64,000 nt of DNA. Origin: Fratercula arctica. Taxonomy: Eukaryota; Chordata; Aves; Charadriiformes; Alcidae. Both the position numbers and the translations under genes were made by a program. The stretch is taken from positions 9,484,100 through 9,548,099 of the forward strand of contig CANTUZ010000025.1 of assembly GCA_947846985.1 (NCBI GenBank). Direction: 5' to 3'. The notes beneath the pieces are model-generated. The model worked only from the letters and a program-made list of their open reading frames with translations, had not been told where the DNA came from and made no database searches. Position 1 is the stretch's first letter, and every line of letters begins with the position of its first letter. This document shows, piece by piece, positions 1 through 64,000 of the stretch.

Positions 1-1026
1 CCGGCACAAGTTGCCCCGGTGACCAGGAAACAGAAAAAGTCAGCTCGTTCCCTTGCCTCTGACGACAGAGACCAGCCCAAGCCAGACAGCACTGGAGAGG
101 GTTCCTCTGAGGAAGATCCAGGAGAGGGTCCTTCTCAGGCAGATAAAGGAAAACGTCCTGCTAAAGCAGATCCAGGAGAGGGTCCTTCTCAGCCAGCATT
201 AACACAGGATGAGGATTCAGATGCAGAGATAATCATTAAATCTTTTTCTATGAAGGATTTGCAAAATATAAGGAAGGACTTTAGTCGTCATGAAGGGGAG
301 ACACTTATCTCCTGGTTGCTCCGATGCTGGGACAATGGAGCTGATACCATAGATTTAGATGGCAGAGAAGCTAAGCAGTTGGGAAACCTGTCCAAAGATG
401 GAGGGACTGATAAAGTGATTGGGAGAAAGGCAGAAGTCCTGAGTCTCTGGAGGCGACTGCTATCAGCTGTAAAGGGCAGGTATCCCTTTAAGGATGATAT
501 CGAATGCTGTCCAACCAAATGGACCAGCATGGAAAAAGGTATTAAGTACCTGAGGGAAATGGCTGTGCGAGAGGTGATTTACGGTGACTGGCAACTGAAT
601 GTAGACCCTGATGAAATGCCATGCAAACGATCTTTGCTAAGGAAGTTTGTGCAGAGTGCACCTTCAATGTATTCCCATACATTGTCAACAATGGTCTGGG
701 GAGGATCCAATGCTGATACACCAACTGTAAATGAGGTGGCTAACAAGGTGCAACAGTATGAAGACAGGCACTCCCATCCCCTTCATGTAGCAGCCGTGGA
801 CAAAATGGCTGAGCAAACTAAGGCCATGGCTGAGACAACAGAGAAAATTACTAAGACAATAGCTGAGCAAAATGAGAAAACTGATAAAATTTTGCATGAA
901 CTGCTTGAAAAACTGTCTAAGAAGGGGAAAGAATCCCACTCTTCCCCTGAACAGACCCTGGTTGCAGTCATTAAGAAAAAATGCCCTCCTATGAAATCAA
1001 CTCAAGGGAAACAGGATCAACTCTGA
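1..1026 (+). pseudogene. ERV-L gag, 5' end outside the window
   Basis: An open frame of about 341 codons runs from the window edge to a stop at 1024-1026. Its first candidate start inside the window is GTG, so the true start probably lies upstream. The N-terminal third is acidic, proline/serine-rich and contains a repeated Asp-Pro-Gly-Glu-Gly-Pro-Ser unit (about residues 30-65). A capsid-like helical region follows, with the stretch SWLLRCWDNGADTIDLDG. The end is a Lys/Glu-rich coiled-coil-like tail. I see no CCHC zinc knuckle, as is usual for ERV-L gag. The frame is unbroken across the visible part although the downstream pol is decayed. It may be chance survival; selection cannot be judged from one copy. 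Confidence 0.8.
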
Positions 1027-1653
1027 GATTTCCTATGGCTTTGCCTCTGCAACTATGGAGAGGACATGAGGAAGTGGGATAAAAAACCTACTCTGGCCCT
1101 GCAGGCACGAGTGCTTGAGTTGCAAGGTAAAGCAGATGGGAGAAAGAATTTCTGCAGGAGGAAGGTTGCTCCAGTCCATGGTAAGCAATGCTCCAGTCCT
1201 TGCAGGAACTCATCTGCTAATTGTAGATGTTGTTCTCAACATTAGAGGTGCCCTGCCTCCAGCCAGGAGGAGGAGAGGGATAACCGAGTTTATTGGACTG
1301 TGTGGATTCGATGGCCTGGCACATTAGAGCCACAGAAGTATAGAGCCCTGGTGGACGCTGGTGCACAGTGCACCCTATTGCCATCGAATCATAAAGGGAC
1401 AGAATCTGTTACTGTTTCTGGAGTGACAGGCTGGTCTCAAGAACTGACTGTATTAGAGGCCGAAGTGAGCCTAACTGGGAATAAATGGGAGAAGCACCCA
1501 ATTGTGACTGGCCCAAATGATCCGTGCATCTTTGGCATAGACTACCTTAAGAGAAGGTATTTCAAAGACCCGAAAGGGTATGGGTGGGCTTTTGGTATAG
1601 CAGCTGTAGAGACTGAGGATATTACTGTCTACCTTGCCTGGTCTTTCAGATGA
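1027..1653 (+). pseudogene. ERV-L gag-pol linker and aspartic protease
   Basis: The protease lies at about 1300-1653, and 1027-1299 is a decayed linker with several frames. The protease active-site region reads VDAGAQCTLLPS. The catalytic triplet is therefore Asp-Ala-Gly, where retroviral proteases have Asp-Thr-Gly or Asp-Ser-Gly. Downstream the motif IFGIDYLKRRYF fits the C-terminal protease strand and the start of RT. The frame ends at 1651-1653 and RT continues in another frame. Retroviral protease acts as a dimer that cleaves Gag and Gag-Pol. The Ala substitution and the frame breaks make this copy inactive. Confidence 0.75.
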
Positions 1654-2523
1654 CCCTTCTGTGGTGGGACTGCTGAAGGTTAAAGAACAGCAGGTGCCAA
1701 TTGCTACTGCCATAGTGCATCAACTACAGTATCGCACTAAACGAGATTCCCATCCAGAACCTGATTCGTCAGCTGGAGACCCAAGGAGTGATCAGCAAGA
1801 CTTGCTCACCCTTTAACAGCCCTATATGGCCAGTGCAAAATCTGATGGAGACTGGCAGCTAACAGTAGACTATTGTGGCCTGAATGAAGTCACACCACCA
1901 CTGAGTGCTGCTGTGCCAGACATGCTAGAACTGCAGTATGAACTGGAGTCCAAGGCAGCCAAATGGTATGCTACAATTGACATTGCTAATGCATTCTTCT
2001 CTATTCCTTTAGCAGCAGAGTGCAGGCCACAGTTTGCTTTCACCTGGAGAGGCATCCAGTACACCTGGAATCGACTGCCCCAGGGGTGGAAACACAGCCC
2101 TACTATTTGCCATGGACTGATCCAGACTGCACTGGAGAAGGGTGGAGCTCCAGAACACCTGCAATACGCTGATGACATCATTGTGTGGGGTAATACAGCA
2201 GGAGAAGTTTTCAAGAAAGGTAAGAAAATAATCAAGATTCTTCTGAAGGCAGGTTTTGCCACAAAAAGAGGTAAGGTCAAGGGACCTGCATGAGACATCC
2301 AGTTCTTGGGAATTAAATGGCAAGATGGGCATCGTCAGATCCCAATGGATGTGATTTAACAAAATAACATCTATGTCCCCACCTACTAACCAAAAGGAAA
2401 CACAAGCCTTCTTAGGCATTGTGGGTTTCTGGAGACTGCATATTCCAGGCTATAGTCAGATTGTGAGACCTCTCTATGAAGTGACTCGAAAGAAAAATGA
2501 GTTTACGTGGGGTCCTGTGTTCT
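1654..2523 (+). pseudogene. ERV-L reverse transcriptase (fingers to connection), interrupted
   Basis: The best preserved part is 1826-2293. It has the finger/palm motif TVDYCGLNEV, the palm motif YATIDIANAFFSIPL, the LPQGWKHSPTICH motif, and the catalytic box LQYADDIIVWG at about 2160-2190. RT copies viral RNA into DNA, and the two Asp of YADD bind metal. A stop (TGA) at about 2291 and a frame change separate this from the connection segment at 2373-2520, which contains FLGIVGFWRLHIPGYSQIV. The coding sequence then stops abruptly at Trp-Gly-Pro-Val and continues at 10112 beyond the nested provirus. Confidence 0.85.
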
Positions 2524-2560
2524 CCAGTGGCTTCCCTGTTGTAACACTGTCACTATTTCT
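2524..2560. other. 37-bp stray segment of gamma-retroviral pol outside LTR-A
   Basis: These 37 bases sit between the interrupted ERV-L and the left LTR-A. They are identical to 17529-17565, the sequence left of the solo LTR-A in the gamma provirus. On the minus strand at that second site they encode an integrase N-terminal stretch (LQQGSHWG), so they are gamma pol sequence and not part of the LTR. The last six bases (ATTTCT) are the target duplication of the other insertion. The right LTR-A of this provirus lacks this flank. Confidence 0.85.
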
Positions 2561-2887
2561 TGTGGAGCATTGATTCACGGACTCTGGCAGGGTATGGACC
2601 AAAGACCTTTATTACAACAATTTCCCGAGTTTTATAGGTACAGGTACTCTCCACGCGCAGGCAGCATCCTGCTGATAGGTTGAAGGTCGATTGCCACGCA
2701 CTTCTCAGTGTCTTCTAACTGGTTGTCTCTGTCTGTTCACGCGGAGTAGCAGCTTTGCTTTTCACATTCCTTTCCTTGCTGATATCTCCTGACGCTTGCT
2801 TATCTTTTCTCTCAAGGCGCCTCTCAAGGATACAGCTTTGTCTCATCAAGGCCAAACAGATTCCCTACGCTACTCTCTATCTCCACA
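2561..2887 (-). repeat. LTR-A, 3' LTR of the nested beta-like provirus
   Basis: 327 bp, bounded by the inverted repeat TGTGGAG / CTCCACA. It matches 9787-10111 and 17566-17892. On the + strand TTTATT in 2607-2613 gives AATAAA on the minus strand, so polyadenylation would be in the minus direction. The internal side is flanked by a polypurine tract. Confidence 0.93.
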
Positions 2888-2911
2888 GTTCCCCCTTTTT
2901 TATTTTTTCTG
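2888..2911 (-). promoter_or_regulatory. Polypurine tract of the LTR-A provirus
   Basis: On the minus strand the sequence immediately before the 3' LTR is a purine run ending AAAAAAGGGGGAAC. It is in the expected place for the plus-strand DNA primer and fixes the LTR edge at 2887. Confidence 0.8.
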
Positions 2912-3711
2912 CAACAAAAGCTTGATTAATCATTTTTTGCACTATTTTCTGTTAGCAGCCTAAAATACAGAACATGACAAGCATTGGATGACAAAGATGA
3001 CGTTTAGAAAATTTAAAACATAAGTTGCTTTATACAATCGCTCTTGAGGTGTCATACCTACAGGATTCCCCCTTTTTTGTTTAGCAAGCATGGTTTTTAA
3101 AGTATGATGCATACGTTGCACAATTGCTTGCCCAGTTGGGGAATGAGGAATACCGGTGACATGTTTAATACCCCGTGTCTGTAAAGAGGCCTGTATTTTA
3201 GCGGACACATAAGCTGGTCTGTTATCAGTTTTTACAGTTTTCGGTACTCCCATGACTGCAAGGCATTGCAACTAATGTCGAATAACATCACGAGCCTTCT
3301 TTCCTGCATGAGCAGTAGCTACAACAAGGTGAGAAAACAGATCAACTGAAACATGTACATAGCGCAAACGTCCAAATCCCATAATGTGCGTAACCTCGGA
3401 TTGCCAAAGTTCATCAGGTGTAAGCCCTCATGGGTTAACCCCCGCAAATGATGGCAGAGGAGCCAGCTGCTGACAGCACAAACGACCCTGTGAAATCAAT
3501 CGTGCTAACATTTCAATCATCATAGTTACTGTTTTTGAAAAGGTGTGTGGCAAAAATACCCACTCTAATGCAGTCAGGCTCTTTGTGAGTGCATCATCCC
3601 ACTGTCCTATCAGGGCGTAAGGTTGAAATTCTTGATATATCATAAACAAATCTGCAATGTGCTGTAATGCCTTCTGAGCTGTTGGGGTTAATGAATGTGG
3701 AACCTACAGGG
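2912..3711 (-). pseudogene. Second pol fragment: RT connection fused to integrase, RNase H missing
   Basis: The 3428-3711 part reads as the RT connection (LEWVFLPHTFSKT) and then runs straight into the end of the integrase zinc domain (QQLAPLPSFAGVNP). About 600 bases coding RNase H and the start of integrase are therefore absent compared with 5400-6241. The integrase core follows at 2960-3400, with a frame break near 3271. Asp of KTDNRPAY is present, but the catalytic Glu is replaced by Gln in GQAIVQRMHHTLK. This piece ends close to the polypurine tract with no env. It is related to, but clearly different from, the integrase at 4552-5540. It is probably the remnant of the original LTR-A element. 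Confidence 0.82.
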
Positions 3712-4107
3712 GAGGGGGGGACAGACACAGTGCTTCAGGGCGTCCCCTGTATCTTCAAAGTGCACTCATGTCTATCCCCCTCTCTCTGACCCGAGACAGC
3801 CCCCTTATATCCTGCCCCGGATTGAGTGGAAAAGTACAGGCTAGGGTCGCTACATGCGTGGCCAGCGCATGCAGCGAGCCCCACCAGACTCATGATCCAG
3901 CTTTGCTAACTGCGGATGTCTGATACCTGACTACCTTGTACTCCCTCCTTGTTATCTTCTTCTTTGAAAGTTAGGTTCTCATGGATACACACATAGTTTT
4001 TGCAGCAACAGTACCAAGTCCCTTTTTCCCAACCTGTATACTGGGTTTGGTTCAACTAGGAATTTTCCATCATGTCTCACTCGGACCATCCTCTATTATC
4101 CCTTACA
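3712..4107 (-). repeat. LTR-B, U3 part only
   Basis: This segment matches about 41430-41802, the solo LTR in the CR1 element, with many small differences. Shared landmarks include the stretches around CCCCTTATATCCTGC and GGTTTGGTTCAACTAG. The outer edge ends CCTTACA at 4107. About 210 bp corresponding to 41217-41430, which carry the polyadenylation signal and U5, are absent. It is therefore a truncated 3' LTR of a different family, lying in the middle of the provirus. Confidence 0.82.
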
Positions 4108-4589
4108 CATGCCACCCCGTGGTCCGTAGTTGGGACACGACGATATTCTACAACTCGTACAAGGGTATGATGCAAAGCGGTATCTACAACTGATCGTATA
4201 ATGCTTATTAAACATGGCAAACAGCATACTAAACATAACAGACAAATTCCTTCCACACAGGCAATGAGTATAATTTGCTTCAACCAACCCCACCCCCAAG
4301 TCCATCCAGCAAAGAGATTTCACCCAGTGGTCTCCACAAGTTGCTGGCTCGGTCGGTGCAGTTCTTGCAACTGGGCATGGATGGATTTGGAGTGGTCACT
4401 TAGATTCATACAACACAGTCCTTTAAAATCTTGACAACCGTGTCCGTGAGCCCCTATACCGTAGTATGCGCCTCCCCTTTCAGACTGATGGTTAGTTGGC
4501 TCTCCAAAGATGCTGTGTTCAGACTTCCATAACTGCGTCCATGCCTGCTTACTAGGGTTCCGTAGACCGAACCAGGATAGCAGAGTCAT
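4108..4589 (-). pseudogene. Env transmembrane (TM) subunit remnant
   Basis: Only the end of env survives. On the minus strand a Cys-Cys segment ([15 protein letters not shown]) is followed by a short helical stretch, then a frame change and a hydrophobic anchor (about 4215-4285) with a Cys-rich cytoplasmic edge. The tail runs into the LTR-B U3. The surface subunit and fusion peptide are missing, because integrase is joined almost directly to this piece. TM normally anchors the envelope trimer and mediates membrane fusion. This stub lacks the parts needed and is broken by a frameshift. The betaretroviral assignment comes from its context. Confidence 0.65.
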
Positions 4590-5560
4590 TCAGTGCTTCT
4601 GGCTTTGTTGCTGCTTGTAGGGGCACACACACGGGGCCGGAACCCACCGAGGTCCCGTTCCCCTCATCTACTATTTCGTTTTCAGTAGTTTTATTCAACT
4701 CTTCTTGGCGATGACTCACTGCAGGTCGTACTAGCCGTGCCGGGACCCACCGGGTCCCGTTTCCTGTGGAAATACAAGCATACCCTCGACCCCAGGTGAT
4801 TAACTTAAATGGTCCTTCCCATTTTCCCGTAAGCAACGACTTTACCCATACATTTGCACAACTTTCGGGGTCAAGATTTATAAGCTTTTTTAAGGATATA
4901 AAGTGTCTTAATAAAACTGGTTCTTGCATGCTTTCATCTATCGTTAAGTGATTTAGTACGTATAAGGCTTTCTGTAACCGCGCCTGTGGGGGTTCCCCTA
5001 ACATTCCCTGGTTTTGTTTTTCTAGCATCTCTTTAAGTGTGCGATGTGCGTGTTCCACAATGCCTTGGCCTTGTGGGGAGTGGGGAATACCTGTGACGTG
5101 CTGCACCCCCCAAGTTTGTAAGAAGGTTTGAGTTTTGACTCCAGTATAACCAGGGCCGTTATCAGTTTTTATTTGGTGTGGAATGCCTAACATGGCGAAA
5201 GTGCCCCGCCAATGATGAATAACGTCACGGCTCTTTTCTCCCATTTCAGCAGTAGCCCAGAGAGCTCCCGAATAAGTATCGATGGAGACATGTATGTATT
5301 TTTGTCGGCCAAATTCGGGAACATGAGTGACATCGGTTTGCCATACTTGCAAGGCTTGCAAGCCTCGTGGGTTGACTCCCACCGGCTGCAGGGGAGCAAA
5401 CTGTTGGCATTCGGAACGTTTGCACAATTTCTCTCGATAATGACCAAGACAATTGGAATTGTTTACGCAACGCTCTTGCCGACTAATGAAAAAATGAATG
5501 AGACAATCGGGCTTGTTCTACCATCCTGGGAACTGGGGCAGACCAAGCTGGAGCAGCAAG
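4552..5560 (-). pseudogene. Beta-like integrase
   Basis: The main open frame is 4552-5427. The core contains all three catalytic residues: Asp in WQTDVTH, Asp in KTDNGPGY and Glu in GQGIVEHAHRTLK. The C-terminal domain has KWEGPFKLITWGRG. The N-terminal zinc domain is spread over other frames at about 5400-5560 (HSFFHQ is visible), so the gene is frameshifted. Integrase inserts viral DNA into the host genome. The reading frame continues about 100 codons past the core domain, and its end is a Thr/Asn-rich tail overlapping the start of the env remnant. Confidence 0.85.
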
Positions 5561-6357
5561 GCGATCAGCCCTGCGGTTGCCCTCTGCTAGAAAACCCGGG
5601 AGTTCGGTATGACTGCGGATATGTAAAACATATTAAGGGCACTTTCTCTGACTTATTAGTGTCCATAGTTGTTTAAATAGCAAAAACAGCTTCTCGTTGT
5701 CAACATGTTTCAGCCAGCCTTTCTCGATTCTCCTCACGATTCCTGCAACATACTGAGAGTCCATAACTAAGTTAACTGGATCTGTCCATTTTTGAAAAAT
5801 CAAATCAATCACAGCAAACAGTTCCACAATCTGGGGTGAGCCATCTGTTTCATACACTTCTTGGTGCCAGTCGTTGTTCTTGAACCAGACGACTACAGCT
5901 TTGCCTGTTTTTCCTGATCCATCTGTAAACACTGTTTGTCCTTCTACGGGGGTTGCTGCACACAAAGGGAGGTGCACCAGAGATACTTCTTCACAGAACG
6001 TAAATAGCTTGTGTGAGGGTAGGTGGATAGAGATTTGTCCTGGGAACCCTTCTAAAGCTATTTGGAAGGGTAAGCTGTTCGCCTGACACCATTCCAAATA
6101 TTGTAATGTTAGAGGCACGAATATCGTTTGGACTTCGGCACCACTTAATTCTATCACTCGCTTTCGGCCTTTTTGGATCACAGTGGAAATCATTTCAACT
6201 CTCGTAACTATGGTTTTGGTCAGCTGGTGGGGCAAAAACACCCATTTGATTATAACTAGTGGATCTTTATGTGATTCCGGAATCCATTGGCTAGAAGGCC
6301 TATCGGCTGCCTCTCTTGATTTAGGATGAACAATTGGAGATCATGACCTTCGCTGAT
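5561..6357 (-). pseudogene. Beta-like RNase H
   Basis: The open frame 5633-6241 begins in the RT connection (FLPHQLTKTIVTRVEM). It continues into RNase H with Asp in FTDGSGKTG, Glu in IVELFAV and Asp in VMDSQYVAG, three of the four metal-binding residues. The end of the domain lies in another frame. 6242-6357 joins it to RT across a frame break. RNase H degrades the RNA strand during reverse transcription. Confidence 0.85.
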
Positions 6358-7360
6358 TCAATATGCTTGACGCTTTTGCAGCATTTCTGTCACTTGGGCT
6401 AAGGCTGCTTTTGCGTCAGGGGTCAGGGTGCGGCCCGATAGTAAGTTCGAATCGCCCTTCAACAGGGCAAACAATGGCGATAAGGTTTCATTGTCAATTC
6501 CTAACAGCGGGCGTACCCAATTAATGGTACCCAGCAACTTCTGTAAATCACTTAATGTTCGTATAGTTGTGGCTAATTGGAGCATCTGAGGCTCAATCAT
6601 GTGGTCTAGGATTTTCCAGCCGAGATACTTCCAGGGTGATGTCGTCTGTACCTTCTCTGGGGCTATCTGTAAGCCATATTTTTCTAGGCTCTCTCTGGCA
6701 TCTTGGACCACTTGGGCCAGCAAGGTAGGCGTTGCTCCCGAGAACAGGATATCGTCCATGTAGTGGTAACAAATGATGTCGGGATTGTTTCGTTGAACTT
6801 CAGATAAGGCTTTTGCCACGTATAGTTGGCATATAGTAGGACTATTCTTCATTCCTTGTGGTAATACAGTCCAGTGGTATCTTTGCATGGGCGCTTGATG
6901 GTTCACCATTGGCACGGAAAATGCAAACCGTTGAGCATCTTCCGGCGCTAATGGTATCGTAAAGAAACAGTCTTTTAAGTCCATTACTACAATGCTCCAG
7001 TTCTTTGGTAACATAGTCGGCAATGGCATTCCGGGTTGCAGCGCACCCATGGTCTCTATTACAGCATTCACTTGCTGTAAGTCATGTATTAGTCTCCACT
7101 TTCCGCTTTTCTTTTTTATCACAAAGACAGGGGCTAGTAGTTGGCTTCAAGTGTCCTTAGTGGACTTGCTCGTCAACTAATTCCTGTAATGCTTCGGCCT
7201 TTTCCGTCATCAGGGGCCACTGCTCTACCCAAACTGGCGTGTCTGTTAGCCAAGTTAGGCGGATAACAGGCCGTAAGACAGTGGCCCCCTCTAAAAAGGC
7301 CTCTGTGGGTCCGAAGTTTGTATGGTCATGCCCCAGGCTCCAAGTACATCTCTCCCCCAT
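6358..7360 (-). pseudogene. Beta-like reverse transcriptase
   Basis: The main frame 6358-7122 carries the finger motif KSGKWRLIHDLQQVN, the palm Asp in VVMDLKDCFFTIPL, LPQGMKNSPTICQ and the YMDD box (CYHYMDDILFSG). The N-terminal 60 residues lie in 7157-7360, separated by a frameshift and a stop near 7140. This frame starts inside the end of the protease frame (overlap 7291-7360), the arrangement expected for a pro-pol ribosomal frameshift. YMDD and the overlap fit betaretroviruses. Confidence 0.88.
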
Positions 7361-7957
7361 AGATTAAGGGGAACATTAACAATGTATGGGCGAACAGTTG
7401 CAACTTGACCTTCCGGCCCTATTATCTGAATAACATGTAAGCTTTGTCGAGAGGTGGAAACTCCCCCAATTCCAGCAAGCCCGCCACTGGCAGAGGCAGT
7501 GGGCCACTGAGGAGGCCAACACTGGAATGAGATCACAATTATGTCAGCCCCTGTGTCAATCATTCCTTTGACTGTGATCGACTCTGGCTTGTGACCCCCG
7601 TTACGTAGCTGACAGGTTAATGTTGGTCGTGTGGCTTGAATTTGGTGTGCCCAATAGATCACTGGAGTTCCTGTGGAGCCAAAGCCTCCTGCCCCTCTCC
7701 TTTTGAGCTTGGCACATGGCACTGAGCTCAAGAAAGGGACTAGCTGGGCAATGCGGCTTTCTGCCAGTATGGAAACTGGCGGGGATGGCATCCATACCAT
7801 AGCTTGAATCTGTCCTGTATAATCCGCGCCTATTACTCCGGGTAAAACAAATAGTCCTTGGGAGGTGGTGCTAGATCGTCCTATTAACAGTGCACTAAGA
7901 CCTCTTCCCAGTGGTCCACATATAGTGCAAGAGGCACAGGATGTACCTTTTGGTCTA
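7291..7957 (-). pseudogene. dUTPase tail and aspartic protease (pro)
   Basis: Just upstream of the 7291-7800 frame, at about 7800-7850, the minus strand encodes the dUTPase motif GVIGADYTGQIQA. The frame then gives the dUTPase end (ILAESRIAQLVPF), followed by protease with the active site GMIDTGADIIVIS. Near the end are WGRDVLGAWGM and a short tail. dUTPase fused ahead of protease is a betaretroviral feature. 7851-7957 holds the degraded N-terminal part of dUTPase. The protease keeps Asp-Thr-Gly, but the gene as a whole is broken upstream. Confidence 0.82.
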
Positions 7958-9639
7958 TTATTGTGATGTCGATGGCTGTGGCAACATCCATACCAGCGCT
8001 TCCGGTGGTCTGTGCTCGGAGGCTGTCCAGACCCGTGATGTCCGCAGGCGCATGCCTAATAGGCTTGGGTTGCGGGGCATTTGTGTCAAGGCGCGCCCCT
8101 GCTTCACGCTGGTCCTCCCGTTTCCCGAATGCGGGGACAGCGGTTGCCCGACCTTATTATATCTTGAACAGCATTGATTTGCAAAATGTTTGCCTTTACC
8201 GCAGCGTGGACAGATATCTGGGGTCAGATCATTGGCTCCTGTCCCTTGCAGACAACTACGCTTAAAATGACCTGGTTTGCCACAACGGAAGCATATTCGC
8301 TCTTTTGTTGTAACGGCAGCAGCAAATGCAGCCACAAGCATATCGGTTTGATAGGAAATGGATCCCAGTCTATTACAAGCCTCTATCATATCTATTAGGC
8401 CTGGATTCTTTAGGGGTTGCAAAATACGTTTACAATCAATATTAGCATTTTCCACTGCTAGTTTTAACATCAGAGCTTCTTTGGCCTCTAGATTATCCAC
8501 TTGCTTATGAATAGCTTCTTGTAAACAATCAATAAACGTCATGTATGGTTCATTGGGACCCTGCTTGATAGTTGTGAAAGATTGGGTTGCCTTGCCTGTG
8601 TCAGGGACCTTAATTATAGCTTTCAGGGCAAGGTCTGCCAACTGCTTTAAAATTTCTGGTGCTAGCTGCGCTTGGAGCTGCGGAGTATCGACGGGTGACT
8701 CCCCCAACAATTGAGGGAGACCTGCCCCCTGTAGAGGATCTCCATCTTCTCTAGACAAATTATCTATTGCGGCAAAACTGCATGCGTCTCTCCAGCGTGC
8801 CATAAAGAGAACACGCTGCGTGGGGGTAAAGATAACATCTGCCAATTGTCTGATATCAAACGGAGTTAGTATGTGTCCCTTCATAATGGTATTTAATAAT
8901 CCTTGCGCATACGGGGAAGTTAGTCCATGCTGCATAATCGTTTTTCGCATTTCTTTAACTAGCTCCCAGCTCAGCGGTTCCCAAGTCTTTGGTCCTTGTT
9001 GAGTGATTTTCACAGGACACACGAGGGCAGTAGCGGCTTCTAAATCGCCGTCTTGTATTGCCTGTTTACGTAACTTCTGCCAGTGCTGGGCGGGATCGTA
9101 AGTCGTGGGAACTGCCTGACTTGGTGGGGGATCCTCCCAGCCCAGTAAATCCCTTTCCTGCAAGCACTGTCGTATTCGAACTAGAGGCTCGGACCCGGGG
9201 GGCTGCGGCGGTGCTGCCGCCGAATCTAACGGGAGTGCTGACGGCGTAGCATGATGGCCCGGGGGCTCAAGCTTCTCCCTCCCCTTCTCCTCTATATGAG
9301 CGGCAGCCGGGCTGTCCGGCGTCACCGCGGCAACGGCGGCGGCCGCGGCAGCCCGTTCTGATTTCATCTGCTGTAATGTGTCCTTAATTAACCTCCAGGT
9401 TGTTAAGACCTTCATAGCTACCGCATCCCCTTTCGTTGCTGCCTCAAACAAGTTTCACTGGCTTGCTCCCAATTTGATAATTGGAAAGCTGTTGTAGAAT
9501 CAGCGGGAAGGCCCTTGCTTTTTAGCCATGCTAGCAAAAGCCAAAGAGTTCCTTCATCATATTGTATACCCCTTTTACTTAAAAACTTTTCTAATATACA
9601 TACAATCGCCTTTTCCTCTGAGGACATTCTTGACCCCAT
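7958..9639 (-). pseudogene. Beta-like gag (matrix, capsid, nucleocapsid)
   Basis: A start at 9639 gives Met-Gly (MGSRMSSEEK), a possible myristoylation signal, followed by a matrix-like helical segment. One frameshift near 9440-9450 moves the rest into the 7958-9451 frame, about 498 codons. That frame has an Ala/Pro-rich linker and then a capsid domain with the major-homology-like segment IKQGPNEPYMTFIDCLQEAI. Two CCHC zinc knuckles follow, CFRCGKPGHFKRSC and CPRCGKGKHFANQC. Gag builds the particle shell and packages RNA. Apart from the single frameshift this gag is surprisingly intact, in keeping with the low LTR divergence. Confidence 0.88.
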
Positions 9640-9765
9640 TCTCACACGTTCCCAGCTGCTCACCTTTCCTTGGTGATTAATCATCCGGACTGCAGCTCTC
9701 CGATACCACTGCTTTTTTTTCGTTCAGCCGGGCTGCTCCACCAGTCGTATCTTCCTACGATTCAA

Positions 9766-9784
9766 GTCCCAATTCGAGAAGCCA
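9766..9784 (-). promoter_or_regulatory. Primer binding site, lysine-tRNA-like
   Basis: On the minus strand TGGC starts two bases after the LTR end. The + strand 9761-9784 reads like the 3' end of a lysine tRNA, including TTCAAGTCCC of the T arm and a terminal GCCA, with several mismatches in between. The rest of the leader up to the gag start (9640-9765) shows no further features. Confidence 0.65.
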
Positions 9785-9786
9785 TT

Positions 9787-10111
9787 TGTGGAGCATTGGT
9801 TCACGGACTCCGGCAGGGTATGGACCAAAGACCTTTATTACAACAATTTCCCGAGTTTTATAGGTACAGGTACTCTCCACGTGCAGGCAGCATCCTGCTG
9901 ATAGGTTGAAGGTCGATTGCCACGCACTTCTCAGTGTCTTCTAACTGGTTGTCTCTGTCTGTTCACGCGGAGTAGCAGCTTTGCTTTTCACATTCCTTTC
10001 CTTGCTGATATCTCCTGACGCTTGCTTATCTTTTCTCTCAAGGCGCCTCTCAAGGATACAGCTTTGTCTCATCAAGGCCAAACAGATTCCCTATGCTACT
10101 CTATCTCCACA
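9787..10111 (-). repeat. LTR-A, 5' LTR of the nested beta-like provirus
   Basis: 325 bp with TGTGGAG / CTCCACA ends. It differs from 2561-2887 by 4 substitutions and a 2-bp deletion near the right end. ERV-L RNase H coding resumes immediately after it, at GGATCCTGAG. No matching 6-bp target duplication is seen at the left side of the provirus. Confidence 0.93.
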
Positions 10112-11000
10112 GGATCCTGAGCAACGACAAGCCTTTGAGCAAATTAAACAAGAGATTGTGCATGCAGTAGCCCTTGGACCAGTCCGAACAGGACAGGACA
10201 TTAAAAATGTGCTCTATACTGCAGCTGGAGACAATGGCCCTACCTGGAGCCTCTGGCAGAGAGCACCAGGGGAGACTCGAGGTCGACCCCTGGGATTCTG
10301 GAGTCGAGGCTATAAAGGCTCCGAGGCCAACTATACCCCAACTGAGAAAGAAATCTTGGCAGCCTATGAAGGAGTTAGAGCTGCTTCAGAAGTAATTGGT
10401 ACTGAAGCACAGCTCCTCCTGGCACCCCGATTACCAGTGCTGGGCTGGATGTTCAAGGGTAAAGTTCCTTCTACTCATCATGCCACCAATGCTACCTGGA
10501 GTAAGTGGGTTGCCTTAATCATGCAGCGAGCTCGAATAGGAAACCCCAATCGTCCAGGAATCGTGGAAGTGATCACAAACTGGCCCGAAGGCAAAGACTT
10601 CACAATGCCACCAGAGGAGGTGGTGACTCGTGCTAAGGAGGCCCCGCCATATAATGAACTCTCAGATAATGAGAAACAGTATGCCTTGCTCGCTGATGGA
10701 TCTTGTCAGATTGTAGGAAAACATCGAAGGTGGAAAGCTGCTGTATGGAGTCCTACATGACAGGTCACAGAAGCTGCTGAAGGACAAGGTGAATGGAATC
10801 AATTTGCAGAGGTAAAAGCCATCCAGCTGGCCCTAGACATTGCTGAATGAGAAAAGTGTCCAGTATCTCTACACTGACTCATGGATGGTGGCAAATGCTC
10901 TGTGGGGGTAGTTAAAGCAGTGGAAGCAGAGCAACTGGCAGCGCAGAGGTAAACCCATCTGGGCTGCTGAACTATGGCAAGATATTGCTGATTGTCTTGG
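10112..11000 (+). pseudogene. ERV-L connection and RNase H (resumes after insertion)
   Basis: The frame 10112-10760 continues the ERV-L RT connection with DPEQRQAFEQIKQEI and then LGFWSRGYKGSEANYTPTEK. The RNase H part follows (LLADGSCQIVG, about 10690). In-frame stops occur at 10758-10760 and several times in 10760-11000, so RNase H is decayed. Confidence 0.85.
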
Positions 11001-12007
11001 AAAACTAGTTGTGAAAGTACGCGATGTAGATGCCCGCATACCCATGAGTCGTGCTACTGAGGAACATCGAAACAGTCAGCAAGTGGATAAGGCTGCTAAG
11101 ACTTTCCAGACAGATTTGGACTGGGAACATAGAGGTGAACTATTTTTAGCTCGGTGGGCCCATGACACTACAGGTCATCAAGGAAGGGATGCAACATAGA
11201 AATGGGCTCATGACCGAAGGGTGGATTTAACCATGGACGCTATTGCGCAGGTTATCCACGACTGTGAAACATGCGCCAAAATCAAGCAAGCTAAAAGATT
11301 AAAACCTTTGTGGTATGGGGGAACGATGGTTGAAATATAAATTTGGGGAGGCCTGGCAAATTGACTACATCACACTGCCTCCAACCCACCAGGGTAATCA
11401 TTATGTGCTTACAATGGTGGAAGGAAGCACCGGATGGTTGGAAACCTATGCCATGCCCCATGCTACTGCCTGGAATATCATCCTGGGCCTTGAAAAGCAA
11501 GTCTTGTGGCGACATGGTACTGCAGAAAGAATTGAGTCAGACAATGGGACTCATTTCAAAAACAGTCTTATAAGCAATTGGGCAAAAGCACATGCCATTG
11601 AGTGGGTATATCATATCCCCTATCATGCACCAGCTTCTGGGAAAATTGAGCGATACAATGGATTGTTAAAAAGTACCCTGAAGGCAATGGGTGGTGGATC
11701 CTTTAAAAATTAGGACAAGCATTTAGCACAAGCTACCTGGTTAGTTAACACCAGGGGATCCATCAGTCGGGCTGGTCCTGCTCAATCAGACCTTTTACAT
11801 ACATTAAAAGGGGATAAAGTCCCTGTGGTGCATGAAAGGAATATGCTGGGGAAAACTGTTTGGGTTTTTCCTGCCTCAGGCAAAGGCAAACCCATTCATG
11901 GGACTGTTTTTGCTCAAGGACCTGGATGTACTTGGTGGGTGATGCTGGAGAATGGAGAAACTCAATGTGTACCCCAAGGAAATTTGACCCTGGGTGAGAA
12001 GACTTAA
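11001..12007 (+). pseudogene. ERV-L integrase
   Basis: The zinc domain is visible in pieces at 11150-11290 (HDTTGHQG, then CETCAKIK). The core 11315-11713 retains Asp in WQIDYITLPP, Asp in IESDNGTHF and Glu in SGKIERYNG. Two stops (near 11199 and 11712) and a frame change split the gene. The C-terminal part is 11713-12007 and ends near GNLTLGEKT. No env gene follows. Confidence 0.87.
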
Positions 12008-12408
12008 TTCTGAGTTGTATGATGTTAATTGTCCTATGATACTAACAGTGTTCTATAAGTGTTTTTCAGCATAACACAGTGGTGATGAAACCTGAACCAG
12101 CTTCATCAAGTGACGTCCAGCACAACTCTTTGAGATGGACATGATACCCATAGGCACGAACCACACTGAATTTCATTCATCCCTGAGAACTTCATTCATC
12201 TTTCCTACTCTGAGAATCTGCTATGAGAGATGAAATCCTACAGTTATGAACTAAATGGACTTAGTGGACTTTTGTAGATAAAATCATAACTGAGTAACCT
12301 GCATAAATCTATTTCTATATATATATGGTGTATGGATAGATTTGATAGATAAAGTATTAGTGATCTGAGCATGACACAAATTCTATGGAATAAGGGGTGG
12401 AAATTCCA
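12008..12408 (+). other. ERV-L 3' non-coding region with purine tract
   Basis: There is no coding potential. A purine-rich stretch (GGAATAAGGGGTGGAAA, about 12387-12403) is the likely polypurine tract just before the LTR. ERV-L elements normally lack env, so a short non-coding interval is expected. Confidence 0.6.
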
Positions 12409-12718
12409 TGCCATATACATCATGCTCAATATATAAATGGGGGTTAGGCAGGGGGCAGGAATCTGCGATCACTGCTCAGGATGGTGCCAATTCACCGGGT
12501 GGTGAGAATTACCCATGTCATTATTATTATTGTTATCATTATTGTTATTTTTCCTTTTCTGTTATTGTTTCTATTAAACTGTCTTTATCTCAACCCATGA
12601 GGTTTTTTCCTCCATTTCCCCCTTTTTTTTTCCCCTCTTCCCCCCACCCTTCTTGGAGGGGTGGAAGAAGGGGGTGAGCTGCATGGTTCTAGTTGCTGGC
12701 TGGGGTTAAACCACGACA
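12409..12718 (+). repeat. ERV-L 3' LTR
   Basis: The right edge is clear: GGGGTTAAACCACGACA ends at 12718. A TATA-like ATATATAAATGG lies at about 12429, and ATTAAACTGTCTTTATCTC (about 12573) matches the inverted copy at 53250-53275. The left edge is placed at the first TG after the purine tract and is less sure. The same LTR family recurs inverted at 53134 and as a fragment at 31312. Confidence 0.7.
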
Positions 12719-14049
12719 GTGGACTACTTCCAGAAATTATTATTTAATAATTATATTGCAATGACGTCCATAAGTACCAATTCAAATAATATTAAAATCC
12801 ACTGTTCAAGTCACTACCCCAGTACTTAATGAGAAGAAGCCTGGAGGCCTTTCAATCTAGCTCTTTGAAAAGTGGAAACACATGAACATAACAAACAACA
12901 GTAGTAAGAATAGGGAAAAGCAGCAATAAAACCTTGTTACTCTGAAAAACTATGTATACATTGTTCAGACTATTGAACTCTTGAAAGGGACAAACATAGA
13001 GGTGGCTGTCTCACCAATTGTTCTTTTAGTTTAGCTGCATGTTGTTGCAGTATTTACTAATGTTGCTGTTCAAATGTAAAAACAGAGATCTGAATGAGAG
13101 AAGGTTGGGCTTGGTGTCTACTTTGAAATCTTTAGTAAAGAATTTGTTTAAACTTTCAGTGGGATCACTTGCATAGTCTTACTTGAAAGACTCATTAGGT
13201 AACTATGTTTTTTTGTACTTTGTGCACTTAATCTGTAATTATATGGTAACTGGGATACCAACTCTGGGAATTAATGTTGCTGGGGACTCTGTTGAAGTTG
13301 TAAACTAAATACTGTCTTTATATTTACAGCACTTTTAAATCCCTGAGATAACTCCTGGTATTTTCTTAATCTGTATAAATATTTGTATCTTGTCTATGTA
13401 AAATGTCTTCAGTAGCTGGGGTCTAGCTAGCCATAGTTTCAGCAGACTTTTGATAGGCTTTTATTTTGGATGGCTAAAACCGTAAGTGAAATATTTTCTT
13501 ACACTGAAACTAACGTTACAACTATGGTAGATTCACCGTGGGAGCAACGGTTGCTATAAATTTCCCACACCCATCTATTTCCTCACTGCATTAATAAATG
13601 TCTTGAGCAATTTGCAGTAAACATTTTCACATTAAAAAAGTTATGATAATTCATGCATAAAACAGGTGCCTTGAAGAGTTCATGATGGAGGACATCATAA
13701 CACAGAGGCATTCTTATTAATTATGATAAAGATACATTACTGGATATTAGACAGGAATAATCAATTGTTCTCATGAGATAAAATATTAGTAATTTTATTA
13801 TAGCACCGGTGTAGTGCACTATAGTGAGAAATTCTAAATCTATTGTCAGTGCTTTTAACTTCAGGGGCTGAAGTTCTCAGACTTGGCCTTAGTTCAAAGG
13901 TGAGTCATTTGAAGAAAATGGTTTATCTGAACAAGAAAAAAATGGAGGTGATTTAATGTTTTGGGAAATATATATATGTATATAATTTTATTTTTTACAA
14001 ACTCTGATGGTTATATTTAATTTAGTTTAATTATTTAAATTTAGGCATA
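12719..14049. other. Intergenic, no gene seen
   Basis: AT-rich sequence without long open frames or recognisable repeats. It separates the ERV-L from the gamma provirus. Confidence 0.6.
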
Positions 14050-14053
14050 GATG

Positions 14054-14575
14054 TGTGAGAAACGCTCCTTATCCAATAACAATGGCTCAGGCAGTGAATG
14101 ATACGAAGCACATTTTATTTGAACATTCTTGCAAGAACGGGTGACCTAGCAAGTAGGCACCCTTTTGGTTCTTGAAACACACCTTTTCATTTCCTAATCC
14201 CGGCCGAATTTTCCCTCCCCTGTTCCCCATTGGTTAGGTACTCCAGGGTTCACAGTCTGTCCGGAGCGCCTAAAATCCTTCCTGGATGTCTTGCCTCTGT
14301 TTACTTCTCCTTATGCTACACCTAAAGGGATTATCTGACTAGTTTATTTCTTTCCTTTTTGGTAGAATTGCTCAATGTCATTAGCCCTGATTAAATGTTT
14401 GACTACCCTTCTAGACACTAATCCAGTATGAATCAGTTTGTCCTTTTGTCTGTGTGATAAGAGATGTTCTACAAGCCTTTGCTGGAGCCTCTTTGTCTTA
14501 GTCATTCCCTTATCATGTCACCTCTGATGGAAACAGCTTTTTTCCTCTGCAAAAGCAATACCTGCCTTTCTTACA
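14054..14575 (-). repeat. LTR-C, 3' LTR of the gamma provirus
   Basis: 522 bp from TGTGAGAAACGC to CTTTCTTACA. TTTTATTT at about 14112 gives AATAAA on the minus strand. It is closely similar to 20590-21069 and 35697-36194. Confidence 0.93.
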
Positions 14576-14601
14576 ACTTCCCCTTTTCCTTTTTCATAAT
14601 C
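14576..14601 (-). promoter_or_regulatory. Polypurine tract of the gamma provirus
   Basis: The minus strand reads AAAAAGGAAAAGGGGAAG next to the 3' LTR, the normal position and composition for second-strand priming. Confidence 0.85.
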
Positions 14602-14619
14602 TTATTGCTTTTTGCATTT

Positions 14620-15350
14620 CTAGGGCATGGTTCCATATGAGGCCTCTAGGGCCAACAGCATGATGTTACATTCTTCTTCTCGAGAGTTTTTATTTTCTTC
14701 TTCTTCTAGATGAAGCATTTTCCCAGGGTATGGGGGAGGGTCTACTTCCATTCGTTTTGTTAGGGCAGTTTCAATTAATCGTTGAACTAATCCTCGCACG
14801 CAGGGAATGATACAGCATCCTATAGCCACTAATACTCCTGCTACTATTATAAGAGAAGTCAATATTGATACCACCATACCTTTCCATTTCCCAAACCAGG
14901 AATCCAGCCAACCTGTCAGTGAGGTGTCTGTTCCGGAGTTCTCAGCTAACTCATCGGCTAGAGTGGTGAGCCCTTGAAGGGCTTTAGTTATAGTACCATC
15001 TGGAGCTGTATTGTATGGGATAAAGGTACAGCACCGATTCCCTAACATTACGCACACACCTCCCTTCTCTGCTAAGATCATGTCCAGGGCGATCCTATTT
15101 TCCCATGCCATTCAGCTGGTTGCATCCAATTGTTCTGCTATTCTTTTTAATGCATCTCTGGTATAATTAAACCTCTGTTGGTTATAGTGAATATAATTTA
15201 TTCAATCTACATTTTTGTTTATAGTTACCCACCAGAAAAAGACAGATTCGAAGCCTGCTCCTGTCTGATTCCTTGCTTTGTGTTCATCTGGGACCCCTCT
15301 AGGGACTCCAATGGGATCTATATATATATCCGTTCATCAAAGGATACACC
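14620..15350 (-). pseudogene. Env transmembrane subunit (gamma type)
   Basis: The open frame 14620-15111 encodes the conserved helix ENRIALDMILAEKGG and the Cys motif CVMLGNRCC (CX6CC), which in gamma-type Env links TM to SU. It then has a heptad-like stretch, a 25-residue hydrophobic anchor (about 14790-14870) with a Cys pair at its inner edge, and a tyrosine/proline-bearing tail ending at 14620. 15112-15350 still encodes the N-terminal part of TM but carries in-frame stops (for example near 15115 and 15180). The fusion-competent part is therefore broken. TM mediates membrane fusion in intact viruses; this copy is interrupted. Confidence 0.85.
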
Positions 15351-16469
15351 TCAACTTCCTTTTACTCTATTGCCTGAGCTCAGGGATCCTGTTTCTTTTT
15401 CAAATGCTAGGGTGAATGGTATTGCCAATTGTACTATTCCACATGTACCTTTCCAGTTAGCCGGCAACACAGATCGCAAAGTCCTCCCTCCACAATACCA
15501 CCAGAGATCTGCCCGAGGCACTCGTAACGCTGAGTAGTTTCCTCTTACATCCTTGGTCACATTCAGAGTTTCAGTGCACAGGGTAAATTCCCCCACAGGT
15601 TTGGCAGCATTCACACCCTGCCGTGAGAGGCACGCTGTATGGTTACCAGTTGCTGTGGAAAATACTGGTGGCACTTTAACATCTCTAGACTCGAAGGCAG
15701 GAAACAGTAAGGAAAGTGAATGACAAGTCTCATTTCCCCAGGTGGTCTTTTCTTGGTATAATGCTGTCATACACCACATCCCTACGAAATCTTTCGTCCA
15801 CCTTAAGGGAAAAGGGACGATCTGTGCTGTGGGCCTTCCTGTGGCACAAGCATAGCAATTGCTTTGGTTCAAACTATTAACAGTATATTTTACCCATTCT
15901 ACCCAAGCATTTGTCTCACCGTACCCTGTTTCAATCTCAAAGGTTTGTCTAAGATCTTCAATCTCAGTAACCGTTACCAAAGCTGGATCATTCAGTGGTT
16001 CCCACTGTTGTATTACTGGGAGTTTAGTAGTCATAGTTGTCCCTTCCGCTTGACTGCTATGTTCCAGTATGTCTATTCTAAATCTTCCCCTTGGATCTCT
16101 TCCAGACACATCTGCTCCTATTCCATATATTAGGTCACTTGATCCACCCATCATCAATGGTCCACCCTCCAATTTGGGTGGTCCACCACACTTCACTCCA
16201 TTGTTCACAAGATGCAGGCTCAGGATATCTGGATATCTCTCTGCGACCCTCCAAATTTCTGGGCACAGGTACTTGTTTTCGCCACTCAACTGTCTTTGGG
16301 CCTCTAGATCCCCACACTTCAGTACTTGACAGGCATCAAAGCGTATGGTCTGTGGGGTATCTGGATGTATACTCCGTAGGTGATCTGGGCGTACACTCCA
16401 GCTTCCTAGTGGGAAGCACACCACCACCCCTACGACAAGTATCATCGCAAAATGCTTCTTAAAATTCAT
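15351..16469 (-). pseudogene. Env surface subunit (gamma type), long open frame
   Basis: From ATG at 16469 the frame is open for about 372 codons to a stop at 15351. It starts with a basic N-terminus and a hydrophobic signal peptide (residues about 8-25). Many Cys and Asn-X-Ser/Thr glycosylation sites follow, which is typical of a receptor-binding surface protein. It is separated from TM by stops, so no full Env can be made. The start lies 54 bases after the integrase stop, and Env would normally come from a spliced RNA. The frame is better preserved than gag and pol of the same provirus. I cannot name the exact Env lineage. Confidence 0.82.
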
Positions 16470-16522
16470 GGCGTACACAGATTTATATCTCCCGACTGGA
16501 TCATCCTGCCCCAACCCACGGC

Positions 16523-17565
16523 TTATTGTCTCTTTAGGGTTACTCGCAGCAGGTTGTCAGTAGAATGTACAGTAAACTGTTCTACTGGATCTGTTGGTGG
16601 GGGTTCAACTGGTCCTTTTAGCCGAGTGTAGTGAGTCCAACCCCTGTTGGCCGTCCTCACTGCAGTCTCAGTGGTCAGTAACACTTGGAACGGGCCTTCC
16701 CATTCTGGTTGGAGCTTGGTTTCCTTCCAGGATTTGATCAAGACCCAGTCTCCTGGTCGGAAGGCATGGACTGCAAATTCCAATGGTGGAGTTTGGGCAA
16801 GAAGTCCTTTATTTCTGAGGAGAGATAAAGACGACGACAACCCCAGTATATAGTTCTTTAGAAACACATCTTTAGTTTCAAAAGTGGGCAAGTCTTCTCT
16901 GTTACCCATATAAGGTAGTTCAAAAAGCATCTCATAGAGCGAGACACCTGTATCTTTTCTAGGAGAAGTCCGGATCCTCAACAATGCTATTGGTAAACAT
17001 TTAGTCCATGGTAATTTGGTTTCTAAAATCAGTTTCGACAATTGTCTCTTAATGGTCTGGTTCATCCTCAACTTTTCCTGATGATGGGGGATGCCAGGGG
17101 GCATGAAATTCCCACACTATCCCTAAACTTTCCATAATTCCTTGAAGGATTTTAGAAGTAAAATGACTGCCCTGATCTGCCCTGATTCTCCACTAACCCG
17201 TATCTGGGAATAATTTGTTCTAGTATTATCTTAATTACCCCTGCTGCAGTAGCTGACACCAAGGGGTAGGCTTCCATCCATCCAGTAAGATGGTCCACTA
17301 GGACTAAAAGATATTTTAGCCTGCCTATTGGTGGTAGTTCAGTGAAGTCTACCTGTATACTTTGGAACGGTCTCAAGCCAGGCTCTCTTCCTCCTGAAGA
17401 TTGCTTTCTCAAGGCTTTCTTGTTTACTTTCTTACAAATAATACGTCCCTCACAAATTTATTTGGCTATTGTGTATATGCCAAAGCATCTGTACTTCCAC
17501 AAAACTATTCGCACATTGCTTGCGTTCCCCAGTGGCTTCCCTGTTGTAACACTGTCACTATTTCT
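16523..17565 (-). pseudogene. Gamma-like integrase, split by a solo LTR
   Basis: The N-terminal part abuts the solo LTR-A at 17566, where LQQGSHWG is visible with a following stop. The core part 17152-17412 has Asp in VDFTELPPIG. The second catalytic region is disrupted by an exact 10-bp tandem duplication (17167-17186). A small deletion follows the Glu codon (GKVE) near 17070. The C-terminal part 16523-17104 contains LQPEWEGPFQVLLTTETAVR and runs to the stop before env. Confidence 0.87.
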
Positions 17566-17892
17566 TGTGGAGCATTGATTCACGGACTCTGGCAGGGTAT
17601 GGACCAAAGACCTTTATTACAACGATTTTCCGAGTTTTATAGGTACAGGTACTCTCCACGTGCAGGCAGCATCCTGCTGATAGGCTGAAGGTCAATTGCC
17701 ACGCGCTTCTCAGTGTCTTCCGATTGGTCATCTCTGTCTGTTCACGCGGAGTAGCAGCTTTGCTTTTCACATTCCTTTCCTTGCTGATATCTCCTGACGC
17801 TTGCTTATCTTTTCTCTCAAGGCGCCTCTCAAGGATACAGCTTTGTCTCATCAAGGCCAAACAGATTCCCTATGCTACTCTCTATCTCCACA
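17566..17892 (-). repeat. Solo LTR-A inserted in the gamma integrase
   Basis: 327 bp with TGTGGAG / CTCCACA ends and a perfect 6-bp target duplication ATTTCT (17560-17565 and 17893-17898). It is about 3% different from the two LTR-A copies at 2561 and 9787. A solo LTR forms when the two LTRs of a provirus recombine. Confidence 0.95.
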
Positions 17893-18720
17893 ATTTCTCT
17901 CATTGTTTGTTGACCGTTTCCCTTCCATCAGGCAGAATCCATTTACCACATTTCTCCACTGCCCCTGCTTCTGTCATTGCTTCTCCTGCCCCAAGGCCAC
18001 CTCTTTTGCCACCTTGTCCGCTAATCTATTTCCCCTTGCAGTAATTGAATTGCCTCTCTGGTGGCCTTTAACATGTAAAACTGCTATTTCACTTGGTATT
18101 AATATATTAGCTAACACCTGCTTTATAAGCTCTTCATGTACAAGTTCTTTCCCTTTGCTATTTATTAGTCCTTGTTCTTCCCAAATTTTACCAAAGGTAT
18201 GCACTACCCCAAAGGCATAACGAGAGTCTGTATAAATTGTTCCTTCCCCTTTCTCCAATTAATTTAAGTGCCTGGTTTAAGGCATACATCTCACATGTTT
18301 GAGCGGACCATGCACTAGGGAATTTTTCAGATGCTTTTACTTGTTGACTCACTCCATCCACCACTGCATATCCATTACGCCTCTTTCCTTCTATCACTCT
18401 TGAACCGTCTACAAACAAATGAAGACTCCCAGATAGGGGTTCTTCCCTTAAGTCAGGTCGCATCTTAGTCTGGTACTCAATTACATCTAAGCATTCGTGT
18501 GTAAGTACTTCATCCTTTGCCTCTACTTTTCCTTTCCACAAAAAGCTCACTGGGTTAAGGCAAGAGCTGGTAGTTAAAATCAAATCATCCTTTTCAATTA
18601 AAATTGCTTCATACTTCAGTATTCTTGAATCGGTTAGCCGTTTTCCCGTGGTTTGGGCTAAAATGGTTTTTACTTGGTGAGGGGTGCTAACTTCTGTCAT
18701 TCCCCTGGCCACCCTCAGGA
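17893..18720 (-). pseudogene. Gamma-like RNase H
   Basis: Two frames, 18188-18712 and 17974-18258, cover the domain. Catalytic Asp appears in LFVDGSRVIEG, Glu in TCEMYALNQAL and Asp in YTDSRYAFGVV. The C-terminal GHQRGNSITARGNRLADKVA closes the domain. One frameshift near 18250 separates the two frames. The last codons run into the solo LTR-A. Confidence 0.88.
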
Positions 18721-19400
18721 GACCAGATCTAAGAGTTTAGATAATAGGCCACTGGCTGCCGCTTATCCCCCCCTACTCTTGAGTTCCTAACGCAGCCCCT
18801 TTGTCTACAGTTACAAATAGTTGAAAAGATTTCTCCAAAGAAGATAAGGCTAAAACTGGAGCTCTGATTAGGCTCTGTTTTAAATCTTCCACTAAATCCT
18901 CCTCTTCTTCTGTCCAAACCAATACATTCGGTTCTTCAGCTAACAGTTTGGAATATAGTCCTTTAGTCTTTTGAGCATACCCCTCTATCCACAGTCTACA
19001 GTACCCAGTCAGCCACAAAAATTTTCTCAGTTCCCTCTTGGTCTTTGGCAGAGGTAAGTCTACTATTCCTTTGATCCTCTCAGGATTTATAGGATTTATT
19101 TTTCGACTCCCTTCACTGACTAGATGTCCCAAGTACTTCACTTCTGTTTCCACATATTGCAATTATATGGTGGTTTTTTGGTCTTTTTTGAGACCCTCAA
19201 ACCTTGCTGTCCCAAAAAGTTCAATAACTCATTCGTGGCTTCTTTTACCCTGCCTTCTTCCTCCCCAGATACCAGTAAGTCATCCACATACTGAAGCAGG
19301 GCTACTCCCCGATGGAGGTTTGAATTGTTCAAGCACTTGTTCTAACACTTGCCCAAACAAATTAGGGGATTCTGTAAATCCCACAATGATAACACCCTAC
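18721..19400 (-). pseudogene. Gamma-like reverse transcriptase, N-terminus deleted
   Basis: The sequence starts abruptly near 19390 at GFTESPNLFGQ. The catalytic box is ALLQYVDDLLVSG (about 19270-19300), and the thumb/connection (YLGHLVSEGSRKINPINPER) lies in 18773-19162. A frame break sits near 19160. The fingers and half of the palm are missing, because the frame is joined to gag sequence at about 19400. Confidence 0.87.
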
Positions 19401-20150
19401 CAGTGAACCTTGAGCTGCTGGTAGGAGTGGTCGGGGCAGTCCTCTTCCCCGTCCTCTTCCCCTGTTATTCACCCCTCTTCCTCGCCCCCAAGTAACAGTC
19501 TAAGGGGTCCCACTTCAGGGCTTCAACTTCTTTGTCGGTTGAAACATCACCGACAGTCTGGGCTGGGAACATATAAAATGGATTCGGGCGTCCCCGAATC
19601 CTGAATCTATTCATCTTGACCCAGCAAAAAGCATATTCACCTTCTTCTAATTCCTTATTATTCCTTATTATTCACATACGTGTTTAAAGTCTGACAGACC
19701 CAGTCTTCATCAGATCCAAATTTGGGCCAAAACACACTAGGAGGTCTTATGGGTTCTTTGGTCCAAACAAATTCAAATGCAAATGCAAACATGTCCCCCC
19801 TGGGACACCCCGAAGATCTCCCGTGATGGACACGGGACCCCCGGGATGTCCCCAGGATGCCCCCTCCGGACACCCCTGGGATCCTCTAAGACAGACGCAG
19901 GACCCCCTAGGACACCCCTGGGACCCCCCCCCAGGATGTCCACGGGCCCCCTCCCCCGGCCACCCCCGGCCCCTCCGGGATGCGGTCCGAACAAAACAAA
20001 TCATTTTCTTTTTATCTTTATCCCTTGTACAAGAAGAATCATTCTGAAACCTCAACATTCTCCCCTAAAGGACTGTCTGGGGAAATGTTCCCGGGGTCTT
20101 TCTTATTATCCCCTTTTTCATCCCTAGGCCTAGAATTCTTTATTTCCCAT
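19401..20150 (-). pseudogene. Gamma-like gag, matrix region only
   Basis: ATG at 20148-20150 gives Met-Gly-Asn-Lys, a myristoylation-type start, with a stop three codons later and frameshifts after that. The matrix core FVWTKEPIRPPSVFWPKFGS lies at about 19700-19770 and runs on to about 19500. A GC-rich 224-bp insertion splits it (19772-19995). Near 19400 the sequence changes to RT, so capsid, nucleocapsid and protease are deleted. Confidence 0.8.
19772..19995. repeat. GC-rich insertion with short repeated units in gag
   Basis: The insertion lies between two near-identical copies of GGTCCRAACAAA (19760-19771 and 19984-19995). It consists of loosely repeated GGGACACCCC/GGATGTCC units, very rich in C on the + strand. 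It is out of frame and interrupts matrix between CFV and FVWTK. It could be a slippage-generated minisatellite or captured GC-rich DNA. Confidence 0.7.
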
Positions 20151-20568
20151 TCTAAACAGAGACTTTTTACACCTCTTCCTTTCGCTTCGTCCTTCTCTGG
20201 CTGTGCCCCTTGTGGGACTACAGAACCGCGGATTCAGACTCCACACTCACTTCGTACCGCAGTACGTCTCAGTCACTCACACACACCAAGTCTCTTGGAA
20301 TGTCCCCGACCACCAAGGTAATACTTTAACAATCCGATTTTTCTTACCTTGGTCCGTGCATGGAGTTGCCTGGTCGTAATCTCTGTGCCTACTGCATTAA
20401 ATTCATTTTTCTCCCTTTGTGGTTCATATGGTCTGCCGCTTAACAAGTCTCGGGATCCTAGTCGATTCCCTTCGGAGCCCCAGGCGACGATACACGAGAC
20501 CGTTGAAATCAACGGGACTCGTCTTCCCGTCCTTCAGCAACAAGGAACCCCAGAGGGGATGACTTCGC
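20151..20568 (-). other. Gamma provirus leader (between primer site and gag)
   Basis: About 420 bp without a supported gene. In retroviruses this region holds the packaging signal and splice donor. A donor cannot be fixed from sequence alone. Confidence 0.5.
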
Positions 20569-20586
20569 ATCCCGGATGAGCCCCCA
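20569..20586 (-). promoter_or_regulatory. Primer binding site, proline tRNA
   Basis: The minus strand reads TGGGGGCTCATCCGGGAT, three bases after the LTR end. It matches the classical proline-tRNA primer site of gammaretroviruses with one change (A in place of G at position 11). Confidence 0.93.
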
Positions 20587-20589
20587 AAT

Positions 20590-21069
20590 TGTGAGAAACG
20601 CTCCTTATCCAATAACAATGGCTCAGGCAGTGAATGATACGAAGCACATTTTATTTGGACATTCTTGCAAGAACGGGTGACCTAGGAAGTAGGCACCCTT
20701 TAGGTTCTTGAAACACACCTTTTCATTTCCTAATCCCCGGCTGAATTTTCCCTCCCCTGTTTCCCATTGGTTAGGTACTCCGGGGTTCACAGTCTGTCTG
20801 AAGCGCCTAAAATCCCTAAAGGGATTATCTGACTAGTTTATTTCTTTCCTTTTTGGTAGAATTGCTCAATGTCATTAGCCCTGGTTAAATGTTTGACTAC
20901 CCTTCTAGACACTAATCCAGTATGAATCAGTTTGTCCTTTTGTCTGTGTGATAAGAGATGTTCTACAAGCCTTTGCTGGAGCCTCTTTGTCTTAGTCATT
21001 CCCTTATCATGTCACCTCTGATGGAAACGGCTTTTCTCCTCTGGAAAAACAATACCTGCCTTTCTTACA
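20590..21069 (-). repeat. LTR-C, 5' LTR of the gamma provirus
   Basis: 480 bp from TGTGAGAAACG to TTTCTTACA, followed by the duplicated GATG. Compared with the 3' LTR it lacks a block of about 42 bp (14281-14325 region) and has roughly a dozen substitutions. Confidence 0.93.
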
Positions 21070-21073
21070 GATG

Positions 21074-21856
21074 TAATCCCCAGAGAGGACTGTATGCTCT
21101 ATAAAGATGGAGAGAGGATTCATAGAAAAGTAAAGAAACAATAAATGAATATTATTACCCTAGTAGAAATGCATGCTTATTTTCTATTTCTGGATACAAA
21201 TTGGATACTCAAACATACACTGCCCATACACAGACTAGAATTTTTAAATAAATAACAGTATTGTTAAGCATAGCGGACTTTTATAAATGTGATGAACTTT
21301 ATATTTTGTTCCTAAAGATTAAACTATCTTAATCCAAAGCCCCATAAGAAACTGAACAAAGCAACTAATGATCCTGAACAGGAGATATCAATTGGAGTTA
21401 CTTTCAGGGACTGGTGAGGGTTTAAAGGACTTTTCACTTCTAGCTGTATGCTAAAATCAGGGGCAGGTCAATACTAACCTGACATACCATTTTCTGTTGC
21501 CATTCAGTGGCTCATATAAAATGGCATTTTTTATCATTTTGTCCATTGCTCAGTAAACAGATTATCACAATAAAACATGATCCTGGTTTAGTTGGTGGAG
21601 TTCCAGTAGAGAAGCCAGGGATTAAATGGGCATGAAAATAAAACTACCTCTGTCCTTAGACGAGGTCTCTGCAGAACACAATTAAGGAGCATAAGGTGAG
21701 CAGCATGTGCAAATCCACCCTGCTGTCAGCTTTGGGCACTGTTTTGTGGGTGAGCAGAACTTCAGGCTGCAGGACTGTTAAAATGGCATATTGCATACAC
21801 AATAGGTTATCAAATACCTATTTCAAACAAACAAGTAAATTAAACAGAAAAACATT
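21074..21856. other. Intergenic, no gene seen
   Basis: AT-rich unique-looking sequence between the gamma provirus and a solo LTR, with no coding signal. Confidence 0.55.
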
Positions 21857-21861
21857 TCCAT

Positions 21862-22595
21862 TGTTGTGGTTTGGGCTGGACTGGCCACTGAAGTGAACGA
21901 CAGATGCTCTCCCCCAGCTCTTGCTCCAAGGAGAGGAGGAGGAGAGATAAAGAGACTTATGAGTTTAGAAATTAAACTATTTTAATGAAAATAATAAATT
22001 AATAAAATAATACAAAAAAGAGAAAATAATGAAATATATACAATATATACAAAACCATATCAAGCTCCCAGGATGATGATCACCAGCAGGCATGGGAAAA
22101 GTCCTAGACTGGACTCAGTGACGGATGGGAACTGGATTCTGGATCTGGATTCCGGAATGCACAGATCAGGATCAAAGGCAGATGAACAGACAGAATCCTC
22201 CTCAGACACCAGACATTAAAGAAAGAGAGCTGACCCTTTGATCCCACAGCTTTTATACTGAGTATGAGGCAGATGGGATGGAATACCCTGTTGGTCAGTT
22301 TTGGGTCACCTGTTCTGTCTGCTCCTTCTTGCAGGTGCAAGTCCTCTATGCTTTTCTGCTTCCAACCCTCCAACGGGGCAAATAACAAAATTAGCTGACC
22401 TTGGTTGTTATAGCAATAAGTATAAGCAAGAGCCTCTCTGCATACCATTCCTTAGCATAAATTACAAACAATCAGGTTTTATCACTCTGAGAGTGAACAG
22501 TTTCTGCACAATATGCTGTTAATTTCAGAGAGTTAGAAGAGGTTTAGCTAAAAATTAAAGTTACTGAACAGAAAATTTTACCTCAAACCAGGACA
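21862..22595 (-). repeat. Solo LTR-E, antisense to ERBIN
   Basis: 734 bp from TGTTGTGGTTTGGG to CTCAAACCAGGACA, flanked by the perfect 5-bp duplication TCCAT (21857-21861 and 22596-22600). On the minus strand a TATA box (CAGTATAAAAGCTG, about 22247-22260) marks its promoter. It matches the + strand copy at 54598. It lies about 0.7 kb upstream of the CpG island. Confidence 0.92.
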
Positions 22596-22600
22596 TCCAT

Positions 22601-23180
22601 CAATGTACTGTTGAGATTTAACAAACATGACTATTGAAGTCATGTGACCTACAATAAACCCATTGGCTACTTTTCAAGCATATTTGTACATTACTACGTT
22701 ACAGTTAATAGCATTTTCAATAATATACCAAGGGGGTTGAAATATTTGAAGGAAAAATACAGCTGTATTCTGGGGTTTATGTGAAACTGTGAGTATATAT
22801 GTGGCTATACTTTAATTGTTGTTTGCATCAAAGTTTAATATAACATATTCAAATACCCTGTTTGGGTGGAGGTTGTTAGGTTTTTTTTCCCAGATGTGTG
22901 TGTTCTCCCAGTTCCTGGTAACTGAAAGTTAGGGAGCATAAGGCACAATGGAGCAGCAGCTGCTGGGATGACCATGAACATAAGACATCAAACGCCTGAT
23001 ACATGATCAATTGTTTCAGCAATTCGGATAGAATATGTGCAATTATTAAATTAGGAAGCTGAGCTGCTTATGCCCGAGGAAACATTTGTCATTCGGGATT
23101 GAATTTGTCTGGGTAACTGACATGCCCCTGCAGAAGACAAACTATAACAAAAACACGGGGGGAAAACAGCGACACCTGTA
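22601..23180. other. Upstream flank of the CpG island, no gene seen
   Basis: AT-rich sequence without a recognisable feature. The base composition changes sharply to GC-rich at about 23180. Confidence 0.55.
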
Positions 23181-23943
23181 CCCTAGAGCAGGGGTCGCTC
23201 AGTCCCGTGTGGTTACCGGGACAGGAAGGGCCCCCGCAGGCACCCTCCGCGGCCTGACCTGGCCCAGCCCGGGCCGTGGACAGGCCCCATCCCAGTCCCC
23301 GGCCCGGCTCGGGCCGCACGTCGGATAGAGGCAGGAGGGCCCATTACGTGGCCCCAGGATACGTCCCCTCTGCAGCACGCCACTCCCATCTCTCCCTGTC
23401 AGCTCTCCCGCTCCCCCCCACACTTCCCCAAACCGCCCCCCGGCCCCTGATCCCCGGCGCCAACGCCCCTAAGCCCCCACCTCCCCCCGTTCCTCCACAG
23501 CGCGTTCCCACTGAGCGCCATTGGCTGCAGCAGCCCGTCCCTCACGAGGCCCCTGGCTCAGGACTGCCTGCGCCGCGGTTCAGCTCCACACCAGTGCGGG
23601 GAGAGGGGAGGCCGGTAGGGCTTAGTGGCGGCAGCAGCACCCGCTCGTACCCTCCCTCCGTCGTGAGCAGTGGGGGCGCAAGCGCCGCGCTTGCCCGCTC
23701 CCGCGGCTCTCGCTCCGCTCCGCCCCCCCCTCCCCCGCTGCGGTACCTCCCTCAGCCTGGGCGGTGGTGCGCGGTGTGGCGTCTTCTTACCATTCCCCTT
23801 TCTTCCCCCTTTAGGGCGTTCCTCTACTCCATAGCTCTGCCGCCTCCCCGGGTACCTGCAGAGGCCGGGGAGGGAGGTGGGAGGCTGAATTGTAAGGAGA
23901 AAGGGGAAGCGTGCGAAAGAAGGTGGGGAAAGAGGGCGGCGGC

Positions 23944-23980
<37 letters not shown>

Positions 23981-24440
23981 TCAGGCAGGCAGGCAGGCAG
24001 CTATCCCCCTCCTCTCGTACCCGCAGCGGTAGTGTGGAGGCGGCGGCCGCCGCTCTCGAGCAGCGCGGCCCGAGGTGAGGAATTGGGGGCTGAGCGCGCC
24101 GGGGAGGCAAGCGGGCGAGGGGCGGCGGGGGGAGCACTGCGGTTTCGCTGCTGGGCATCCTTTCTGCTGGGCAGACCCCGGCGCCGCCGGCAGTAGGGGC
24201 CGGGAGGAGCCCGGTCCCGCTGACGTCCTTCCCCACTGTACGCGCACGTCGCGCGCTCCGTTCTGCAAATGCCCCCGTCCTCGTCGAAAGCTGTTGCATT
24301 CCTCCCCCTTCTTCTCTTCCCCCTTCCCCCTTAAGAAGAAAACTCGATTGGATTTAATATATTTCCTTGGGGTCGGAAGAAACTCCTGCCTGCTGGATCT
24401 GGTTTAGGCGCCCGACAGACAAGGTAAATTAAATGGTAAA
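23180..24440 (+). promoter_or_regulatory. ERBIN: CpG island, probable ERBIN promoter and first exon
   Basis: About 1.2 kb of GC-rich, CpG-dense sequence is the only such block upstream of the ERBIN coding exons. It has GC-box-like runs and an inverted CCAAT box (ATTGG, 23520-23524). A CRE-like TGACGTCC lies at 24221. Two good splice donors could end a non-coding first exon: CGAG|GTGAGG (exon end 24074) and CAAG|GTAAAT (exon end 24423). The link to ERBIN is an inference from position, strand of the donors and absence of any other promoter-like region. The start of transcription cannot be placed, and a divergent transcript is also possible. Confidence 0.7.
23945..24000 (+). repeat. GCA (CAG) trinucleotide repeat plus GGCA repeat
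   Basis: Eleven uninterrupted GCA units (23945-23977) are followed after a few bases by four or five GGCA units. It lies just upstream of the first candidate donor, so it would be in the ERBIN 5' UTR if exon 1 ends at 24074. Length polymorphism is likely. Confidence 0.9.
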
Positions 24441-27400
24441 GGCTTGGGGAGCAGCAGCAGCAACAACAACCGAAAAATCCTTCCTCTGCTGAAGGGGGTG
24501 GGGAAAAAGGAAGGAGTTCACGTTTCATTTTGATATCCTGTTTTTGGCCTTTATTTTTCTGTGTTTTCTGCCTTGCATAATTTAGCTGTCCTTTGTGTTT
24601 TTCCCCCTCTTGCCGAAATGTTATTTGCATAGACGTAATCATGGGGGTTGAAGAAAGAATCTGGGGAGATAGAAAGTTTTTAAGCTCCTCAGATACAGAA
24701 GTTTCTTTGTTCATATTGAAGTGAAACTGCTCGACTCCATTACTGCTTCTTCAGCTCCTCTCCTTCTGAAACGATTGCTAACCCTGCAAGTATAATTAAG
24801 TTCTCAGGAACTAAGAAAGCTCTAAAAGAGGTAATCTCTTTTATTTAATCGAAAGATCTTGAGGTTTAGCGGTCCCTATATCTGCCGTTTCTTGTTTGTC
24901 TTTCACTTGGTTTTCTGGAATGTCGGTCAGTGTCTAACCGTTTGTCTTCAAGATAGCTGTTAAATTTATTTATAAAAATGTGCCCTCGTAGTCCTCTGTA
25001 AATGTCGCAGTTTTTCCCCTCGACTGCTGCCAACACCTCTCTTCCTCCCCTCTGCCCCCTCTCTGTCCTCAAGATGACGAGTTGGACTGCATATTTTTTA
25101 ACTTGTATAGGAGAGGTTTGTCTTGCATTTTGATCCTCGCACAAGTTTATCTTAAGAACCTTCATTTAAAAAAAAAGCTAACTAGTGATCTGACATTAAA
25201 AGTATATGTAGTTGAATCTCTGAATTAACATAGCCTTGTTTGGTTTTAGTGACCACTTTCTCCTTTATAATTTTTTAAAGGAGTTCCTTTTGAAGTCATT
25301 GGAGGGGAAACTAAATGTGAAGTTTTGGTGTATTGCTGGTGTTTGTTATGTTATGCTAACTAACTAGTTACATGTAGTGAAAGCAGGATTGCTCACCAGA
25401 GATTCATTTCACGTGCCTCAAAGAGGCAATTATTGGTTAGTTCTTTCGTGAAGGCAAGGAATTTCTTGTACTGTGAACATTCAAAATGAGCCAAAAGCCA
25501 TAGCTCTGTGCTAGCTTATTTAAATTTTTGTTCCTGTTTGACAAACTCAAAAGCAGAATGTTTAACTGACCTAAAGTGGCTTCTGTGGCTGATAACAAGT
25601 AAATGATTTAGCTTGCGATTTGTAGATTTACCTTTCCAGGCAGCAACAAAGGTTATTCTTAGTAGGCATCTGAAAAGGCTGAACAAAATAAATGGTAGTG
25701 AACTTCAGTTTCCTTATATGGCTGATGCTTGGCAGAAAAGCAATGAAGTCTAAATAGAGTAATCTTTTTTTCTAAAGCAGTGTTTCAGTCCCAATAATGA
25801 CTTGAGATTCTTGGGGGGGATTTGTAGCAATGCATGACAAATTTAGTTGTAAACCACTATGTTCTTAATGGATGCCACAACTTTTTAACATCAGTGTTCT
25901 GTCACCGTGGTAGCTATGGATAAGGCCGCTTTTAATGATGGAAGTGTAATTCAGTATTGCTTTTACAGCTAATAGTTATATCGTAGAATGCCATTCATGC
26001 CGTTAACATAGTTTAGGAGTTATGAAGGAGTATATTCTTTCTCGAGATCAACCGTCTCAACTAAAAATCAGGCTGACGTTGATATTCATATTATGAATAA
26101 AATGATTTAAGTATACACACAGTAGCTCATGTTGTTTGAAATAACACTTTCATAGGTACATGTTGAATGCTTGGGGAAACATTCTTTTGACCTGGCTGTT
26201 CTTTACTCATGAATTAAATTAAGCTCATGTAAACAATGGTGATTTTAAATAGGTCTGCTTGCAATCAAAGAGTTAGAAGTTACAGCATATGACATATTAT
26301 GGAATATTATTATCATGAGATGATTAATAGATTTGTCTTATGAATAGGCTGCCCAGTAGATAATGTTTGGTATAAATGTAGTGCTTAATATGGTATCCAT
26401 TTACACATCTCATTCATATAGAATTGATTAGGGGACTCCATGGAGAAAGTGTTATTGATTGAAAGTGGCCTAGTGTATTAAGCTGGTGGTGTAAGAAAAG
26501 TGTTATGATTTGTCCTCAGTGGAATTCGTTTAGGGTCTGGCCCTAGGCTTAGGGCACCATGCTTGGAACATCAAAGCTAAGGGAAGGTTTGCACATATGT
26601 AACATACATTAAAGGTAGCATAAGTTCTAGAAATAGAAGGGGTTGGAAGCAAATTCCTCAACTCATCTTTCCTGTAGGAGTGTAATGAATCATTGGCTGT
26701 TTGCTTTGTTTTCTTGTTTTGTTGTTGTTGTCCTTTCTGCTCCCAAGCAAAAAGGAAAATCTTCTAGGGAAAATGTTACGTAAAGATCAAATGTTTGATA
26801 TGTCATCTTTTCAGTAGTTTCTCCCTATGGAATAACCTGATCTGACATTTATTCTACATAGAGGAATTGCAAATCTAACCTTTTCCAAACGAGTAACTAG
26901 TTGAGTTGACAGCAAAGCTACTCTTGCAGATATGAAAATGGTAGGTTGTATCCCTATGTTAGTATGCAGATGTTGATGGTGACAGTTGATATAGGTAGTT
27001 AAATGTGAATTATCTGGAAAATTAAGATTTGGAAACATCACTATTTTACCTTTGTCAACTTTTAAGTAAAAGAATGTCAGATAACACTTTTCACATCAGA
27101 ATGAAAACATTAAAGGTAATTTTTATCAGTTTATGTAGTAAATAGTTCATAAATAGCTTATCTTTTATTTTTTTTCACATTTAATAGGTTACCACAAATA
27201 TTGCACTTTTTAAATTGCTAGCTTAGTGTCTTTGTAACTTAGTGTTAGGAACTTTAGTGTTGTGGGTAACTTGTGAACAGTTCTGTGGCTACTTGTATGG
27301 CAGACTCTGGTCCAGTTCTGGACAAGAAATACTTTTTTTTGGCAGGGTGGGAGCTTGTCAAAGCTTCAAACGTGGATTTACTGTAATCCTTGTACTTCTC

Positions 27401-30400
27401 ATCTCTTGGGGAGCCAAGTGTGCCACTGCAATTTCCAACTGTGAAGGTGGAATGCAGAGCCTGCTGCATCAGCACAGCTGGCACACTATCTCCTGCTGAG
27501 TAAATATCAGTAAAAATTAGTGGGCCTAAATAACACTGCCTAGGATACTTCAGTAGTAATTAATTGCTAAACAATTTAACTGAGTTTAAGATTATAAAGG
27601 GACAGGTGATACAGAGAGAAACTTGACTCTGATCTAATGACAAGATGGGTGTGGGATTTTTTTTGAAGGATTTTCTTGTTTTAAAAAGATTACTGAAATG
27701 CAGCCTTCGTTTCTAATTAAGAATACAATGTTCATGTATTGTGAGTAAAACCTTATAAATGTTAAGTTTTGAGAGCGAGGATGCTGATTTAGGAGAGACT
27801 TGTAAATCTCATCTTCTGCCTGTGTGAGAAAAATGGAAAAAGTGAATATTGTTATTGGTAGTATTGTTGTTATATAGTAATTGGGATAATTTTGCGTTTT
27901 CTGCTGCTCTTCCTCATTAGTTACCAGGTGGTGTTTTGGTGTGTTGTTTTTTTTGTGTGTGTGGTTTTTTTTTTTAAGATACTTGTTTCTATGATGCTTA
28001 AATTTCAATATGGACACTTGGCTTATTAATCTTTTAGTTTCACCTGTACTTCCCCTGAAGGTGATACAGGAGCATGATATTTCAACACTAAACTGCACCT
28101 TCCACCTTTAAAAATACATCGTGATTTTGCATGATTGAGAAATAATGCTAAACAAACCTCTTAATTTGGTCTAAATGAAACTGAACTGAAGTGTACTTAT
28201 ATTGGAGAACATCAGCATTGTGACTAGCTTCCCTAGGGTAGTTGTAAGTTGAAAAGTAGACTAGTTCTTTCTGTATCCAGAACTAATTTGTAGATACTTG
28301 ATACTAAGTGATCATTATGCATAGGAACAAGGAGTGATGATTAAGCAGAGTCTGAGGACCATATGAACTATCTTGGCTGCTGTGGCTGTCCTGGAAGTTG
28401 TAATAAAGTCAGAAAGTAACCAAGCCTCTGGAGCTTTTTGTGTTCAAAGGTTGAGTCTTGTTGGATAAGAAGTGTGTACTTTCCTCCTCTCTATCCACTT
28501 CAGTAGATAACAAATGGGATGGCCATACTCTTCTGTCCTATTTTTTGGTATTGACAAGAAAATGTTAGGTAACAAGTCTTTTATGCAACTTCATTGATTA
28601 AAGAAGGTGGGGGGATGCTTTGTGCCTTCATCTGTTCTGTATCTGTCCAATGACTAGGCACAGTCTAGACCCTAAAAATTACTTATAGTAAGGACAACTT
28701 CTCTCTCTGTAAGAGCAAAGCTACCAAAAAGAAGATAAGTGATTCCAAAATGCACAACTTCTTAAAATATCCAATATTATATACCCTTGAATCTTTTGTA
28801 AGTAGAACTATGGTTTCTCGAACTTTTGTTTTACGCTTTTGTATAATTGAATTCTGCAAGCATAAAGCTATGGTATATATGCAAAGTAAAACAACTGTTA
28901 AAAGCAAAAATTCTTTTGGATTCTCTTATTTAGATGCGCATTGTGAGAATAACACCTGGATGAAACTGCAAATCAGTATCCTCGGAGTGATCAGTTCAGA
29001 ATTCACTGGGTACATGAGCTCCCTTTCCAAACACGGAAGTCTTCTAAGCACACTGAATTCTCCAAGTTTGTATCGCTCAACATGTACAGTGCTGTGCTTC
29101 GTGTCTTGTAGACTCTGTCATGAAGTTGGCTGGGGTGAAATGAGCAGAGATACATAAACATGGTCCAGGTAGCGAATCATCTGACTATTCTGGATTATCG
29201 TGCACTTCCAGTGGTGGAGACTGCAGCTATCTGAGTAGAATTTCCTTTCTAGGACCAGCTAGGAAAGAAATACTTGTTTTAAGTGTTGAGCTTTGTGTTC
29301 TCTTGAACTTAAAATTGCACTTCTGAAGTAGATGCTTGGGGTGTAGCTGTCTTCCTGTGAGCTCTTAGTGTTCAGTGGCTACTTCTTGTGTCAGTTGTCT
29401 GGGGCTAGCTTTAGGAGTAATGGATCTCTGAAGTGGTTTGAAGTCTTACTAAAAGTTAAAAATACTTGAAACATTCCTAATGCAACTTTAATTTGGAATG
29501 GATGGTATCTCCCTCTCAAGTGGCCAGGGGATTATTCTCCTTGGTGGGGAAAGCTCCAGTGTTAATAACTGAATTAAAAATATTTGAAGTTCTGTTAGTT
29601 TGTTAAAGGTAGCTGCAGAAGGATGGTTGAAAAACAGTATCTGTCTTGGTGTCTGAAGTACTGTGCTTTGAGTTTTACTGTTTCCTTTGGAGCCTTCTCA
29701 TCAGGTTTCAGCTCTAGTTGGCACGGGAAGTTCCTGTAGCACCTGTGTGGGGGAGATCTATCTTCCCAGACAGTTCTGGAAGAAAAATTTCATGTTCTTC
29801 CGTAGTCCTCTGTCCCCTAATGTGGTGTCTAAGTTTAGTACAGCTGAAGAAATTACTTCTTCAGCCTTCCTTGCCCTCCTTGTCCTTAGAGTTTTTCGGT
29901 ACATATCTCCTAAAACTTCCAAAGCCTCCTAAGAAGGAGAAGAGAGAGCATAGATGATTCGAGCTGCATCAGTACATCTAAACAAATGTCTGAAATGCGA
30001 TGCCAGATGCCTTGTGAATGTCAGTCACAGGTTCAGTCATCCAAAATTACTATGGATGTCATTTTAAGTGTTTGGATGGTGGAAGGTGTTTCCAGACTCG
30101 TCTGTAAGACTTCTGGTAGGCTGTAAAGAAACTTTTTGAGAACTGCTGCCTCTTTTTTTCCACACACATGTGACTGTAGTCATCTTGGAATTAATCTCCT
30201 TGAGGGGAGAAACGATAGTTTTGAAGATGAACCCAATTATCATCAATTTGATCAAATTACTGCAGGTCTTCTGTCTTTACTTACAGGTAACTGTAAAGAT
30301 AGGATGGAAGTTTATATCTGAAACTGGATATTGGAGAACTTAAATATAAGTAATGATACTAATGTAAATTATGATGGTTTTTTTTTTCCTGTGGGGAAAT

Positions 30401-31311
30401 GCTATGCTTAATAATCTGTACATGCTTATGCATGCTTGCGGTTAAAACAAATAGCTTGGCTGCAGAAGCATTTACAAGATTGAGACCTGTATTTTTGGTA
30501 AAAGTAGACTGAAAAGTATGGCAGTCTAAATCTTTCATGACTTAAATGCTCTGTAAATACTCGCTTTCCATGCTTATGCTATGGAGTATTACATGTAGGT
30601 GTTGAATTTACTTAGTTTCTACTTTGGCCACACTTTGGTAGGTGTACCTGAAGAAGGAGATGGATGTACAGACACCTGTTCATGTGCACTGATAGCCTGT
30701 TGCTGGTACACTTGCTTGCTGCGGCAGGTTAGTCTGTGGTAACCTGGAATGTCAGCTTGGTAGTTAGCTCCTTTTAAGAGAACATAGTCATTTTGGGTTA
30801 CTTCTGGTCACGTTTTGAAGTGCTTTATTGCCAACCCCCCAAAAAAATAATTATAAAGTTCATCACTGAGGAAGAAAATTCGAAAGTTCACATCTTTATG
30901 ATTCATAGCTATTCAGCCTCTGTATATTTTAGTTGTGCTTTAGTAAACTTATAATGGATGACTTATTCAATGGAGAATATTCATGAATTCTTTAGTGGAT
31001 CTCTTTTTGGGGAGGAATTACAGGGAGAGGGAATTGTGAGGAATGCTAGAAAATATTTGGAACATATCTAGAATTTTACTTTAAGGTCACTTTTGTTGGT
31101 TCACATGAGTGTTGGAAAACTATTAAAAACAAGGTAAAAATTAAGGATTCAACTCTAAGTAGGAAGAGGAGAAAAAGATCGTTAAACCTGTGAGTTTCCA
31201 TCCTTTTGGGAATGTGACAGGAAGGGGAAATCAATTGGAACTCTGAATTTGGTAAGCCATCTGGCTCTGACTCTGATGGATAAGATCAGAAACATTAATA
31301 TGGGAGTGTTG
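24425..31311. other. ERBIN intron 1 (inferred), first part
   Basis: AT-rich sequence with only short chance open frames. No repeat family or exon is recognised. Short homopolymer runs (for example poly-T near 27170 and 27970) occur. Confidence 0.5.
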
Positions 31312-31385
31312 TGGTTTAACCCCAGCTGGCAACTAAGCACCACACAGCTGTTCACTGGCTGAGAGAACATGGCATAGAGAAACAC
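31312..31385 (-). repeat. ERV-L-type LTR fragment
   Basis: TGTGGTTTAACCCCAGC and the following AACTAAG.. CACACAGC match the start of the inverted LTR at 53134 and the inverted end of the LTR at 12718. Only about 60-75 bp remain. Confidence 0.7.
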
Positions 31386-33078
31386 AACACTAAGTGAAGA
31401 GGAAAAATAATTTAGTGCAAAAATTATTAGCTTAAATGCTTCATTGCTTCATTACTGTGTTGTAAGTGAAAGGAGATATAAGTTGACAAAAATCAAACGC
31501 ACATTGTGAGAGCAAAGCTGAGTAAACAGAGGACAAGAATAATGGTGCTTAGCCTCATGGGAGATGTGAAGAGTCTTGTAGTTAGAACCACAGTTCAGGT
31601 GAAGAAGATTTAATTCTTGTGCATCACAATTGTGAGCTACTAATTGGGATGGATCTGGAATTATGTATCAGTTGTAAAATGAATGTAGAAGATAGAATAG
31701 ACAAAGATACAGTTCGAGGATTCCTTGATTTGGCCAGGACAGTGACTTAAAACTGATGAGAATAGCATTGAGCTAATATGTGTCATAATTATTGCATAAA
31801 TTAGAGGGAGAATATGCTTAGAATCTGGAAAATACTGATTTTTTTTTTTTAACTCTTACTCTTTACAAAAATTGTTGGCTACTCTTTTTAAAGCTGCATT
31901 GTAAATAAAAGTTAACTATTTTTAGTACTGCATTTTATACTAAACAAATCCAAAAGCAAAAAACAAACTAGCTTGTTGAGGTGGATAACACTTATAAGAC
32001 AGACAGAAGTATTCGTTAAGGGGGAAGTATTCTAAAGTAAAATCAAAGTACAGTTGTGTATGCTGTTTCATTAGGGCTCTATGTAGTATTTTAAGTGTCA
32101 GGATGCATCTTTACTTGTGTTTTGTTAGGATATATATTTTTTTAATCTTATTTTTAAATCTAACAATCCCCAAATGGGGAATGAATGCACACATCCATGT
32201 GCACTCCCCTTTTTTTAAACTCTGGTCTGTGTTTCCACTTCTGTTCCTCTTGCCACAGACTAATTGTGTAACCTGTTTAGATTTGGTGCAGCAGTTTTTC
32301 TGGGCAATTTATCAGTTTTTGTTATTAGCTAGAGGGTTTCGAGTGTGGTTCCTCCTCCTCCCATGTACCCAACTTCTGCTTGCTTTGTTTTTCAGTCTTT
32401 GTTTTGGGCCCCCTATGTTCTTCTGACCTCTGTTGTTTGGTGATCCTAGCTTTAACTAGGAACTCTGGCAATTACTTCTTGGGGGGAATGCATGTAAAAC
32501 AGGGTATCGGAGGCTGTTTTGTTTTAATATATGGACCATGCAATTTAGAAAACAAAATAACAAAGTAACTAGGAATCTTCTGATAAGAAATAGGTTTGTG
32601 TTTTGGTGTCTGTCTCCCCCCTCCCCCACTTAAGTTTGTGCTGAACTGTTACACGTTGCAAATTGCTTGAATTTATCTGCAGGCAATTAGATGGAAAGTC
32701 TAGTTAATAGATGAGAACTCTCGTTTATTGAAATATTTACAGCAGTGCAGCTTTCTTGTTTAAAAACCTTTGGTATCTGCTGCAGATGGCTGCATAGTCT
32801 AAGGAGTGGTTTCCTGGCTGCATTGTACATGAAATGCCAAACACATTGAGAGCAGTTTTGTTCTGGAATGCCAAAATACATTAAATCCGCTCAGGAAACA
32901 ACATATGTCAAATGAATAAAAATATCACACATACGAAATAGAATGTGGTAGTTATGTTTTTCAAATCTGCTTTCCTGAATTAAGGGGTTATAAAGGACTT
33001 CTCATATTAATAATTGAGGATAGTATTAAATACCAATTGCTGACTTACACTTTCAGCATTTTCACTACTGTTTGTTTC
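31386..33078. other. Intron sequence, nothing recognised
   Basis: AT-rich and non-coding, with short T runs near 31840 and 32130. Confidence 0.5.
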
Positions 33079-33083
33079 CCCGT

Positions 33084-34085
33084 TGTCATGCCACAGTCCG
33101 AAGGGGTGTGAGTTACTCAGATTTGCAAATCCCCAGTGGCATGGACAACTCCCAAGGTCTGTATACAAACATTTATTAAATTCCCACAGTGATTAATATA
33201 TATCTTAACTAGGTCCACGATAATTGGTTAGGTATATATCAAGTTATGGCAAGTGGCTAGGTACGCCTCGCGTTGCTTAACAACAGATATATAATGAATT
33301 ATGGCAAGCGGTAAGGTATCCCTTGAATTACTTAACAACCCTGAGAGGAACAGAGGGATAGAGGGAGGGGAGAGATGAAGAGATCACCGGTCCTGGTTCC
33401 AGCGTTGGCCCAGCCAACGGGGGGGGTCTCTGGTTCGTAGGAGCGCTCTTCTGCGGATCACCCCCCCCCGTGGCACTTATCTTCCCCCTTTTATGTTCGC
33501 CGTATCAGTACGACCCGCCCTACCGCCACGGGGCAGCCTTGTCTCGGGTGTCGTCGTTCGTCCGTCTCCCCCCCCCCCGGTGACGTGTAGCATGGTTTGG
33601 GTGGAGAGACGAGTGCTATAGTCATATATGTTTAGCATGATCTCTATAATCTTCATTAGCATATGCAGGGGTGTCAACTTTAATATGCATTTCACAGGGA
33701 ACGAGGCAAAGGTCAGTCATCGGGCACGGTAGCCTTTCGAAGAAACAAAGAACTACACAAAGTCTCTGTTACTTTGATTTTACTGTCTTTGCTGACGAAA
33801 AGCAGGGCTGTCCTGTCTCCACAGGGCTCCCTTCTTATCTGCATAGCAAAGCCAGTCGTAATTGTTCTTTGAGCGCCGAGACTTAACCTAATTATCCAAG
33901 CTCCACACTATCCACGCCGTGGCTATAGTTTAATTTCAGGGTACTTGCGAGTGTTTTAAACGTTTCTCGGAAAGGCTCGGAGGGCCTCCGCCCCCTCCCC
34001 TTATCTCTACCCGCCGTCGTTCGTGCTTCCCTCAGGCTGCTTCTCTCAGTCTTTGTTTCGGGGAATTTACAAGTTGTCTCCTACA
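33084..34085 (-). repeat. Solo LTR-D, copy 1
   Basis: 1002 bp from TGTCATGCCACAG to GTCTCCTACA with the perfect 5-bp target duplication CCCGT (33079-33083 and 34086-34090). CATTTATT near 33168 gives AATAAA on the minus strand. It is homologous along its length to 34704-35543. It has a GC-rich block with C runs (33404-33580) that the second copy lacks or replaces. Confidence 0.92.
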
Positions 34086-34090
34086 CCCGT

Positions 34091-34698
34091 ACCCTCTTTT
34101 TTTTTTTGTTGGTTTTTTCCTTTTGATTAACATATGCTATAGACTGAAATTGAAACAAGGAGGCTATCAATAGGGGTACTGTATAGGGAAAACGAGTATT
34201 GTGTTTTCCTTCTTGGATATCTAGGCCTGTGCACAGCATGCAGGTATTTTGGGGGGGCTTGGTTTTGTTTGTTTTGGGTTTTTTTAGGGGGATGGTGGTG
34301 TTGTGTGGTAGTCTTGTTTTTTGTTTGGGTTTTTTGATTTTTTTTTTTTTTAAGGCTGGTAGCTTATGTGTTTCTTTACATTCCTAAGAGAGTTGTATGT
34401 AATTGCTTGATGTAGCAGATAGAAAAACAGGGTTGTTAAAAATGCATGGTGAAGGATGTTGCTTCTGCCCAAACTGTAATTCCAGCAAGTTCTCAAGACA
34501 GAAAGTGGGAATATTTACAATTAATAGCTCCAAACATTGCAGGATTTTAGTATGATAAAGAAACAAGCTCATGTTTTGTTGCATATTACTTTCTTGTTTG
34601 CAAAGAAGGTGGTAGTCACTTTGATTCCTCCTAGTTGAAAGGCAAAGATATTAACAGTCGCATTGACAGAAAAATACGTTTCTCTAGAAGCTGTAATT
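34091..34698. other. Intron sequence between two solo LTRs
   Basis: T- and GT-rich on the + strand (34250-34360). No gene or element is recognised. Confidence 0.5.
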
Positions 34699-34703
34699 CC
34701 ATC

Positions 34704-35543
34704 TGTCACGTCCCACTTTCAGGAAAGGGGGGGTAAGCGACTCAGATTCGTAAATCCCCAACGGTGCAGACTGAGGTGAGATAAATCTCAAGGTCTGTAT
34801 ACAAACATTTATTAGTTTCCCAAAATGATTAGTATAGGTCTTAACAAGTCCATGATAATTGGTTAGGCATATAACAAATTATGGCAAATGGTGAGGTATG
34901 CATTGTGTTACTTAACAACAGGTATACAACAACTTATGGCAAGTGGTACTTAAGGTAGTTACTTAACTCTAAGAGAAAAGAGAAACCGATGGACAGAGAA
35001 AAAGACAGAGATAAAGAGATCACCAGTCTTGGTTCCAGCGTCTTTTTCAGGGAATCTTCCCAGGCATAATCATCATCTTTCTTGGAAAAATCTTCCCAGG
35101 CATGATCTTCTTTTGTTTTTCTCTGTTTTCCCCCCTTGCCAAGGACAGCCTCATCTCAGGTTTCTCCCTTCTCCCAGGTGACGTATAGCATGATTTGGGT
35201 GGAGACGAGTGCCATAGTCATGCATGTTTAGCATGATCTCTATAATTTTCATTAGCATATGCAGGGGTGTGCACTTTCATATGCATTTTGCGGATAATGA
35301 AGCAAAGGTCACTTATTGGACACAACGGCCTCGAGAACTGAGAACTAGCAAGCTTACCACATGAGTGGCAGAACTATCCTGTCTTCACAAGGTAGTCCTC
35401 CCACACTTTTAAGTGTTAGCCTCATCAGTTCTTTGAAGGCCAGGCCTGTATTATTTATTTCCTTGCGAGTGTTTGAGGCCTTCCATTGAAGGATTGGAGG
35501 GCCTTCTCCCCTTCATCAGGGAATTTACAGTCTGTCTCTTACA
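34704..35543 (-). repeat. Solo LTR-D, copy 2
   Basis: 840 bp from TGTCACGTCCCAC to GTCTCTTACA with the perfect 5-bp target duplication CCATC (34699-34703 and 35544-35548). It has the same orientation as copy 1. A short internal duplication (AATCTTCCCAGGCATRATC, about 35053-35108) lies where copy 1 has its GC-rich block. The different target duplications show that the two copies are independent insertions. Confidence 0.92.
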
Positions 35544-35696
35544 CCATCAGATGGGTTTCTAACTAATATTTCGCATAGATTTATTTTTTTCTTATCTGAA
35601 ATAATTTGAAAGCCTTGATTTTATAGCTTTTATACATTTCATTCCTCTGGGTTTGTTTATCTTTAAAGCAATTTTGCTTGTCCTTTCTCAATCTTG

Positions 35697-36194
35697 TGTG
35701 AGAAACGCTCCTTATCCAATAACAATGACTCAGGCAGTGAATGATATGAAGCACACTTTATTTAAACATTCTTGCAAGTAGGCACCCTTTTGGTTCTTGA
35801 AACATACCTTTTTATTTCCTAGTCCCAGCTGAATTTTTCCCTCCCCTGTTTCCCATTGGTTAGGTACTCCAGGGTTCACAATCTGTCCGGAGCGCCTAAA
35901 ATCCTTCCTGGATGTCTTGCCTCTGTTTACTTCTCCTTATGCTACACCTAAAGGGATTGACTAGATTATTTCTTTCCTTTTTGGTAGAATTGCTCAATGT
36001 CATTAGCCCTGGTTAAATGTTTGACTACCCTTCTAGTCACTAATCCAGTATGAATCAGTTTGTCCTTTTGTCTGTGTGATAAGAGATGTTCTACAAGCCT
36101 TTGCTGGAGCCTCTTTGTCTTAGTCATTCCCTTATCATGTCACCTCTGATGGAAGCTTTTTTCCTCTGCAAAAACAATACCTGCCTTTCTTACA
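35697..36194 (-). repeat. Solo LTR-C
   Basis: 498 bp from TGTGAGAAACGC to TTTCTTACA, highly similar to the two LTRs of the gamma provirus. It keeps the 42-bp block missing from the 5' LTR of that provirus but has its own small deletions. A possible duplication (CTTG left, CTCTTG right) is offset by two bases. Confidence 0.92.
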
Positions 36195-36671
<477 letters not shown>

Positions 36672-38845
36672 AGTTGAGAATGGAGCTGTACATAGAAAAC
36701 AAAAACCCACAACCCATTGTTTGTCTATCAGATCTAATAATCCATTTAGTGTATTACTGGAAGATACTGTGAACTGGAATGGGCAACTGCTGTAAAAAGG
36801 GTTTTGGAAGATGCATGAATATAATTTTCAAAATGCATTTCAGGGCATGGAACTTGGTAGCACTTCTGTCAATATGTGAAGGGTGTGTTCCTCCAGGCAG
36901 TGTATTTCTCCAAGATGACCCTTCAAAGGATGAGAAATTGGGAGTGAGGAGAAACCTAATGGTGATTCCCAGACTGCACAAGCAGCAGTTTCTGCATGTT
37001 ACACTTATGCTATGTTAGTTTAGATCAAGGTTTAATAAAAAGCTATTAAGAATTGAGGCAAAAGAAACCTTGCTAGAACGTATCCTGTTTCTTTCCAGAC
37101 ACTGCCATCTTCTTTCCAGGATTTTAAATAACAATTGTTTTCCTGTTGTTTTTCAGATTCAAAAGCTAGTTCTGCATTGGTTACTTTCAAGTTCAATCTG
37201 TAGAGTGGTTTAGTGTTTAGTTGAATTCAGCATATTAATTTCCTTAAACTTTCTTACAAGCTGGGGACTAATCACCTTGCAGCTTTTTTGATTTCAAATG
37301 ATAGAAATCTTTATTACCATAATGAACTGTTTGTCTTTTTAGTTCAGGTGGCTTGTGGTCTTGGATTGTTTTTGTGTTAGAAGAGGATTATAATCCTGTT
37401 ACATAGTAAAAATCCAAGGGGACTCTATAGCTCCATTCCATCCATAAAACAAATTGTTTCTAGAACAGTATTTGCAGAATGTAAATTATCTTTGCAATAA
37501 GGGGTTTGGGTAGCTTTAAATTATATGGTAAAAAGTGACAGTCTGTTCTTCCTCATTGTTGATTCTCAGGCAGGTAGTGAAGAGATCTGACAGCAAGCCA
37601 ACCAAGGCTTAGTGTTTATAAATTGTCTCAAACCATGAGATTAAGCAGCAGTGCTAGTCTTTTCAAGAGTAATGTGATAATGTCACAGAGAAATGGAGCA
37701 TACCTCAGTGGCAGACGGCACGTGCCTGTGTGAAGTGTAATAGAGCAAAAATACATTTTGCTGTGATGTTGTATATGGTCAGTCACAATCAGTAGATGTT
37801 GCCATTAGTTATGAATGTAATATCGGTTCAAACGGGAAACTTCAGCTTACAGTAAGACACCTGTTCAATTGTTCACAGCTTACTAAAAAGTTTTAATATA
37901 GGACATTTGCCTTGAGAGTATATCCCTACTTCAAATCAGTGCATTCATAAAAATTCATCTTTCTGCTTTGTTCCTGGTCTACTATCCAATTCCTGTTTTG
38001 AATATAGAAGTTCATTATTCCTCCTGGTTACTTCATTTGTTATTGTTTATAGAGAACACTGACATTCAAGAATTGATCTTCATAATGGGCATATGGGGTG
38101 AGTTGTTAATATACTGTTATGACAGTGAATTGATGTGCACAATAATTGACAGTTGAAGCTATTAAAAAGTATCTGACTACTTTTTTTTTTTTTTTTTTTT
38201 TGCTTTAAACCCACCCAAACAAGCAATAACACCCTAATATTTTTTGGTATCATTTTGTATGTTCAGAGCACAGCAGAGGTTATTTTCATTTGTAGCTATG
38301 AATGTTTAGCAATTTTTCAAGTAAGTTCTCAGATTGTTAATTGTATTTGTAATCAAACTGGTTAGTGATGTCTCCTCATTCAGCTTTGTAAAGCAGCAAG
38401 GAACAAAAATGCAGAAGGAAGTAAAATGTTCATAATAGCAGTTTTTAATTGGAAAGTTATGCCTGTATGTGTGTGGGGAAAATAACATCTAAAAATGGAT
38501 TTCAGTGTTGCTTTATTAGCACTGCTCACCTCTGCCCTGGAAGGAAAGAACTTGGGAATTTACATACCCTAAAGATGACTCTGCTGGTAGAGTGAGATCT
38601 ATAATTAAGTATACAATTATAGCAGAAACTAAGAGCAAACAGTTGCTAACTTTTAAACAATTTTAATTCGAAAATCTCTATTGTGCTATAAAATTGTTTC
38701 TGAAATATGGGAAATGTAAATGATTCATCAAGTTCCTAATACTTCTAACATTTTCTAACCTAATTTCAGACAACTACTAGGTGGTTATTGGTTCTAACAA
38801 TTGAGTCAGTATATTTTATGCTTAATTAGATAAATTCAAATATAA
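36672..38845. other. Intron sequence, nothing recognised
   Basis: AT-rich, with a 21-base poly-T run at about 38181-38201. No exon or repeat family is seen. Confidence 0.5.
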
Positions 38846-38857
38846 GGCCTCGGATGG

Positions 38858-39180
38858 TTTTCCCGAGCTTTTCTGAGGTGAGGAAAGGCCAGGGCAGCGC
38901 AGGTACCCGCAGGGAGCCGGCAGCTTGCGTGAGGACGGCTGACGAGGCGGGGGCGGGGCCAGCAGCAGCGGCAGACTTAAACGCGGCGTAACCGCCACCA
39001 ACGGTCGGTCGCCAAGACGAACAGCTCCGGTGCCGGCACGTCCACAGCGGAGCCGGGTGATCGCGGCGAAAAGGGGCTTTTCCCGAGCTTTTCTGAGGCG
39101 GGGAAAGGCCAGGGCAGCGTAGGGAGCCAGCAGCTTGTGCGAGGGCGGCTGATGAGGTGGGGGCGGGGCTAGCAGCAGCA
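38858..39180 (+). repeat. Tandem promoter-like units in the CR1 5' UTR
   Basis: The block beginning TTTTCCCGAGCTTTTCTGAGG occurs at 38858 and again 220 bp later at 39078. Matching downstream segments (GGAAAGGCCAGGGCAGCG, GGGGGCGGGGC) recur in both. The second copy is shorter in the middle. The region is rich in CpG and GC boxes. Confidence 0.8.
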
Positions 39181-39329
39181 ATGGCCACCCCCACCCCCTT
39201 AAAAAGTGGCCCCAGGGAGCGTGAGCGACTAGGGGTGTGGTGACCAGGATAGGCAAACAGGGCGTGGCGCGGCAGTTGGCGTGGAAAGCTCCAGAGGGGA
39301 GTTCAGCTGGTGAGAGGGAGTTTAGCCAT

Positions 39330-40422
39330 GGTCTCTACCCGGCGGAAAGCTGTGTCCTCTGTGCTTGCCAGAGTAGATATAGCCACAGAGACAAAGCTCC
39401 CATGGAAACATGCAGCCACCCAAGTCTCAGGCTGCAGGGAGTTTCACAACCTTACATGGCTAATGGATGGTAGTAGGGATGACAGCTGTGTGAGGTGTGA
39501 TCAGGTGGATGATCTGGTCAGCCTGGTGGCAGAGCTGAGAGAGGAAGTAGGAAGTCTAAGGAGCATCAGGGAGTGTGAGAAAGAACTAGATTGGTGGAAT
39601 CATGCTCTGACTCTCTCTGAGAGGAAAAACAGGGACAGCCACCAAAAAAACCCCAAGATCAAGGAGATCCCGTATCCTCTCCCTGCCAGACCAAAGGCAG
39701 TGGCCAAATGAAGAGCTGCAAATGGAGGCAAGTCTGTGCTAGGGGCGGCAAGTGAACCCCCTCCTTGCCCAAATCCCCTACCCAGGTGCCTCTGTACAAT
39801 AGGTATGAGGCTCTTGAGGAGGTAGGCCAGCCCATGGATGATGTGGATGACAGTCTGACTACACCAGAGGAATTACCAGGACCGGAAAGGCCTACCCCCA
39901 TTTAACGACCACCTCCACTAGGAAGAAGAGACAGGTTGTAGTTGTGGGAGACTCCCTTCTGAGGGGAACAGAGGGTCCAATATGCTGGGCAGACCCTCTT
40001 AGGGAAGTCTGCTGCCTCCCTGGTGCCCGGGTTAGGGACATCACTAGGAAACTTCCTAGCCTGGTATGCCCCTCGAACTATTACCCACTGTTGCTTTTCC
40101 ATGTGGGTGGTAATGAAGTGGCAACACATAGCCCAAGGGTGATTAAGAGACTTCAGGGCCTTGGGATGGTTAGTTAGGGAATCTGGGGTACAGGTTATTT
40201 TTTCTTCTCTTTTTCCAGTTATAGGCAGTGACATTGAAAGAAACAGATGCACTCAGTCTGTCAATACATGTCTGGTGTCACCGCCACAGTTGTGGGTTTT
40301 TTGACAATGGGATGGCCTACGTGGCACCAGGCTTGCTGGTGTCAGATGGGGTTCATCTTTCTCAAAGGGGGGAGAGGGTGTTTGCTCATGAGCTAGTGGG
40401 TCTCGTTGACCAAGCTTTAAAC
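39330..40422 (+). pseudogene. CR1 ORF1 with SGNH/esterase-like domain
   Basis: ATG at 39328-39330 opens a frame to 39711. It has a Cys-X2-Cys pair and a coiled-coil-like segment (DDLVSLVAELREEVGSLR). After frameshifts and stops the second half shows VVVVGDSLLRG (39930-39965, the nucleophile Ser of a GDS motif) and HVGGNE. It closes with DGVHLSQRGERVFAHEL (about 40345-40400), which holds the Asp and His of an SGNH hydrolase. Such an esterase domain is known in CR1 ORF1. Its catalytic residues are still visible in this dead copy. Confidence 0.8.
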
Positions 40423-40439
40423 TAGACTTGATGGGTGAG

Positions 40440-41216
40440 GGGGACATCAGGCTTATTCATGATAAGCCAAAGGAGCACACTCCAAGGTTTGAGGGATGGG
40501 TCGCTAGCGATGGCCCTCAACCTGTTGCTCTGAGATGTGCTGGGTACGCTGCAGCACAAAGTCTTATGGGGACAAGCCAGGGGCTCCTGAAGCAATAGGA
40601 ACCGGGGAGTCATGGATAAAACACCTCAAAGGAAGGCCACCTGAAGAGCAGCGTGAAGGAAATGCAGCTACTCCAGCCAGCAGGTCAGCTTCGTCGATGG
40701 CCCAGCTGAAGTGCCTCTATGCATGAGGAACAAACCAGGAGTTAAGAGATGTGCGCATGCCTCCAGGGCTGTGATCTTATTGGCATCATGAAGGTGTGGT
40801 GGGATGGCTTCTATGACTGGAGTGTTGGAATGGAGGGATACAGGCTCTTTAGGAAGGACAGGCAGGGGAAACTAGGAGGGGGCATTGCCCACTATGTCAG
40901 TGAACAGCTGGAGTCCATGGAGCTCCACCTGGGCATGGATGGAGACCCAACGGAGAGCTTATGGGTCAAGATGAAAGAATGCAGGGGCAGGTGACATTAC
41001 AGTAGGGGTCTGCTACAGGCCACCTGACCAGGACGACAGAGTGGATGAGGCCCTCCATGGACAGATAGGAGCAGCCTCGTGTTCACAGGCCCTAGCCCTC
41101 ATGGGGGACTTAACCACCCCAATACCTGTTGGAGGGATAACACAGCGGGGCACAGGAAATCCAGGAAGTTCTTGGAATGTGTCGATGATAGCTTCCCTCT
41201 CCAAGTGGTAGAGGAG
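40440..41216 (+). pseudogene. CR1 ORF2, endonuclease N-terminal part
   Basis: Fragments of an apurinic-type endonuclease are readable in 40749-40994 and then in other frames to 41216, where LTR-B begins. Several stops and frameshifts are present. The endonuclease nicks target DNA for target-primed reverse transcription. Confidence 0.75.
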
Positions 41217-41802
41217 CGTAACAGGTTCTTTTTTTAAAGATTCCAATGGACAAACCAGAGCTCACACAAGGAAAAAAAATTAACTCGGCTTTATTGTGAA
41301 GCCTTGCTAAGCAGTTCCCAAAAGTTACTTGAGAGTCTTACCAACCCATAGATCGTAGTAGTACCGCTGAGCAGCAGGATAACGAGGAGCCACATTGAGT
41401 GCAGCAGAGGAAGGTAGGCACAGCACCTTCAGGGCATCCCCTGTATCTTCAAAGTGCACTTATGTCTCTCTCCCTCTCTGTTGTGAGACAGCCCCCTTAT
41501 ATCCTGCACCGGATTGAGTGGAAAAGTACGGGCTAGAGTTGCTGCACGTGTGGCCAGCGCATGCAGTGAGCCCCACCAGGCTCATGATCTGGCTTTGCTA
41601 ACAGTGGCTTTCTGATACGCGACTACATTGTTGCACTCCCTTCTTGTTGTTTTCTTCTTTGAAGGTCAGGTTCTCATGGATACGCACGTAGTTTTTGCAG
41701 CAACAGTACTGAGGTCCTTTTTCTCGGCACGTATACTGGGTTTGGTTCAACTAGTAATTTTCCATCATGTCTCACTCGGACCATCCTCTATTATCCCTTA
41801 CA
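41217..41802 (-). repeat. Solo LTR-B inserted in the CR1 endonuclease
   Basis: About 586 bp interrupt CR1 ORF2. The right end CCTTACA matches the LTR-B U3 end at 4107, and the left end GTAACAGG is a partly decayed inverted partner. TTTATTGTG at about 41291 gives AATAAA on the minus strand. CR1 resumes at AGGAGCC, and the left flank GAGGAG is an imperfect duplication. The U3 part (41430-41802) aligns with 3712-4107. Confidence 0.85.
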
Positions 41803-44080
41803 TAAGGAGCCAAGGATGAGAGGAGCCGTGCTGGATCTTGCCCTTACCAACAAGGAGGAGCTAGTGGGGAATGTGAAGCTCCAGGGTAGCTTTGGCTGCA
41901 GTGATCATGAAATGGTAGAATTCAAGATCCTTAGGGGGCAGCAAAAGGGGTGTGCAGCGAGCTCACTACCCTGGACTTCAGGAGAGCAGACTTTGGCCTC
42001 TTGAGGGATCTGCTTGCTAGGGTAACATGGTGTCCTAAACCATGACACATTGGATAAAATGCTGGAGGGGAGAGGGGCCCCAGAAAGCTGGTTAGTATTC
42101 AAGGATCATCTCCCCCAAGCTCAGGAGCGGTGCATCCCAAGAATGAAGAAGTCAGGAAAAAAAGCCAGAAGGCCTGCGTGGATGAACAAGGAGCTCCTAG
42201 ACAAGCTCAAAAGCAAAAATGAGGCCTACAGAGGGTGGAAGCAAGGACAGGTTGACTGGGTGGAATACAGAGGAACTGTCCAAGTGACCAGGAACCAGAT
42301 TAGGCAAGCTAAAGCCCAGATAGAATTAAATCTGGCTAGGGGCATCAAGGACAACAAGAAAAACTTCTATAAGTACGTCAGGGGTAAAGGCAAGACTAGG
42401 GAAGATGTGGGCCCTCTCAGGAGGGAGACAGGAGACCTGGTCACCAGGATATGGAGAAGGCTGAGGTGGTGAATGACTTTTTCACTTTGGTCTTCACCAT
42501 CAAGGTCTCTAACTACACCGCCCAAGTTGCAGGATGCAAAGGCAGGGTCTATGAGAATGGAGAACTGCCCGCTGTAGGAGAAGATCAGGTTTGAGACCAT
42601 CTGAGGAACCTGAAGGTGCATAAGTCCATGGGACCAGATGAAATCCATCCACGGGTCCTGAGGGAGCTGGCAGATGAAGTTGCCAAGCTGCTTTCCATTA
42701 TATTTGAAAACTCGTGGCAGTCTGGTGAAGTTCACACTGACTGGAAAAGGGGAAACACAGCCCCAGTTTTCAAAAAGGGTAAAAAAGGAAGACCCAGGAA
42801 ACTACAGACGGGTCAGTCTCACCTCTGTGCCTGGCAAGATCATGGAGCAGATCCTCCTGGAATCTCTGCTAAGGCACATGGAAAATAAGGACGTGATTGG
42901 TGACAGCCAACATGGCTTCACCAAAGGCAAATTACATGCCTGACAAATTTGGTGGCCTTCTACGATGTTGCCACAGCATTGGTAGATAAGGGGAGAGCAA
43001 CTGACATCATCTACCTGGACTTATGCAAAGCATTTGACACTGTCCCGCATGTCATCCTGGTCTCTCAATTGGAAAGTCATGGATTTGATGGATGGACCAC
43101 TTGGTGGATAAGGAACTGGCTAGATGGCCGCACTCAAAGGTTTGTGGTCAGCAGCTTAATGTCCAGGTAGAAACCAGTGACGAGTGGCATTCCTCAGAGG
43201 TCAGTACTGGGACCAGGGCTGTTTAATATCTTTGTCGGTGACATGGACAGTGGGATTGAGTGCACCCTCAGCAAGTTTGCCGACGACACCAAGCTGTGTG
43301 GTGCAGTCAACATGCTGGAGGGACCTGGACGCCATCCAGAGGGACCTGGACAGGCTTGAGAGGTGGGCCCGTGTGAACCTCATGAAGTTCAACCAGGCCA
43401 AGTGCAAGGTCCTGCACCTGGGTCAGGGCAATCCCAGACATAAATACAGGTTGGGTTGAGAATGGCTTGAGAGCAGCCCTGAGGAGAAGGACTTGGGGGT
43501 GCTGGTTGATGAGAAGCTCGACATGAGCAGGCAATGTGCGCTCGCAGCCCAGAAAGCCAACTGTATCCTGGGCTGCATCAAAAGAAGTGTGGCCAGCAAG
43601 TCGAGGGAGGTGATTCTGCCCCTCTACTCCGCTCTCGTGAGACCCCACCTGGAGTACTGTGTCCAGCTCTGGAGTCCTCAGCACAGGAAGGACGTGGACC
43701 TGTTGGAATGGGTCCAGAGGAGGGCCACGAAGATGATCAGAGGGCTGGAGCACCTCTCCTATGAGGACAGGCTGAGAGAGTTGGGGTTGTTCAGCCTGGA
43801 GAAGAGGAGGCTCCCGGGAGACCTTCTAGCAGCCTTCCAGTACCTAAAGGGGGCCTATAGGAGAGATGGGGAGGGACTCTTTATGAATCAGTGTAGCGGT
43901 AGGACGAGGGGTAACAGTTTTAAACTGAAAGAGGGGAAAGTTAGATTAGATATTAGTAAGAAATTCTTGACTGTGAGGGTGATGAGACACTGGAGCAGGT
44001 TGCCCAGGGAAGTTGTGGATGCCCCATCCCTGGAGGTGTTCAAGGCCGAGTTGGATGGGGATTTGAGCAACCTGGTCTAG
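41803..44080 (+). pseudogene. CR1 ORF2, endonuclease end and reverse transcriptase
   Basis: The endonuclease end has GCSDHEMVEF (about 41898-41927), with the conserved Ser-Asp-His. RT motifs follow: [18 protein letters not shown] (42610-42680), [15 protein letters not shown] (43005-43050) and the catalytic box [10 protein letters not shown] (43275-43305). The C-terminal part 43493-44080 is one open frame of 195 codons. Stops and frame changes occur between these blocks. Confidence 0.9.
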
Positions 44081-44168
44081 CAGGAGGTGTCCCTGCCTAC
44101 GTCAGGGGGATTGGAACTAGATGTGTTTTAAGGTCCCTTCCAACCTAAACCATTCCATGATTCTGTGG
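44081..44168 (+). repeat. CR1 3' UTR and 3' end
   Basis: A short UTR ends with octamer-like repeats (CCATTCCATGATTCTGTGG), the hallmark CR1 terminus, without a poly-A tail. Confidence 0.85.
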
Positions 44169-47100
44169 TTAGCAGCTCAGTGTGGTGCACAATCTCTTGG
44201 GCTAGCCAGTAGCAATAAAAGGCCACAGGCACAAGACTAATGAATTTAGAGTGCCAGAAGTGTTCACAGAGTCTGTAAAATTTGCAGTCTGAATTCTGTC
44301 TATACCTAGGTTTCTGCTCTAGCATGTATCCACAGCCTTTTGTATTTTAATAAGCTGAAACAGCTCTAGGTTCCAATTTTGTGCGTAAGCTGTGACATAA
44401 ATGTCAGAGTGTCTGCCTGATACAGGAGGTATATTCAGAGTATACCCGAGTAGGTTTTAAATGGAGGGAAATATGCCACCTTTGTAGTTCTAATTATTGG
44501 GGTATAAGTAATAAGTTGTTCATCTGGGATGTTGTAAACCTGCACTTAAATGTTATCCAAGAGGACTTGAATCTCAGGTCATTCATATTTTAGGACAGGA
44601 GTGCACACTCTGAAAATCTTTGGGTCATTCAGATGAATCACTCATCCTGGGACTCATTTGATTGTTTCACAAGTTTGTATTGGAAAATTCAGTATACAGT
44701 TAAATATTGTGCCTAAAACCTTTGCTGAAGTTTCTTATTCCCTGTGATTCTCTTTCTCACCCTTGGTAGTCATATTCATTTTAGTATCTAGATGATGTCT
44801 GTCTTCCTCATATTAAGTTAACAGGCTGTCTTTTGTTAGTGAGTCAGCATCTGCTTAATGCAATATTTAGCCAGTCGCTCCTTACTTATAGAAGTGTGAG
44901 TGTTGGGTGTCGCCAGCATTTTATACACTCCCATGGTCCCTATGAAACATGGTGCCATATCTCCTAAGTACTGCGCAAATAAAATTAGATACGTCCCTCC
45001 CTGAATTATTTCTATGTCTAATAGAAGATGATATACAACATGCGGATGTGAAGAAGTAAAAAAACCAAACAAATAAAAAAAAAAAAAAACAAAACCCCCC
45101 AAAAAAACTAAATAAAAAGCCCCAAACCCAAAACTCTGAAAGCAAAATAATAAAATGTCAGTTTATGCTTATCTAGTAAGGATAGGGTTCACTAAAATTT
45201 TTGTACCTTTGTCTTAAACAGAATGTTGGCTTTGAAAGCTCAGGGAAGAAGCAGCAGGGAGAAAAAAGTAACACAGTGGTAAGTACATTATTTTTATTTC
45301 TTCTGACCCAGCTGTACAATATCTTAAAATATAAATCCTTTTCTTTATTCATATGTTGTAATAATCACCTACAAAGCACTTGAATTTTACTCTGCATCAT
45401 CTCTCATGTTCTTCTGAAGGTAACTTTTTTAGTTATCATTCACTTGGCTCTTCAACAGATATTTATATGTACTTACATGTAATTGTGTGCATATGTAGAA
45501 AGGGGGAATATATGGGAAACTGGTTTAAAGCTTAATATCTATTATTAAATGTTTTGATTTGTAGACCTTTAGCATTTTATCTTTCCGAAGAACTAAAAAA
45601 AAACTATTTTAAAAAGCAGTATAAGCATGTTTTGAAAAAACTTGGATAAAAGATGCTTAAAAAAAATTGCTGTGAATGCTTGTTGGGCCTCTTACTGTTC
45701 TTCTTTCTGGCTTGCTGATCTAAAGCCCAGGTGAGCATCATACCGTGTCATTGCTCTCTTATTGGTATATTAGCATTATTTAGCTAGAGAGCATATTTAA
45801 GAAAATTAAAAGTATTTAGAAGCTGAATAAAGTTCAATTTTCTGTTTAAAGCTCTGTGGAAAAGCAACCTATGTTCAAAATCAGCCTTTTTCTTTATTAA
45901 ATGATGCCAGTGCAGGTGGTACTAAGTTGCTTTCGCCTTGTATTGTAAGGATTTCTAGAGGCAAGTATTTCTCATGAATAAAAAGAATGCTGAATAGAAT
46001 ATTGTTGTCTTCAGAACTTCTGTATGAATTCCTGTGGAGGAGTTATTGTTGTGTTTCTCTGCAAAAAAACCCAACAACATATGACAGCAGCTTCCATCTG
46101 TTCTGATTTTATTAATAGTGCTGCTCAGATTGTGGAAATGCTAATAAACATTGACATTTCAGTGACTGTAACTTTAAGACTTGTGATAAAATATCAGTTT
46201 AAAACATACAAAATATTCTGCATATTTTATCTGGCATTGCTACAAACAGTGTGTAATTTAAGGATGATAGAAGCATGTGCATGTGCTCACTTTTTTCTAG
46301 CCTCTTGTTTAGTCTGCAAGGCTGTAAGCTTTGTGTGCTTTGGCATTCTCTGCTGAGCTAAGAAACCGTGTTGTTCCTGTACTGCCTCAGCTCTGCTTAC
46401 TGCTCCATAAGGTTTGTGGCTTCCTATGGACAAATGACTAGCATTTCCTCTTCCCTTCCCCTATGCTGATTCATCTCTTTTGACTATGCTGTTATAACTG
46501 AAGGAATTAAGACAGTATCTCTTCCTTTCTACTTGAATAGATGTTGACAGTTTATGATACGCAGCACTTGTACAGTAGATCCAGACATAATCCCTCAAAG
46601 GACTAAACCAGAAGTATAAGCAATTTAATATGGTTTTATACCTCATCTAGAGGCTTAGTGTCTCTTAGTCTGGTTGCTCTGTGTATTTAATTTTCATTGT
46701 TTTCTTTGTCTAGAAAGTCAGGAGCTCGTCCTGTCTGATTCCATGGATCTTTTTCACAGCAACAGTGAAAGAAAATAGATTTATTTAATGTAGAAACTAG
46801 CGAATTCTGAAAGCAAAGCAGTTCTGAAGTAGCTTGGTACAGCTACCTGTACCAAATAGCTGTGATCATTAGCTGTACAGTAGCTGTGATTATTTGTACT
46901 GCATGTTTAAAAAAAAAAAAAAAAAAGAAAAAAGATATAGTGGCTAGTGGGGGATGGAGTTCACTTCAGTATCCTATTGGGATAAATATGAAGTATTCCC
47001 GGCTAGGTATTAATTCAAAAGTGACAAACACAAAACCCAAATGTGTCAGTTTCATAATGTAAAGGAATTCTGTAGCCATTTGAAAAAATCAGTGTTGAAA

Positions 47101-50100
47101 TACTGAAACATCAATGTCATTGCTTTTTAAAAAAAAAAAAAAAAACCAAAACCACAAAACCAAAAAAACCACCAAAAATACCTAACAACTCAGGTTTTTT
47201 GGATATTCCGTGAAGGTTTGAGGGGCTCCTATGGTTTCCTTCAAACTTCAGATTGTTATAGTACATATCCTTGAATTTATATAGCTTTTTTTGATTTGGG
47301 GAGGAGAAACAAGTGAGCCTCAAGCACGGTGGTTTTAAAAATCAATTTATTCCTCCTGATGTTTTCTTAGTAATAATACAAATACTTACCCAAAGAATAT
47401 GCAGTCAAGTCGAACATCAGAAATGAAGCTCAGATCTAATACTAATCTCAGCAGCATTGTTAATGGTATACAACTAGAGATCGTTCTTCAGATAAAATGT
47501 TATAGTAGCACTTACTTGAATAGTTTGACTGTCCAGATGGAAGTTAGTTTCTAGAGCTGCCTTAAAAACAGAGCAAAAGGAAATGTGAGAGAACTAAGTT
47601 GCAGCTACCTGGGCTGTAGTTGTGTAGTGATGGGGGGAGGGAGTTTATTGTGTAATGTTAATATAAACAGTCAATATAAATATTAAAAAAGCCAAAATGA
47701 CAAATGTTTGGGTATCTGAACATGTTCTAATTTATTTTTTTTTACTGTAAAATTAATCTATAATTTTCCTTGTTCTCTTTTTTGTTAAAGGTGTTTCTGT
47801 AATGGATCTTGCCTTAAATTACAGATCTGTACTCCTGTATACTTGTGCCTTACTGATGCCTTAGTCTAGGAATATAACAGGCTATTGAATATTACTGTAT
47901 TTCATTTAACAACTGTGTAGGATATTTTATTGTGCAGGTGTTTGCCAAGAGGTGTTTTGCTTACTTATGGTGGGTTTTACTTGTCGTCATAACTCTTCAG
48001 GTTTGTTTTAGCGCAGTCAATTTAGGTAAATTTTTAAGCTGGAAAATAACTGTTGCAACAAATATCTGGTTAGACAGTCTAGTTTCAATAAAGCAGGAGA
48101 ATGCTGCTGTTGAACCAAGAAAATGTTATTGATACCATTATAAAATAGCCTAATCAAGAACTTCAGATCTTAATTATATGAAGGGTTTATGAATATTTTA
48201 AACAAAAATTAATAGAAATAGTAAATAGAAATCTGATTAGAATTTAATTCATAGAATATAAACAGCAGATGATTTCAGTAAATGTCTCCAGAATTCACAC
48301 CTGGCATTGATCTTCTGGGAGTTACCTGAAATTATCTTGCTGCCCTTGGAGGTGGGTGGGTGGTTTTTGTGTGTTTGGGTTGTTTGGTTTTTTTTGTTTT
48401 TTTTTTTTTTTAAATATATATAGATATTGAGAACTCGAAAAGTAGTTAACTCCAAGAGGAGCTTTGAGTTTTGTTACCAGCTTTTGTATTTCAGTGAGCT
48501 AGGAGTAGAGTATCACTGGTTTTGCTTGTATCTTAGTGGCTGTTGAATCAGTGAAAGCAAAACTGTTCTCTGCCCTCTCTGTTCCCTTTATTTTCTTAAA
48601 AAAATCATAGTAAGCATCCTTCATATTTTTGCATTTAATAACTGGTTATTTACTGTATTTGCTAATATGTTCCTCCTCCTGTCGTTACCATTCCCCACTG
48701 TTGTTTCATGAGTAATGCATTTTATTTCATTTGCTCTGAATGCTGTATCTGAGCAAGTACGTTGTAGTTTTTGGTGTTCCCTACCTGTGTGAGGACATGC
48801 AGGCATGGATGCGGTTGACTCGGACTATAGCTTCATATTAAAATGGTGAAATGGTTCCAAAAAACACTTTTATTTCCTACTGCTTGTTCTCTCCCCCAGA
48901 GTGCAGGACTGTGGTTCATTGTTTTGTACTGACCTGAGTGTTTGTCAGTCTCATTCAGTGAAATGAATGACATAACCAATCTAATTTTGCAAAAAAAAAA
49001 ATTTTTTTTTTTTCCTAGAAGAGACAAAGAAATAGCTTGGATGGGAGGGAGGAGGAGGTAAAAATACCTTAACTTGGCATTGTCACCAAATAAGGTTTTG
49101 ACACTACATCCAGAGAATGCCAATGCCACTTACAAAGAAGCAATCTCTTCACAGTACACACTGTCTTCACATTTCAGCTCCTTGTCAGGGGCCATCAGGT
49201 TTGAGTCATACTTTCCTTTCCTAAAGAGAGCAAGATATTTGTGAAGAATTTGTAAGAACTGTGTTCTTTCTTTCCTGTAAGAGTCGAGGATGTTTTGTGT
49301 TCCTTAAAGTACTAAGATGCTTACAGTTTCCCCAAATTCATGAGGACTAGTGATGTCGTTATCTGGAAGAGATTAATTTAAATTGTGCTGGCAGTTTTCA
49401 CAATATAGCCTCTTTTACAGCAAGCCAAAAAGCCTGTATCTGGGTACCTTCTGTGGTGCGTGTTGCTGCTTTAGGAAAAAGAAAAACATCTCTAAAGACA
49501 AACTGGTTCGTTTTTTTTTTTTTTTAATTTTATTTCCGGTACAGGAAGCTTCATTTATTATTATTTTTTTAATGTAGAAGTAGTAATCGATTTTGGGTTT
49601 TGGTTGTTTTTTTAGTGGATTAAATAAGATTCTTATTAAATAACAATTTTTTTTTCTTCATAATTCTCTGTTTCAACCAGGACTATGTTGGGGATTTATT
49701 TGTTGGCCAAATAAACCACTTTGTGTTTATTGGGTTACATGTTAGGTAACACGCACCCCCCATCTTTGCCTTTCTTTTGTTTACACGTCCTCAGCTCCAT
49801 AATTCTGAACTTGTTTGTAAATAGTGGAGTGGGTTAAAAAGAACCTGACCAGATATTTTTGTGCCTAATTGTTCTTGCCTTTCTGTATAAACATCCAATA
49901 GCTGGTTTCATTTTTAGTTCTGCTGCTGATATAACTGGTAAACACCCTTTTGAAAGTGCTTTCACCAGCTTAGAGCATGAGTGGTCCCATCATGTTAACA
50001 TCAGACAGGAAATTTAAGGGACTAATGGTACAGTGAAACTATTGCATCTAGAGCAAATTAACAGAAATTAGGAAAAAAATTACTCTGAATTTAGATTCTA

Positions 50101-53100
50101 CTCTTAACAAGCATGAGTTCAGAATTTTTAAAGAAATGGGATATTTGGGTGTTTGTGTGTGGGGATTTTGTTTTAGTTTTTTTAATGCTCATCAAAACAT
50201 AGCTAGGCATGTGGTTAAACAGAAATGTCCTGTGGGGTTCCAGCAGATCTGCAGGTGCTGTTGGGCTGCCAGGTACTTGGATGATGAGAGTGTGCAGGGA
50301 ATTACCAAAGAGTTCCAGGAAAGAGTGATGTTTCACTGGATGATGCTCTCTCTTCTGGATTAATATTTAGTGTGTATCCAAGCTTGCTGTTGATCTCGTT
50401 TTCTTTCATTGATCATGGTCTTTCAAACTGATGCTTTGCTTTTCTGCTTCCAGTGATTTTTATTTTATTCAGTGAAGGTGTTACAACACTTATAGATATA
50501 GTCTACTGTTGTTACAGTGTAGATCTGATAGAATTATAGTACTTGCTTTGCCCTAGATTCTCCAATACTTTTGTCTGGATATTGTATTAATTATATGGTA
50601 TTCTCCAGTTGTTACTTCACTGGTTTTTAGCAAGCATCAACCACTGCTTGTAACAGAGGAGGGCTGATAGCTATAATTAAGTCAGAGGCTGGTAGTAGAT
50701 GCTTCGTCTGCTGTTTGATCAGCTGAGGAAGGGGAAACATGTTTCTGGAAGTAGAGAACCCTCAATTTCAAAATTGAAGAGTTGTTTTATTATTTTTTTT
50801 CATTTTATTTTATTTGATGTTTTGGCCTTCTTGAACAAGTGCCATAATACCCCTTGATCAGTTTGGCCTTGCTTATCACTTCTGAAACTTTAAAGTGCTC
50901 TAAGTCGTTCACTGTCTCAAATAGAATATATGAACTGATATCTATCTATCTAGATATATAGATATAAAGCAGAAAAAATAAGATGAAACTTTGACATAAG
51001 TTATCTCAAATAAATTGTGTATGGTTTCATAGCAAAACATCTTCAGTTGTGATCTCTTATCTCCCTCTGGTTTTGATCATACTGGTTAAGCACCACCATT
51101 ATACCATACTTACATATACCACCATACTTATATTAGAAAATGCTTAACTTTTCTCACAAATATGAGACTTCACAGAATAATTAGTCTTGTCTGCATAGTC
51201 ATTGTTACCTTCAAGATATAGGCAGGTAAATAAGAGAATGTTTTTCTTTGTCCCATTTTGTGTAATTATTGTGGAATTTGTTTCCTACCTATTACTGGCA
51301 CAGTTAATGTCTATGAATGGGTAAAGACTATGATCAAATACATATCTGTGTAGTTTAAATCACCTATGTATTTTTGAGTTTACTACAGATACTATAGCAT
51401 CTCCAATGCTTAGGTGTGATCCTCAAATAAACTTGAAAGAGGTGGTGTGAAATAAATGCTAAAAGTGATTCATGGAGCAAAAAAAATTATTAGAAATCTG
51501 ATGGTTTATAACTAGCAGACACATCTATTTCAACTATGCATTTTTTTAACAGTGAATTTTTATTGAGGTGGTAGATTAAGTCTTTAAAAACAGAATGCAG
51601 TTAATTCTCCCTTATGTCTTCAAACTTTTGAGCCTTTAATGATTACAAAGAAAAGCTGCTGATTAGAGAGTGATGTTTTTCCCTTCCTACTTCATGAAGT
51701 AAAAAACCCAACTGTATCAAGACCCTAATTTTTCCTCTGTCTACAAACACTGAACCTGAGGCAAACTTGTGTCAAGGCTTTAATGGTTTAGGGAACAAGG
51801 GGGTTTGGTTTGGGTGTGTCGTTCCCCCCCCCCCCGAGTTCTTTAATAGATATGCTGCTTAAGAATTTGGAGTTGTTTAGTGGTGGAGAAAAATAAGCCA
51901 TCATAGTGTTGTAGCTCTGCAAAGTGATCTTGCATTGATTTGGTGCCTTTAGATGGTCTGATGTTGCAGTATATTATGAAACTAAGATTTTTCTGCTTGC
52001 TAGACTTCCCTGTTTTGTGGGAAGGAAAACAATGCTATACTTTGTGTTCCCTTCCGCCTTCTCTGTATTTACCCAAACTATCCATGGAGAAGTTCTGATT
52101 TTGAGCAATATAAGAAAAGCACGTGTGCAACATCACATTTTCCTATCTTTGGTAGTTATAACAATGGACTCTCTTCTTTAGTACATCCTTCCTTTCCTCC
52201 ATTACAGTTTTTCTGTTTGTGCAACTGATCACAAGATAGGTAGACAGATAAGGAGGAGGGTGTGTGTCTGACTATATATATGGATATTGCAGAAGAGTGG
52301 TGGTGTAGAATACTTGTGCCTATCCTGCTGCACCTCTTTCCTAGTATTGGCAGTCATCTCTGTTGTAGAACACCAATGCTAAATGATTCTTCATGTATGT
52401 TTAGAAGTAAAAGATGAACGAACATAAGACAAATTTGAACCAAATCACATTGCATAATTTCCTACATTTACTTAAATGTAGCTCTCTTGGTTCATTCTGG
52501 TTTTTGAAGCGTTATAATTAGATGTATGCTCAAGTTGGTCAAATCAATGGTTTTTGGGTGCGTAGACTTCTTGGAGAGGATTGTTTATTTGATACTTAAA
52601 TTTGAGTTTGACTGTTTTGGCTTGGGACATGAGCTGTGAGTTTAGGTACTTTAACTGATATGATAATTGACTGGAGATATGACCTAACACTGTGATGTTG
52701 TACAGACATTTGTTTATTGATCCATGTTTCCAATGCTGTGGATGCATGTGATCTTTTTAAAAAGCCTTCCTCCCCAACCCAAAAATCTCAAAATCTCTCT
52801 TGCAGACTAAGGAATAAGATAGGAAAACTAAATACGTGTGTTTTGCATTGTTAGGCCTTGAGTATTTTTGCTTTTGAGATCTGAGTAAGTAAGAGTAGGT
52901 ATGAAAACAACAGCCACTGAAAAAGAAGGGGCAAATGGTTTTACCAATGTAATGTATGATCTTTTTGAGGGATTTGAATGAAAAAGAGTATCTTATTTCT
53001 GTATTTATATGAACCATCTAGTTAACTCTTTCATATTCTGGAAACCAAAGCATAATTCTCAGAACTTGTAACAACTTGACAAAGCGAACTTATTAATGGC

Positions 53101-53133
53101 TGCAGCTAGTATGATATAGTTGTGTCTTCCCCT
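44169..53133. other. Intron sequence, nothing recognised
   Basis: Almost 9 kb of AT-rich sequence with many A or T runs (45060-45110, 46907-46930, 47128-47146, 48390-48415, 48990-49014, 49510-49525) and a GATA/TATC microsatellite at about 50938-50966. Candidate open frames are short and unconvincing. Confidence 0.5.
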
Positions 53134-53677
53134 TGTGGTTTAACCCCAGCCAGCAACTAAGTGCCACACAGCCACTCGCTCACTCCCTCCTGATGGGGAT
53201 GGGGGAGAGAATTGGAAGGGTAGAATAATTGGAAAAAATAAGGAAAACTTTGCTTGAGATAAAGACAGTTTAATAGGTAAAGAAAAAGCTGTATATGCAA
53301 GCCAAAGCAAAATAAGGAATTCTTTCACTGCTTCTCATCAGCAGGCAGATGTTGAGCCATCTCTAGGAAAGCAGGGCTCCATCACACATAAAGGTTACTT
53401 GGAAAGACAAAACACCATAACTCCAAACATCCCCCCCCTTCCTCTTTCCCCCAGCTTTTTATTGCTGAGCATGACATCATATGGTATGGAATGTCCCTCT
53501 GGTCAGTTGGGGTCAGCTGTCCCGGCTGTGTCCCCTCCCAACTACTTGTGCACCTCCAGCCTGCTTGCTGGTGGGGTGGCGTGAGAAGTAGAAGAGGCCT
53601 TGACTCTGTGTAAGCACTGCTCAGCAATAGCTAAAACATCCCTGAAAATTAACGCTGTCCCAGCCAAAATCAGCACA
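53134..53677 (-). repeat. ERV-L-type LTR, antisense to ERBIN
   Basis: It starts TGTGGTTTAACCCCAGCCAGCAAC, the reverse complement of the ERV-L 3' LTR end at 12718. GAGATAAAGACAGTTTAATA (53257-53276) matches the polyadenylation region of that LTR in reverse. The right edge is taken at CAGCACA (53677) and is uncertain. No clear target duplication was found. Confidence 0.75.
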
Positions 53678-54597
53678 TCAACTCACACGTAACAATCTCT
53701 GCTTCCCGTCCTTGTCGTTTCCAAGGCATGTGTTCTTATGTTTGTAGTTCTGTTTGAAGAGACTGCTGGTGGTGCTTCTTTTTGAAGTAGTGTGTTTTTC
53801 CATGGCTCTGCAGATTGCTGAAATGATAGAACAAAATGAGACAAAATTTCTTTTTGTTAAAGGCTTTTTTTTGTTTGTAAGTATTGGCAGTGGAATTCCT
53901 CTTGTGTCTTTACATGTGGCCTCTGAGGCTTGGAGAAGGCATAGGTAGCTGACTCAGTGAGTACATCAGCTTCAGTAGCATCTTTGGCATCTGGCTGTGG
54001 GTGGCTGGAAGATGCTGTACTGGAGCTTGTTTCTGTGGAAGAAGCAGGAGGAGGTTATGCTGTCTCTTTTGATGACTTTCCCATTCTGTGGAAATCCCCG
54101 GCATGGAATTTGCAGTCTGTAAATGCTTTGTGTTGCAATACGCTTAAATATTCTTATTTTTAGATCACTTTTTATTTAAATAACAGAGATGGAGTTTTAT
54201 GGGAAGTGTTAAGTCTTTTGATACATAATCAACACTGTAATAAAACCCTAGCAACATTAATGCATTGTTAAAAAAGGGAGCCTTGACATTCCACCATCTA
54301 ATGAAGAGTTTTCTTTTATCCTTTTAATGGGTGGATGTAGAATCTGACTGTATCCAGCCTGAGTGGTAAGGTGTACTTCTGTTTAGTGAAAACACTGAAG
54401 CGCAGCAGCCCCTCGACCTGTTGTCATATAAATTAAACATACTGTGAAGTACGTGGCAAGCTAGCTGCTCATAGACGAAAATCCAAGTGCTTAACATTTT
54501 TTTTCATGTCTTATTAAGAAGAGGGGTCTCACAGCCTATGACTTCATATAGCATAGTGGCCATGGTATTTTATGTTCTCCCTGTATTCCTAACATAA
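53678..54597. other. Intron sequence, nothing recognised
   Basis: Non-coding, without a recognised repeat. Confidence 0.45.
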
Positions 54598-55398
54598 TGT
54601 CCTGGTTTGAGGTAAAACGGAACCAGTTTTCTTTTCAGTAATTTTACTTTTCAGTTAAGTCCCTTCTAACTAAGGGCACTCTTTGAAATTAACAGCATAT
54701 TCTTCAGTGTCTGCTACCAGAGTGATAAGGTCTGATGAGTGTAGTTAATACCAATGAACAGTATGCAGAAAGGCTCTTGCTTATACTTATTGCTATAACA
54801 ACCGAGGTCAGCTGACTTTATGTACCATGTTGGAGGGTCAGAAGCAGAAAAGCGCAGAGGGGTCACGCCTGTGGGGAGGAGTGGACAGGACAGGTGACCC
54901 ATCTGCATCATGCTCAGTATAAAAGCTGAGGGATCAAAGGGGTCAGCCTCTTTCTTGAGTGGTCTGTGTCTGAGGATGGCTCTGTCTGTTCGTCTGCCTT
55001 TGATCGCAATCTGTGCGTTCCTGAATCCAGTTCCTGTCTGCTGCTGAGTCCAGTCTGGGACTTTCCCAGTGCCTGCCAGTGATGTGTTCATCATCCTGGG
55101 AATTCAATACTGGGTTCTATATATATTTCATTCTTTTCTTATTAATATAATTATCACTTCTTTTCTTTTTTTTGTTATGAATATTTCATTAAAGTAGTTT
55201 AGTTTCTTTTTTCAGTCCATAAGTGTCTGTCTCTTTCTTCTCTCCCCTCTCTGAAGGTTAAAGAGAGCATCTGTCATTCATTCGGTGGCCAGCCCATCCC
55301 AAACCGTGACAGATTTATTGGCACCCAGTGTGGGACATGACTGGGGCTCTGACATATTGCCTAACTAGTTCGGGTTCTGGCTTGCCCAAACCATGACA
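54598..55398 (+). mobile_element. Sense LTR-E with primer site and a truncated second LTR end
   Basis: A full LTR (54598-55311, 714 bp) runs from TGTCCTGGTTTGAGG to CCAAACCGTGACA. It holds a TATA box TATAAAA (54918-54924) and the polyadenylation signal ATTAAA (55188-55193). Directly after it, ATTGGCACCCAGTGTGGGAC looks like a primer-site region. About 60 bp later comes a second LTR end (CCCAAACCATGACA, to 55398). Almost the whole provirus between the two is therefore deleted. It is the same family as 21862-22595 but in the opposite orientation. Confidence 0.85.
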
Positions 55399-56695
55399 TA
55401 TACTCTGCGTATGTTGAAGTGGAGTCTGCTAAATGTGTCTGAAAGACTTTTTTTTGCACTTGGAGAAGAAAGTTTCCTGTCACCAATCCAGAAGTTGAAA
55501 TATAATTTCTGCAATTTAAAATACGCACTTTTTTAAACCCAATTTTTTTTGATGTGGAGCATTGGCAGTTTGACTAAGAAAATAAATATTCAGTGCTGTT
55601 TTGGAAAAGAATGTATTTTTAGACCAATTTCCGGAGGAAATGGCGCTTACATGATCACATTGTCTGTCTGCACATGTTGGTCCTTCCTGAAAAATTGAGC
55701 CTGTCATTTGATTTCAGCCAAACTTGAAACTTGAGGTAACATTTTGAAGATGATTAGCAATCAATTTTTACAAAATTTAGAAACAATTAGAGGAAAGAGA
55801 CCTAAATTTGTGCTCTTCCTGAGGAGAAAGGAGGCAGAACGTGGCTGGTGTACATGGTCAGTAATCAGCTAGCCAGTTTGCACCATTTAGATTTGCTCCG
55901 TCCTGCGGAGGAGGAATGTTATAGAAGCCATGGAGAGTAGAGGGGACTGTTGTAACAATGATTGAGTTTAGAGGAAGATACATTTCCATAGCAAGGTGAA
56001 ATTTCAGTAGTTCCAGTGTGCACAGGAAGACTGTGTTGAAGTTTTCCAAATTGAACGTAATTGCAAAAATTGAAGGAACTTCTTTATCCGCGTACTCGGA
56101 AACCTTTCCTTTTAAACTGTAGATAGAAGAGTTGGTAGAAACCATGCTGGTTCTTTGTGTTGTGTTCTGTCTTAAGGGATTTGAAATTAAGGTATGTGAA
56201 TTTAATCTTATTTATCAACAAAAAAATTTAGATTTCCTATAGCTAAATTTTAATACTCTGTAGAGGGTGAATTTTGTTATATTAAGCAGAAATATCCCAA
56301 TAACCTTTGTAAAAGTAAGGATAAGCTATGTTGTAAAAACACAATTGACACTTCAGAACTGCTGCTTCAAAATTTTCTGCTTTTCTGTATTGTAGGGCTG
56401 TGTTGGGTGACCAGTTTACAGGCTAAATTTTTACTTCATCCTCTGGGATCTGTAGTTGTCTTAACCACGGTTACTACCACTACAGATCTGTTGTGTTTAA
56501 AAGAAAATAAATAAACTCCCCCCCCCCCCCCCCATATATGTGTATACATATATATACATACACACACACATATATGCAGGTATGTATATGCTTCTTTAAG
56601 TATTTATCAGCCAGGGTAAGTTTGAGAAGCTGCCCACATAAGTATTTCTGAAGTTGTCTTGTTGGTTTTTAAGTCAACCAATTTCTGTTTTACAG
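55399..56695. other. End of ERBIN intron 1
   Basis: Non-coding. It contains a composite microsatellite, a run of about 15 C followed by AT/GT/AC dinucleotides, at about 56518-56575. A pyrimidine-rich acceptor tract lies just before 56696. Confidence 0.6.
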
Positions 56696-56893
56696 TGCCT
56701 GAAAATGACAACAAAGCGAAATTTGTTTGTGCGGCTGGTGCCATGCCGCTGTCTTCGTGGAGAGGAGGAAATGGTCACTACGCTTGATTATTCTCACTGC
56801 AGTCTGGAACAGGTGCCTAAGGAGATTTTTACTTTTGAAAAGACCTTGGAAGAGCTCTATTTAGATGCTAATCAAATCGAAGAGCTTCCAAAG
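56696..56893 (+). CDS. ERBIN: ERBIN first coding exon (start codon at 56705)
   Basis: The acceptor TTTCTGTTTTACAG ends at 56695 and the donor AAAG|GTATGT begins at 56894. ATG at 56705-56707, with A at -3, opens 63 codons that end exactly at the donor (phase 0). The N-terminus has two cysteines, C14 and C16 (LVPCRCLRG), which in Erbin are known palmitoylation sites for basolateral membrane targeting. The leucine-rich repeat region begins after them ([16 protein letters not shown]). Erbin is a LAP-family scaffold with LRRs and a C-terminal PDZ domain that binds ERBB2 and junctional proteins. Only the beginning of the gene is in the window. Identification rests on near-complete agreement with the vertebrate Erbin N-terminus as I know it. 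Confidence 0.97.
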
Positions 56894-59800
56894 GTATGTT
56901 GGGTGGTTTTCCTTTTAGTTACATTTATTAACTCTGTTACTTCATCAGCGTTGTAGAAGCTAATAGTGTCTAGTTTCATGGTTCAGCTTTTAGGCTGCAG
57001 TTTGCCAAATACTTTTAAGTAAATGTTGGTCACAGAAGAAGCAACCCTGGTAGGAGGAATGTTTATGCATTCCAGCTTGACTAGCTTGCTGTACTGAATT
57101 GGGATGAAACTGCTTAAATAACTGATCCAGCCCTGCTTTCTTCTTCGGTATGTGACTGAAGAGACTTTCTGAAGTATCTCAAATTAAGTTCAAAAACTAG
57201 AGAGCTGGAATGCCACTGATTACATCTTTATTATAGAAATTAATATTTGTTGTTTGTTTTGGAATCTGAGGACAAACTGCACACTGAATTAACAGCATAA
57301 TAGAGAAAAGAATGAAAATTTGTGCCAGTGAGACTTTTGGGAAGTACAAAGTGATCATTACAATAGACTTGTTTCCATTACTAGGCCCTACCTTGATGGA
57401 ATTAAAGACTTAATAGTTAGATTAAAACTTAATATTCTTTTGTCACAATTGTGTGCAAATCTTCACTGTCATGCAGGGCAACTGTGGAATGGTTTGTTAG
57501 ATTTCTGGAAAGTTTCCTATAACCACTTCAGGTTTTGCTGGTTTGGATTTTTTGAAAGATAAATGAAACTAATAAGGAAATAACTGTCAAGTCACTATCC
57601 TGAAATTGTTTTATCAGAAGCCCTGGATTCCAGTAAAGCTTGAGTGCTTTTGAAATCCCCCCCTAAATGCTTCTGAGAAGCCATCAATTAAAATCTGTAT
57701 TTGTACATTGAATAGAGCTAATAACTCTAGTAGCTTGCTTCTAAAGACTTTGTATTGAGATTTTTTTCAGATGATTTCAGAACTTCATTCCTGTCTTTCA
57801 TTCTTTATTTAAGAAGAATAAAATTGAATGCTTAAAAAACCAGAATAAAATACCTTTCTTAGCCAGAAAATTAAATCTTCTGAACTCTTCTTGCATTAAA
57901 TCTCTAATTTATTTCCCAAATCATAAGAACTAAGCAAACATCTTCCAATGTGATAATTCTCTAAAAAATTTCTTATAGTAATCTTAAAAGAGAAAGAAAG
58001 ACTATACTGTAGTGATCAAATGAATGCACGTTGGTGTTCTAGACCAGAAGAGGTTGTTAGTCTGCTTTGTCTTCCTTTTCTGTTACATGCGATTTGATTT
58101 CATCAATCAGTTCCTATATGAAATCCAGTTTTGATACGTGAGTAAACTGAAAGGTGGGCAGTCTACTACTTGCCTTGATCTAGTCTAAGATTAAATTATC
58201 CACACAATTAGAAAGAACATTTGCGTTTTATTCCTTTTTCCTTTTCTTTGCTGGACTGCAGGGACTTATAATACCCTATGCTTGCTTCATGTTAATATAT
58301 TTGTACATTGTAATAAATCATCCTTATAGGCTTATTTTTGAGAAGCTAAGCATTGTTTTTAGCTTTTAAATAATTTTGGTCATTATTTTTTACTACCTTT
58401 TCAATTTTCATATGAAAAAAACCCGCCCCATATGTAAATTCAAATATCATAAAGGAAACAAGAAGACATTAGGGAGTAGTAAAGACATAATAAAAATGTT
58501 TTATGCAATCATTTGATAGAAATTGTAATCTTAAAACTATCCATAGAAGGTCTGTAAGGGAAGGCCTATAACGTTTGAAATGATCCTAGCTGATTTGGAG
58601 CCAGAATTTCAAGCTATGTATACCTTTTCCCTAACCCAAGCTTACTTGGTCTTTCAGCTATGAAAAAAGCTTCTAATTAAGTCATCCTCTCAAATTAAGG
58701 GTGCCGTACTTATTAGGCTGTCTCCAGTGTTCTGAAGCCTGATTAAGAAATTCCCACTCTTCCACTTTACTCTTTGCCCCTGGTGGTGTGTTCTTATTCC
58801 TCTTTTGCAATTTACTGCCCTTTGTATGCCCCAACACAACCATTTTTGGGCTGTCTTGTCGACCAGATCGTTGAAATGGCCTGTCAATGTATGTGCTTGG
58901 GTTTTTTGGTTGTTTGTTGGTTGGGTTTTTTTTAATTGCACCCAATCTTTTCAGAACCCCAGTGTACTTCAAAAATTGGTTTTTGCAGTATAGTTCCTCA
59001 ATTAAGTTGACTGGCTGAGGGTGCAGCATGAGCAAACTCTGATGAGAAGAAAGATAGTGGTAGAAAAGGACTTCACTTTACCTGAAACGCTGGTGTTGTA
59101 GCCTGTTTCAAAAGTGACTGGGTATTTAAAATGCTTTCATCTTGTGTGCTAAATCGCATCTGAACAGGTATCCTGTTTATCCCAAGTGCCATGGTGTGCA
59201 TTTGAGCTGAGAAGCTCAAAATGCAGCAGTTCTAGTTTTCCCCGCTCACTTTGTTGTTTGGAAGAAATTGGAATTCTGTAGTAAAATAGAGCTAATTTAT
59301 ATAACTTCTTGTGTTTACTACCAGTAATGATGATCTACTTAATCACTGAATATGCAAACATTAAAAAACAACAACAACAGAAGGAACCACTATGAGGTCA
59401 GCACCCTACAAAACTCCCCTCCCTCTGCCCCCTTTTCCTTTAGGGATCTTGCAATTCCTTGTGCTACATTTGTTTTCACCTGACTAATCAGGGAAATTTC
59501 TGATGATTCCAGGAGTCCAGATTATTGTTTTCAGGGATGAGTTTTAAGTATATATTCTTGCTTGAAGTGCTAAAATAAAGGAATGGCTGCAAAACACACG
59601 AGCTCACCAAAGTTCTCATTCCCATATAATATCCTAAGGTTAACTTTAACTCTTCAAAGCCTTAATGATATCAACCAGTTCTAACAGGTGCACATTTCTG
59701 AGGAATTGGAAACATCAGTAGGCAGGTTAAAACTAATTTCTTGAGCTGTCCATCTTGCTAATTTGTCTGCTTTTGTTCTGGGGTGGTATATGAACAAGCC

Positions 59801-60859
59801 CCATTCATTTAATGTTTACAGTGGTTTGTGGTTGAAATAATGGCTTCATAATTGAGAAGGACCTAAGAAATTTCAGTTGAACTAAAACCATTACTAGGGC
59901 ATTGATTGGGATAATTTTTTTTTTTTTTTTTCAGTCGTAGGAGACTTCCTGGTTGGTTTTTTTTTTTTCCCCCCTCATCTTTTCTCAGAATTCTGTAAGA
60001 AAAGAATGCTAAACCCAGGTATTTATGAATGATCTTATCCAAAATTGCTAGGAAAAGAATGTTTTGTCGTAAATTGTTCAGATGAACCTTTTCATCCACT
60101 TTCTTACAGATATTTATTTTGTACTATCTATAAGCTTTGAGGATCACTTGAGGAATATTTTTTTTTTTTTTCTTCTGTTCCAGTAATATTACTTGCCCTA
60201 TTTTGTCAATTTGTAAAGCTTTGGTTAAGAATCTCAAGGTACCTTGCGTATAGGAGATGTGCCTTGGAGCTAATATTTTGATACAAATTATGATATGTAT
60301 ATACACGAAAGAGGTTATACAGTTTGTTATAACCTTAGATCAAACTTTCACTAGTTTACATCATAATTTTGTTGGATTTTAGTGTACTTGAGCTAAGAAG
60401 CACAGAAGGGGGGAAAAAAACCCCAAACTTCTTGTAAGATATAAAGGAGAAGATCAAATTCTGTGTTCCAGAACTATTTGACTTCTAAAAATGTCTCTCT
60501 TGTTTTTTTTTTTCTTTTTTGAAGAAACTAATTACTTCTGGGGTATCACACAGCATATTTATCGTGTAAAATATTTTGCAGTGTTTGCAGGACTATGTGT
60601 AACTACAGGTCACAATTTCTGAGATACGGAAAGGAATTTGTAGGAAGTGTTAAGCATAGTTGCTGGCTTACAGTTTTTTGCTTTCCTAAGCATCGTAAAC
60701 TTAGTCAATTTTGAAATAAACTAGTTAAAGATTTTTGTAGCCAAAGACTCTAAATAGTCTGGCCTTCAAGCTGTAAGGTCAGAAGTTTAAAGGGATTAAA
60801 AATACAAGCTCTAGAGGAAACAGAGTGTGTCACATTCACTTTTTTCTTTGTTTCAACAG
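56894..60859 (+). other. ERBIN intron between the first two coding exons
   Basis: 3,966 bp, GT...AG, phase 0. AT-rich, with several T runs (59920-59970, 60160-60172) and no recognised repeat or exon. Confidence 0.9.
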
Positions 60860-60977
60860 CAACTTTTTAACTGTCAGTCTCTGCACAAGCTGAGTTTGAC
60901 AGACAATGATCTAACCACGTTGCCAGCATCCATTGCAAATCTCATTAATCTCAGGGAACTGGATGTCAGCAAGAATG
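60860..60977 (+). CDS. ERBIN: ERBIN second coding exon (leucine-rich repeats)
   Basis: The acceptor TTTGTTTCAACAG ends at 60859 and the donor AATG|GTAAGT starts at 60978. The exon encodes residues 64-102 plus one base, so it ends in phase 1. The sequence continues the leucine-rich repeats begun in the previous exon ([20 protein letters not shown], then LRELDVSKN), with the 23-residue spacing of LAP proteins. Joined to the preceding exon there is no frame change, so the gene is intact here. The next exon is not found before the window end. Confidence 0.97.
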
Positions 60978-63900
60978 GTAAGTCATTTCACTTACTATAT
61001 TGGGGTAGCTAAAAGGCAAATCACCATTGACTGTACAAAGATACTAGTGAAAGTCTAATTTCTAGAAGCTACATAGCTAGTAAATTTTAAATTACTACTC
61101 TGAATCGCTGCTTAACATAAAAGATGTTCTTTTAGGATTTATTTGTGATATTTGTTTTTAATTATCTCTATCAAATTGGTTTGTACTTTGAGGTGAAAAT
61201 ATTTCTATATTCTTTCAAAAATGCATATGCTCAAATTTATTACTTTTAGTGGCTTTCCTCATGTTTCACTATACTGAAGAGAGTTTGCACAAGAATTTGT
61301 AAAATTTTGCTGGATTCTGTTCTATTTGGTTTCATTAAAAAAAAACTGCTTTCAGTTTATTTTAATGAGCTGTCTGAAAATTGTAGTAGGACTTAGCTGC
61401 TATGCTGTCAGATTATAACCTCTGCACGGGGAGAAGTAGTGACTATGGACGATGACTGTTTCATTTGTCTGAATTGTTTAAAAAAAATCTATCATTCTAT
61501 GTAAGTCAGCCTTTTATAAATTTTGAAATGTCAGCCAAGTATTGTATGCATGGGGTCTATCAATGGTGATGTTTTGGCAATTTGGCAGATGCGTGCAACT
61601 GTGAGGAAATTGAAATAACTTATATTGTCATCAGACTTGTTTGCGTGGCTTATTTGGGGGGGAATTCAGTCATGCTAATTGATGAGGATCTAATAGTCTT
61701 GTCTTACTAATTCAAAGTGAAGTTAGAGGATTTCTTGAAATCTTATTTGAAAATAAGGATTATATAAATATGCCAAAGACTTTATCATATCAAATTATTT
61801 TATTTGGACAGCTAGCTAATTATGACTTCACAAAACTAAGTTAGTTCTGCTTTCTTAAGAAAGTATTCCAGTTTTTGAGGTGTTGGCATTCTCCTTTATT
61901 GTCCACTGTAGCCCAATCTATACTTAAACTTTTACTTTATTTCTGCTTAATGAATACAGCATTTAGTGTGATAAATTGACCCGATTGTCACTGCTCTGTT
62001 CCTGGTACAAGTGGCTTAGACTGTTTTAAAGAATGCTGGCCTTAAACTTTCATAGTGATGTACGACAGAGAAAGAATCATCTTTTTGTCCTAGACTGAAC
62101 TGTTAAAAGGATTAACCGTTTCCAACACAATGCAGAAGACTTTAAAGCAGCAAAAGGGATTTTGAGTTCTAGTGCTGGCAAGTTCCTTTAGCTTATGTAC
62201 ATAAATAGGCAGCTGGTCACTTACCAGCTAGAGAGTTAGTTGTTTGTCCAAAATAGCGTAACCTTTAGCTAAGCCTTCAGAGAGCTGCTGAAAGAGCACT
62301 TATTCCTCTGAGGCATATAAAGAATTTAAGGAGGCAATAGCTGAATGATACACTCAGTAAACTGTGAAACTCTGTTTTCTAGGGGTTGCTTTGCTTTGCT
62401 TTTAATGCTTTTCAGTGAAACGATAGGTCACAAACTTATTTAAACTATTATCACGTGCCTGTTCTCAATCTTATCATGGTCTGGATAGCTAGTGTTGCAC
62501 ATCAAAAATAGTCCTGAGATCCCATGCTTATTTACTTGGGACATCTTGTCTCCCACCATTCCTGCAAGCTCTGTAAAATTTAACAAACAAACAAAAAAAA
62601 AACCCAACAAAAAAAACCACCACAACCCACCACCAAAACAAATTAGGGTGCCTGTTTATGCCTGTTGGGCAAGGTAAGAAATACTGTTGTTTATTCTGGC
62701 TTCTAATACATTTGGTAATATTTGAGACTTCAGTTTGTTGGCTTAAGTGCCTTTTCTGTTTAGCTATCTACTGTTGCAACCACAGAACACTTCTTTTTTT
62801 TCTTGATAACTGCAAGCCCATTCTTTTCCCTTGTGTCTCCATTTTCTCATGGTAAGAATTTACAGCTCAGTTTCTCGCTGTCCGTGATTGTTGTGATGTT
62901 CCTCTATAATAGAGCCAAATACAAGGTTTTTTGCTAGTTTTCCAAGACTAGTAAAACTGATTAAACATCTCTGATTCTTCCTTTTTCTTTGTTAGATTGA
63001 AATAATACAGTGTGGAAACAGTGGACTTCTGGGAAGCACAGGGGTTGCTTTCTCTTAATTTATTAAAAAAAATTACAGGGGATTAATCACCAATCTTAGC
63101 GAAGTATGATGAGAGATGCCAAATTCTAAAATAGAGTTTGTTTTCCAGATTCCTGCAGTTGTGGCAAATGAAGATGATAGTTCCTATGTTTTTAATATAT
63201 TAATATACCACAAGTGTTTTCTTCTGATATAAATGGAGCCGAAGCATGGAGTGCAGATGCTTTTAGATCAAATATGCGTTTAGTTATAAAGGTTGCATTT
63301 TAGAAGGATAGTTAGTTAGACTTTAATTTTCAAATACCAATACACATGAAATATGATAGGGTTTTCACATAAGATAGTTGAGCTGTTTATGGCACAGGCA
63401 TAATGGAATGCATTGACCAAAGAGAACTACTTAATTTTCTAAAGAGCTGATAGAAAAATGAATGAAACTTCAATTTTTAAAATGTGCTCAGGTTACCTCA
63501 TTAATTGCAGTCTGGCTCTGCAACTAGCTCACATAGGACAGGGAGAGATCTATTGCACAGGAGAGCATCTAGCTTTCCAAGTAGAGCTACGCACATATAT
63601 GCATAATATTTGTTTTGACATTTAAATGAAAAATCAAAATTGCAGAAATTCTTCAAGATAGCAGGTGCTTTACATAAAAGGTATTAGTCTAAGAAAGCAA
63701 TCTTTATGGTGTTTTAATAGCTCATAAAATGTCTTGCCTTTTTCATTTCAGATTTAAATGTCTAATTTAACATATACAATACATAAAACTGTATAATAGA
63801 GGCATGGCAGACATGCAAATGTGGATAATTAATAATATTTAATTGTATTTAATCAGAACAAAGATTCACCTAGTCTAGTGTCCTGTCTCCAACAGTGGCC

Positions 63901-64000
63901 AAAAGCAGAATCCTAGGAGCCAGGAGATATGCCGGTTTCCCTATATGCTCCCAGTGTCCAGCACCTTTTGTTATTGGGCCTTCTTGAGCCAGACAGGGTG
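60978..64000 (+). other. ERBIN intron, continuing beyond the window
   Basis: No further exon found. AG-ended pyrimidine tracts (for example near 63750) are followed by in-frame stops and do not encode leucine-rich repeats. An A-rich run lies at about 62580-62640. Confidence 0.75.

Follow-up and report, generated by a model that had tools for sequence, protein, structure and literature searches.

At the left edge of a beta-like LTR-A provirus lies a short stretch of another retrovirus. Between the first base of the left LTR and the ERV-L element that surrounds the provirus are 37 bp that are identical, base for base, to the flank of a solo LTR-A inside a gamma-like provirus 15 kb away, including the ATTTCT target-site duplication of that solo LTR (Table 1). 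This transplanted flank, first described in an earlier note on the same DNA, is real. It probably arose by one-sided gene conversion from the lineage of the solo LTR, which overran the LTR into its flank and was end-joined at the border of the recipient's own target-site duplication. The mechanism is already known; the present example is a clean one.

Table 1. Features of the recipient and donor-type loci (positions within the window)
Feature	Position	Strand	Remarks
ERV-L pol, left piece	2300..2515	+	ERV-L is the label of the earlier note; matches extend over 2410-2523; reverse-transcriptase match at 1817-2290
Left 6-bp target-site duplication, GGGTCC	2510..2515		partner GGATCC at 10112-10117
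Putative repair joint, TGTGTTCT	2516..2523		TGTG as at the start of the LTR, or donor TGCGTTCC changed at two positions
Patch, probably copied	2524..2560		exactly 17529-17565; ends in the donor's ATTTCT duplication
Left LTR-A (3' LTR) of the beta-like provirus	2561..2887	-	
Right LTR-A (5' LTR)	9787..10111	-	changes at the equivalents of 2573 and 2585; 2-bp deletion
Right target-site duplication, GGATCC (one change)	10112..10117		5 of 6 against GGGTCC
ERV-L pol, right piece	10112..10757	+	Pfam RT_RNaseH_2 from profile position 3; LTR/ERV-L junction search
Shared gamma-like tract with the solo LTR-A inside it	14711..20671	-	5.96 kb, 99.9% against C25:9577214-9583174
Donor-type flank	17521..17565	-	has the RNase H match of the gamma-like provirus on one side and its integrase-core match on the other
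Solo LTR-A	17566..17892	-	ATTTCT on both sides (17560-17565, 17893-17898)

Setting and scope

The window, by which we mean the whole stretch of 64,000 nucleotides that was analysed (C25:9484100-9548099, forward strand), belongs to a contig of 28.4 Mb in a genome of 1.21 Gb in 28 contigs. Genome searches score the best candidates only; for positions 2516-2620 these are the best 40 of 298, and 32 of the 40 lie on C25. Judging by its size and retroelement load, C25 is probably the bird W chromosome. Pfam finds domains of reverse transcriptase, RNase H, integrase and Gag in the window. Such domains alone assign no class, and we keep the labels of the earlier note: ERV-L, beta-like and gamma. Rfam at gathering thresholds gave no matches in the window; searches of viral and prokaryote collections, with one LTR pattern each, gave no hits.

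In the LTR-A provirus a second integrase-like stretch, diverged and broken, occupies 2963-3484 and is 51% identical to the provirus's own at 4555-5517, and a segment before the 3' LTR (3733-4107) is shared with 41427-41802 (87%). All or most of this layout recurs beside LTR-A at L004, L005, L006 and L008 and is therefore not a local accident.

The patch and its likely source

A search for the 37-mer that tolerated up to three mismatches gave two occurrences in the window, whereas 100 shuffled sequences gave none. The likeness to the solo locus extends into the LTR: an ungapped alignment of 375 bp joins 2516-2890 to 17521-17895 at 96% identity, with the LTR start TGTGGAG at both 2561 and 17566, and within it 95 bases (2524-2618; the 37 outside the LTR and the first 58 bp of the LTR) are identical, so that the shared joint includes ATTTCT. 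In the outward direction a weak likeness reaches back to 2516, where TGTGTTCT stands opposite TGCGTTCC in the donor-type flank. This gives a patch length of 37 to 45 bp, with a match to the donor flank beyond the shared homology of 37 in 37 or 43 in 45 positions.

The earlier note had called these bases integrase coding sequence of the gamma provirus. They are in frame with an integrase-core match at the solo locus, downstream of an RNase H match above the Pfam cut-off; the integrase match itself is weak (28.6 bits, against a cut-off of 32.6). The gamma-like provirus has LTR-like repeats at 14054-14575 and 20590-21069. That the patch separates ERV-L from a different provirus is borne out by its left neighbor, which is another reverse-transcriptase element.

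Among the best 40 of 298 candidates, the joint of flank, ATTTCT and LTR-A was found at three places: the left edge in the window, the solo locus, and C25:9580024, which belongs to a 99.94% copy of the solo locus 78 kb away. At L005 the match reaches part of the flank at 89%. This extension is accidental, because the flank there is ERV-L with a duplication of its own, GTATCT, which recurs at the far end of the provirus in question (L017/L028). The remaining 36 of the 40 scored matches are LTRs with at most eight flank bases. The idea that the 37 bp accompany LTR-A insertions generally and form part of the element, which the earlier note had raised against its own reading, was rejected, the whole flank being confined to 3 of the 40 scored matches (itself, the solo locus and its copy).

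A genome search with the gamma-like stretch 17460-17565 gave 28 matches, namely the solo locus, its copy, the patch and 25 others. All but one of these 25 run through the site without an LTR-A, and the alignment of the exception, L066, ends before the site. The 37 bases are matched in full by L064 as well, a gamma-like copy that has no LTR. Because 24 of the 25 copies are empty of LTR-A and, on the donor side, the joint to LTR-A with ATTTCT is confined to the solo locus and its copy among the matches scored, the sequence comparisons point to the solo-LTR lineage (the solo locus, its 99.94% copy, or their ancestor) as the most likely source. The nearby locus that the earlier note had proposed is thus one representative of the sole donor type among the scored matches; the two present copies are identical across the patch and hence indistinguishable as sources. 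Other candidates were set aside: L066, a gamma-like copy with TGTGTTCTCC, differs elsewhere and its alignment ends before the LTR site, the second TGTGTTCTCC at 22899 aligns over the 10-mer only, and an LTR-start-like 12-mer at 55553 over the 12-mer only.

A probable longer exchange at the donor-type locus

The copy of the solo locus (C25:9577204-9583174) differs from it at eight of 5,971 bases, and three of the eight fall within the first ten. Beyond the shared tract the two proviruses diverge: their left LTRs are 78% alike, and their right LTRs part after 82 bases (the copy's right LTR aligned over about 140 bases only). These 82 bases are 98.8% identical to the other LTR of the window provirus, against 89% between the copy's own two LTRs, which makes the window locus the likelier donor of the tract. 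As the LTRs of the copy lack the mutual likeness of a fresh, reverse-transcribed insertion, the comparison favors a long ectopic gene conversion tract as the origin of the 5.96-kb sharing.

The recipient site

The LTR-A provirus entered ERV-L normally, and only its left edge is abnormal. The earlier note had found no 6-bp target duplication joining the two sides and had taken this as support for conversion. The claim does not hold, and the argument falls with it: GGGTCC on the left is matched at 5 of 6 positions by GGATCC on the right, and on all 20 fetched ERV-L copies the left and right pieces overlap by exactly 6 bp if the left piece is cut at 2515 (8 bp if it is cut at 2517, since TG comes next in both). 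The right piece aligns weakly on one of the 20, L048. The provirus is absent at this site in 20 of 20 copies, L048 turning dissimilar shortly past it, and GGGTCC is present at the site in 19 of the 20. It is this duplication, joining both sides, that speaks for normal entry.

On the left, the sequence of 2410-2523 is matched at 94-100% by the best 40 of 912 candidates; the 54-residue ERV-L piece that adjoins the patch gave no Pfam family. On the right, the LTR/ERV-L junction occurs at one place among the best 40 of 1255 candidates; a duplicate of the ERV-L/provirus locus that lacks the patch was thus not found among them, and this junction lies outside the 6-kb copy of the solo locus.

The ordinary form of an LTR-A insertion, TGTGGAG...CTCCACA directly between 6-bp duplications, is seen on the right side and not on the left, where 45 extra bp intervene. 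Perfect 6-bp duplications flank 8 of the 10 other LTR-A insertions for which both outer flanks were read, the solo LTRs at 17566, L019, L026, L094 and L101 and the proviruses L021/L029, L017/L028 and L098/L099; the exceptions are the solo LTRs L022, with 5 bp, and L100, with none. Since these eight insertions abut their duplications directly, extra sequence at the LTR edge is abnormal. L100 (C25:23698253-23698383), an LTR-A without matching 6-bp flanks, is possibly an ectopic recombinant in its own right.

The joint

The 45 extra bases between GGGTCC and TGTGGAG consist of TGTGTTCT followed by the 37. They can be read in three ways: as 45 donor bases with two C-to-T differences, as the LTR letters TGTG plus 41 donor bases with one difference, or as TGTG, four added bases (TTCT) and 37 donor bases. 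Both mismatches to the donor (2518 and 2523) fall in the 8 bp at the joint and none in the other 37; for two differences placed at random in 45 bases, our own arithmetic gives a chance of about 0.03. Such crowding is as expected of rough end-joining. The microhomology at the joint is imperfect, TGTG against TGCG (3 of 4). Variation of the donor is a possible source of the two differences, because among the 25 other gamma-like copies 4 have T at the first of these bases and 2 have it at the second.

These observations also bear on an explanation by assembly error, in which sequence from the solo locus, as reads or contigs, would have been fused with the left edge of the LTR. The LTR is highly repeated (298 candidates), and the donor is only 15 kb away and itself duplicated, circumstances in which a mis-merge is conceivable. 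We nevertheless regard it as improbable, as the target duplication is preserved at the join, the window is without any N, and the two bases of the joint are never found together with the donor core in the gamma-like copies read; a mis-merge would not make them.

Comparison of LTR-A copies

The earlier note numbered the left, right and solo LTRs as copies 1, 2 and 3, and took the agreement of copies 1 and 3 against copy 2 at 2573 and 2585 as a sign of conversion. All of 30 other copies read A and T at these positions, as copies 1 and 3 do, leaving the right LTR as the odd one out; 20 of the 30 were retrieved by likeness to copy 1 and are biased accordingly, and 10 by a query that does not cover the two sites. 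In a control search with copy 2's own edge, nothing above 98% was found besides itself (best 40 of 291 candidates); copy 1, which differs from that edge at 2573 and 2585 only, is among the 98% matches. The two changes are thus, by these comparisons, most likely private to copy 2, an alternative that the earlier note itself had mentioned, and we discarded the sites as markers of conversion.

The identity of copies 1 and 3 over 2561-2618 is weak evidence for copying at best. Among ten unselected copies the number of differences from copy 1 in these 58 bp is 0 to 2, and it is 0 in two; because these two share the sequence of donor and recipient, the identity says little. Every state of the left LTR recurs among 20 other copies, which over its first 60 bases are a set retrieved by similarity to it. 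Ten positions separate the solo LTR from both proviral LTRs. All of them lie in 2619-2725, and in this part the solo LTR is similar, at 6 to 8 differences, to another set of LTR-A copies, for whose retrieval its own sequence had served. In 2726-2887 it differs from the left LTR at one position and from the right LTR at none. The solo LTR may itself be a mosaic, its ten differences being confined to the 107 bases at 17624-17730 and the rest almost identical. In an LTR tree of 22 rows, from which the truncated L032 was left out, the left, right and solo LTRs fall together in no resolved order, and the tree gives no order of events.

The ten differences imply that any exchange stopped within the 58 bp or predates them; copied LTR sequence, if there is any, ends before 2619, provided that the donor then had its present bases. 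Of the tract proposed earlier, at about 60-100 bp, what is shown is 37-45 bp of flank, to which some amount of LTR would be added.

The LTR comparison is also relevant to the idea that the extra bases came in with the virus, on a DNA end lengthened by a 45-bp copy of the flank of a former provirus at the gamma site, the CA-closing end being the one that integrase joined to ERV-L. The patch does lie flush after the 6-bp duplication, and a unit that includes its 45 bp starts with TG and ends with CA like a normal insertion, as it would with the donor's TGCG. The near identity of the three LTRs in 2726-2887 fits as well. It is the tRNA primer site, however, that fixes the U5 end of a retrovirus, and flank downstream of it should therefore not be retained; by eye, moreover, the donor flank past the patch is unlike the primer-site region at the right LTR. 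In addition, the solo LTR is nearer to other copies (the nearest retrieved by likeness) than to the two proviral LTRs in 2619-2725, and the ends of eight of the ten other insertions are clean. We consider such a carried flank unlikely. Its specific form, in which a read-through transcript with 45 bp of parental flank was reverse-transcribed to an extended U5 end and integrase used the CA of the flank, flush with the 6-bp duplication, is less likely still and stands level with an assembly error.

A model of one-sided copying

Together, our data suggest a model. It starts from what the sequence shows, namely the identity of the patch, the rarity of the donor joint, the target duplication and the continuity of ERV-L, and we infer from these the break, the direction of synthesis and the end-joining step. 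The LTR-A provirus entered ERV-L pol in the ordinary way, making the GGGTCC duplication. Either at some later time or while the gaps left by its integration were being repaired, a break would have occurred at the left edge of the LTR or a few bases from it. The end on the LTR side may then have invaded another LTR-A, either the solo LTR in the gamma-like provirus, its copy 78 kb further, or their ancestor, and synthesis would have proceeded outward through the LTR start and the donor ATTTCT into 37-45 bp of donor flank. Having no homology to end on, the new end would have been rejoined, by microhomology or with a few added bases, to the ERV-L end that held GGGTCC and perhaps the LTR letters TGTG. 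It speaks in favor of the model that the donor locus apparently took part in another conversion, that of the 5.96-kb tract. It speaks against it that no site within the LTR reveals copying and that the joint lies exactly at the border of target duplication and LTR, which is unexpected for random breakage, although a break during gap repair of a fresh insertion may perhaps account for the position.

Discussion

The steps of the model have precedents. In sequenced clones, rejoining after one-sided copying was reported to involve microhomology or added bases (PMC5104497). The non-canonical termination of gene conversion described in that source resembles our case in that one side is homologous (here the LTR), the other is joined with poor homology, and the template is a related locus; that system relies on a reporter in mouse cells and has tracts of kilobases, whereas the scar described here is a natural one, 37-45 bp long, at the edge of an LTR.

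The nearest published parallel that we found is that of the HERV-K K111/K222 recombinants, in which the LTR of one provirus is likewise combined with the target duplication and flank of another (PMC4425911). These were read as true crossovers, with longer flanks and in pericentromeres. At our site the foreign flank does not continue outward, as it would after a crossover of that type, but stops after 37-45 bp, where ERV-L resumes with the original target duplication outside the patch. The same account, as an example of ectopic exchange between proviruses, lends some plausibility to two successive exchanges, a crossover between the LTR and the solo LTR followed by a deletion or re-exchange that left 37-45 bp. 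This needs two events, the second of which would have to restore ERV-L exactly at the target duplication, and both ERV-L sides and the duplication are present; we hold it to be the most improbable of the alternatives.

One-sided conversion also resembles the ectopic gene conversion between LTR retroelements that is said to bias age estimates (PMC7251063), in that LTR homology guides copying between elements. It differs in that the tract at our site continues beyond the border of the LTR into flank without homology, and it is this overrun that allows the donor to be identified. Conversion between LTRs is mostly invisible because the sequences are alike; an overrun past the LTR makes donor, recipient and order of events readable. 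Here the order is that the gamma-like provirus already contained LTR-A when the patch arose. The patch and the nearby 5.96-kb tract speak for an exchange of sequence among proviruses on C25, and such exchange can bias both the dating of proviruses by LTR divergence and the calling of recombinant proviruses by their target duplications.
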